The notes below the pieces were generated by a model. The model made no database searches. It was not told the DNA's origin and worked only from the letters and a program-made list of their open reading frames with translations. Positions 1 to 41,557 of a stretch of 41,557 nucleotides of DNA are shown here, in pieces (the first letter of the stretch is position 1; each line of letters starts with the position of its first letter). This DNA is from an uncultured Mediterraneibacter sp. (GTDB lineage: Bacteria; Bacillota; Clostridia; Lachnospirales; Lachnospiraceae). The DNA lies in assembly GCA_944376695.1 (NCBI GenBank), contig CALWDM010000022.1, positions 1 through 41,557 on the forward strand. Direction: 5' to 3'. Both the position numbers and the translations under genes were made by a program.

Positions 1-21
1 TGTTTTTATCATAAGAAAGAA

Positions 22-67
22 AAAATCGCTACACCACAGCCTCCGCAGGCCATCGCGCAGCGATTTT
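22..67 (-). terminator. Distal hairpin terminator, nucleoside transporter operon
   Basis: Nine-base arms (22-30 and 59-67) pair perfectly and enclose a small inner hairpin (GCCT/AGGC, 39-50). Read on the minus strand the stem is followed by a T-rich run with six consecutive T. It lies behind the terminator at 110-147 and probably acts as a backup, or it ends an element I cannot see between them. Confidence 0.6.
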
Positions 68-109
68 GTTCAATCTGTATTTTATGGGAAGCCGCTGTCA
101 GAATAAAAC

Positions 110-147
110 GTCCGAAAACCGCTCCTGATGCTCGACGGTTTTCGGAC
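110..147 (-). terminator. Intrinsic terminator of the nucleoside transporter operon
   Basis: Twelve-base perfect arms at 110-121 and 136-147 enclose a 14-base loop. On the minus strand the stem is followed by GTTTTATT. It sits 28 bases past the stop codon of the last permease gene. The arm sequence GACGGTTTTCGGAC also occurs in the large palindrome near 37.3 kb. Confidence 0.8.
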
Positions 148-174
148 AGTACACATACTGAATATTCAGATTTC

Positions 175-1167
175 CTACCGCTCCTCACGGAAGTAGTTGA
201 GTCCGCAGCTCTTTGGCTGTGCGTGCTCTCTGCTCTGCCTCATGCTTGTAATCACCAGCACGAGGATCGTGGCGATATACGGGAACATATCGTAGATCTG
301 CGCCGGCAGCCCCGGGATATTAACATACATGCGCATGATCGTCAGCCCACCGAAGATCAGGGCTACGATGATTCCCCTTGCCGGGCTCCATGTCGCGAAG
401 ATCACAAGCGCCACTGCGAGCCATCCGTAGCCGCTGACGCAGTCGTGTACCCACACGCCGGAGGTGGTCACCATGCTCATGTACATACCGCCGATCCCGC
501 AGATACCGCCTCCGATGACCGTTGCCAGGTACTTGTAAAGCGTCGTATTGATCCCGGCCGCGTCCGCGGTCGCCGGATCCTCGCCTACCGCCCGCAGGTT
601 CAGTCCCACGCGGGAACGGTTAAAGAACCATGCCATGACCACTGCCACGAGGATGGCAAAATACACAAGCCAGTTATACTCAAAGAGGAGCGGCCCAATC
701 ACCGGGATATCGGAAAGTCCCGGGATATGCAGTCCGGAGAACGCTTTCTTTGTCGTCTCTGAGACTGCCACATACCCGCCGGCTTTCTGGCCGATGTACT
801 CGCCGAAGAAATTCCCGAAGCCCGTGCCAAAGATGGTCAGCGTCAGTCCGGTCACATTCTGGTTTGCCCTCAAGGTGATCGTGAGGAAGCTGTAGATCAG
901 CGCTCCGCCCGCTCCTGCCAGGAAGGAAGCCATAAGCGCGATTGCCGCTGAGAGGACTCCGTTCGGATTTCCGCCTGCGCGGATCACTGCCTGCTCATAA
1001 TAATAGGAACCGGCAAGCCCGGTGATGGCGCCCATGAACATCATACCTTCCACGCCGAGGTTTAAGTTTCCCGACTTCTCAGTCAGGATTTCTCCCAGCG
1101 CTCCGAGCAGAAGAGGCGTTCCCGCCAGCACTGCCGCGATAAACAGACCATTTAATGTATTAAGCAT
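175..1167 (-). CDS. BMP-type nucleoside ABC transporter permease (NupQ/YufQ type)
   Basis: This 330-residue, very hydrophobic protein belongs to the branched-chain/ribose-type ABC permease family. The early stretch GEILTEKSGNLNLGVEGMM is typical of the second permease of BMP-family nucleoside importers (B. subtilis NupQ/YufQ). It should form half of the membrane channel with the upstream permease. The gene overlaps that permease gene by 8 bases and has an AAGGAGG site in front of its ATG, so the two are translated together. It is the last gene of a four-gene operon and is followed by two hairpin terminators. The substrate is inferred as purine or other nucleosides from the family; the sequence does not fix it. 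Confidence 0.9.
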   Translation of the reverse strand: MLNTLNGLFIAAVLAGTPLLLGALGEILTEKSGNLNLGVEGMMFMGAITGLAGSYYYEQAVIRAGGNPNGVLSAAIALMASFLAGAGGALIYSFLTITLRANQNVTGLTLTIFGTGFGNFFGEYIGQKAGGYVAVSETTKKAFSGLHIPGLSDIPVIGPLLFEYNWLVYFAILVAVVMAWFFNRSRVGLNLRAVGEDPATADAAGINTTLYKYLATVIGGGICGIGGMYMSMVTTSGVWVHDCVSGYGWLAVALVIFATWSPARGIIVALIFGGLTIMRMYVNIPGLPAQIYDMFPYIATILVLVITSMRQSREHAQPKSCGLNYFREER

Positions 1168-2263
1168 GATGTTCCTCCTTTCCTCTTCTGATCAGCCTGT
1201 ATGAGAGAAAGAACTCACATCCCAGCATGAAGAACAGAATAATGCCGATGAGCAGATCCGCCGCAGACGCAGGGATCTTAAACTGTGTCTGGATCGCATT
1301 GGAGCCTCTCTCCAGCATCGCGATAAACACAGATACCACCAGCATGCCGTATGGGTTCATCTTTGCCAGCCATGCCACTGTGATCGCGGTAAACCCTACG
1401 CCGCCGGCCGTCCCTTCTGTGATCGTATAGTCAGAGCCCGCGAACTGAAGCATTCCGACCAGACCGCAGAGAGCTCCCGACAGGAACATCGTTCTCCGGA
1501 AAACCTTCCCCACATTGATCCCGGCATAGCGGGCGGTATTATTGCTCTCGCCGACCACAGCGATCTCATAGCCCTGTTTTGTCTTATTAAAGTAGATAGA
1601 AGCAGCCACGACAAGAACCAGGGCCAGGATCCAGCCCCAGTGCACGCCCAGTACCTTTGTAAGCCTCGCTCCCGGCACGAGCATCGCGATCTTTGGATAG
1701 CTGCTGCCCGGCGCTTTCCACGGACCGTTCATCAGGTACTTGATAAACGCAAGTGCGATATAATTGAGCATCAGGGTAAACAGAGTCTCATTCGTCCCCC
1801 ATTTTGCCTTGCACACAGCCGGCAGGAGCCCGTACAGGCCTCCCGCTGCAATGGCTGCCAGCATCATGAGAAGGACCAGCGGGAGTTTCGGGAAAATGTG
1901 GGCGGTAAAGAGTCCGAACGCTCCTGCCGCGACTGCTCCCACAAGGATCTGCCCCTCGCCGCCGATATTCCAGAATTTCATCTTAAAGGCGAACGAGATC
2001 CCAATGGCTGTGATCAGCAGAGGGATCGCGATCTTCACCGTCTCGTAAATCACGGTCTTTGACCCCCAGGCTCCTTTTACCATGGAAACGTATACTGAGA
2101 CCGGGTTGTGACCAAGCATCAGGATCACGATCCCGCCTGTCAAAAGTGAGAGGAGAAATGCGGCCGCGCGGATCCCCCAGGATTTCCGGCTGGATACCGC
2201 ATCCCTCCTGACCATTCTCAGAAGCGGCTCTTTTGCCTGTGCTGTATGTGTATGCGCGCTCAT
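1160..2263 (-). CDS. BMP-type nucleoside ABC transporter permease (NupP/YufP type)
   Basis: This 367-residue multi-spanning membrane protein has a long cytoplasmic N-terminus (about 30 residues) before the first helix. The stretch KFWNIGGEGQILVGA is characteristic of the first permease of nucleoside importers of the BMP class. It pairs with the downstream permease to form the channel. Its ATG overlaps the stop of the ATPase gene in an ATGA arrangement and is preceded by AAGGAGGTGA, so translation is coupled. Length and order (lipoprotein, ATPase, permease, permease) match the B. subtilis nupNOPQ system. Specificity is not visible. Confidence 0.9.
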   Translation of the reverse strand: MSAHTHTAQAKEPLLRMVRRDAVSSRKSWGIRAAAFLLSLLTGGIVILMLGHNPVSVYVSMVKGAWGSKTVIYETVKIAIPLLITAIGISFAFKMKFWNIGGEGQILVGAVAAGAFGLFTAHIFPKLPLVLLMMLAAIAAGGLYGLLPAVCKAKWGTNETLFTLMLNYIALAFIKYLMNGPWKAPGSSYPKIAMLVPGARLTKVLGVHWGWILALVLVVAASIYFNKTKQGYEIAVVGESNNTARYAGINVGKVFRRTMFLSGALCGLVGMLQFAGSDYTITEGTAGGVGFTAITVAWLAKMNPYGMLVVSVFIAMLERGSNAIQTQFKIPASAADLLIGIILFFMLGCEFFLSYRLIRRGKEEHHA

Positions 2264-3846
2264 GCTGTCACCTCCTTGTCCTTACCACCGGCATCGCCGC
2301 CGGAAGGCTGCGTTCCCTCTGCATGGATCATCATCAGTCCGATCTCCTCTTTTGTCACTTTCCGCGGGTCTACGATGCCGCTCACCTTCCCGCCGCACAT
2401 GACCATGATGCGGTCGGAAAGCTGCATGAGCACATCCAGATCCTCCCCGATAAAGATGACCGCAACGCCTTTTTTCTTCTGTTCATTGAGCAGGTCATAG
2501 ATCCGGTAAGAGGAGTTGATATCCAGTCCCCTGACCGGATAAGCCACGATCAGCACGGAGGGCTGACATGCGATTTCCCTTCCCAGAAGGACTTTCTGCA
2601 CATTTCCTCCGGAAAGCCTGCCCACAGGGGTATCCGCTCCGGGAGTCACGATCTCCAGCTCTTTGATCAGCTTTTCCGCCAGTTCTTTCGGCGCCTTGCG
2701 GTCTACGAAAATGCCTTTGTTCGACTTATAGCTCCTCAGCATCACATTGTCCGTCATATCCATTCCCGCCACAAGCCCCATGCCGAGCCTGTCCTCCGGG
2801 ACGAATGCCATAGAGATCCCTTTCCTGACGATCTCATCCGGCTTCATTCCCAGGATACGTTCCTGCACAGGAATACCGTCATGCTCGCCCGAATAGAGCA
2901 CAGAGCCTCCGATCGAGGGATACAGCCCCGCGATCGTCTCGCACAGCTCCCTCTGACCGCTTCCCGCGATGCCCGCGATTCCCAGGATCTCACCGCCGTA
3001 AGCCTCAAAGGATACATTATCCAGCGCCTTCACCCCATCGCCGCTCAGACAGATCAGGTCGATCACATGGAGCCGTTTTTCTCCCCGCTCCACCTGGGGC
3101 CTGTCGATCTCCAGGCTGATCGGACGCCCGACCATCATCTCCGTGAGCTGTGCCTGATCTGTCTCCGCCGTGTTGACTGCACCGATATACTCTCCCTTGC
3201 GGAGGATCGCCACCCGGTCGGAGATGGCAAGCACTTCGTTGAGCTTATGAGTAATGATGATAATAGACTTCCCGTCCTTTTTCATATTCCGCAGGACAGT
3301 GAAGAGCCGTTCTGTCTCCTGCGGGGTCAGCACTGCCGTGGGCTCGTCCAGGATCAGGATGTCCGCGCCTTTATAGAGCACTTTTAAGATTTCCACCGTT
3401 TGCTTTTCTGAGACGGACATATTATAGACCTTTTTGGAAGGATCAATGTCAAATCCATATTTCTGCGCAAGTTCTCCTACCTTTTTACTGATCTCCCTGC
3501 GGTTTACGGTCACCTTTCCGTCCAGTCCCAGAACGATATTTTCCGCCGCTGTCAGAACGTCCACCAGTTTAAAATGCTGGTGGATCATCCCGATCCCCAG
3601 AGCAAAGGAATCTTTCGGCGAACGGATCGTCACCTCTTCCCCTTTCACATAGATCTCTCCGCAGTCCGGGAAATAGATCCCTGACAGCATGTTCATCAGC
3701 GTTGTCTTCCCGCTGCCGTTTTCCCCGAGGAGCGCAAGGATCTCTCCTGTCCTCAGTTCAAGGTTGACGTCCCTGTTCGCAGCCACTTTTCCGAACGTCT
3801 TTGTCACATGATGCATTTTTACCGCATACTCAGCTCCCACACTCAA
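2260..3846 (-). CDS. BMP-type nucleoside ABC transporter ATP-binding protein (NupO/YufO type)
   Basis: A 528-residue ATPase made of two fused nucleotide-binding domains, as usual for ribose- and nucleoside-type importers. The first domain has a full Walker A (GENGSGKTTLM) and Walker B (ILILDEPTAVL). The second has a poor Walker A (GIAGSGQRE), a signature LSGGNVQKV, and VLIVAYPVRGLD where DEPTRGLD is common, so the second site probably does not hydrolyse ATP, as in many relatives. The start is TTG at 3846, chosen because AAGGAGG lies 8 bases upstream; an in-frame ATG 11 codons later has no such site. The gene follows the binding lipoprotein gene after a 108-base gap with a UUCG-capped hairpin. 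Confidence 0.92.
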   Translation of the reverse strand: MSVGAEYAVKMHHVTKTFGKVAANRDVNLELRTGEILALLGENGSGKTTLMNMLSGIYFPDCGEIYVKGEEVTIRSPKDSFALGIGMIHQHFKLVDVLTAAENIVLGLDGKVTVNRREISKKVGELAQKYGFDIDPSKKVYNMSVSEKQTVEILKVLYKGADILILDEPTAVLTPQETERLFTVLRNMKKDGKSIIIITHKLNEVLAISDRVAILRKGEYIGAVNTAETDQAQLTEMMVGRPISLEIDRPQVERGEKRLHVIDLICLSGDGVKALDNVSFEAYGGEILGIAGIAGSGQRELCETIAGLYPSIGGSVLYSGEHDGIPVQERILGMKPDEIVRKGISMAFVPEDRLGMGLVAGMDMTDNVMLRSYKSNKGIFVDRKAPKELAEKLIKELEIVTPGADTPVGRLSGGNVQKVLLGREIACQPSVLIVAYPVRGLDINSSYRIYDLLNEQKKKGVAVIFIGEDLDVLMQLSDRIMVMCGGKVSGIVDPRKVTKEEIGLMMIHAEGTQPSGGDAGGKDKEVTA

Positions 3847-3909
3847 GCTCTCATCCTCCTTCTCTTCCTGTGCATTTTCAGCCCTGCGTCAGATGCCCGA
3901 TATGAACAA

Positions 3910-3927
3910 AGCCGTCCGAAGACGGCT
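3910..3927 (-). promoter_or_regulatory. Intercistronic UUCG hairpin between lipoprotein and ATPase genes
   Basis: On the minus strand a 7-bp stem closes a TTCG tetraloop and is followed by TTTGTTC. It lies between the lipoprotein stop and the ribosome binding site of the ATPase gene. Such hairpins often stabilise the upstream mRNA or stop part of the transcripts, so that binding protein exceeds membrane components. That role is inferred. Confidence 0.55.
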
Positions 3928-3954
3928 CTGCCACATTGTTTTTGTTTTCAGTTC

Positions 3955-5127
3955 TTATTCGACAACCGTACATCCGTCTACGATATACAGCCAGGACGGA
4001 GCGGAAGCCTCTTCCTGCTCGTGGTAATAATCGCCCTCCGGCACCTCATACTCCTCGCCCTCCGGGCTCACACCCCTGAGCGGTCCTGCGAATACATGAA
4101 GTTCGCCGGATTTGATCTTCTCAGCCGCCTCATCGATCGCTTCCTGTGTCCCCTCTGCCGCGATCTTCTCGTTCAGCGGTGACAGATAGACAGCGCCGTC
4201 CGCAAGGCCCTTGCACCAGTCGGTGGGGATCTCCTCACCGTCGATCATCGCCTGTACGGCCTCTGTCACATAGATGCCCCAGTCAATTCGCGGAGAGATC
4301 AGGGACGCGTTCGGAGCAGCCTCGATCATATCGTTGTTGTAACCGACCTGCCAGACTCCGTTGTCCTCTGCTGTCGTAGCCGGAGCCGTGGAGTCCGAGT
4401 GCTGTGAGATCACATCGCATCCTCGGTCGATCAGGGCCTTTGCCACCTGTGACTCGACTGTCGGGTCATTCCAGGAATTGGTATACATGATCTCCATCGT
4501 CACGTCCGGATTGACGCTCTTTGCGCCGAGATAGAACGCTGTATATCCGCTGATGACCTCGGCAAACGGGAATGCCGCCACATACCCCAGCCTGTTCGTC
4601 TCTGTCTTCATACCTGCCGCGATCCCCGCGAGATAACGTCCCTCGTAGATCGAAGCGAAATAGTTGTGGAAGTTGTCAAGGCCTGCATCCGCCGCCTGAT
4701 ATCCTGTGGCATGGCAGAACTGTACCTCCGGGTACTCCCGCGCCACTTCCACTACATAATCCTCAAAACCGAAGCTTGTCGCGAAAATAATATTGCAGCC
4801 CGCGTCCACCAGCTCCCTTAGAGCAGTATCGCATGACGCGTCCTCCGCCACATTATATTTGTTTACGATCTGGTCGTCGCTCAATCCAAGCGCCTCCTGC
4901 ATTTCCTGTGTCCCCAGATCCTGATTGTATGTGTATCCCATATCGCTCGGATCTGAAATGTGCACGAATCCCACCTTGATCTCGTCCTTCGGGATCCCTT
5001 CGGAAGCTGTTGTGGAAGAGCCCTCCTCCTCATTTCCGCCAGTCTCCGCAGCCGGAGCTCCGCACCCTGCCATCAGGGTGACTGCCAAAGCTGCGCACAA
5101 AAGTACGCTGACAATCTTCTTGTTCAT
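3955..5127 (-). CDS. BMP family nucleoside-binding lipoprotein (BmpA/NupN type)
   Basis: A 390-residue substrate-binding lipoprotein. The N-terminus has a lysine pair, a hydrophobic segment and the lipobox LMAGC, so it should be processed and lipid-anchored at about Cys22. An acidic and serine-rich linker follows, then a periplasmic-binding fold of the Bmp type (EIKVGFVHISDPSDMGYTYN, then GFEDYVVEVAREYPEVQF). It should capture nucleosides outside the membrane and deliver them to the two permeases. The ATG has AAGGAGG 6 bases upstream. It is the first gene of the operon and is preceded by a good promoter and a leader with a terminator-like hairpin. Confidence 0.93.
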   Translation of the reverse strand: MNKKIVSVLLCAALAVTLMAGCGAPAAETGGNEEEGSSTTASEGIPKDEIKVGFVHISDPSDMGYTYNQDLGTQEMQEALGLSDDQIVNKYNVAEDASCDTALRELVDAGCNIIFATSFGFEDYVVEVAREYPEVQFCHATGYQAADAGLDNFHNYFASIYEGRYLAGIAAGMKTETNRLGYVAAFPFAEVISGYTAFYLGAKSVNPDVTMEIMYTNSWNDPTVESQVAKALIDRGCDVISQHSDSTAPATTAEDNGVWQVGYNNDMIEAAPNASLISPRIDWGIYVTEAVQAMIDGEEIPTDWCKGLADGAVYLSPLNEKIAAEGTQEAIDEAAEKIKSGELHVFAGPLRGVSPEGEEYEVPEGDYYHEQEEASAPSWLYIVDGCTVVE

Positions 5128-5151
5128 ATATTTCCTCCTTCTCTTGTCATC

Positions 5152-5224
5152 GTCCGGAACAGACCCGGACCTGCTTATAAGTTAAAAAAGCTGTCCGGAT
5201 CTTCTGCATATGCGGACAGCTTTT
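5152..5224 (-). promoter_or_regulatory. Leader attenuator candidate of the nucleoside transporter operon
   Basis: Just downstream of the predicted start site the minus-strand leader forms a 12-bp stem (5213-5224 with 5186-5197) followed by a run of six T (5184-5189), a complete intrinsic terminator. A second 6-bp hairpin (5165-5170 with 5152-5157) follows. The 3' arm of the terminator contains CCGGAC, which can pair with the GTCCGG of the second hairpin, so the two structures can exclude each other. The layout suggests control of read-through by a ligand, protein or RNA polymerase state. It does not match a riboswitch class I know. Confidence 0.5.
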
Positions 5225-5232
5225 CCGTAACC

Positions 5233-5261
5233 ATTTTACATTCTGCTTTTGTATAAGTCAA
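5233..5261 (-). promoter_or_regulatory. Promoter of the nucleoside transporter operon
   Basis: Minus-strand -35 TTGACT (5256-5261), 17-base spacer, -10 TAAAAT (5233-5238). It lies between the copA terminator and the leader hairpin, with transcription expected to begin near 5226. Confidence 0.7.
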
Positions 5262-5326
5262 TACATTTTCTGGTTCCCTGCATGACTCCTGCATGACTGT
5301 ACGCAACAGTTCAGGCGCAAAAGAGA

Positions 5327-5358
5327 CAGCCGGAGAAGAGCTCCGCTCTCTCCGGCTG
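5327..5358 (-). terminator. Terminator of csoR-copA
   Basis: Ten-base perfect arms at 5327-5336 and 5349-5358, followed on the minus strand by TCTCTTTTG. It starts 27 bases after the copA stop codon. Confidence 0.75.
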
Positions 5359-5385
5359 CCGCACAGAACCATATCGATCAGTGAA

Positions 5386-5595
5386 TCACTGGATCTCCGT
5401 CACTTTATACTCCTGATCCTCCACTGCCTTTTTCAGGACATCTTCGCTGACCTCTGCATTCAGCGTGACAACGGCTGTTCCCGCTTCGTGGCTTACATCT
5501 GCCGTATCGACTTCTGCCAGCGCTTCCAGCGCTTTTTTCACTCTTGCCTCACAGTGCCCGCACATCATACCTTCGATCTTCATTGTCTTTTTCAT
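5386..5595 (-). CDS. copZ: Embedded CopZ-like copper chaperone from an internal start in copA
   Basis: Within the copA frame an ATG at 5595 is preceded 8 bases upstream by AAGGAGG (5604-5610). Starting here gives a 69-residue protein, [21 protein letters not shown] at its start (motif GMMCGHC), the normal size and order of a stand-alone CopZ chaperone that binds Cu(I) through two cysteines. The preceding stretch is A/T-rich and Lys/Asn-rich ([14 protein letters not shown]) and reads like an intergenic spacer that happens to be open. So both a CopA with a C-terminal domain and free CopZ may be made. Whether the upstream frame really runs through, rather than hiding a sequencing error at a former stop, cannot be told from here. 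Confidence 0.55.
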
Positions 5596-7923
5596 TGTTG
5601 TTTCCTCCTTGTTTTTTAAATTTGATTTTATTTTTTTATCTCTGCCGGCGTCATGCATTTTAAACCAGTTGAGGCGCAGCGCATTGCTTACTACGCAGAA
5701 ACTGGAGAGACTCATCGCCGCAGCGCCGAACATGGGATTCAGCTGCCATCCGAACAGCGGGATCCAGACGCCTGCTGCCAGCGGGATGCCGATCACGTTG
5801 TAGAAAAATGCCCAGAACAGATTCTCGTGGATATTCCTGAGTGTGGCGCGGCTTAGTCGGATCGCGGCAGGCACATCGCTCAGACGGCTCTTCATAAGGA
5901 CCACATCCGCCGCGTCGATCGCGATATCTGTCCCCGCTCCGATCGCGATGCCCATATCTGCCCTGGTGAGAGCGGGCGCATCATTGATCCCGTCTCCGAC
6001 CATGGCGACTCTCCCCTTCTTCTTCAGGGAACGTATCACGCTCTCCTTGCCGTCCGGGAGGACGCCTGCGATGACCTCGTCCACGCCTGCCTGGGCTCCG
6101 ATCGCTTTTGCTGTCCGCTCATTGTCTCCCGTAAGCATCACCACGTGGATACCCATATCCTGCAGCTCTTTCACCGCTCTCGGGCTGTCTTCCTTGATCA
6201 CATCCGCCACAGCGATCATACCGATGAACCTGCCGTCCCGGCTGAAGAACAGCGGGGTCTTTCCCTCCGCCGCGAGCTCCTCAGCCCGCTTTCCCGCCTC
6301 ATCCGGGATCACGGCGTTTGTGCTGATAAAACTTAAATTCCCTCCGGCAAGTTTCTCGCCGGCAAGAATACCGGTCAGTCCGTTTCCCGGTACCGCGTGG
6401 AAATCCTCTGTCTCCTGAACGCGGACTGTGCCCTCTTCCTCTGCTTTCGCGATGACTGCCCGTGCCAGCGGATGCTCGCTCTTCTTTTCAAGAGCATACG
6501 CACAGGTGAGCAGCTCTTCCTCCGTCACCCCGTCCGCGGGGAGCATATCCGTCACCTTCGGCTCCCCGCTGGTGATGGTTCCTGTCTTATCCAGAGCTAC
6601 GATCTGGGTCTTGCCTGTCTCTTCAAGAGAAACAGCGGTCTTAAACATGATCCCGTTTTTCGCGCCCATACCGTTCCCTACCATGATCGCCACAGGCGTG
6701 GCAAGCCCGAGGGCGCAGGGGCAGCTTATAACGAGGACCGAGATCCCTCTTGCCAGCGCATACCCAATCGTCTGTCCCGCAATCAGCCACACGAGGATCG
6801 TCACCAGCGCGATCCCGATGACCGCAGGCACGAACACGCCGGACACCCGGTCCGCCACTTTCGCGATGGGCGCTTTGGTCGCCGCGGCGTCGCTCACCAT
6901 CTGGATGATCTGGGAGAGTGTGGTATCCTCTCCCACCCGGGTCGCCTCGCAGCGGAGGAAACCGGACTGGTTCAGCGTGGCAGCGGACACCGCGTCTCCT
7001 GCATCCTTATCCACGGGGATACTCTCGCCGGTGAGAGCCGATTCATTCACCGCGCTGTGCCCTTCCAGTATCACACCGTCCACGGGGATATTCTCCCCCG
7101 GCCTCACTACAAAGACATCCCCTTTTCTCACCTGATCGATGGAGACTGTCTCTTCCGCTCCGTCCCTCACCACGGTGGCCGTTTTCGGCGCAAGCTTCAT
7201 CAGGCTTTTGAGGGCATCTGTTGTCTTTCCTTTGGAATGCGCCTCCAGCATTTTCCCCACTGTGATCAGCGTCAGGATCATTGCCGCTGATTCAAAGTAA
7301 AACTCATGCATATAAGCCATCGCCCCTGCTGCGTCGCCCCGCATCTGGGCGTCTGTCATCGCAAAGAGCGCGTACAGGCTGTATCCGTAAGATGCCCCCG
7401 CGCCGAGCGCAACAAGAGTATCCATATTGGGGGCGCGGTGGATCAGCCCTTTAAATCCGCTGACAAAGAATTTCTGGTTGACCACCATGACCGCGGTTGT
7501 CAGTAAAAGCTGAATCAGTCCCATCGCCACATGATTTCCTTCCAGAAATGAGGGCGCGGGCCAGTCCCACATCATATGTCCCATCGAGAAGTACATCAGC
7601 GGGATCAGGAAACACAGGGACGCGATCAGGCGCTGTTTCATTTTTGGCGTCTCCCGGTCCTTCAGGGAATCCTCAGCCGCTGAAAGAGAGGAAGCCGGGG
7701 CATGAGCCTGTTCCTGTCCTTCTGTTCCTTTTTCGGCAGCTCCGTATCCCGCTTCCTCCACGGCAGCGATGATCCGGGCAGGGTCGGCAGACCCTTCCAC
7801 TCCCATGGAATTGGTCAGCAGACTTACCGTGCAGGAAGTCACACCCGGAACCTTTGACACTGCTTTTTCCACCCGGGCGCTGCACGCCGCGCAGCTCATG
7901 CCCGTCACATTGTATTGTTCCAT
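5386..7923 (-). CDS. copA: Copper-exporting P1B-type ATPase with C-terminal heavy-metal domain
   Basis: A Cu(I)-exporting P-type ATPase of 845 residues. In order: an N-terminal metal-binding domain with GMSCAAC; eight expected membrane helices; the actuator TGES loop ([10 protein letters not shown]); the membrane metal site CPC ([13 protein letters not shown]); the phosphorylation motif [11 protein letters not shown]; and the hinge [11 protein letters not shown] second metal-binding domain (GMMCGHC) is fused at the C-terminus from about residue 777, which is unusual and described separately. ATG at 7923 is chosen because AGGGGTGA lies just upstream; a GTG three codons earlier is possible. The gene follows csoR closely and should be copper-induced with it. 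Confidence 0.93.
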
Positions 7924-7934
7924 AACTATCACCC

Positions 7935-8249
7935 CTATTTCATTAATTTCCGGAGGACAAGGACCAGTTCGTCTATAGTCTCTTCCTTCCCTTCCCGGAT
8001 GTCATCTGTCACACAGGTGCGGATATGCTCCGCGAGCAGAACTTTGTTAAAACTGTTGAGGGCGGCATTGACCGCAGATACCTGAATAAGGATATCCGGA
8101 CAGTAAGCGTTGTTTTCCACCATCTTCCGGATTCCGCGCACCTGGCCTTCAATACGGCTCAGGCGGTTGAGCATGCTCTTCTTCTCCTTCTCCGAACGCT
8201 CCTTTGTTCTGTGGCAGCATCCGGAGCATACATTGCCGGTCTTTTCCAT
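7935..8249 (-). CDS. csoR: CsoR-family copper-sensing repressor
   Basis: A 104-residue all-helical repressor of the CsoR/RcnR (DUF156) family. The core [18 protein letters not shown] is the family's DNA-binding helix. The Cu(I) ligands are visible as Cys in NAYCPDIL and His/Cys in EHIRTC, the C-H-C pattern of true copper sensors. An extra Cys/His cluster (CSGCCH) near the N-terminus could also touch metal. It is the first gene of the csoR-copA operon, with a few bases to copA, and its promoter holds two matching GC-rich palindromes. Binding of Cu(I) is expected to release it from DNA. Confidence 0.93.
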
Positions 8250-8275
8250 GCGGATTCCTCCTGTTTTTTAATAAA

Positions 8276-8286
8276 CCCCATAGGGG
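8276..8286. promoter_or_regulatory. Second CsoR-like operator
   Basis: CCCC-ATA-GGGG palindrome (8276-8286), lying between the csoR transcription start and its ribosome binding site. It has the G/C-run and A/T-centre form of known CsoR boxes and resembles the box at 8311-8327. Confidence 0.6.
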
Positions 8287-8305
8287 TATTTTTCTGTTCA
8301 AAGGT

Positions 8306-8334
8306 ATTATATACCCTATCCGGGTATTTTGCAA
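8306..8334 (-). promoter_or_regulatory. csoR-copA promoter with CsoR operator in the spacer
   Basis: Minus-strand -35 TTGCAA (8329-8334), 17-base spacer and perfect -10 TATAAT (8306-8311). The spacer holds the palindrome ATACCC-TATCC-GGGTAT (8311-8327), a CsoR-type operator placed to block RNA polymerase. Confidence 0.8.
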
Positions 8335-8335
8335 G

Positions 8336-8371
8336 AAAAAAATTAAGGAAGCCCTGTTCAGAGCCTCCCTT
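8336..8371 (-). terminator. Terminator of aroD
   Basis: Imperfect stem (8345-8354 with 8361-8371) followed on the minus strand by seven T. It sits directly behind the aroD stop and abuts the -35 of the csoR promoter. Confidence 0.7.
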
Positions 8372-8376
8372 GTTAC

Positions 8377-9141
8377 TCACAAAGCTTTTTTATGGAAAAT
8401 CGAGAGCGCCATGTCCAGTTCTTCCGCTCCCAGCTGTCCCGGCGCGGACTCTCTGCTCACAGCTCCGAAGGTCACCGCGGAGCCGAAGACTTCCCCGCAG
8501 ACGCGGCTGATCGCGCCAAGCCCTCCCATTGACATGGTGATGACCGGGATCTTTGCATACTCTGATGTCATCTCTTCCGTGGCAGACAGCAGTGTCAGCA
8601 CATCCTTCCTGCTCTGCGGCATGACCGCAATCTTGGCGATGTCCGCCCCCATGTCCTGCATTTTTATAAGCCGGGATACGATTTCTTCCCGGGATGGTGT
8701 CTGATGGAAATCATGATTCGACGCGATGACCTTTACCCCGGCTGAATGGGCTTCTCCGATGATCTCTTCCGCAGCGCCGCCCCCGGCAAACGCTTCCACA
8801 TCGACCAGATCCGCCATGCCGGAGCGGACTGCGCTTCCGTTTAAGCTGACATAGCCGGGGACATCGATCTCCTTCTCCCCGCCCTCTCCTGATGTGCGGA
8901 AGGTAAACAGAAGAGGAAGCTCTCCCAGAGTATTCCTCAGCCTTTCCAGCACACCCCGGGTCCTCTCCGGATCAGAGATCCCGTCAAACCAGTCCGCACG
9001 CCATTCCACCATATCCGCCGGGGAAGCCTTGATCTCCTCCGCGGCGGACAGGATCTCCTCTTCCACCCTTCCTGCAACAGGCACGCAGATCTTCGGTCTG
9101 CCCGCTCCGATCTCTAACTTCCTGACTGTAACTGTCCTCAT
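8377..9141 (-). CDS. aroD: Type I 3-dehydroquinate dehydratase
   Basis: A 254-residue class I dehydroquinase, third step of the shikimate pathway (3-dehydroquinate to 3-dehydroshikimate). Family landmarks: PKICVPVAGR near the start, the substrate loop VEWRADWFD, the catalytic His in VIASNHDFHQTP, and the Schiff-base Lys in GADIAKIAVMP. ATG at 9141 is chosen because AGAGGAG lies 7 bases upstream; an in-frame ATG nine codons earlier would put that site inside the gene. It stands alone, away from other aromatic genes, about 35 bases after the histidine phosphatase gene on the same strand. Confidence 0.93.
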   Translation of the reverse strand: MRTVTVRKLEIGAGRPKICVPVAGRVEEEILSAAEEIKASPADMVEWRADWFDGISDPERTRGVLERLRNTLGELPLLFTFRTSGEGGEKEIDVPGYVSLNGSAVRSGMADLVDVEAFAGGGAAEEIIGEAHSAGVKVIASNHDFHQTPSREEIVSRLIKMQDMGADIAKIAVMPQSRKDVLTLLSATEEMTSEYAKIPVITMSMGGLGAISRVCGEVFGSAVTFGAVSRESAPGQLGAEELDMALSIFHKKAL

Positions 9142-9175
9142 TCCTTCTCTCCTCTGCCGCTGAAACACTGCCAGC

Positions 9176-9820
9176 TCAAACTGTCTTCCATTTTCTCACT
9201 TTTTCTTTATAGTAGATCACGCCTTCCCGGATGATCCGGGGTTTCCCGTCCCTGACCTCCGCTTCTGTGACCAGGCAGTTCGGCGGGATCCCATCCCGCC
9301 AGAACTCCGATACCGAAAGGTTTCCCCTGATCCGGTTTAAGAGCGCTGTCATCGCGGCCCCGTGGGTGGATACGAGGACGCTTTTGTCCCGGAGTTCCTC
9401 TCTTGCGCATATCTCCGCGAGGAAATCCCCGGTCCGCTCATAGAGCTGAGGGACTGTCTCCCCATCCTGCGGCGGGATATAATTGGCTGTGTCAGTAAAA
9501 AAGCGGTGAAACGCCTCGCTCTGCGCATCCTTTTCCCCTCCTGCGGTCCGCCTCCCTTCGTAACTTCCAAATGACAGCTCCTCGATCCGGCTGTCCTCGT
9601 AAAGCGGAACATCCCGGTCCCCAAGCAGGATCCGGGCCGTCTCCTTTGCCCTCAGAAGCGGGCTTGTATACCCCAGATCGATCCTGATATCCTTCATCCC
9701 CTCCGCAGTCTCCCGCGCGAGGTGTCTTCCGTAATCATTCAGGGGGATATCCGTGCGGCCCTGCACTCTGTGTATCCTGTTCCAGTCTGTTTCTCCGTGG
9801 CGGACAATATAGAGCCTCAT
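9176..9820 (-). CDS. Histidine phosphatase (phosphoglycerate mutase-like) family protein
   Basis: A 214-residue branch-1 histidine phosphatase. The catalytic motif IVRHGETDWN is at residues 4-13, followed by the GRTDIPLND loop; TSPLLRAKETA, an acidic residue in EELSFGSYEG, and the second histidine in STHGAAM complete the active site. The relatives include cofactor-dependent phosphoglycerate mutases and assorted phosphatases (cobalamin, sugar phosphates); nothing here picks a substrate. ATG at 9820 has AAAGGAG 8 bases upstream; the frame stays open far upstream across luxS, but that part is antisense. It is divergent from luxS and probably co-transcribed with aroD. Confidence 0.9.
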   Translation of the reverse strand: MRLYIVRHGETDWNRIHRVQGRTDIPLNDYGRHLARETAEGMKDIRIDLGYTSPLLRAKETARILLGDRDVPLYEDSRIEELSFGSYEGRRTAGGEKDAQSEAFHRFFTDTANYIPPQDGETVPQLYERTGDFLAEICAREELRDKSVLVSTHGAAMTALLNRIRGNLSVSEFWRDGIPPNCLVTEAEVRDGKPRIIREGVIYYKEKVRKWKTV

Positions 9821-9841
9821 AGCATTTTCTCCTTTGCATCC

Positions 9842-9870
9842 TTGTGTTTTTCTCTTCCTGAGTCTATAAT
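9842..9870 (+). promoter_or_regulatory. luxS promoter
   Basis: Plus-strand -35 TTGTGT (9842-9847), 17-base spacer, perfect -10 TATAAT (9865-9870). Between the start site and the luxS ribosome site lies a palindrome with 7-bp arms (9885-9901) that could be an operator or an mRNA hairpin. Confidence 0.65.
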
Positions 9871-9922
9871 GAAACCTGTACTTACAGGGAACTGTTCCCT
9901 GACAGAAAGGAATGATACTGAA

Positions 9923-10402
9923 ATGAATAAGATCACCAGTTTTACGATCGACCATATCCGGCTCGTGCCCGGGATCTATGTCTCCAGAAAGGATCCTGTC
10001 AGCGATACGGTCATCACCACATTTGATATCCGCATGACCAGCCCCAATGACGAGCCGGTCATGAACACAGCAGAAGTCCACACGATCGAACATCTCGGCG
10101 CCACTTTCCTGCGCAATCATGAGACCTGCAAAAACCGGGTCATCTATTTCGGGCCCATGGGATGCCGGACAGGCTTCTATCTCCTCCTTGCCGGAGATTA
10201 TACTTCCGCTGACATCGTCCCGCTCATGAAGGAAATGTTCTCCTTTATCGCAGGCTTCGACGGGGAGATCCCCGGAGCGTCAGCGCGCGGCTGCGGCAAC
10301 TATCTGGATATGAACCTTCCCATGGCAAAATACCTGGCAAAAAAATTCCTGGCGGATGTACTGACGGACATCCAGGATTCTCAGCTTTATTATCCGGAAT
10401 AA
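9923..10402 (+). CDS. luxS: S-ribosylhomocysteine lyase
   Basis: A 159-residue LuxS, which splits S-ribosylhomocysteine into homocysteine and the autoinducer-2 precursor DPD. The metal-binding HTIEH motif is present with the downstream Cys in the RGCGNY context, completing the Fe/Zn site, and length is normal. ATG at 9923 follows GAAAGGA by about 11 bases; the frame is open upstream but overlaps the divergent phosphatase gene. It is a single-gene unit with its own promoter and is not next to other methyl-cycle genes. Confidence 0.96.
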   Translation: MNKITSFTIDHIRLVPGIYVSRKDPVSDTVITTFDIRMTSPNDEPVMNTAEVHTIEHLGATFLRNHETCKNRVIYFGPMGCRTGFYLLLAGDYTSADIVPLMKEMFSFIAGFDGEIPGASARGCGNYLDMNLPMAKYLAKKFLADVLTDIQDSQLYYPE

Positions 10403-10409
10403 ACATCAT

Positions 10410-10516
10410 ATTCTGAATAAACAGAATCAGGAAACCGCCGGGCCGCACTCCCTGAATCAGCCCTTTCATGGCGCCCGGGGACATTCCGGCGGTGATATTC
10501 CGGCTTCATCCGGGGG
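10410..10516. other. GC-rich inverted repeats between convergent luxS and DUF5662 genes
   Basis: A 6-bp hairpin (10410-10415 with 10422-10427) is followed by nested GC-rich arms, ACCGCC (10434-10439) with GGCGGT (10488-10493) and GGGC with GCCC inside. There is no clear U run on either strand. It may end transcription from both sides or form a structured tail. Confidence 0.35.
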
Positions 10517-11053
10517 TCATCCTGGTTTCTTCAGGACTTCTCTCCTGATATACTGATACGTCATCTCTTCTCCCTGATCTGCAAGCATATGGAGCAGCTT
10601 TTCCAGCAGTTCCCGGGTCTCCGGGTGCATCAGTTCACCCGCTTTTCCATTCTCATAGTATTCCAGCGGATCGCTGACTTTGTACCCGCTCCCCCTGTAT
10701 ACTTTGCTCGCCGCGATCCGGTCGAGAAACATTTCCACCACATATCTGACTGGCATCCTCATCCCGGTCAGACGCCCGGTCCCGTCCAGGCTGTAGTCGA
10801 TCCAGTACTCATAATGGTGCTTATTCCTTCCCTTGTGATGCAGCCATGCGGAAGAATATCCTCTGTCTTCCCTCTCCGCATTGTTGGGGCTTCGGTTTCC
10901 CTGATAATACCTGCATCCGACACGGAATTCTATCCAGCTGTATTTCGAAAGGTCATGGAGAAGCCCCTGCCTGTAAAGCCCTACCCGGAAGCACTCTTTC
11001 ATGACGAGGAATTTGTGCTTTGTGATCGTGCAAAAATGCATCAGCGGCCTCAT
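10517..11053 (-). CDS. DUF5662 family protein
   Basis: A 178-residue soluble protein that I place in DUF5662, a family without known function that is common in Clostridia and sometimes mislabelled as catalase. It is rich in histidine and aromatic residues: HDLSKYS near residue 33 and HHKGRNKHHYEYW near residue 72, spaced like an HD-type metal-dependent phosphohydrolase; this is resemblance only. The C-terminal third is helical and charged. The ATG overlaps the stop of the GH13-like gene by 4 bases (ATGA), so the two are translationally coupled. It ends the three-gene unit begun by the sugar-binding lipoprotein. Confidence 0.75.
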   Translation of the reverse strand: MRPLMHFCTITKHKFLVMKECFRVGLYRQGLLHDLSKYSWIEFRVGCRYYQGNRSPNNAEREDRGYSSAWLHHKGRNKHHYEYWIDYSLDGTGRLTGMRMPVRYVVEMFLDRIAASKVYRGSGYKVSDPLEYYENGKAGELMHPETRELLEKLLHMLADQGEEMTYQYIRREVLKKPG

Positions 11054-12795
11054 GGCTTTTTCCGCCCTTTTCCTTTATCTGGTTTCTTTTCCAGCTCTGT
11101 CCCCGTCAGGAACACAATACTTCTTTCTTTTAATTCAATGGCCTTCTGATCCTCCAGCGCCGCAGGCTCACTGAGTATCCCGCGCTGTGTATCAGCGGCA
11201 GGCTTCCATCCTCTGTTCTTCCCCGGAGACGGGAGAGCAAACGAATGAGGGAGCCAGTGCATGTTATAAGCGATGAAGCACCCCTGGTCCCCGGCTCCCG
11301 TGCCGGAATAGAGCACTCCGAGCTGACGGCTGGATACATCATTTTTCACCTGCCACGCGCTCTCTCCGTGGTAGGATACGTCCGGCACGCCGCACGCCGT
11401 GCGGTCCAGACCTTTTAACTCCTCCTCACGGTGCAGGCACGGATGTTTCTTTCTCAGGGCGATCAGACCTTTTACAAACTCAAACAGGGACGGATCTGTT
11501 TTGAGCCTGCTCCAGTCCACCCATCCCGTCTCATTGTCCTGGCAGTATACGTTATTGTTTCCCTTCTGCGTATTGTAGAATTCATCTCCCGCAAGGATAC
11601 ATGGAGTCCCCTGTGCAGTCAGGAGAAGGAAAAACGCATTCACCGCCTGGTTTTTCCGGAGCGCCATGACTGCCCGCTTCCGGCTGGGCCCCTCCGCCCC
11701 GCAGTTCCAGCTGTAATTGTAATCCGGCCCGTCCGTATTGTTTTCTCCGTTTGCCTCATTATGCTTACTGTCATATGAGACAAGATCCCACAGCGTAAAA
11801 CCGGTCTGCGCTGTGATATAATTGCACTTTCCGTCTACTGCCGAATTGTGTGACAGAGCCCGCATGACACCATTCACCGTGTTCTCATCGCCTTTGAGAA
11901 AACGGCGCATTACATTCTGAAACGAATCGTCCTTGCGCATCAGCTTTACGTCCTTCAGAAACGGATCCTCACAAAGGACCTCCCACGGAACAGTATACGG
12001 ATTGACCACAAACCCGTCCACATGGTATTCCAGCATATAGAAGCGGAGGCATTCCAGGACTGTCTGGACCGGCACTCCCTCTGCAAAAGGCATCTCCAGC
12101 GCTACCTCAATGCCTTCCCTGTGGCACGCACGGACCATGTCCTTTAATTCCTTTACGGCGGAATCCCCCGCGGCATACGCCTCCTTTGGGGCAAAATAAC
12201 AGGCGGGGCCATATCCCCAGTAATTGATCTTTCCCTTTTTACAGTCCTCGAACTCATAGACAGGCATACACTGGATCTGGTTAATACCAAGCTCTTTCAG
12301 ATACGGGAGCTTCTCGATCACTCCGAGATAAGTGCCTTTATGCCGCGCCCTGGATGACCTGTGCTTTGTAAACCCGCGCACATGGAGACTGTACGCCACC
12401 ACTTCGTCCCAGCGCAGATGGAGTCTCCTGTCCTCCCCCCAGTCATACTCCTGTGAGACGAGCTTCCCCCGGATCTCATGGGCAGCCAGGTCCCGCTCCA
12501 GCCCGAACGTCTTCTTCCCGGTAATCTCCCTTGCATAAGGGTCGATCGTCACTTCTCCGTTGATCTCGAAATTGTACTCATATTTTTCCGCATCGATCCC
12601 CTGTACGGCCAGAAACCTGACTTCCCCCACGCCTTCTTTTTCCGGCATCTCAAAACGTGCCTCCGGCCGAGTCTTCCCCTTCCGGTACAGGAGGAGTTCG
12701 CAGGATTTCCCCCTGGGGACCTGCACGGAAAAATTGATCCTGTCCTGTTCTACTGCCGCACCGAATGGCTGTGGCCTTCCTGTTGTCTTTTCCAT
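11050..12795 (-). CDS. GH13 glycogen-debranching-like protein lacking catalytic residues
   Basis: A 581-residue relative of GlgX/isoamylase debranching enzymes. An N-terminal CBM48-like beta domain (about 1-115) precedes a (beta/alpha)8 barrel and a C-terminal beta domain. GlgX-specific text is well kept (GFTLWDLVSYDSKHNEANGEN, then YSWNCGAEGPS), but the active site is gone. Region I, usually DVVYNH, reads LEMPFA near residue 233. The nucleophile in GFRFD is Asn265 in GFVVN. The acid/base segment is not recognisable. The HD pair is QT at 330-331. It is therefore probably a carbohydrate-binding or regulatory pseudoenzyme. ATG at 12795 follows AGGAAGGG; an earlier ATG lacks a site. Confidence 0.85.
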   Translation of the reverse strand: MEKTTGRPQPFGAAVEQDRINFSVQVPRGKSCELLLYRKGKTRPEARFEMPEKEGVGEVRFLAVQGIDAEKYEYNFEINGEVTIDPYAREITGKKTFGLERDLAAHEIRGKLVSQEYDWGEDRRLHLRWDEVVAYSLHVRGFTKHRSSRARHKGTYLGVIEKLPYLKELGINQIQCMPVYEFEDCKKGKINYWGYGPACYFAPKEAYAAGDSAVKELKDMVRACHREGIEVALEMPFAEGVPVQTVLECLRFYMLEYHVDGFVVNPYTVPWEVLCEDPFLKDVKLMRKDDSFQNVMRRFLKGDENTVNGVMRALSHNSAVDGKCNYITAQTGFTLWDLVSYDSKHNEANGENNTDGPDYNYSWNCGAEGPSRKRAVMALRKNQAVNAFFLLLTAQGTPCILAGDEFYNTQKGNNNVYCQDNETGWVDWSRLKTDPSLFEFVKGLIALRKKHPCLHREEELKGLDRTACGVPDVSYHGESAWQVKNDVSSRQLGVLYSGTGAGDQGCFIAYNMHWLPHSFALPSPGKNRGWKPAADTQRGILSEPAALEDQKAIELKERSIVFLTGTELEKKPDKGKGRKKP

Positions 12796-12809
12796 CGTCT
12801 GTTCCCTTC

Positions 12810-13805
12810 CTACTGCCATCCGTCAGTTCCATACATCTCAAGATTATCTCTGTTTATAAAAAACGTCTCCACGCTGACTTCTTCTTCATATACGCCCCCG
12901 TCAAGGAGAGCTGCCGCTGTTTTGACCGCGGTCTTCCCCAGGTTGATCGGGGACTGAGCTCCGGCTCCTGCCATAGGGCTTTCCGGATCCGCCATCACGC
13001 TTTTGACCTCCGGGGATCCGCCCACACTGTACACCAGGATATCGCTGCGCCCGGCGTCGCTGAGCGCCTGGAGCACCTGCAGCGCCATCCGGTCATCGCC
13101 GCACATCACCGCATCGATCTGAGGTTCTTCCTCCAGGACAGCGGCCATCCCCGCCTGTACCCCTGTCTCTGTGCCGCCGGCATCGATCCTCCTGACGACT
13201 TCAAATCCCTGATTCCTGATCTTCTCCTCAAATCCTGTGATCCGGGCATTGACCGCGGCATTGTGAGGGCTTTCCACAATCACCAGTTTTCCGCCGTCAG
13301 GCTTTCTCTCTGTCAGGTTATCCCCGCAGACCTTTCCCGCATTTTCGTCATCTGAGCCGATAAACGCGTCTGTCAGGGCCTGTTCGTCCACCCGCACATC
13401 CAGATTGATCACCGGGATATCCGCCTCTTTCAGCGCTTCCAGCGATCCGGTGATCTGCTCCGGATCCACCGGGCATAAGAACACCAGGTCAACCTGCGCG
13501 TCGATCATCTCCTGGATCTGCGACGCCTGCAGAGCGGGATCCATCTGCGCATCCCGCACCAGTATCGGATCTCCTCTGTTTTCCAGCTCTGTTACGATCG
13601 AGTCTTTCAGCACCTGATAGAAGGGATTGGACAGCTCCGGACAGCTGTATCCGAAGAGCATCTCCTCCCCTTCCTCTTCCGGATCTTCCTCTGTCTCTTC
13701 CGCAACGGCATTGTCCTCGGGTGTGCCTACGTTCTGCTTGCACCCGGATATAAAAATTACGGCAAACACTGCCATAAGCATGAGTATAAGCCCTTTTTTC
13801 TTCAT
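12810..13805 (-). CDS. Sugar-binding lipoprotein (RbsB-like periplasmic-binding protein)
   Basis: A 331-residue lipoprotein with a signal peptide ending in the lipobox ISGC, an acidic linker (EETEEDPEEEGEE), and a type I periplasmic-binding fold of the ribose/galactose group (Peripla_BP_4). Typical phrases are SNPFYQVLKDSI, DLVFLCPVDPEQI, PVINLDVRVDE and AVMCGDDRMALQVLQAL. It should bind a sugar or sugar-like ligand outside the membrane. No permease or ATPase gene is nearby; instead it is followed after 14 bases by the inactive GH13 gene, so it may act as a sensor or use a distant transporter. ATG at 13805 is preceded by GAGAGGA at 7 bases. Confidence 0.88.
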   Translation of the reverse strand: MKKKGLILMLMAVFAVIFISGCKQNVGTPEDNAVAEETEEDPEEEGEEMLFGYSCPELSNPFYQVLKDSIVTELENRGDPILVRDAQMDPALQASQIQEMIDAQVDLVFLCPVDPEQITGSLEALKEADIPVINLDVRVDEQALTDAFIGSDDENAGKVCGDNLTERKPDGGKLVIVESPHNAAVNARITGFEEKIRNQGFEVVRRIDAGGTETGVQAGMAAVLEEEPQIDAVMCGDDRMALQVLQALSDAGRSDILVYSVGGSPEVKSVMADPESPMAGAGAQSPINLGKTAVKTAAALLDGGVYEEEVSVETFFINRDNLEMYGTDGWQ

Positions 13806-13848
13806 CTTTCTTCCTCTCTGTCCTGGTCCTGTTGTCATTCACTCTTCC

Positions 13849-13876
13849 ATTCTATCGTGTTTCAGAGGAATGTCAA
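13849..13876 (-). promoter_or_regulatory. Promoter of the lipoprotein/GH13-like/DUF5662 operon
   Basis: Minus-strand -35 TTGACA (13871-13876), 16-base spacer, -10 TAGAAT (13849-13854), about 43 bases upstream of the lipoprotein start. Confidence 0.72.
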
Positions 13877-13911
13877 TAATCTTATCTCTTGCTTTTTCGA
13901 TTTCTTTCTGA

Positions 13912-13924
13912 TACCATCATGGTA
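13912..13924. promoter_or_regulatory. Palindrome upstream of the DUF1292 gene
   Basis: Perfect TACCAT-C-ATGGTA palindrome, about 37 bases upstream of the DUF1292 start and overlapping a possible extended -10 (TGGTACGAT). It may be an operator for one or both divergent genes. Confidence 0.4.
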
Positions 13925-13960
13925 CGATACTGCTGCGGCAGATTTAAAGGAGAAGCACAT

Positions 13961-14266
13961 ATGAACGAAAATGAATCACTCACAGTAACACTGACACTGG
14001 AAAACGATGAAGAACTGGAATGCGCTGTCCTGACGGTCTTTGAATCGGACGGCAGAGAGTATATCGCCCTGCTTCCCCTGGATGAAAACGGGGACAGCGG
14101 CGACGGCCAGGTATACCTCTACCGCTTTATCGACAACGGGGAAGACGAAGAGCCGGGACTTGAAAACATCCTTGAGGATGAGGAGTTTGAGCGTGTTTCC
14201 GAAGCGTTCAACGACTGGATGGAGGAACAGGATTTCGGCGACATCGACCTGGACGACATCGAGTAG
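13961..14266 (+). CDS. DUF1292 domain-containing protein
   Basis: A 101-residue, strongly acidic cytoplasmic protein of the DUF1292 family, which is widespread in Bacillota and has no established function. The family core is visible: VTLTLENDEELECAVLTVFE, then EYIALLPLDE, then VYLYRF, followed by an acidic tail ending in DIDLDDIE. In other Bacillota members often lie near yrvJ/yrzL-type genes; here it is alone. ATG at 13961 has AAAGGAG 8 bases upstream. It converges on the helicase gene with only two bases between the stops, and its terminator lies inside that gene. Confidence 0.88.
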   Translation: MNENESLTVTLTLENDEELECAVLTVFESDGREYIALLPLDENGDSGDGQVYLYRFIDNGEDEEPGLENILEDEEFERVSEAFNDWMEEQDFGDIDLDDIE

Positions 14267-14268
14267 CC

Positions 14269-16101
14269 TCAGTCCTCATCCAAAAGTTCATCTACAAAGC
14301 GGGAAGGAGCTGTCTCTTTCCCGTTTTTTTCTTTTACATAACAGATCTTGAGCACATTTTTGGCGCGGGTCATACCCACATAAAAGAGCCGCCGCTCTTC
14401 CTCCTCCGCCTTCTCGCTCACCGCCTTCTTATAGGGCATCCTGCCTTCATTCGCCCCGATCAGCAGCACCGTGTCAAACTCCAGCCCCTTTGCCGCGTGC
14501 AGGGTCATCAGCCGCACCCCTTCCCGGTACGTCTCTTTCGCCCTATCCTTCTTTTTCAGCGCCTCCGTATATTCCCCGATGTGCGTGAACCATTCTTCAA
14601 TGGCGGCATACGGGCGCGCCGCTTCCTCGATCTCAGCCAGCACTTCATTCAGGGCAGAGCGTTCAATCTTATTTGTGTACGCATAGTCTTTCAGAAAATC
14701 ATCGTAACCGATCCGTTTCCTCACATACTGGATCGCCGCGTACGGCGCCATGCGGGCGAGCATCTTCACGTCCCACTCGAACTGATCGATCCGGTCCAGC
14801 ATCCAGTCTTTGTCGCAGTAAAAATTTCGGATCTCCTCAAAGGACGCCGCGCCGCCGGAAAGGCTGTCCCGCCCGATATAGCGCTTCGGCCGGTTCATGA
14901 CGCGCAGCAGGTCCCCCCGGCTGATCTGTCCCGTGGCAAGGCGGAAATAAGCCTGGATATCCTTTGCGATAAAGTGATCGTAAAGATTCGGCAGATATTC
15001 CCTCATCTGGAAGGGCATCTTCCGGCGGATCAGCTCCTCCGCCACGGGGCGCGCGTCTGTATGGATCCGGAAAAGCACGGCCATATCCTCTGCCGGAACG
15101 CCGCTCTCCACCTGTTTTTCGATCACATCCGCCACATACTGCGCTTCCTCATTGGGATCCTTTAACTCCTGTACATGCAGGAAATCCCCCTTATCTCTCA
15201 CTGTCTCGATCTTTTTGTCAAACCGCTTCAGATTATTGCCGATGACTTTCAGGGAATTGCTGACGATGTTTGACGTAGACCGGTAGTTTACATCCAGCAG
15301 GATCTGCTCTGCCCCCGGATAGTCCTTCCCGAAACGGAACATGATCTCCGGGTCAGCTCCCCGGAACCCGTAGATCGCCTGGTCGTCGTCCCCCACCACG
15401 AACAGATTATTCTCCGGGAGCGCCAGCATCCGGAGCACATCGTACTGCACCCGGTTGATATCCTGAAATTCGTCTACCAGGATATAGAGGAACCGCTTCT
15501 GCCACATGGCGAGCACATCAGGCCTGGAGGCGAAGAGCTCATAGCAGACGACGAGCATGTCGTCAAAATCAATCTTCCGCAGCGCTTTCCTCTCCTTTTC
15601 GTATTCCCTGTATATGTCACGGAATGTCTCAGCGCCGCACTTGGATGAGACAAATTCCGAGATGTCCATCCTGTTATTCTTGACCCGTCCGATCTCCTCC
15701 GCGATGTCCCTGAGGAAATCTTCCTCGTCAGACGGCTCCAGCTCCTGTCTGCCCACGATCGGGCGCAGGAGCTGGTACTTTTCCTCTTCTGACAGGATAT
15801 TCTGCGGTCCGAACCGGTACGCCCACTTCAGGATGCCGTAATAAATCCCGTGGAACGTCCCCGCTGTCACCGGGATCTCCCTTCTCCCCATCAGGCCGCA
15901 GAGCCTTTCCTTCATCTCCGCCGCCGCAAAACGGGTAAAAGTAACGACCAGAATTTCTTCTGGCCTTATGTGGCATTCTTCGATCAGATACCGGATCCTG
16001 TTTACAATTGTAAGCGTCTTCCCCGAGCCGGGGCCCGCCAGAACCTGGCAGGGCCCCGCCCCGTGAGTGACCGCTCTTTTCTGAGCCTGGTTAAATCCCA
16101 T
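14269..16101 (-). CDS. UvrD/Rep-like superfamily 1 DNA helicase
   Basis: A 610-residue SF1A helicase. Motifs in order: Q-motif region MGFNQAQKRAV, motif I AGPGSGKT, motif Ia VTFTRFAAAEM, motif II DEFQDINRVQ, motif III GDDDQAIYGFRGA, motif IV DVNYRST, motif V LMTLHAAKGLEF, motif VI RRLFYVGMTRAK. It should unwind DNA 3'-5' with ATP, in repair or replication restart. It is about 100 residues shorter than PcrA/UvrD and lacks their C-terminal tail, so it is more likely a second helicase than the housekeeping PcrA. It follows gltX after 46 bases and is probably co-transcribed; AGAAAGGAAACAG precedes the ATG. Confidence 0.92.
   Translation of the reverse strand: MGFNQAQKRAVTHGAGPCQVLAGPGSGKTLTIVNRIRYLIEECHIRPEEILVVTFTRFAAAEMKERLCGLMGRREIPVTAGTFHGIYYGILKWAYRFGPQNILSEEEKYQLLRPIVGRQELEPSDEEDFLRDIAEEIGRVKNNRMDISEFVSSKCGAETFRDIYREYEKERKALRKIDFDDMLVVCYELFASRPDVLAMWQKRFLYILVDEFQDINRVQYDVLRMLALPENNLFVVGDDDQAIYGFRGADPEIMFRFGKDYPGAEQILLDVNYRSTSNIVSNSLKVIGNNLKRFDKKIETVRDKGDFLHVQELKDPNEEAQYVADVIEKQVESGVPAEDMAVLFRIHTDARPVAEELIRRKMPFQMREYLPNLYDHFIAKDIQAYFRLATGQISRGDLLRVMNRPKRYIGRDSLSGGAASFEEIRNFYCDKDWMLDRIDQFEWDVKMLARMAPYAAIQYVRKRIGYDDFLKDYAYTNKIERSALNEVLAEIEEAARPYAAIEEWFTHIGEYTEALKKKDRAKETYREGVRLMTLHAAKGLEFDTVLLIGANEGRMPYKKAVSEKAEEEERRLFYVGMTRAKNVLKICYVKEKNGKETAPSRFVDELLDED
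14300..14330 (+). terminator. Terminator of the DUF1292 gene inside the helicase coding region
   Basis: Ten-base stem with one G-T pair (14300-14309 with 14314-14323), CTGT loop, then seven T on the plus strand (14324-14330). It lies wholly within the 3' codons of the convergent helicase gene. Confidence 0.8.
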
Positions 16102-16147
16102 CTGTTTCCTTTCTGTCTGTATCTGCTTTCCCTGTCCTTCCGCCTTT

Positions 16148-17623
16148 TTACGCTTCCCGGATCTCCCGGCTGAGCTTTGCGATCCCTTCCCGGATCCTGC
16201 GCAGGGACTCTTCTTTTCCGAACACTTCCATCAGCTCTGTGGCGCCTCCCGGAGTGTTCTGTTTGCCTGAGACAGCGGTACGCAGCGGCCACATTACATA
16301 GCCGATCTTATATTCCTTCTCTCCCGCAAACGCCTTGAGCATCTCAAAGAGCGCGTCATTGCTGTAGTCGTCCTGAGCTTCAAGCAGCGGCAGCACCTCT
16401 TCGAGAAGGGCAAGTCCCTTCTCCGGGTCTGTCTTCATCTTCTTATGCCTGTAAAGCTCGCTGTCATATTCCGGCAGCTCCTCAAAGAAGTCGATCTGAG
16501 CGCAGATGTCCGGGAGGATCTCGATCCTCGTCTTGACGAGCGCTGCAATCTTCTTCAGGTCATAATCCTTTGTGACCGTGCTGCGGATATAGGGCTCTGC
16601 CAGCTCATAGAACCGGTCAAAGTCCATTGCCTTTAAATATTCGCCGTTCATCCATTTCAGCTTCACTGTGTCAAAGACTGCCGGAGACTTGCTCATATGG
16701 CGGTAATCAAACGCCTCCACCAGCTCTTCCAGAGAGAAGATCTCCCTGTTGTCGGACGGACACCAGCCCAGCAGCGCCACATAGTTGACCACTGCTTCTG
16801 ACACATACCCCTGGTCGATCAGATCCTCATAGGAAGAATGGCCGCAGCGCTTGCTCAGCTTTTTGTGGTTTTCATCCGTGATGAGCGGACAGTGCACATA
16901 CACCGGGATTTCCCATCCGAAGGCCTCGTAGAGACGGTTGTACTTCGGCGCGGAGGATAAGTATTCATTTCCTCTCACCACGTGAGTGATCCCCATCAGA
17001 TGGTCGTCGATCACGTTCGCGAAATTGTATGTCGGGAACCCGTCCGACTTGATCAGGATCATGTCGTCCAGCTCATTGTTGGGCACTGTGATATCCCCGT
17101 AGATCTCGTCATGGAAGGTCGTCTCTCCCTCATTCGGGACATTCAGGCGGATGACCCACGGCTTTCCAGCCGCCAGGTTTGCCTCGACCTCTTCCCTGCT
17201 CAGTCCCAGGCAGTGCTTGTCATAGACAACGATATCCGTGCCGTCATCCGACACAGAGGTTTTCAGTGATTCCAGACGCTCTTTGCCGCAGAAACAGTAA
17301 TATGCATCGCCCTGCTCCACAAGCTGCTTCGCATACTTAAGGTACAGCCCGGAAGCCTGCCTCTCGCTCTGTACATAGGGGCCGTACCCTCCGTCCTTGT
17401 CCGGTCCCTCGTCATGCTTCAGCCCGGTCTTCTCCAGGGTCCTGTATATGATATCCAGAGCTCCCTCCACGAAACGCTCCTGGTCCGTATCCTCCACACG
17501 GAGGATGAAGTCTCCTCCCTCGTGCTTTGCGATTAGATACGCGTAGAGCGCTGTCCTTAAATTTCCCACATGCATGCGCCCCGTCGGGCTGGGAGCAAAT
17601 CTTGTCCTTACTTTATTACTCAT
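16148..17623 (-). CDS. gltX: Glutamyl-tRNA synthetase
   Basis: A 491-residue class I synthetase that charges tRNA-Glu (and in Bacillota often tRNA-Gln, which is then amidated). The HIGH-type motif is [17 protein letters not shown] near the N-terminus; the KMSKS-type motif is KKLSKR around residue 240. Length is normal and the C-terminal anticodon-binding helical domain is complete. ATG at 17623 is preceded by TTGGAG at 7 bases. The frame is open for a further 72 codons upstream but has no ribosome site there. The start overlaps the stop of an 11-codon leader frame. Its leader of about 200 bases lacks a T-box signature. Confidence 0.95.
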
Positions 17624-17655
17624 TCTTTTTCTCCAATCCTGGTCTGTTTTTTCAT
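17620..17655 (-). CDS. Candidate 11-residue leader peptide coupled to gltX
   Basis: ATG at 17655 opens a frame for [11 protein letters not shown], and its TGA overlaps the gltX ATG (ATGA). AGGAG lies 7 bases upstream, stronger than the site for gltX itself. Ribosomes finishing this peptide would be placed to start gltX, so it may couple or tune gltX translation. It ends with a Glu-Lys-Glu run. This rests on position and signal only. Confidence 0.45.
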
Positions 17656-17962
17656 TTTCACACTCCTCCGCCAGACAGATCGCTGCGTCTTCCGCATACG
17701 ATGAAATCCCTCTCTGGTCCGTGCAGTGCTCTGTTCCTGTCACAGGAAGCATATCCGGCTTCTCCGCCCCGCCCGCCGCAGGTGTCATGACGCCATTGCC
17801 GGGATCCCTCCCCGGCACACAGAAGCGGAGACCCGGCATTCAATGTCCCGTACATGGTATTATAAAACATATCAGAGGATTCTTCAACAAACAACTTCCC
17901 TTCTGGAACCTGCAGTTACTGTCCCTCTCAAACCAGTGAGTTTTGCATTTCTTTTCCCGGAA
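17656..17962 (-). promoter_or_regulatory. gltX: gltX promoter and long leader region
   Basis: The minus-strand promoter is TTGAAG (17882-17887), 17 bases, TATAAT (17859-17864). About 200 bases of leader follow before the leader-peptide start, including a hairpin with TGCCGGG/CCCGGCA arms. No T-box consensus and no other gene is seen. Between this promoter and the stop of the LRR gene (17963) I find no clear terminator. Confidence 0.65.
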
Positions 17963-18964
17963 TCAGCCTGCCAGATCACCAGACAGGAGCAGACGGATGG
18001 ATGACGGCAGGTTTCCTGTGTCTGACAGACTGCATCCGACCGCGTCCAAAATCTCTATCTGAGCTGTGGCAAAAGCATCCTCCGCAAACCGTGTCACCCT
18101 CTGAGGCACTTTATAAGCGCCTGTTCTCGCAGAGGGGAAACCGAGAATACACGTTCCATTTTCTGAGAACAATACACCGTCTTCTGTAAAACAGACGTCC
18201 GAACCTTCTGCTTCCAGCCATTCCAGGCTTCTGAGACATGCAAACGCTCCCTCTTCTATCCGGGTGATCTCTGAAGGAATATAAATTTCCGTGATCAGCT
18301 CTGAGATGTCTGCAAAGGCCGTCGCTCTTATGCCTGAGCACTCCTCGGAAGGAAGGATCACATATCCGTCGGATATCACATCCGCATGTGCGATCCCGCA
18401 GATCATCCCGGAAGTATCCACAAGAAAGCCGTTCACATTTTTCGGGCCGCTTTCCGACATCCCCTCTCCCGGAAGACTTTCCGGCGGAAACTCTTCTTCC
18501 GGAACCAACGTCTCCTTCCCGTCCTCCGGCAGAACAGGAGCCGCTGTCTCCGGAACAGCTATCTCAGAGACTGATACTTCCGGTCCTCCGGGAATTGAAT
18601 CCGCTCCCGGAACCACTGCTGCCCCGGATGCTTCCCCCGCGGCATTTCCCGGTATATCAGCGGATTTGCCAGGGATACCCTCAAATGCGGATTTGATATC
18701 CGCGGATAAAATTTCATCTGCTCCGTATATCCCTGACAAAATACTTTCTGACACTATCGGTTCCTTTCCGTACAGAGCAGTTTCCGCCGCTTTCTCCTCC
18801 CTTTCCACAGCCCCTTCTCCGGGCAGTCCCTGGATTCTTTCGTTCCCATATTCCACGCCGGCGACAGCAAGCATAAGCAGGAGCAGAACAGCCGCCGTTC
18901 TCTCCAGCCTGCGTAATACTTCTGCTGATTTCCACTCCACATAAATCTCTTCACACCACTCCAT
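17963..18964 (-). CDS. Membrane-anchored leucine-rich repeat (BspA-type) protein
   Basis: A 333-residue protein with a short cytoplasmic N-terminus (about 22 residues), one membrane helix (RTAAVLLLLMLAVAGV), a long low-complexity Ala/Glu/Gly/Pro/Ser linker (roughly 45-190), and a C-terminal domain of BspA-like LRR_5 repeats (IYIPSEITRIEEGAFACLRSLEWLE, with the IPSEITRIEEGAF core). Such domains sit outside the cell and serve adhesion or protein contacts. There are only three to four repeats, fewer than usual. ATG at 18964 has AAAGGGG upstream. It is a single-gene unit behind purB, with palindrome GGAAAT-T-ATTTCC (19001-19013, minus strand) in its upstream region. Confidence 0.75.
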   Translation of the reverse strand: MEWCEEIYVEWKSAEVLRRLERTAAVLLLLMLAVAGVEYGNERIQGLPGEGAVEREEKAAETALYGKEPIVSESILSGIYGADEILSADIKSAFEGIPGKSADIPGNAAGEASGAAVVPGADSIPGGPEVSVSEIAVPETAAPVLPEDGKETLVPEEEFPPESLPGEGMSESGPKNVNGFLVDTSGMICGIAHADVISDGYVILPSEECSGIRATAFADISELITEIYIPSEITRIEEGAFACLRSLEWLEAEGSDVCFTEDGVLFSENGTCILGFPSARTGAYKVPQRVTRFAEDAFATAQIEILDAVGCSLSDTGNLPSSIRLLLSGDLAG

Positions 18965-19000
18965 TTTGACCCCTTTCCTTTCTTCACCACAACTTAATCT

Positions 19001-19013
19001 GGAAATAATTTCC
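19001..19013. promoter_or_regulatory. Palindrome upstream of the LRR gene
   Basis: Perfect 6-bp arms GGAAAT and ATTTCC around one base, 37 bases upstream of the LRR gene start. Possible operator; no matching promoter is clear. Confidence 0.35.
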
Positions 19014-19042
19014 AACCTCTCTCAGGATAAGGTATCAGAGAA

Positions 19043-19076
19043 AAAGGAATGCCGCAATCCCCTGCAACATTCCTTT
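19043..19076 (-). terminator. Terminator of purB
   Basis: Nine-base perfect arms (19043-19051 with 19068-19076) and a second short inner pairing, followed on the minus strand by TTTTTCTC. It lies about 50 bases after the purB stop. Confidence 0.75.
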
Positions 19077-19127
19077 GCGCTTTTTCTTAAATTTTCCGCC
19101 TGTGACAGTACGTCATTTCACAATTCC

Positions 19128-20561
19128 CTAAACGTTGATCTCCGCCTTCATCCCCAGCTCGTGCTCATTTTCCTTAAGCAGCGGACAAATGACATTGTTC
19201 AGGTATGCATCCACCTGTTCCTTCGCGCGTCCCACATATTTCGCGGGATCCATGGTCTTTTTCAGATCCTCCAGGCTTAAGTTGAACGCCGGATCCGCTG
19301 CGATCAGTTCCAGAAGGTTGTTTTCCAGGCCTTTTTCTTTTACATTCTTCCCGGCTTCCATGGAAAGCTCCCGGATCCTTTCGTGGAGTTCCTGGCGGTC
19401 GCCTCCCGCCTTCACCGCATCCATCATGATATTCTCGGTCGCCATAAAAGGCAGCTCGGACATGAGACGCTTCTCGATCACCTTCGGGTAAACCACAAGC
19501 CCGTCCACCACATTCAGGCACAGATCCAGAATGCCGTCGACGGCAAGGAAGCCCTCCGGCACACTGAGTCTCTTGTTCGCGGAGTCGTCCAGCGTCCTCT
19601 CAAACCACTGGGTCGCGGATGTGACCGCCGGATTCAGCGCGTCGATCATCACATAGCGGGACAGAGATGCGATACGCTCGCTGCGCATCGGGTTCCTCTT
19701 ATACGCCATGGCGGAGGAACCGATCTGTGTTTTCTCAAAGGGCTCCTCCACTTCTTTTAAGTGCTGGAGCAGCCGGATATCATTGGAAAACTTGTGGGCG
19801 CTTGCCGCGATCCCGGCAAGGATGTTCAGCACTCTTGTATCCACTTTTCTGGAATATGTCTGTCCGGATACCGGATAGCACGCCTTGAAACCCATTTTTT
19901 CTGCGATCATGGGGTCGATCCTGTCGATCTTCTTCTGGTCGCCGTCGAAAAGCTCCAGGAAGCTTGCCTGGGTGCCTGTCGTCCCCTTTGACCCCAGAAG
20001 CTTTAAGCTGCCGAGCACATAGTCCAGATCCTCCAGGTCCATGGCAAATTCCTGTATCCACAGGGTCGCCCTCTTTCCCACTGTCGTCGGCTGGGCCGGC
20101 TGGAAATGGGTAAACGCAAGGGTTGGCTGGGACTTCTGTTCCTCTGCGAATTTCGCCAGCTCCGCGATCACATTGACCAGCTTTTTGCGCACCAGCTTCA
20201 GAGCCTCAGACATAATGATAATGTCTGTGTTATCCCCTACATAGCACGATGTGGCTCCCAGATGGATGATCCCTTTCGCTTTCGGGCACTGCACACCGTA
20301 AGCGTAGACATGTGACATTACGTCATGGCGCACGGCTTTTTCTCTCTCCCGAGCTACATCATAATTGATATCATCCGCGTGGCTCTTAAGCTCTTCGATC
20401 TGTTCGTCTGTGATATTGAGCCCCAGTTCCTTCTCCGTCTCCGCAAGCGCGATCCACAGTCTTCTCCAAGTGCGGAATTTCTTGTCCGGTGAAAAGATAT
20501 ACTGCATCTCCCTGCTTGCATAGCGCTCGGAAAGAGGGCTTACATAACGGTCATTTGACAT
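19128..20561 (-). CDS. purB: Adenylosuccinate lyase
   Basis: A 477-residue member of the fumarase/aspartase superfamily, catalysing two fumarate-releasing steps of purine synthesis (SAICAR to AICAR, and adenylosuccinate to AMP). The signature loop is GSSAMAYKRNPMRSE (commonly GSSAMPYKRNP), with the HLGATSCYVGDN and TLAFTHFQPAQPTT regions upstream. The Ala instead of Pro in the signature is seen in the longer, eukaryote-like PurB type, which fits the length. ATG follows AAGGAG by 9 bases. It lies behind purF with a 234-base gap holding its own probable promoter. Confidence 0.94.
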   Translation of the reverse strand: MSNDRYVSPLSERYASREMQYIFSPDKKFRTWRRLWIALAETEKELGLNITDEQIEELKSHADDINYDVAREREKAVRHDVMSHVYAYGVQCPKAKGIIHLGATSCYVGDNTDIIIMSEALKLVRKKLVNVIAELAKFAEEQKSQPTLAFTHFQPAQPTTVGKRATLWIQEFAMDLEDLDYVLGSLKLLGSKGTTGTQASFLELFDGDQKKIDRIDPMIAEKMGFKACYPVSGQTYSRKVDTRVLNILAGIAASAHKFSNDIRLLQHLKEVEEPFEKTQIGSSAMAYKRNPMRSERIASLSRYVMIDALNPAVTSATQWFERTLDDSANKRLSVPEGFLAVDGILDLCLNVVDGLVVYPKVIEKRLMSELPFMATENIMMDAVKAGGDRQELHERIRELSMEAGKNVKEKGLENNLLELIAADPAFNLSLEDLKKTMDPAKYVGRAKEQVDAYLNNVICPLLKENEHELGMKAEINV

Positions 20562-20795
20562 ATCCCTGATCTCCTTTATCGTCTATACTTATCTCCTGAT
20601 CCCTGCGTCCGCCAGGAATGCCGGCGTTTTTCCGGCCCTGTCCTGCCTATCTGACGGGATCTGTCCGTCTATTATAGTAACATCCCTGCGTCCATCCGGC
20701 AACACTTTCTTACCTTGCCGTTACTTTGCTTTTTCCTGACATGCATCCTGCCCGAAGGCCAGCCCTGCGCCTGCCCGCAGGTCAGCCTTACCTCC
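20562..20795 (-). promoter_or_regulatory. purF-purB intergenic control region
   Basis: A TATAAT -10 (minus strand, 20671-20680 area) probably starts purB transcription, though no good -35 is placed. The 12-mer ATCCCTGCGTCC occurs twice, at 20599-20610 and 20692-20703, one copy on each side of the -10. GC-rich inverted arms just after the purF stop could end part of its transcription but lack a T run. Confidence 0.45.
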
Positions 20796-22229
20796 TTACA
20801 TCTGCTCGAAGGCGTGGCTGATATCTTGCCCCGGTACTTCCATGGGATAATTCCCCGTAAAGCAGGCATCGCAGTACCCCAGCTCTCCCACCATATCTCT
20901 CAGCTTCGCGACTTCCATATATCCGAGGGAATCCGCGCCGATCATCTTCCGGATCTCTTCCGGCGTACGGGAACGGGCGATCAGCTGTTCATCCGACGGC
21001 ACGTCTGTCCCGAAATAGCAGGGGTAAAGGAACGGAGGGGAGCTGATCCGGACATGGACCTCCGTGGCCCCGGCATTTTTCAGCATCTTGATGATATTGG
21101 CGCAGGTGGTCCCCCTGACGATGGAATCGTCCACCATAACGACCCTCTTCCCCCTTACCACATCGGGAATCACGTTGAGCTTGATCTTTACGCCGGATTC
21201 CCGTTCACTTTGCTTCGGCTTGATAAATGTCCTTCCCACATAACTGTTCTTGTGGAACGCCATTCCGTAAGGGATACCCGACCGCTCGGAATACCCCTTC
21301 GCCGCCACCAGCCCGGAATCCGGCACGCCCACCACCAGGTCCGCGTCCACGGGATAGGACTCTGCCAGCGCTTTTCCCGCGAGAATGCGCGCTTGATAGA
21401 CATTTACTCCGTCGATGGCGCTGTCCGTCCGCGCGAAGTAGATATACTCAAAAATGCATCTCGCATGCTGATTCGCGGGAACTGCCATGCTCATATCCGA
21501 GGCAATCCCGTCTTTTGTGATCGTCACAATCTCCCCGGGCCGCACATCCCTTACGAACTCCGCATCCACTGCCGCGATGGCGCAGCTCTCGGATGCCAGA
21601 AAATATGTGTTCTCTCTTTTCCCGATACAGAGCGGCTTCAGGCCGAACGGGTCCCTGGCCCCGATCATTTTGCGGGGACTGTTCACTACAAGGGCATAAG
21701 CGCCCCGGAGTTTTTTCATGGCATTTTTCACCGCGTCCTCCGCGGTCTTTGTGTTCAGCCGCTCCCGCGCGATGTGGTAGGCGATCACCTCAGAATCGAT
21801 GGTCGTCTGGAAGATGGCGCCCGTGTATTCCAGCTCATGCCGCAGTTCCACCGCATTGACCAGGTTCCCGTTGTGGGCGATGGCAAGCGTCCCCTTTACA
21901 TAATTGATGACAAGAGGCTGGGCATTCTCCACCCTTGTGCCGCCCGCCGTAGAGTAGCGGACATGGCCCACTCCAAGATTGCCTTTCAACTTTGCCAGTT
22001 CCCCCTCGTCAAAGACTTCATTGACGAGTCCGAGCCCTTTCCTTGAGAGCACTTTTCTCTGCCCGGATGTATCAGTCACTGCGATGCCGCAGCTCTCCTG
22101 CCCTCTGTGCTGGAGTGCGAAAAGCCCATAATAGATGGACGCGGCAACGTCGCGTCCATCTATGTCACAGGCTCCAAAGACTCCGCATTCCTCCCCAAGT
22201 CCTGTGGTAATATGTTCATATCCTGTCAT
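20796..22229 (-). CDS. purF: Amidophosphoribosyltransferase (glutamine PRPP amidotransferase)
   Basis: A 477-residue enzyme for the first committed step of purine synthesis: PRPP plus glutamine gives phosphoribosylamine. The glutaminase nucleophile is Cys15 in EECGVFGA, so a 14-residue propeptide should be cleaved. The PRPP loop is VVMVDDSIVRGTT. Cysteines in HARCIFEY, YPCYFG and GYCDAC match the four ligands of the [4Fe-4S] cluster in the B. subtilis type enzyme. The gene follows an amino acid transporter ATPase gene after 14 bases; its ribosome site overlaps that gene's stop, so transporter and purF form one unit. Confidence 0.96.
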   Translation of the reverse strand: MTGYEHITTGLGEECGVFGACDIDGRDVAASIYYGLFALQHRGQESCGIAVTDTSGQRKVLSRKGLGLVNEVFDEGELAKLKGNLGVGHVRYSTAGGTRVENAQPLVINYVKGTLAIAHNGNLVNAVELRHELEYTGAIFQTTIDSEVIAYHIARERLNTKTAEDAVKNAMKKLRGAYALVVNSPRKMIGARDPFGLKPLCIGKRENTYFLASESCAIAAVDAEFVRDVRPGEIVTITKDGIASDMSMAVPANQHARCIFEYIYFARTDSAIDGVNVYQARILAGKALAESYPVDADLVVGVPDSGLVAAKGYSERSGIPYGMAFHKNSYVGRTFIKPKQSERESGVKIKLNVIPDVVRGKRVVMVDDSIVRGTTCANIIKMLKNAGATEVHVRISSPPFLYPCYFGTDVPSDEQLIARSRTPEEIRKMIGADSLGYMEVAKLRDMVGELGYCDACFTGNYPMEVPGQDISHAFEQM

Positions 22230-22243
22230 TTAGCTCCTGCTCC

Positions 22244-23029
22244 TTATTGATTCGTAAAACGTGATAAAAACTGCTTTGTTCGCTCTTCCTTCGGATTCTC
22301 AAACACTTCCGCCGGAGTGCCCTGCTCCATGATGCGGCCGCCGTCCATAAAGATCACCTGGCTGGACACATCCCTGGCAAACGCCATCTCATGGGTCACG
22401 ATGATCATCGTCGTCTCCTGGTCCGCCAGCCCCTTGATTACTTTAAGCACTTCCCCGGTCAGCTCCGGATCCAGAGCTGAGGTCGGCTCGTCAAAGCAGA
22501 GGATATCCGGCTTCATCGCCAGTGCCCTGGCGATGGCCACTCTCTGGCACTGGCCGCCGGAGAGCTGGTGGGGATAATTGTCCATCCGGTCTGACAACCC
22601 CATCTGGTCCAGGAGGTTCCCCGCCTCTGCCTCGATCTGTTTGTGGATCTCTTTTTTCCGCGCTTTATAGTCTGTCTTCTCCTTCTCCAGAAGTTCCTTT
22701 GCCAGCATGACATTCTGGAGGGCCGTATACTGGGGGAACAGATTGAAAGACTGGAACACCAGCCCGAAATGGAGCCGCTTCCTCCTGATCTCGCCCTCTT
22801 TCATCGTCGCCCGGTCCCCTGCGTCGAACAGCGTCTCCCCGTTCACACGGATCACGCCTCCGTCCGGACGCTCAAGGAAATTCAGACACCGCAGCAGGGT
22901 TGTCTTGCCGCTTCCCGAAGATCCGATCAGGGAGAGCACCTTTCCTTTATCCAACGAAAAACTGATATCTTTTAATACTTCCGTATGTCCGAAACTCTTG
23001 CTTACGTGCTGTACTTCCAAAATCGCCAT
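22244..23029 (-). CDS. Polar amino acid ABC transporter ATP-binding protein (GlnQ type)
   Basis: A 261-residue importer ATPase. Walker A is [11 protein letters not shown], the Q-loop [11 protein letters not shown], the signature [15 protein letters not shown], Walker [16 protein letters not shown], and the H-loop VTHEM. This set is typical of the polar amino acid family (glutamine, histidine, cystine). There is an insertion of about 15 charged residues ([18 protein letters not shown]) before the signature that some clostridial members share. The ATG follows GGAG by 9 bases, 12 bases after the permease stop. It is followed directly by purF, which uses glutamine; glutamine is thus a reasonable but unproved substrate. 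Confidence 0.92.
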
Positions 23030-23041
23030 ATGCTCTGTCTC

Positions 23042-23722
23042 CTATCTGAAATACTCCAGTTTTTTCTCAAGACGTCCCAGAAGGACAGTCAGGATGCCGT
23101 TAAAGATCAGATAGTACACTGCTGTGAAGAACAGCGGCCAGATCACGCCTGCGATCCCCATGTTTCCTTTCATAAAGGACTGACCCGCGAAAATGACTTC
23201 CTGGAGAGAGATAATGCGGGAAAGCGAGGTATCCTTTACCAGCGTGATGATCTCGTTTGACATTGGAGGCACGATCCTTTTTACCATCTGAAGGAGCTTG
23301 ACCTTAAAGAAGATCTGGCTCTTCGTCATACCCAGCACAAGCCCTGCCTCTTCCTGTCCCTTCGGCACTCCCTGGATCCCTCCGCGGTAGATCTCCGAAA
23401 AATAGCAGGCATAGTTGAAGATAAACGCAATGGAAGCCGCGAGAAAGCGTCCGCTCTCACCGCCGCCCCAGATATTGTTTCCCATAAGCCCTGGCATGAA
23501 ATAAATAATCAAAAGCTGGATCATCAGAGGGGTCCCCCTGATGATCCATACAACAATCTTTGTGAAATAGCTTAACGGCTTAAACCGGGACATGGACCCA
23601 AAGGAAATGATAAGTCCCAGTGGGATCGCTCCCAGAAGGGTCACAAAAAACAGCTTTAAAGTCTGTAAAAATCCCGTGTTCAGCGCCTGTATAACAATAG
23701 GAAACTGTTCTGCAAATGTCAT
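23042..23722 (-). CDS. Polar amino acid ABC transporter permease (HisMQ/GlnP type)
   Basis: A 226-residue permease with about five membrane helices. The EAA loop of the His/Glu/Gln/Arg type is visible (EEAGLVLGMTKSQIFFKVKLLQ), and RGTPLMIQLLIIYF is typical of the third segment. It probably forms a homodimer, since only one permease gene is present. The start at 23722 is chosen for the GGAG site 7 bases upstream; the frame extends upstream into the binding-protein gene without a site. Middle gene of the binding protein, permease, ATPase, purF unit. Confidence 0.93.
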   Translation of the reverse strand: MTFAEQFPIVIQALNTGFLQTLKLFFVTLLGAIPLGLIISFGSMSRFKPLSYFTKIVVWIIRGTPLMIQLLIIYFMPGLMGNNIWGGGESGRFLAASIAFIFNYACYFSEIYRGGIQGVPKGQEEAGLVLGMTKSQIFFKVKLLQMVKRIVPPMSNEIITLVKDTSLSRIISLQEVIFAGQSFMKGNMGIAGVIWPLFFTAVYYLIFNGILTVLLGRLEKKLEYFR

Positions 23723-23756
23723 GGCATAACTCCGTCCGTGAAAACTGTCCTTTTTA

Positions 23757-24572
23757 TTATTCTGTGACCAGCATATCCTGGATGCCGTATGTCTCTGCAA
23801 GCTCCTGGATCGTGCCGTCTTCATAGCATGTATCAAAGAATTTGCCGAGTTCCTCTCTCAGGTCAGATCCCTTGCGGAAGCCTACGCCATACTCCTCGCT
23901 GCTCAGGTGCACAGTATATGTAAGGTCTTCATAGCTTGTGCCCTCGCCGATCATGGCCGCTGCCATCAGCAGGTCGATGACTGCCGCGTCGGATGTGCCT
24001 GCCGCGACTTCCATCAGCGCGTCCGCCTGCGCGGTCACCGGTGTGACACTAAGCCCTCTTCTCTCAAGTTCCGCCTCGCCTGCGCTTCCCGCTTCAGCGG
24101 CAAAGTTTAAGTCAGCAAGGCTGTCCTCGTCCTGATACTGATCCGCCACATCAGACGGCACTACGACAACCTGCGCATTCGCCAGATAAGCGTCTGTACA
24201 GTCCATGGAACTGGTCACTTCCTCGGTCAGCGTCATCCCGTTCCACACGCAGTCGATCGTCTTTCCGTCCAGCTCGAGGATCTTGTTGTCCCAGTCGATC
24301 TCAACGAATTCCACTTCTACGCCAAGGCTTTCCGCAAATGCCTTTGCCAGATCCGCGTCAAAGCCGATCCACCCGCCGTTCTCATCCTTATAATCCATGG
24401 GTTCAAAGTTCGTAATACCCACGACAAGGGCGCCTTTGTCTTTGACATAGTCCATATCACTTGTCTCAGCGGCATCTCCGTCCGAACCGGTTCCTGCTTT
24501 GGAACCGCATCCCGCTAGCATGGTAACAACAAGTCCTGAACAGAGCAGCATGCTCAATACTTTTCTCTTCAT
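23757..24572 (-). CDS. Polar amino acid ABC transporter substrate-binding lipoprotein
   Basis: A 271-residue SBP_bac_3 family protein. The signal peptide ends in the lipobox MLAGC, giving a lipid-anchored Cys around residue 22. The mature domain carries the usual text: GALVVGITNFEPMDYKDENG, WIGFDADLAKAFAESLGVEVEFVEI, then CVWNGMTLTEE. It captures a polar amino acid outside the cell for the downstream permease and ATPase. ATG at 24572 has GGGAGG 5 bases upstream. It is the first gene after a strong promoter. Confidence 0.93.
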   Translation of the reverse strand: MKRKVLSMLLCSGLVVTMLAGCGSKAGTGSDGDAAETSDMDYVKDKGALVVGITNFEPMDYKDENGGWIGFDADLAKAFAESLGVEVEFVEIDWDNKILELDGKTIDCVWNGMTLTEEVTSSMDCTDAYLANAQVVVVPSDVADQYQDEDSLADLNFAAEAGSAGEAELERRGLSVTPVTAQADALMEVAAGTSDAAVIDLLMAAAMIGEGTSYEDLTYTVHLSSEEYGVGFRKGSDLREELGKFFDTCYEDGTIQELAETYGIQDMLVTE

Positions 24573-24585
24573 GATTTCCTCCCTG

Positions 24586-24600
24586 GCCGGGGAACCCGGC
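24586..24600 (-). other. Short GC-rich hairpin in the 5' leader of the amino acid transporter operon
   Basis: GCCGGG-GAA-CCCGGC, directly upstream of the ribosome site of the binding-protein gene. It may affect mRNA stability or access of ribosomes. There is no T run, so it is not a terminator. Confidence 0.4.
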
Positions 24601-24656
24601 TTCTTGCTTTTTTTCTCTACCAATGAGTCACTGTACTACGGTAAAGTTACCCTTGC

Positions 24657-24685
24657 ATTCTAACACAGGGAAAAGACTGTGTCAA
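24657..24685 (-). promoter_or_regulatory. Promoter of the amino acid transporter-purF operon with a palindromic spacer
   Basis: Minus-strand -35 TTGACA (24680-24685), 17-base spacer, -10 TAGAAT (24657-24662). ACACAG (24663-24668) and CTGTGT (24677-24682) form an inverted repeat spanning almost exactly the spacer, a likely repressor site. It begins only 6 bases after the stop of the preceding gene. Confidence 0.75.
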
Positions 24686-24690
24686 ACACA

Positions 24691-25458
24691 TTATGCGTGG
24701 CTTCTCCTGTGCTGCCTCTTCCATTTTTCTATCAGAGACGGATCCGCCTCCGCCGGCATGCTCTCCCTGATCTCGTCCAGCTCCCGCCGCATCTGGGCGT
24801 TCATCTCCATATACTCTTCATTCTTCGTGATCAGAATATGGTATTCCTCCAGCGACATATATTTGTAAGACGCATACAGATAAGGCTTCAGCAGAGCTTT
24901 GTCCCCGCACATCTGGTACGCCCTGTCATACATGCGTGCTGACTCCTGATAGAGGAAAAGTCTCCCGTATGCCGCTCCCAGCCCCGCATAGATCCTGCCG
25001 TAGAACCTGTCGTCCACAGTTTCGTCCTTCTCCTGGTTTAAGATCGCCTGATACACAAGGATCGCCTCCTCCAGCTCCCCGCTCTCCAGCAGGTTGTCGC
25101 CTTTGAATTTCTGGCGCTCAATGTCCTTCTGATTTTTCAGTCTCTCCAGCACATTCTGAATGCGGATCATCTCCGGTTCTCTGTATATCCTGGAGGCTTT
25201 CAGTATGGTCAGAACGAACTTCTCCACTGAGCCTCTCAGACGCAGGACGTCCCTGAGCGCCCCGGCCAGCTCCTCCATGCCCAGTTCTTCGTCAAGCCAG
25301 TCACAGAGCTGTTCGTTCATGATCGTGTAATCGATCAGATAAAGATTGTTGCACAGATAGTAGCACAGCTCCTCGATCGTAAAGATCCTGCAGTGGATCC
25401 TTGTGATCTCATATGGATGCGCCGCATGTCTGTCATGACAAAGAATTAAATTTCCCAT
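24691..25458 (-). CDS. Helical-repeat (TPR-like) protein of the DUF5717/DUF5716 cassette
   Basis: A 255-residue, mostly helical soluble protein. The centre and C-terminal half look like degenerate tetratricopeptide repeats (GDNLLESGELEEAILVYQAIL, then YAGLGAAYGRLFLYQESARMYDRAY). The N-terminal 90 residues are a distinct helical domain rich in Cys and Leu. It probably binds partner proteins, most likely the other two products of the cassette. The second of two adjacent ATGs (25458) is chosen for spacing from AGGAGG. The gene overlaps the DUF5716 gene by about 26 bases, so translation is coupled. No function is known to me. Confidence 0.72.
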   Translation of the reverse strand: MGNLILCHDRHAAHPYEITRIHCRIFTIEELCYYLCNNLYLIDYTIMNEQLCDWLDEELGMEELAGALRDVLRLRGSVEKFVLTILKASRIYREPEMIRIQNVLERLKNQKDIERQKFKGDNLLESGELEEAILVYQAILNQEKDETVDDRFYGRIYAGLGAAYGRLFLYQESARMYDRAYQMCGDKALLKPYLYASYKYMSLEEYHILITKNEEYMEMNAQMRRELDEIRESMPAEADPSLIEKWKRQHRRSHA

Positions 25459-26716
25459 CATTGCCTCCTAAATGTACGACCTTTTCCTCATGGAAGTCCG
25501 TGGGCGGAAAGAAATCTCCAAACCCTGCGTCACGCACCGTGATCTTACATGTCCTCTCGTCCAGGAACAGTGTCTCGATCTGAAGGCGCATGGAATATTC
25601 CGCGCGTCTCGGGAATTTCTCAAGGGAAATCTTCTCAGTCCTTACATTCCCCTGGATCAGTGACTCGATGTGGAACTCAATATCCTCCACATCCTCCATG
25701 AGGACTTCCCACTGATTGTTGGACTCATACCAGTGCGCTCCCCAGGAAACGATCGGGTACCACATTTCCTGACCATCCACCCGCATGTTCACCGTGATCT
25801 GGTCGGTCAGCTTGTCCTCTGACAGATAGACCGGATTCTCAATATGCGTGAACAGCTTTCTGTACGCAGTATAGCAGGCGCCCTTGCTGTACAGGTTATT
25901 CCCGATAAACGCTCTTCTGCCGTTACAGAGCACGCGAAGCGCTTTGGGATACCAGTTATTCTCAAATCCCTCGCCCGTAAGAAATACCGACGATACGATC
26001 CGCTTGTCAAACACGCTCTCAATAAATTTACAGAACATGGCGTCCGCTTCTTTTGCCTTGTCTTCGTTGAGCACAGGATAAACTGCCGCCAGCTCCTTCA
26101 TGTGCGCGCTGGCCACCTCGTCCACTGTCACAAAGGCAGTCCTGCCTCCGCCAAGTCCCGGCTGCAGACGCCTCAGCATATAAGCCCGGATCTCATTGCG
26201 GTCGCAGCAAAAAAGCGCCGCATCGTACTGCCACAGCTCCTTGGGCTGATAAAAAAGATAATTGCAGAAGCTCTCTTTATAGTCCTGGATAAAAATATGC
26301 CTTTTGTCGATATTCATGCGCACTGCGATCCCCCGGAGCATCTGTGCCAGCTCCTCTGTCAGGCATGGCACGGTAAATACGATCCCTTCGATCTCAGGGA
26401 AAGGCTGGAGAGTCATCTGGACGAACTGGGAGAGGAGCCAGATCGCATCGTATGTATCCTCACCGAATTCGATCCTGTCCCCTGCAAGACTTTTGCTCAG
26501 AAGCCTTGTCACAGTAAAACCTTCCTTGATCGTGACAAGCCTCTTCGCCTCCTTTCCGTAAGCCCATGTATCCCTCAGTTTCCCGATGATCAGCGGGATC
26601 TGGTAATTATCCGAATCTGTTTCCAGGGTATCCGGCTCCAGTTCCTGGTCGTTATAAAAACTGATCTGGCATGTCTTTTCATTTATTTCATAACCGATGA
26701 TACTGCCTTGTCCCAT
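25433..26716 (-). CDS. DUF5716 family protein, Hsp70/actin-fold-like
   Basis: A 427-residue cytoplasmic protein that I place in DUF5716. The N-terminus (IIGYEINEKTCQISFY), the stretch IEGIVFTVPCLTEE (compare Hsp70 AVITVPAYF) and the overall order suggest the actin/Hsp70 ATPase fold. The glycine-rich phosphate-2 motif (DLGGGT in Hsp70) is not seen; the matching place reads ALFCCDRNEI. ATP hydrolysis is therefore doubtful. The C-terminal 130 residues are beta-rich, like a substrate-binding part. The ATG follows GGAGG by 10 bases, and the gene starts 15 bases after DUF5717. Assignment is by recognition, not search. Confidence 0.75.
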   Translation of the reverse strand: MGQGSIIGYEINEKTCQISFYNDQELEPDTLETDSDNYQIPLIIGKLRDTWAYGKEAKRLVTIKEGFTVTRLLSKSLAGDRIEFGEDTYDAIWLLSQFVQMTLQPFPEIEGIVFTVPCLTEELAQMLRGIAVRMNIDKRHIFIQDYKESFCNYLFYQPKELWQYDAALFCCDRNEIRAYMLRRLQPGLGGGRTAFVTVDEVASAHMKELAAVYPVLNEDKAKEADAMFCKFIESVFDKRIVSSVFLTGEGFENNWYPKALRVLCNGRRAFIGNNLYSKGACYTAYRKLFTHIENPVYLSEDKLTDQITVNMRVDGQEMWYPIVSWGAHWYESNNQWEVLMEDVEDIEFHIESLIQGNVRTEKISLEKFPRRAEYSMRLQIETLFLDERTCKITVRDAGFGDFFPPTDFHEEKVVHLGGNDGKFNSLS

Positions 26717-26731
26717 GGGAAGACTCCCTCC

Positions 26732-29700
26732 TTACTCCTGTGTAAACATATGATTGGCCGCCGCATCCTCCAGAGCATATTCCTGCATCTTTCTGCGGCG
26801 CTCTCTGCCGGCAGACTCCGCGAGAATATCATTGAGTCTTCCGTATCTGCCCTGTTCTCCGGGTTCTGTCCGCCTTACGCAAGTCTCCTTATCACTGCGG
26901 TAGGAATTGCCGTCTATGGTCTCTTTAAAATAATATATTAATTTCTCGTTGGCAAAAAGTACAAATTTTTTCACATAGAGATTTTCATACATCGGGGTCA
27001 GCACTTCTGTGGAATAATCCGCCTGCTCCTCTCCGCCTTTCTGGAGCTGATAGTAGAGCATAACCCTGCTTCCCTTCTGGCCTTTATACTCGATTACTGT
27101 TTTATCCCACAACTGCAGCTCGATCAGCCATTCTTTTTCATAAGAAAGGAAGAACGGAAAATAAATCTGCTTTCCGCACAGTTCCTGAAGGAATTTTTTC
27201 AGAGTTTTGCGGGTCTGAGCGTTATATTCCCTGCCCGAATAATATTTGAGCACCGCAATCTTGCAGATGTCGATGGTGTTCTCGCCTTTTTCATATTCCC
27301 GGCAAATGATGTCGATCACACTTCTGCCGATCTTGCGCTCTTCCACCACATACTCTCTGGAAACATAGGCAAGATACGCCTCCTGAAGCCGGAAATACGC
27401 CCCCTCGGCATAATACTGTTCGAAAATCTGCGCCTCCTGGAACAATTCCTCCGAGAACAGCATCTGCGTGAGGATCCGCTCCGCCAGCTTATGAGTGTGC
27501 ACCTCATAATCCCGCGCTTCTCTCCAGAGCATCTTCATATCCGGAGTCGCCCCGCAGTAATAATTCGCCAGATAAGTCAGGATCACTTTGTCATACTGCT
27601 GTTTCTTAAACAGTTCAAAACACACATAGGTCAGGAAATCGTCATTCTCGTAATTATTCTCCCGGATCGTCCTGCTGCACAGCCCGAGCATCTCTTCCTC
27701 TGTATAATTCTCAAGCCCTCTTTCGCGGACCATGTCCAGAGTCAGTTCCAGGGTCTCCTCTTCCTCCCGGTTCCTGCGCAGGCCATTGATATATTTTCTG
27801 CACATATCCATGTAGCGGAGTTCGTAGAAAAGACGTTTGCTCTCATAAGGGATGGAATCTGTGTAATGCCTTCCGTCTTTCGACTCCCAGACGAGCCGGT
27901 CTGTCTTTGCATACAGGAATACGCGGGCTCCATTCTCTGTATACGGAGCTTTCTGTGTGATCGTCCCGTCCTCTGCGATCACATGGACGTATTTCATGTT
28001 CGGCACTTTCGTTGTGATCCAGTAGGCATGGCATACATCGTACAGCGCTTTCACTCTCTCCGGGTTCATTGCGGATTCAACTACAAAGCGTTTGTATATG
28101 ATGCGGAGCTGTTCGTCCACATTCCTCCGGTCCAGCTGGTTCCATGCAAATGCCTCCATCTCATCCCGGTAATGCGCGTAGATCTCACTTGACTCGTCCT
28201 CGCAGGTGATCAGATTTGAATAAAGAAACGCGCATTTATGGTAATCCAGGGAATTTCCGTGCATAAAATACAGGTACACAGACCTTGGCAGAGGTCCGTG
28301 AAACTGGGACGGCACAACTGAAGCCATATAGTACTCGTAGAGCTGCGCGATCTTCAGCTCAGCTTCCACTGCCTCCCGATACCATTTAAAATACTCCCTG
28401 TCCATGCAGTTCCCCTTAATGAGCAGAGTACAGATGGACGTCAGGATCATCGACTCATGATAGATCTTATAAGAAAGAACAAGGACATTGTAAAGATGCC
28501 GGTCAAACACCTTCATCTGGCTCGCCAGGTTCGCGGTATAGAGAGCCAGCTCCCGGGTCATCAGCTTATGCTTCACCGCAAAAAGGAGTACGCGGACCTC
28601 AAACTCTCCCAGCTTCTTCAGCGAAGAGCTTTTATCCCGGAAACACTTGAACGCCTGGAGATAGAACCAGATACTGTGGGATTTTTCCTCATAAAACTGT
28701 TTCTCCAGGGCGCGCAGCCTCTCGCTGTAGATCTTATACTCCGGATCCACCTCCACGAGCATGCAGAGGATCTTCCAGCTTTCCGGATGCCTCATAAAAG
28801 TTCTGGAAAGCTCCTCCGCCACCTTTCTCTGGCCGATCGTATCACTGGACAGCAATGTGGTGAGATAGAGATAATAAGAGCTGAGCTCCACGTCTTTCCC
28901 GATGGCAAACCGGTTATAATTGTAGGACTCAAGGAGCCATTTCGCCTCGTCTGTCTGTCCGCTGATCAGGCAGATATGTGCGTGGAAAAGAAGATAAAAT
29001 TCATTTCTGGGATCCATATCCCGCAAATGGCTGATCCGCCTGACCGCCTCCTGCGCCCAGTCGGAAAGCTCCGTCTTCCCGCTCTCATATTTCAGGTAAT
29101 TGCGGATGATCCCCGCAAACTCGCGGTCGTTGGCACGGCGCTCCTCATCCCGCTTTACATCTTTTTCAACTACAACCTCATAGGTCAGCGTCTCATAAGG
29201 CGACTCCAGGATAATCCTGCCGAAATTGCTCCCCTCATGGAGCCTGTTCACATCCAGGAAGTACTCCAGCCGGTAAGAATTGCCGATAAACTCTTCTGTG
29301 GTAACCCTGGTATGTTCCACAGAAAGGAACTCTCCCTCCGTACGCACATCGATCTCCAGATAGCCCCATGTATTTTTCCTGATCGTAAATGTCTCTTTGC
29401 GCGCCTCTGTCAGGGAGATAAACGCCCGGCTCTCTTCCTCCAGGGTCAGGAAGATCTTCTCCTTCTGCTTGCAGCCTACGAGAAATTCCTCCAGCGCCTG
29501 CTGATCCAGTTCCCATTTTCTCATATTGTCATAGAGCGCCTGGATCCGTCTATCCTCATATTTCAGGATCTCGTAGAAGTCCCTGGAACGGAACAGCTTC
29601 ACCGCCTCAGCCGCATCCCGGTAAGAAAGCTTTTTGAAATCCTCCAGGCTCTGGATCTTGCCATATCCCGTCATCACAAAAGGCTTCTCAATGATGGCGG

Positions 29701-30034
29701 TAAACGCCACGTCATATTCCCCTCCGTTGCAGACGATCGTGAATTTGCCGTGCTCCACATGCCCCGGCATAAGCCCATTGCCGTCATATGTATAATAGAT
29801 ATTGACCGGATTGCCGTCAAACCCCTGCTCATCGCAGCGGACACGATAAGAAGAGGGATAGACAAGGCCGCGGATGGTCCCCTCCCCCTGGTTCTGGAGC
29901 GAAAAGCTCCCCCTGTATTTTTCTCCCTCGCCGACACGCATGATGATCCGTGTCTCCGGGAAGATAATCTCCGGCTGCGGGATATGGAAATCCCCTTTGG
30001 CAAATCGCTTGATCTTGTTCTTCAAATCAGTCAC
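26732..30034 (-). CDS. DUF5717 family protein, giant helical scaffold
   Basis: A 1100-residue protein, the largest in the window, recognised as DUF5717. Two beta-sandwich, Ig/BACON-like segments are seen (about 20-115, with FSLQNQGEGTIRGLVYPSSY; about 230-300, with FGRIILESPYETLTYEVVVE). The rest is almost wholly helical with many Tyr, Leu and charged residues, like irregular TPR/HEAT-type repeats. No signal peptide or membrane helix is visible, so it should be cytoplasmic. The start is GTG at 30034 with a poor ribosome site; TTG at codon 4 with AGGTGA upstream is an alternative. It is the first gene of the cassette and has its own extended -10 promoter. Function unknown. Confidence 0.78.
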   Translation of the reverse strand: MTDLKNKIKRFAKGDFHIPQPEIIFPETRIIMRVGEGEKYRGSFSLQNQGEGTIRGLVYPSSYRVRCDEQGFDGNPVNIYYTYDGNGLMPGHVEHGKFTIVCNGGEYDVAFTAIIEKPFVMTGYGKIQSLEDFKKLSYRDAAEAVKLFRSRDFYEILKYEDRRIQALYDNMRKWELDQQALEEFLVGCKQKEKIFLTLEEESRAFISLTEARKETFTIRKNTWGYLEIDVRTEGEFLSVEHTRVTTEEFIGNSYRLEYFLDVNRLHEGSNFGRIILESPYETLTYEVVVEKDVKRDEERRANDREFAGIIRNYLKYESGKTELSDWAQEAVRRISHLRDMDPRNEFYLLFHAHICLISGQTDEAKWLLESYNYNRFAIGKDVELSSYYLYLTTLLSSDTIGQRKVAEELSRTFMRHPESWKILCMLVEVDPEYKIYSERLRALEKQFYEEKSHSIWFYLQAFKCFRDKSSSLKKLGEFEVRVLLFAVKHKLMTRELALYTANLASQMKVFDRHLYNVLVLSYKIYHESMILTSICTLLIKGNCMDREYFKWYREAVEAELKIAQLYEYYMASVVPSQFHGPLPRSVYLYFMHGNSLDYHKCAFLYSNLITCEDESSEIYAHYRDEMEAFAWNQLDRRNVDEQLRIIYKRFVVESAMNPERVKALYDVCHAYWITTKVPNMKYVHVIAEDGTITQKAPYTENGARVFLYAKTDRLVWESKDGRHYTDSIPYESKRLFYELRYMDMCRKYINGLRRNREEEETLELTLDMVRERGLENYTEEEMLGLCSRTIRENNYENDDFLTYVCFELFKKQQYDKVILTYLANYYCGATPDMKMLWREARDYEVHTHKLAERILTQMLFSEELFQEAQIFEQYYAEGAYFRLQEAYLAYVSREYVVEERKIGRSVIDIICREYEKGENTIDICKIAVLKYYSGREYNAQTRKTLKKFLQELCGKQIYFPFFLSYEKEWLIELQLWDKTVIEYKGQKGSRVMLYYQLQKGGEEQADYSTEVLTPMYENLYVKKFVLFANEKLIYYFKETIDGNSYRSDKETCVRRTEPGEQGRYGRLNDILAESAGRERRRKMQEYALEDAAANHMFTQE

Positions 30035-30082
30035 CTACTCACAATTCTTCTTCTGCCCAAATACAAAAGTACGCTACTCTGA

Positions 30083-30112
30083 ATTATAGCATTGTTCGAC
30101 AGATTCTTGCAA
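30083..30112 (-). promoter_or_regulatory. Promoter of the DUF5717/DUF5716 cassette
   Basis: Minus-strand -35 TTGCAA (30107-30112), 18-base spacer, -10 TATAAT (30083-30088) with an upstream TG (TGCTATAAT), an extended -10. Confidence 0.72.
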
Positions 30113-30121
30113 CGGTGTATT

Positions 30122-30164
30122 CAAAGAATTTGCCGCAGATTGTATGCATGTATGCAATTCTTTG
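30122..30164. other. Large inverted repeat after the GNAT gene
   Basis: Nine-base perfect arms (CAAAGAATT at 30122-30130, AATTCTTTG at 30156-30164) enclose a further palindromic stretch with TGCAT/ATGCA. It begins one base after the GNAT stop and lies just upstream of the cassette promoter. It lacks a T run on the minus strand, so it may be a 3' stabiliser or an operator rather than a terminator. Confidence 0.5.
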
Positions 30165-30608
30165 CTACACTTTATCCTTCACCATCTGCACATAATTCAG
30201 AACCTCATACCCAAGCTTCCTGTAAAGGGCCGCCGCCCTTGTATTCTCCTCCTCCACTTCCAGGCGCAGGCGGGTCACTTCCTTACCTTTCTGTTCTTCC
30301 AGATAATGGAAGAACTCCCTTCCCAATCCTCTGGAGCGGAACTTTTCACGGATATAAACCTCCTCGATCCACCACACATAGCCTCCCGCCTCCTGGGAAT
30401 AAGTCTTTGCGGTCAGGCCATACCCCGCTGTCTCTCCGTCACACTCAAACAGGAAGATCTCCGCATAGGCATCCGACCGGAGGGCTTCCTCCACTGTTCT
30501 CACGAAATACCCGTCCGGTATCGGGTGGAGCACTGCATCCGAATGATAGAATTCCCCTGCCATCTCAATATAGCTTTCTCTGTCATTTTCTGTAAATCTG
30601 CGTATCAT
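30165..30608 (-). CDS. GNAT family N-acetyltransferase
   Basis: A 147-residue GNAT acetyltransferase. The acetyl-CoA-binding motif A is VYIREKFRSRGLGREF (R-x-x-G-x-G/A type) at about residues 88-103, followed by motif B (LEVEEENTRAAALYRKLGYE). The acceptor substrate cannot be told. ATG at 30608 follows AAGGAGAGGG and overlaps the end of the transglutaminase gene by 26 bases, so it belongs to that operon, though it has no evident link to it. Confidence 0.88.
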   Translation of the reverse strand: MIRRFTENDRESYIEMAGEFYHSDAVLHPIPDGYFVRTVEEALRSDAYAEIFLFECDGETAGYGLTAKTYSQEAGGYVWWIEEVYIREKFRSRGLGREFFHYLEEQKGKEVTRLRLEVEEENTRAAALYRKLGYEVLNYVQMVKDKV

Positions 30609-32793
30609 CTTTCCCTCTCCTTATCCTTATTTTCTCTTTTTCCACAGTTTTCCCGGTTCCCTGAGAAATATCGTATATATATCGGCAGAGCAGACGTCTG
30701 CCTGCCGTCATCCGCTCCCAGGCGCTGTCCGCACACTTCCCATAAAGGCGCAGCGCCCTTTTCCGCGCCTCTCTCCCGTCTTCCGGATGATAATAAAGAG
30801 CGCGCATTACCTGCTCATAAAACCAGTCCCATTCCTCCGCGCTGACCTCCGGGCACTCCTTTTTCAGCAGTTTCAGCCCTTCCTTCCCGTAAATATCCTC
30901 CTTCTCTTTTTTTATCTGAAGCTTTTTCCTTCTTTCCACGCCGGGGTTCCTTCTCCGGGCGAGCCACACCAGCCTCACAGCCCCTGCATACATTGCAGGA
31001 AGCCCGTTTCCCTCTGCCGCATCCGAGATCTCCTGCCGGAACCTTTTTCTCCTGAAAGCTGCCCGGATCAGGACCGCGGCGCCGGCGGAAAAGAGAGACA
31101 GGCCTGCCAGCAGCGCGGCTGCCGCCTTCCAGACCAAACCCGTCCTCTGATCTGTCTTCTGCTCTGTCCCCTGACCTGTCTCCGGATCCCGGAGCTGTTC
31201 TGCCGCACTCCCGTTTCCCGGGGATGCGGGCGTATGTTCTTTATTTACCCAGCCTCTGTCCGTGCCTTCATACACCTGGCACCATGCATGCCCCATGCTG
31301 CCTTCGACCTGCGCCTGCCAGGTGCCGTCTTCCCCCTGCTCAAACGCAGATGCCGGCACTGCATAGCCCTCGATATACACAGACGGATAGCCGCACATGC
31401 GGTAGAGCAGGGCAGCCGTGGTGGCAAAATGGACGCAGAATCCCCTGTGGTTTTCAAACAGAAAATATTCCGCAAAATCCTCTGCCCCAGGTACAGGCCC
31501 GGGCGCAGTGTCATAGACTGCCATCGTTTCAAACGCCTCATCGATCTGCCTTCCCACCGCTTCACCTGAACCTGTATCCCAGTATTCACACAATTCTTCC
31601 AGACGGTCCAGCCCTCCCGGCAGCATCAGGCAGTCTTCAAGGAACTCCGGCATATCTTCTGAAAGGACTGCTTTCGGATCGCTGCCCCTCTCCCAGCGTT
31701 CCCCGGTATAGGCAGTACCTGTCCTGACCGGGACATATACAGTTCCAGCCGGTTTTTCCTGTACGGATACCGTGAGGGGAGTCTCCGGTGTCTCCGGCAC
31801 AAAAGCACGGATCTCCTTCAGATGGTCCATACTGTCCGATGATGAAGCAGACTCTCCGTCAAAGATCTCCATATCCAGACCTTCTTCTGGGAGCGGACGA
31901 TCCTCCTGTTCCGGCTGCAGCTCTTCCGGAGCATTGTCCTCATCCCCTGACACAGGCTGCTCCCCCGCTTCTTCTGTTCCGCTTTCAGCCAGCCTTTCAA
32001 TCCTTCCGATCAGATCCGTATGGATCCGCGCGCGGACGGTCTGATAAACACTCCCTTCCTCCTGCCGCCCCGTATCCAGAAGCCTGCCCGTAGAGACAGA
32101 TATCCATATCAGGAAGATCAATCCCGCCGCTGTAAAAAGAAGGGCAGCCATTCTTCGGGCTCCTGCCCCCATTTTCCCCGGGCCGGCATCTCCGCTGCAC
32201 TTCTGAGCGCCGGAAAGTCCCGAAGCGACTGCGGCATAATACATGGCACCCGCGAAAACAAGTATCCAGGAAGACTGCTCTGACGGGAAATACCCATTCC
32301 ACGCACTCACGGCAAAAGGCGCTGCCAGAGCCAGACCCGCCGCCAGTTTCCCCTTACCGGATAAAAAGACAAAGGTCCACAGGATCAGGACGGGAAGGGT
32401 CAGGACAATCTCCCCGGCTCCTGAAAAATATCCCCAGGTCTCATCAATCCACCAGAGACCGGCACCGGCCAGGATCTCCGGGACTACCGCCCACTTCCCG
32501 GCGCACACGGCAAGCAAAGAGACGATAAGGGACAGCAGGCAGAGTCCTCCGTACAGCCGTGTCTCACTCACCTCCAGCGGAAAGACGGAAAGGAATGCAT
32601 TCCACCACGCTGCCCCCAGAAAAGATACAGACACAGATGAGAAGCACACTGCCGTGAGCTTCTCCCTGCTGTTTTTCTTCTTTATCTTCTGGGCCTTATA
32701 TACTTTTATCCCATGACCTCTTCGCGCCACTGTATCATCTCCCCTTTTTGTCATCACAGCCGCAGGAGCTCCGGTTTTTCCCCGTCCTTCCAT
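30583..32793 (-). CDS. Transglutaminase-like domain membrane protein
   Basis: A 736-residue membrane protein. A basic N-terminus is followed by about six helices (roughly 45-235), an acidic Ser/Glu linker, an extracellular transglutaminase/protease-like domain (about 380-525), another helix (near 550-575) and a cytoplasmic charged tail. The catalytic Cys453 is in HRGFCVHFATTAALLYRMCG and His502 in GHAWCQVYE. The third residue, usually Asp in WxxxD, is Glu519 (GWVNKEHTP). Such proteins form operons with MoxR and DUF58 proteins; their role is unknown, presumably at the cell envelope. The ATG at 32793 follows GGGGAG closely; ATG at 32754, overlapping the DUF58 stop (TGATG), is an equally good choice. 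Confidence 0.85.
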   Translation of the reverse strand: MEGRGKTGAPAAVMTKRGDDTVARRGHGIKVYKAQKIKKKNSREKLTAVCFSSVSVSFLGAAWWNAFLSVFPLEVSETRLYGGLCLLSLIVSLLAVCAGKWAVVPEILAGAGLWWIDETWGYFSGAGEIVLTLPVLILWTFVFLSGKGKLAAGLALAAPFAVSAWNGYFPSEQSSWILVFAGAMYYAAVASGLSGAQKCSGDAGPGKMGAGARRMAALLFTAAGLIFLIWISVSTGRLLDTGRQEEGSVYQTVRARIHTDLIGRIERLAESGTEEAGEQPVSGDEDNAPEELQPEQEDRPLPEEGLDMEIFDGESASSSDSMDHLKEIRAFVPETPETPLTVSVQEKPAGTVYVPVRTGTAYTGERWERGSDPKAVLSEDMPEFLEDCLMLPGGLDRLEELCEYWDTGSGEAVGRQIDEAFETMAVYDTAPGPVPGAEDFAEYFLFENHRGFCVHFATTAALLYRMCGYPSVYIEGYAVPASAFEQGEDGTWQAQVEGSMGHAWCQVYEGTDRGWVNKEHTPASPGNGSAAEQLRDPETGQGTEQKTDQRTGLVWKAAAALLAGLSLFSAGAAVLIRAAFRRKRFRQEISDAAEGNGLPAMYAGAVRLVWLARRRNPGVERRKKLQIKKEKEDIYGKEGLKLLKKECPEVSAEEWDWFYEQVMRALYYHPEDGREARKRALRLYGKCADSAWERMTAGRRLLCRYIYDISQGTGKTVEKEKIRIRRGKDDTQIYRK

Positions 32794-33815
32794 ATTTCTC
32801 CCCTGCTGTCGATGGTCACTGTACTGCTGAACTGCAGTCCCCTGAACTCATCCGCAAAGCAGGCGTCCCGCTTCCCGATATCCCGGCACGGCACAAGGTC
32901 CAGGAGATGCCACACCATATGGTACGCTTCTTCCTCATTCCTGATCCGGAACTTCACGATCCTCTCATTGTCCTCCTCGTACCAGGCTGCCATATGGATG
33001 CACTTTTCCTCCGCCAGAGTGACAGACAGGGACGCCGCCCTCTCCGCCACAGCAGAAAAGCTCCCGGAGGCAGTCATGCTTTCCCTGATATCAAACCAGA
33101 TCAGGACCGTACAGCCCAGAGGGAATCCTTTTTCTTTCACCATGAGTTCATCCTCTTTGGCGCTCAGCTTCCAGTGGATATCTTTCAGCGGATCCATGAC
33201 CCTGTATTCCCTGACCTGGTATATTTCAGAAGGGTCATCCCCTTTCTTCTCCCCTGAGTAATCATCCGACTCTGCCTGGAATTCCCTTGTCTTTCTCGTG
33301 ATCTCCAGAGGCATCAGCGCAAAGCCGGGCATGATCTTCACAGAACAGGCCTGATCCTCTTTCTTCCCGATGCAAAAGATACCGAGGAGATCAAAGACCC
33401 TCAGCTTCTCCAGCTTCACCTCGATACTTCCGCAGTGTCCGCTCACGAACTCACACCATAAAGTCTCTTCCCCGCCTGCGGGCACGGTCCCCGTATATTT
33501 CTTTTTCTTCCGCTTCTTTTTCCCGTCCCTGGCATCCCGCACCGAGAGGATCAGCTCATACCGGATTCCTGCCAGTCGGGAATCATTCCGCACGGTGACT
33601 CCGGCGCGGATGCGTTTTCCATTCTCCCCCATGGCGGGGACCCGCTCCAGATCCGCGGTCACGTTCCCTTTCACCAGCAGCAGATATGCATACGACACAG
33701 GAAGATACAGAAGAATGAACACAAGGATCCCGGATGTCACAGTCTCATTGTACATAAAAAACAGATAAGCCGCAGCCAGCGCCACGGCTGAATACCCTGC
33801 CAATCTTCGGACCAT
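32754..33815 (-). CDS. DUF58 domain-containing protein
   Basis: A 353-residue protein with two N-terminal membrane helices (about 8-45) and a cytoplasmic von Willebrand A-like DUF58 domain. The family mark is DPSEIYQVREYRVMDPLKDIHWKLSAK (positions near 190-215; compare the usual REYxxGDxxRxIxWKxSA, with Gly replaced by Met). The following segment VLIWFDIRES is the start of the vWA fold with a D-x-R-x-S form of the MIDAS site. The partner MoxR is thought to act as a chaperone-like ATPase on it. It lies 25 bases after moxR, with GGGAG 7 bases before its ATG. Confidence 0.9.
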   Translation of the reverse strand: MVRRLAGYSAVALAAAYLFFMYNETVTSGILVFILLYLPVSYAYLLLVKGNVTADLERVPAMGENGKRIRAGVTVRNDSRLAGIRYELILSVRDARDGKKKRKKKKYTGTVPAGGEETLWCEFVSGHCGSIEVKLEKLRVFDLLGIFCIGKKEDQACSVKIMPGFALMPLEITRKTREFQAESDDYSGEKKGDDPSEIYQVREYRVMDPLKDIHWKLSAKEDELMVKEKGFPLGCTVLIWFDIRESMTASGSFSAVAERAASLSVTLAEEKCIHMAAWYEEDNERIVKFRIRNEEEAYHMVWHLLDLVPCRDIGKRDACFADEFRGLQFSSTVTIDSRGEIWKDGEKPELLRL

Positions 33816-33840
33816 TTCGTCTCTCCCTCAAAAATCCGGT

Positions 33841-34794
33841 TCAGCTTTTTTCTCTGAGCGCCGGCACGGGCACGCTCTCCAGCGCCTGACGGATCAGCTC
33901 TTCCACCCGGATACGCCCCACCTTTGCCTTCATGTTCAGATAAATCCTGTGTCCTGCCACGCAGGGGAAAACCTCCCTCACATCCGCAGGGATCACATAC
34001 TCGCGGCCCTTCATCCATGCGCACGCCTTTGCCATGGCAGTCAGGGCAACCGCTCCCCTGGGGCTGATCCCGAGCTCTGTCCACTCATTCTCCCTGGTCG
34101 CTTTCGCCAGTTCCGCGATATACCGGTAGACACGCTTATGCACAAAGACTTCCGACACTTCCGCCCGCATGTCCAGAAGCTGCGGCGCGTCCAGCACAGG
34201 TTCCGTATCCTCAGCACCTCTGCCTCTTGTCTGCCCTCTCCGCAGGATCTCCATCTCTTCCTCCACCGTGGGATAGCCCATGCTGACACAGATCATGAAA
34301 CGGTCCAGCTGGGATTCCGGGAGGAGCTGGGTTCCCGCCGAGCCCGCCGGATTTTCCGTTGCGATCACGATAAACGGGCTGCCCGTCCTGTGCGTGACCC
34401 CGTCCACTGTCACCTGCTGCTCCTCCATCACTTCCAGAAGGGCGGACTGGGTCTTCGGCGACGTCCGGTTGATCTCATCCGCCAGGAGCAGATTACAGAT
34501 TGCCGCTCCCGGCTGATAGACAAATTGTCCGGTCTCTTTCCTGTAAACCGTAAATCCGGTGAGGTCCGCAGGCAGCACATCCGGCGTAAACTGCACCCGT
34601 TTCACTTCCAGCCCCATGGCCCGGGAAAATGCAAGCGCCATTGTCGTCTTCCCCGTACCGGGGATATCCTCGATCAGGATGTGCCCTCCGGCCAGGATCG
34701 CGGTCATGATCTTTGTCAGGATCTTTCGTTTCCCTACAACCGCTTTTTCCACCTCTTCTATCACACGCTCTGCTTTGTCTCTGTTTTTCTCCAT
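33841..34794 (-). CDS. MoxR-family AAA+ ATPase
   Basis: A 317-residue AAA+ ATPase of the MoxR group. Walker A is DIPGTGKTTMA, Walker B LLADEINRTSPKTQSALLEVMEE, with sensor 1 in IVIATENP and an arginine-finger region in QLDRFMICVSMGYP. Members are thought to remodel or assemble vWA-domain partner proteins, here the DUF58 protein encoded next. ATG at 34794 is chosen for GGGGAG 7 bases upstream; 35 further upstream codons are open but lack a site. First gene of a moxR, DUF58, transglutaminase, GNAT operon, divergent from padR. Confidence 0.93.
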   Translation of the reverse strand: MEKNRDKAERVIEEVEKAVVGKRKILTKIMTAILAGGHILIEDIPGTGKTTMALAFSRAMGLEVKRVQFTPDVLPADLTGFTVYRKETGQFVYQPGAAICNLLLADEINRTSPKTQSALLEVMEEQQVTVDGVTHRTGSPFIVIATENPAGSAGTQLLPESQLDRFMICVSMGYPTVEEEMEILRRGQTRGRGAEDTEPVLDAPQLLDMRAEVSEVFVHKRVYRYIAELAKATRENEWTELGISPRGAVALTAMAKACAWMKGREYVIPADVREVFPCVAGHRIYLNMKAKVGRIRVEELIRQALESVPVPALREKS

Positions 34795-34819
34795 GTTCCG
34801 GCTCCCCTTTTCATCGAGT

Positions 34820-34864
34820 GTACACTGTACCGTCAGTGTACCATACCTCCCGGTGCTCCCGCAA
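34820..34864 (-). promoter_or_regulatory. moxR operon promoter with overlapping palindromic operator
   Basis: Minus-strand -35 TTGCGG (34859-34864), 18-base spacer, extended -10 TGGTACACT (hexamer 34835-34840). The -10 lies inside one arm of a perfect 8-bp inverted repeat, GTACACTG (34820-34827) and CAGTGTAC (34834-34841), with 6 bases between. A bound repressor would cover the -10 and start site. Confidence 0.55.
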
Positions 34865-34892
34865 TGGGATGGTTCCATTATTTTAATAAGTA

Positions 34893-34924
34893 TTGACATT
34901 ATATATTATATAAAATATAATATA
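34893..34924 (+). promoter_or_regulatory. padR operon promoter with A/T palindrome
   Basis: Plus-strand consensus TTGACA (34893-34898), 17-base spacer, TATAAT (34916-34921). A perfect palindrome with 10-bp arms, TATATTATAT (34902-34911) and ATATAATATA (34915-34924), covers the spacer and the -10. A/T palindromes of this kind suit autoregulation by a PadR-type repressor. Confidence 0.7.
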
Positions 34925-34972
34925 CATAAATAAAATATATATTTCAGATCAACATATGAGAGGAATGATGTT

Positions 34973-35293
34973 ATGACGTTTACACTGAACGCTCCCATGA
35001 TGGACTTCCTCGTACTGTCTGTCATAGCCGAGGGCGATGCGTATGGCTATCAGATCAGCCAGATCATCAAAAGGGCATCCAGCACAAAAGATTCCGCCCT
35101 TTACCCGATCCTGAAACGGCTCCAGGAAAGCCGTTTCGTTGTGACCTATGACCAGCAGTACCAGGGACGCAACCGCAAATACTACCGGATCACCCCGGAA
35201 GGAAGGCAGCGGCAGGCAGAGCTCCTGAAAGAATGGGAAGAGTACAAATTCATTATTGACGACATTGTAAAAGGAGGAAACTCAAATGACTAA
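34973..35293 (+). CDS. PadR-family transcriptional regulator
   Basis: A 106-residue winged-helix repressor of the short PadR-s2 type. The helix-turn-helix and wing are recognisable in GDAYGYQISQIIKRASSTKDSALYPILKRLQ and RNRKYYRITPEGRQRQAELLKEWEEY (each key part: SALYPILKRL and KYYRITPEG). The C-terminal helix would serve dimerisation. It likely represses its own operon through the A/T palindrome over the promoter and answers to envelope stress or a small molecule, as in other PadR/DUF1700/DUF4097 operons. GAGAGG lies 9 bases before the ATG. Its end overlaps the DUF1700 gene by 8 bases. Confidence 0.93.
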   Translation: MTFTLNAPMMDFLVLSVIAEGDAYGYQISQIIKRASSTKDSALYPILKRLQESRFVVTYDQQYQGRNRKYYRITPEGRQRQAELLKEWEEYKFIIDDIVKGGNSND

Positions 35294-35882
35294 GACTGAA
35301 TACATGAAAATACTTGCCCGCAGCCTGCGACGTCTTCCAAAGGAGGACTATGACAGGGCGATCGAGTATTTTGAAGAATATTTCGCGGAGGCAGGACCGG
35401 AAAATGAACAGCAGGCTGTCTCCGATCTCGGCAGCCCGGAAGAAGCGGCGAAAGAACTGATCATGGATCTGGCCGCCCAGAATATCAAAGAAAAACCAAA
35501 AACCGTAAAACGCGGCCTGTCCACCCTCTGGATCGCGGTGCTCGCCCTGTGCGCAGCTCCGGTCACCGTCCCCTTTGCCATCTGCACACTGATCGTCCTG
35601 GCAGTCCTTCTTCTCTGCGCAGGGATCGTTTTGTTTGCCGTGGCAGTCTCTGCCATCGCGTTTATCGCTTCAGGGATCCTCTGCTTCTTCGGCGGGATCG
35701 CGGTAATCTTCCACTCCGTGGGCGACGGTCTGTGCAACATCGGCCTCGGGCTCTTTGCCGGCGGGATCGGGATCCTGCTTGTATACGGATCGGTCCTCCT
35801 GTTTCAATGGTGCATCAGAAAAGTATCCGTATCTCTCGGGAAAATGACAAAAGGGGGTAAGAACCATGAAAAAAACAACTAG
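35286..35882 (+). CDS. DUF1700 (HAAS-domain) membrane protein
   Basis: A 198-residue protein. The N-terminal 75 residues form the HAAS helical domain (MTKTEYMKILARSLRRLPKE, then IEYFEEYFAEAG), a signalling module commonly found beside PadR regulators. Four to five hydrophobic helices follow, rich in Ala, Val and Cys. It probably senses or relays a membrane signal, perhaps by binding PadR; that part is inferred from the constant gene partnership. It overlaps padR by 8 bases and the DUF4097 gene by 17 bases. Confidence 0.88.
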   Translation: MTKTEYMKILARSLRRLPKEDYDRAIEYFEEYFAEAGPENEQQAVSDLGSPEEAAKELIMDLAAQNIKEKPKTVKRGLSTLWIAVLALCAAPVTVPFAICTLIVLAVLLLCAGIVLFAVAVSAIAFIASGILCFFGGIAVIFHSVGDGLCNIGLGLFAGGIGILLVYGSVLLFQWCIRKVSVSLGKMTKGGKNHEKNN

Positions 35883-36930
35883 GAATATCCTGATCATCTC
35901 CGCCTGCTGCATGGGCGCGGGTATCCTCGCCGCAGCGGCTGGGATCGCTGCCGGCGGCTGGTTCGGCGTCCAGATCACCCGGGACGGCATCCGCTCCGCC
36001 TCCTCCGAAACCAGGCCGTACATCCTGAAAAAGACAAAGCTGGATGACTTTTCCAGCATAAAGATCCACATCACCTCTGAGGCTGACATCGAATTCCTGC
36101 CGTCTGAGGACGGATCCGCCTACCTGGAATACACTCTGGACGGAACCGGCGCAGAACCTCTGTGGAGCGTTTCCGGCGATACCCTTACCGTCACCCAGAA
36201 AGGGATCCTGTCCGGCGGGATCTTCCTCGATATCGGATCCCTGTCCACCTTTTCTGACTCCGTAGTCCGCCTGTATCTCCCGGAAGGCACCGACTGCTCT
36301 GACGTTGAGATCAGCAGCGATTTCGGCAGCATGGATATCAGCGGCTTCACCGCAGACACACTCACTCTGAACCTGGGGTACGGAGACCTGGACATGAAAA
36401 ACATTCGCACAGACAAAGCCGATATTTATCTGGATTTCGGAGATCTGGACATGGAGGATATCACCTCCAACACCTCGGAGATCGATCTGGATTATGGAAA
36501 TCTAAGCGTAAAAGGATGCAGCTTCACCGACACAGAGATCACCGCCGCTTCCGGCAGTATCGAAACACAGGACACCACCACCGGCACTCTGGTGCTCACC
36601 GCCGAATACGGAGACGCGTCGCTGCAGGGCTTGACAGTCCGCTCGGCAGACCTGACCATAGAATCCGGCAGCCTCTATTTTGCAACCAGCGGCCTCGAGA
36701 CACTGACCGGGGTAAACGAACTCGGGGATACCGTATTCGTACTCAGCGATGCGCAGGACTACTCCTATGACCTTGTGACCGAATTCGGAGAGATCACACT
36801 CTCCGATGACATCCCCGGCAGGCTCTCCTCGCCAGACACGGGGGAAATGAGCTTCACATCAGACGGCGGCAGGGAGAAAACCATCGAATTCACCGCAGAA
36901 TACGGGGATATCCAGGTACACGAGAAGTAA
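35866..36930 (+). CDS. DUF4097 family beta-strand repeat protein
   Basis: A 354-residue protein with a short basic N-terminus, one membrane helix or uncleaved signal (IISACCMGAGILAAAAGIAAG) and an extracellular domain of repeated beta strands. The DUF4097 repeats are clear between about 150 and 260 as LNLGYGDLDMKNI, IYLDFGDLDMEDI and IDLDYGNLSVKGC, roughly 20 residues apart, likely a beta-helix or stacked sheet. Such proteins are found with PadR and DUF1700 in envelope-stress operons; the exact role is unknown. AAAGGGGGT lies before the ATG. The stop is followed at once by a giant palindrome. Confidence 0.9.
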   Translation: MKKTTRNILIISACCMGAGILAAAAGIAAGGWFGVQITRDGIRSASSETRPYILKKTKLDDFSSIKIHITSEADIEFLPSEDGSAYLEYTLDGTGAEPLWSVSGDTLTVTQKGILSGGIFLDIGSLSTFSDSVVRLYLPEGTDCSDVEISSDFGSMDISGFTADTLTLNLGYGDLDMKNIRTDKADIYLDFGDLDMEDITSNTSEIDLDYGNLSVKGCSFTDTEITAASGSIETQDTTTGTLVLTAEYGDASLQGLTVRSADLTIESGSLYFATSGLETLTGVNELGDTVFVLSDAQDYSYDLVTEFGEITLSDDIPGRLSSPDTGEMSFTSDGGREKTIEFTAEYGDIQVHEK

Positions 36931-37347
36931 ATCCTGTATTTGTGGGGGAGCCACCTTGTTGGCGAAACGTCCGAAAACAGTGAAGCGCATGTGTCAAAGA
37001 CGTATTCAGCGCGGGGGCCTTCTGATCGGATGTACGCAGAAAACCGTTCCCCTTTGATGCGCCTTTCGCGGCGGACGGGGATATGGCGACGGTGACTTGG
37101 AATAATCTGATGGTAAGACTTAAAGAAAGGAAGCGTGGCGTTAATTGTCCGGCGGATGCCTGAGGCGGAGCCGAATCTTCCGCCGGACAATTGCTTTTAG
37201 CCATGCTTCCTTTCTTTTACGTCTTTCCCAGATTACGGAACCGGAACCTGAGCCATATCCCTGCCCGCCGCGAAAACACTTTGAATTATATTGACGGTTT
37301 TCGGACGCTAAATTTACAAGGAAGGCTCCCCCACAAATCCAGATTTC
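36931..37347. repeat. Giant imperfect palindrome (branched, about 410 bases) between convergent genes
   Basis: The whole 417-base gap between the DUF4097 and ZIP stops folds on itself. Perfectly paired blocks from outside in: 36938-36952 with 37324-37338 (15 bp); 36954-36959 with 37316-37321 (6); 36968-36978 with 37297-37307 (11); 37064-37074 with 37265-37275 (11); 37078-37087 with 37252-37261 (10); 37122-37134 with 37205-37217 (13); apex 37143-37156 with 37179-37192 (14). The left arm has an extra side stem, 36985-36999 with 37052-37062. No gene is convincing inside. It could be a palindromic non-autonomous mobile element or a structured RNA; both are inference. Confidence 0.9.
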
Positions 37348-38130
37348 CTATCCTAAGGCAACATCCAGCACCATCATGATCACAAACCCCACTGCCACTC
37401 CCACGGTGCTGATATTGGAATGCTCGCCTGTCTGCGCTTCCGGTATCAGTTCTTCTACCACGACATAGATCATTGCTCCTGCAGCAAATGAAAGCAGATA
37501 CGGGAGCAGCGGCACGACAAGTCCGGTCAGAAGGATCGTAATAAACGCCGCGATCGGCTCCACGATCCCTGACAGGGCGCCGTACACAAATGACCGTCTC
37601 TTTGACAGTCCCTGGCTTTTAAGCGGCATGGAAATAATTGCTCCTTCGGGGAAGTTCTGGATCGCGATCCCAATGGAAAGTGCAAAGGCTCCCGCAAGAC
37701 TCATCAGTGTATTGTCTGTAAGCACGCCCGCAAATGTCACGCCGACAGCCATCCCTTCCGGGATATTGTGCAGAGTGACCGCAAGGACAAGCATAGTCGT
37801 TTTTTTTAAATGGGCGGGAACGCCCTCTGGTTTCTCTTCCGTATAATGCAGGTGCGGAGTCAGTGTATCGAGAACAAGCAGGAAACCCATTCCCAGCAGG
37901 AAACCCACAGCGGGCGGAAACCACGCAGCGCCTCCCTCCTGCTCCGCCATATCAATAGCCGGTATCAGAAGAGACCAGACGGATGCAGCCATCATCACAC
38001 CGGAAGCAAATCCAAGCAGCAGCTTTTCCAGCCGTCTGTCCATCTCCTTTTTCATAAAAAATACCATTGCCGAGCCCAATGCAGTCCCGGCAAATGGTAT
38101 CAATATCCCGAGCAGAGTATTCTGATTCAT
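37348..38130 (-). CDS. ZIP-family metal transporter
   Basis: A 260-residue protein of the ZIP (ZupT/GufA-like) family with about eight membrane helices. The metal-path motifs are HNIPEGMAVGV in helix 4 and NFPEGAIISMPL in helix 5; the cytoplasmic loop after helix 3 carries a short His stretch (TLTPHLHYTEE). It should import zinc, or iron or manganese, down its gradient. ATG follows GGAGGG by 5 bases. Single-gene unit with a good promoter; its stop borders the giant palindrome. Confidence 0.93.
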   Translation of the reverse strand: MNQNTLLGILIPFAGTALGSAMVFFMKKEMDRRLEKLLLGFASGVMMAASVWSLLIPAIDMAEQEGGAAWFPPAVGFLLGMGFLLVLDTLTPHLHYTEEKPEGVPAHLKKTTMLVLAVTLHNIPEGMAVGVTFAGVLTDNTLMSLAGAFALSIGIAIQNFPEGAIISMPLKSQGLSKRRSFVYGALSGIVEPIAAFITILLTGLVVPLLPYLLSFAAGAMIYVVVEELIPEAQTGEHSNISTVGVAVGFVIMMVLDVALG

Positions 38131-38182
38131 ATTTTCCCTCCATTGGCGTATTCTGTTTGCCGGTAATTTTTATCGATATCTT

Positions 38183-38212
38183 ATCATATGCACTTCGGAG
38201 AAAAATTGTCAA
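38183..38212 (-). promoter_or_regulatory. Promoter of the ZIP transporter gene
   Basis: Minus-strand -35 TTGACA (38207-38212), 18-base spacer, -10 TATGAT (38183-38188). No obvious Zur or Fur box is seen. Confidence 0.7.
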
Positions 38213-38304
38213 CACTTTACAGATCCCCTCTGCCATAGACTGAGTATTCCCTGTTTCCCTCCGATGTATTACTGAAACACTCATTTGTCTCTTCCATTCC
38301 ATGA

Positions 38305-38979
38305 TCACAGAGCGATTTCCCGGATACTCTTTCCGGTCAGGAATTCATTGACCGCACAGCTCTTTGCCCTGTCATATTCTTCAAAGGCCATTCTCGCGCC
38401 GGCAGGGTCGCTGTACACCTTCCAATATCCGATCATCAGATATTTCTTCCCCGCATTTTCAATAAAACCTTTCACATCATTCAGCGGATATCCGAGAAAT
38501 ACTCCGATCTCATGCGGAAACCCCATTCCTTTCCGGGCAAACTGCCTGATCCGGTTCGTCAGGCGTGCAAGTATCCTGTCCACGCCTCTGTCCGTATATC
38601 CGTACTTCTGTATCAGTTCATGGACTTCAGGCTGCCGAAGGTATTTTTTCATCTCTTCCGGCCGGTAAAACAGGACAAGGCATCTGCCATCCGAATTGGA
38701 AAGTCTGCAGTACGAGATATCCATATCCAAAAATATCTCCGAAAGCCAGTCATAAAGACCGGCATCAACCGATATCACACAGGATACTTTAAGACCTTTC
38801 AAAAACGGAGCGCACTGCAGGACAATCTGAAATCCCAGCCGCAGCCTCTGGTCATTGTTTTTCAGAAAATATGACAGTACTTCTGCTGACATAACGCCGC
38901 CGGATTTTCGGGAATTACTTTCATCAACTGCTGTGATATCATATTCCGATCCCTTTTTCGATATAGTAAATGAGAACAT
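38305..38979 (-). CDS. DUF3793 family protein
   Basis: A 224-residue soluble protein recognised as DUF3793, a family of unknown function frequent in Clostridia and often near iron or flavodoxin genes. The family block FPHEIGVFLGYPLNDVKGFIENAG followed by YLMIGYWKVYSDP is well kept (key parts HEIGVFLGYPL and GYWKVY). The N-terminal half matches less conserved text with Cys-rich strands. It has no visible partner here; the ZIP gene downstream is separated by a promoter. The start at 38979 lies 160 bases from the divergent P-loop gene. Confidence 0.8.
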   Translation of the reverse strand: MFSFTISKKGSEYDITAVDESNSRKSGGVMSAEVLSYFLKNNDQRLRLGFQIVLQCAPFLKGLKVSCVISVDAGLYDWLSEIFLDMDISYCRLSNSDGRCLVLFYRPEEMKKYLRQPEVHELIQKYGYTDRGVDRILARLTNRIRQFARKGMGFPHEIGVFLGYPLNDVKGFIENAGKKYLMIGYWKVYSDPAGARMAFEEYDRAKSCAVNEFLTGKSIREIAL

Positions 38980-39091
38980 TTCTCACATTCCCCTCCTTTA
39001 AGAAATCAGACTATAAGATCAGTATTTCTGATTCTTGCAAATGTTATAGGCAGATTGCTCAAAAAATTTTATTTTTTTATCTATTTTTTAG

Positions 39092-39120
39092 TTGTTCCCT
39101 ACATAAATATGGTGTATAAT
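39092..39120 (+). promoter_or_regulatory. Promoter of the small P-loop protein gene
   Basis: Plus-strand -35 TTGTTC (39092-39097), 17-base spacer, perfect -10 TATAAT (39115-39120), in an A/T-rich stretch. Confidence 0.7.
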
Positions 39121-39180
39121 GGGTTTAACATTTGAGAGGTGAAAGTCTCAAACAATAATTACATAAAGGAGAGATTCGCC

Positions 39181-39603
39181 ATGGTAAATTTAGTAACAGG
39201 TCCAAGAGGCAGTGGAAAGACACAGAAAATGATCGACCTTGCAAACGAAAAGGTCAAGACGTCTAACGGAAATGTAGTTTTGATCAAGAAGAGCCCGAAG
39301 GATACATACACTGTGGACTTTAACATCCGCGTGATCCGTATGGCAGATTATCCAGATATCCTTACACTTGAAGAATTCGTAGGTTTCCTTTACGGCATGG
39401 CGGCCGGCAACCATGATATCGAAGCAGTTTTTATCGACAGCGTGTTAAAACAGGCAAACATTACCCTTGAAAGCCTTGCAGCTTTCCTCCAGAAATTAAA
39501 CAAGATTTCCACTGAAAACAATATCGATTTCTATCTCAGCGTCAGCGCAGAGAAGAAAGATATTCCCGGTATAGATTCCCATGACTGCAATGTGATATGC
39601 TGA
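39181..39603 (+). CDS. Small P-loop NTPase-like protein of unknown function
   Basis: A 140-residue soluble protein starting MVNLVTGPRGSGKTQKM, a clear Walker A at residues 7-14. A hydrophobic strand ending in Asp (IEAVFIDSVLK) is a fitting Walker B. The rest alternates strands and helices like a minimal RecA/thymidine-kinase-type P-loop fold; there is no lid or other motif that fixes a reaction. ATG at 39181 has AAAGGAG 9 bases upstream; a longer frame from 39139 lacks a site. It stands alone between its own promoter and a strong terminator, and its codon use is unusually A/T-rich for this window, which could mean high expression or a different origin. Confidence 0.8.
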   Translation: MVNLVTGPRGSGKTQKMIDLANEKVKTSNGNVVLIKKSPKDTYTVDFNIRVIRMADYPDILTLEEFVGFLYGMAAGNHDIEAVFIDSVLKQANITLESLAAFLQKLNKISTENNIDFYLSVSAEKKDIPGIDSHDCNVIC

Positions 39604-39645
39604 CCCAGGGAAAAACTCTGACACAAACAGGCTTTCGCCTGAAAA

Positions 39646-39687
39646 AGGAAGTACAGTCCGCTGCGGCGGACTGCACTTCCTCTTTTT
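39646..39687 (+). terminator. Bidirectional terminator between convergent genes
   Basis: A 16-bp stem with one mismatch (39646-39661 with 39666-39681), TGCG loop, T runs on both strands (plus 39683-39687; minus TTTTTC). It serves the P-loop gene and the convergent membrane protein gene. A smaller GNRA-type hairpin on the minus strand lies at 39628-39641. Confidence 0.88.
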
Positions 39688-39698
39688 ATGCTGTCATA

Positions 39699-41330
39699 CT
39701 ATTCTGTTTTTTCTGAAGTCTCTCTGCTTATCCCCTCTACAGACAGGACAGTATTGCTCTTCTCACCTTCTTTATATTCAATGCGAACCTCGTCTCCCGC
39801 ATCATAGCGGATGATATCGATGAAATCCACAACCGGTATATCAAAGATGGCATCTGAACCTTCCACCATGATATAGTAATGTGAATTACCGTCCACGACT
39901 CCCTGGGCGATCTTTGTGATCCGCGCGGTGATCGTCTCTACATCCCGGGTATCCTCCGGCGTCTGCTTGATTCCGTTTTCATACATCAGAGTGTTATAAT
40001 TTTCCTCGCATTGGCTCACTGTATCTCCGATCGCTACGATCTGGTATTTCTGCACATTTACCATCGCATACTTCTTCACCAGCCCCGCATCATCCTTCAG
40101 AGCGATAAAATACGTCGGCTCTCCGGAAATATTGAGCAGAAGCGGAAATGTGGCGACATATTGCAGATTCTGTACCTGACCTTCCGCGGACGACATCGCC
40201 GATGCTTCCGTCGCGCCTTCAACCTCATAGAACCGCGTCTCCATCGTACGCTGGTTCATGAGCACAAATCCCACATTGGACTGATCGCCTGTGATCGATG
40301 TGACTCCCGTATAGACCCACACATCGTCATCGATCGCAAGGTAATTATATCCGTCCGTTGTGTGCAGGCAGTCCTTCTGCCCGAGCACACTGTTGAAAAA
40401 CCCGTGCTTCAATGTCCCGTAATAATCATACAGCTGGACAAGAAGGTCCGCGGAATAAGCCCGGTCGATCCACTGAGGCGCATCCTCGATCGCGTAATCC
40501 TGAGTCTCGCCGGTAATGGCATTGCACAGCACTACGCGCCCGATCGTCTCGCCGCCGAACAGACCAATGTTAAACTTCTTTACCGGGCAGATCCAGTACG
40601 GTACTCCCTCCTCATCCACCTCAAAACTGAGATTATTAAAAATATACGTCGGATATTTAAATCTGAGATGACGGTAGATATTTCTGTTAAAGTGGTCGCT
40701 CGTCGTATACTTCATACCTTCCTCCAGCTTAACGAGCTCCGTATTCTGGGTAGCCATATCGATTTTAATATAAGCAGGGATTCCCTCTCCCTGGTTCGTG
40801 AACCATTTGATCAGGCTTGCATATTTCAGCGGGGATACCCTGACCGGCCGGTCCTGGTAGTTGATCTGTGAATACAGGCTGTCTACTTCAAACTGCGACA
40901 CCATATCCACCATGCTCCCCATCTTTCTGTCCCCCAGAAGCTCTGCGGAATCCTTGTCTAGAAGGGGGATCTGGTCAAAGGACAGTTCTTCGATATCCGT
41001 TGTAAACTCCCTTGTCTCTACAGTCATTAACTGCTGGTACTTCTTCGCATTTACGATCGGAGATGACAAAAGCGCTCCCACAAGATACACGATCACGATA
41101 AGGCCGGTCAGACCGAGTATCGCTTTCAGCCCTTTTGACTCCTTGAGTTCATACCTGTTCAGATTTTTCTTTCTGACAAAGACCAGCGCCGCCAGGAGGC
41201 CAAACAGGAACAGGAACACCCAGAATTCTGTAGAATGGATATTGACCGCCGGCAGAGCCACATAGTAATAGAGTCCCAGCGCTGCAATGACCAGAAGAAC
41301 GAGCAGCAGTTTTGTTCTGATTTTTTTCAT
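39699..41330 (-). CDS. Three-helix membrane protein with large extracytoplasmic domain, unknown function
   Basis: A 543-residue protein that I do not recognise with confidence. Three membrane helices lie near residues 7-25, 32-50 and 66-88; the remaining 450 residues should face outward and are mostly beta-rich, with aromatic, acidic text (YWICPVKKFNIGLFGG, YLAIDDDVWVYTGVTSI). The alternation of short helices and strands around the phrases on converting or updating values recalls PepSY-type domains, but that is a guess. The C-terminal 80 residues form a small acidic beta domain. ATG at 41330 has AAAGGA upstream; the longer frame lacks a site. It is a single-gene unit. Confidence 0.75.
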   Translation of the reverse strand: MKKIRTKLLLVLLVIAALGLYYYVALPAVNIHSTEFWVFLFLFGLLAALVFVRKKNLNRYELKESKGLKAILGLTGLIVIVYLVGALLSSPIVNAKKYQQLMTVETREFTTDIEELSFDQIPLLDKDSAELLGDRKMGSMVDMVSQFEVDSLYSQINYQDRPVRVSPLKYASLIKWFTNQGEGIPAYIKIDMATQNTELVKLEEGMKYTTSDHFNRNIYRHLRFKYPTYIFNNLSFEVDEEGVPYWICPVKKFNIGLFGGETIGRVVLCNAITGETQDYAIEDAPQWIDRAYSADLLVQLYDYYGTLKHGFFNSVLGQKDCLHTTDGYNYLAIDDDVWVYTGVTSITGDQSNVGFVLMNQRTMETRFYEVEGATEASAMSSAEGQVQNLQYVATFPLLLNISGEPTYFIALKDDAGLVKKYAMVNVQKYQIVAIGDTVSQCEENYNTLMYENGIKQTPEDTRDVETITARITKIAQGVVDGNSHYYIMVEGSDAIFDIPVVDFIDIIRYDAGDEVRIEYKEGEKSNTVLSVEGISRETSEKTE

Positions 41331-41422
41331 TTTCTTTCCTTTCCTCCGCGCCCTCGAAAGCGCGGACCGCCAGGGCGCCTCCGCCAGTATCCGGGCATCC
41401 CTGATGCATAAATAACACGGCA

Positions 41423-41451
41423 ATTATAGCACTTTTAACCATAAAACACAA
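41423..41451 (-). promoter_or_regulatory. Promoter of the three-helix membrane protein gene
   Basis: Minus-strand -35 TTGTGT (41446-41451), 17-base spacer, perfect -10 TATAAT (41423-41428). Upstream, ATTGTA-GGAT-TACAAT (41480-41495) is a palindrome and TTACAA recurs at 41503-41508, possibly an operator for this gene or for one beyond the window edge. Confidence 0.68.
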
Positions 41452-41557
41452 GAATCTGCTCTATCTCCGGCGCAAATAAATTGTAGGATTACAATACATG
41501 TGTTACAACTGAATAATTAAAAAGACGGAAATACAGTTTCTGTGTTATAGTTTTAGC

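Follow-up and report, generated by a model that had tools for sequence, protein, structure and literature searches.

The 417-base gap between two convergent genes in the window (the whole stretch of DNA analysed, 41,557 nucleotides) is filled by one long imperfect palindrome, which raises the question of what such a structure is and how it came to lie between two facing stop codons. Three readings were put forward in the initial annotation (a MITE-like element, a large structured RNA and a two-way transcription barrier), with a chance relic as the fallback.

The window palindrome and its limits

When folded as RNA, the 417 nt gave -208.1 and -207.8 kcal/mol on the two strands, compared to shuffle means of -130.2 and -123.4 (z of -13.0 and -12.5), and 0 of 100 shuffles was as stable. 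Either strand was predicted to form one giant hairpin with side stems in its left part, and the palindrome and its branching, as first described, are thus real. Concentric inverted repeats run from 36934-36952/37324-37342 (19 nt, 95%) inward to the stems listed in Table 1. The claim that the palindrome comes close to both stops also held, while the unit itself, initially equated with the gap, was redrawn from other copies. On the left the unit overlaps the stop codon TAA (36928-36930), whose final two bases are also the unit's first two A's, and on the right a single base separates it from the opposing stop (CTA, 37348-37350). Compared to the long form described below, the window copy is without positions 92 to 630, positions 4 to 91 being joined to 631 to 966 with five bases shared at the join, and this internal deletion explains the irregular left part of the palindrome.

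Table 1. Coordinates of the window copy, its parts and the two facing genes
Feature	Position	Strand	Remark
Whole element copy, 418 bp, internally deleted form	36929..37346	.	boundaries from 73 other loci
Left inverted end, AAATCCTGTATTTGTGGGGGAGCC	36929..36952	+	
Right inverted end (GGCTCCCCCACAAATCCAGATTT on the + strand)	37324..37346	-	
Module A remnant	36929..37015	+	reference 4-91, 79% identity
Module C, large hairpin	37011..37346	+	reference 631-966, 91% identity
Five bases common to both pieces at the deletion join	37011..37015	.	overlap of two matches
Long stem, left arm	37064..37087	+	right arm 37252-37275; 24 nt, 92%
Next inner stem, left arm	37122..37139	+	right arm 37200-37217; 18 nt, 94%
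Apical stem, left arm	37143..37156	+	right arm 37179-37192; 14 nt, 100%
Facing gene, DUF4097 protein, 354 aa	35866..36930	+	last two stop-codon bases within element
Facing gene, ZIP zinc transporter family, 260 aa	37348..38130	-	stop one base from element

A dispersed family of giant hairpins

The window palindrome is one shortened copy of a dispersed, non-coding, multicopy hairpin element and not an oddity of a single site. The nucleotide search called for initially returned dozens of copies at unrelated sites, both in the source genome of the window and in Lachnoclostridium sp. An76. With the 417-base query, the source genome gave 142 matches on many contigs (E up to 10), a figure that includes weak matches and reverse-strand matches of the palindrome arms. 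A chance palindrome or chance relic is ruled out by the folding statistics together with this copy number. The dispersed copies had no coding capacity, as judged from ORF lists.

In most copies, the sequences corresponding to positions 4-86 and 81-416 of the window copy lay several hundred bases apart, with a further hairpin between them. The longest form, 963 bp, came from An76 (L132; G043:C12:269197-270159) and consisted of three large hairpins, modules A (about 1-361), B (361-633) and C (633-966), bounded by inverted ends of roughly 23 bp near AAATCTGKATTTGYGGGGGAGCC and its reverse complement; folded as DNA, it gave a z of -19.5 (20 shuffles). An 18-base end pattern (at most 2 mismatches) was found 108 times in An76 and 0 times when reversed as a control. 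Among the 100 matches listed of these 108, 80 made up 40 head-to-head pairs and 20 were unpaired; the pairs spanned 43 to 963 bp, with ten at 341-362 bp and twelve at 949-963 bp. The shortest pair (G043:C1:520341-520383, 43 bp) is the size of an ordinary terminator hairpin, and further short spans of 107 and 126 bp were seen among the matches listed.

The window copy was also searched against 99 genomes, 58 of them of its own genus, with at most 6 candidates scored per genome. Matches better than 1e-40 were found in 8 of the 99, all within the genus and the source genome counted, so that carriers make up 8 of its 58 genomes. In a named genome collection, which may omit records close to the source genome, the exact end pattern was present only in An76, Candidatus Mediterraneibacter tabaqchaliae and M. 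stercorigallinarum.

A copy in the source genome (L170:3519-5148; G000:C4:57400-66100) is split within module B by an insert of about 1.6 kb, which includes a transposase gene of the IS110 family (406 aa); this 2.5-kb copy was considered as an autonomous parent and rejected, being the element interrupted by that gene. IS110-family transposases may prefer the element. Furthermore, at L132:3088-3098 and at the right end of L151, the first 8 bases of the element are repeated in tandem just outside it (AAATCTGT or AAATCTGG), perhaps as the trace of an earlier element end.

Element ends abut stop codons

In all, 74 loci were fetched (40 from An76 and 34 from the source genome), and the 119 element ends flanked by 300 nt or more were scored by the best facing ORF of at least 90 aa. 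The stop of the facing gene lay at an offset of -3 to 0 at 73 of the 119 ends, elsewhere between -28 and +22 at 21, and no facing ORF was found in the scanned range at the other 25. By genome, the close stops were 41/71 in An76 and 32/48 in the source genome, two counts that are not independent since orthologous sites occur in both sets. Shifting the boundaries by 10 to 250 bases left 0 to 2 such ends of 119, compared to 74 unshifted when any such ORF was counted. In a third species, M. tabaqchaliae, 40 distinct exact ends were scored: a stop lay at -2 to 0 at 24 of them and elsewhere at 10, 6 faced no ORF, and the shift control gave 0.

The commonest offset was exactly -2 (49/119 ends), where the stop was TAA in 45 of 49 cases and both of its A's were supplied by the element. 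Within offsets of -3 to +3, TGA lay at -1 in 6/10 and TAG at 0 to +2 in 6/9. This pattern is consistent with an element lying immediately after the stop codon, with which it would share the final A's. Some of the ends without a facing ORF adjoin gene starts, but the table that shows this is blurred by spurious short ORFs and was left out of the counts. The same loci contained 26 convergent pairs without an element, with gaps of -120 to 990 and one between 0 and 10, as given by simple ORF calling, which admits spurious ORFs.

It could be argued that the abutment is secondary, the element having inserted anywhere in the spacer, and the rest having been trimmed by small deletions up to the stop codons. 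The sites are old (see below) and some element ends keep 1-22 bases of spacer before the facing stop, as trimming would predict. However, an offset so uniform that 49 of 119 ends share a single value, and 26 element-free pairs in the same loci without such packing, make us regard this as an unlikely account, if one to be kept in mind.

Sites shared across species

At the window site, An76 carried a 362-bp copy in the opposite orientation, made mainly of positions 4-285 and 873-966; M. tabaqchaliae (G030) an inverted copy cut by a contig end; and G014, with 79% identity in the transporter gene, a forward copy of 594-966, also cut by a contig end. Four species thus hold different derivatives at this one site, indicating that it has long been occupied and that its content has changed.

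Both flanks of 13 of the 34 source-genome loci were found in An76 loci, the others having no flank or no match to both. The element was inverted relative to its flanks at 9 of these 13 sites and in the same orientation at 4; as the An76 loci were chosen for holding the element, this comparison is silent on occupancy. When 21 An76 flanks were instead matched to the source genome, 12 were found, and 9 of the 12 adjoined an element, a diverged element end or a mini-hairpin. One lay beside a 12-bp palindrome and two (the L120 and L138 sites) beside none. The first of these three (G000:C71:9248-9259, L353) has only the 12-base palindrome AAATCCGGATTT between facing stops where An76 has a full element. 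As a general scar, AAATCCGGATTT was rejected and is a single case: it occurs at 35 places in 16 genomes, and 0 of the 17 examined lay between facing stops.

Identities between copies at orthologous sites were 0.94, 0.84, 0.77, 0.98 and 0.86 for module A and 0.81, 0.80, 0.94 and 0.92 for module C. In a comparison that somewhat favours paralogues, since the best of many is taken, the best paralogue in each genome was closer than the orthologue in 6 of 9 module comparisons, with 2 mixed and the orthologue closest in 1 (L154/L174); only 3 of the 9 comparisons had the orthologue as the top match in the other genome. Two site pairs were mosaic (L128/L162, A 0.94 and C 0.81; L136/L163, A 0.77 and C 0.94), which suggests that parts were exchanged, while the copies at L154/L174 (A 0.98) simply descended together. 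Both the source genome (103 contigs) and An76 are drafts, in which repeat copies may have been wrongly joined. At L123/L178 and L119/L177, one flanking gene looks common to An76 and the source genome and the other differs, suggesting rearrangements across elements.

Relatives showed what else can occupy these sites; the spacers were measured from one aligned flank to the other, and a flank does not necessarily end at a stop codon. G027 had 6 nt at the L126 site. Spacers with hairpins were found in G010 (49 nt at L129, 120 nt at L149), G013 (107 nt at L146, with a long-stem hairpin) and G015 (204 nt at L143), and G014 had 78 nt with a mini version at L129 and single-module copies of 383 nt (L133) and 348 nt (L156). 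At the L123 site, where one side faces a gene start, the spacers were 137 nt in G015 and 130 nt in G005. The L138 site in G002 (L423, G002:C61:6300-8500) held 809 nt of diverged palindrome (-331 kcal/mol, with no shuffles run as a control), which suggests a parallel family or one that is far older. Against a simple picture, G015 had 664 nt, seemingly unrelated, at the L126 site; at L146 it had 4186 nt between the flanks. The G015 spacers L375, L263 and L294 have a tail in common, as well as hairpins whose stems are GTTCCCGGG-like, and perhaps represent that species' own repeat family at comparable sites.

Pairing is kept while the letters change

The pairing test covered 44 copies of module A and 47 of module C, using pairs predicted on both strands, 75 in each module. 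Watson-Crick cells amounted to 98.2% in A and 98.0% in C, compared to 87.6% and 87.9% with the 3' letters shuffled (maxima of 88.5% and 88.7%), a contrast that is overstated because the structure was derived from the same sequences and the shuffles ignore their relatedness. Sliding the partners by 1-3 positions reduced the proportion to 23-42%. Cells with a changed Watson-Crick pair numbered 260 in A and 302 in C (80 and 123 when shuffled). At least two Watson-Crick types were seen at 27/75 pairs in module A, compared to 12.6 in shuffles, and at 17/75 in module C, compared to 16.1, which is no excess.

On the shared pairs, G-T and A-C mismatches numbered 16 and 25 in A, and 37 and 24 in C. There was thus no consistent strand bias across the two modules, and an RNA made from one strand was not singled out; the balance is in keeping with a palindrome maintained as DNA, or with both strands being under selection. 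For the large structured RNA proposed initially, the kept pairing and the sharing of sites between species were in favour, and the mismatches gave it no strand. Rfam returned 0 matches at gathering score in the whole window, so a known RNA family was set aside there; the long form gave three sub-threshold matches to microRNA precursors, which were dismissed as any long hairpin gives such matches. A consensus terminator scan of 36800-37500 found none, but it allows loops of 3-8 and the apical loop here is longer.

These results bear on the idea that the structure itself, whether as a two-way barrier or as an RNA protecting or processing both facing 3' ends, is what selection has kept, in both pairing and position. 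The strength of the maintained pairing, the position directly after stop codons, the ordinary hairpin spacers of relatives at some sites and the G002 palindrome (809 bp at L138, its fold lacking a shuffle control) would all be expected. Set against them are the negative terminator scan, limited to short loops, the want of a consistent G-T over A-C bias such as selection on a one-strand RNA should leave, the gain, loss or inversion of whole modules at a site, and the absence of the element from most species of the genus (matches in 8/58 genomes). We consider this explanation improbable, although a two-way transcription barrier is in itself plausible.

Searches for a route of mobility

Among 46 two-ended copies, 0 shared at least 4 adjacent bases as a target duplication, the hallmark named at the outset, and flank matches of 2 and 3 bases occurred 2 and 2 times, compared to 2.5 and 0.7 when flanks were re-paired. 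No longer element with the same ends was found among the 40 head-to-head pairs in An76 (100 of 108 matches listed). The long form had no match in plasmid and phage sequences, and the exact end pattern was absent from viral contigs.

Y1 transposases were looked at separately. Thirty Y1_Tnp loci from 16 genomes gave no significant element match, the best E being 3.0, and no end motif even with 4 substitutions allowed, and Y1_Tnp matches occurred in 14/16 genomes, element carriers and non-carriers alike. Eleven of these loci were translated, two of them in the wrong frame; of the other nine proteins, six had a THFH motif and three NHVH, the latter being RAYT-like and found in the source genome, An76 and M. 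tabaqchaliae (L397, L413 and L407). The RAYT-like genes at L397 and L413, in the source genome and An76, are followed by their own, different short hairpin with GGGGTCAGACCCCT. Mobilisation by RAYT found no support, there being no tie between the element and RAYT genes among the loci examined.

An ordinary MITE, moved in trans by a host insertion sequence and found behind stop codons because insertions elsewhere were selected against, would account for the inverted ends, the many dispersed copies, the internal deletion derivatives and the lack of coding content. It is hard to reconcile with 0 duplications in 46 copies, with the lack of a longer same-ended element among the 40 An76 pairs (matches listed), with a long form large for this class, with sites that are mostly old and shared, and with an offset fixed to a base or two, which selection alone leaves unexplained; we give it little credence. 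Of the initial MITE-like reading, the dispersed copies and the inverted ends of about 23 bp stood, while the target duplication and, in An76, the long autonomous version did not. We do not file the element as a MITE because these two defining features were tested and not found, although it may well spread like one.

Interpretation

The explanation that we favour, and hold to be reasonably probable, is that the element is multicopy giant-hairpin DNA at long-lived intergenic sites in one gut Lachnospiraceae clade, its copies being overwritten and shortened by recombination. Copies at a site would be overwritten, wholly or partly, by other copies, through ectopic recombination or gene conversion via the shared inverted ends, in either direction; others would be shortened by hairpin deletions, and arm-to-arm template switching, selection or both would keep the arms complementary. 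Such exchange is what the draft assemblies suggest, no event having been observed. At several sites relatives have short spacers with ordinary hairpins, so that the element is likely either to act, or at least to be tolerated, as the structure at the 3' ends of the facing transcripts.

A more specific possibility is that a dedicated enzyme swaps the spacer and native terminator for a giant hairpin placed precisely at the stop codon, and subsequently inverts these cassettes or trades them between sites by recombination at the ends of roughly 23 bp, so that position is kept and content is not; this we find doubtful.

The common view is that long palindromes are unstable in bacteria, yet dozens of quasi-palindromes of 350-960 bp persist here at shared sites across species, and exchange and inversion at fixed sites make the upkeep of large palindromes testable. 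The agreement with stop codons, near to a single base, points to a rule of targeting or trimming. There is also a warning, in that strong covariation in bacterial spacers can come from DNA palindromes rather than RNA. Finally, several draft-genome contigs end in or beside copies, and the elements thus probably break assemblies.

Comparison with known systems

Among the papers listed from the open-licence PMC literature, none has a title or abstract start that describes this hairpin family. Invertible DNA segments also have inverted ends and occur in both orientations at one site, here between species only, but no promoter was found by consensus scan in the window region (36800-37500). ERIC/IRU and MITE-like repeats are large imperfect palindromes, intergenic and with variable internal segments; ERIC/IRU differ from the present element in target duplication and in size, at about 127 bp (a figure that one abstract gives for RU-1).

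The BOX repeats of Streptococcus pneumoniae, as described in PMC3049150, are likewise interspersed and of modular build, with internal modules that vary and ends that pair; they are strongly structured by prediction, enriched between convergent genes and confined to few related species. They measure 67-637 bp and are reported there to make target duplications, whereas the present element, compared by description, reaches about 963 bp in its long form, showed no duplication and has ends that abut stops. SPRITE, from the same species and the same paper (PMC3049150), is likewise a hairpin repeat with A/T-rich ends near gene 3' ends, enriched between convergent genes and with no target duplication established in that account; it has one 18-bp stem and a U-rich tract, in contrast to the large nested hairpins without a strong U tract seen here. 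REPs (PMC3733652) are intergenic palindromes lying mostly downstream of genes and often between convergent ORFs, but they measure 20-40 bp, carry GTAG or CGTC tails and are in some cases linked to RAYT transposases, compared to units of 43-963 bp with AAATC ends and no RAYT link found. We read the element as belonging with these bacterial intergenic palindromic repeats (compare BOX, SPRITE and REP), and it departs from those known to us in its size, its abutment on stop codons, and its exchange and inversion at fixed sites.
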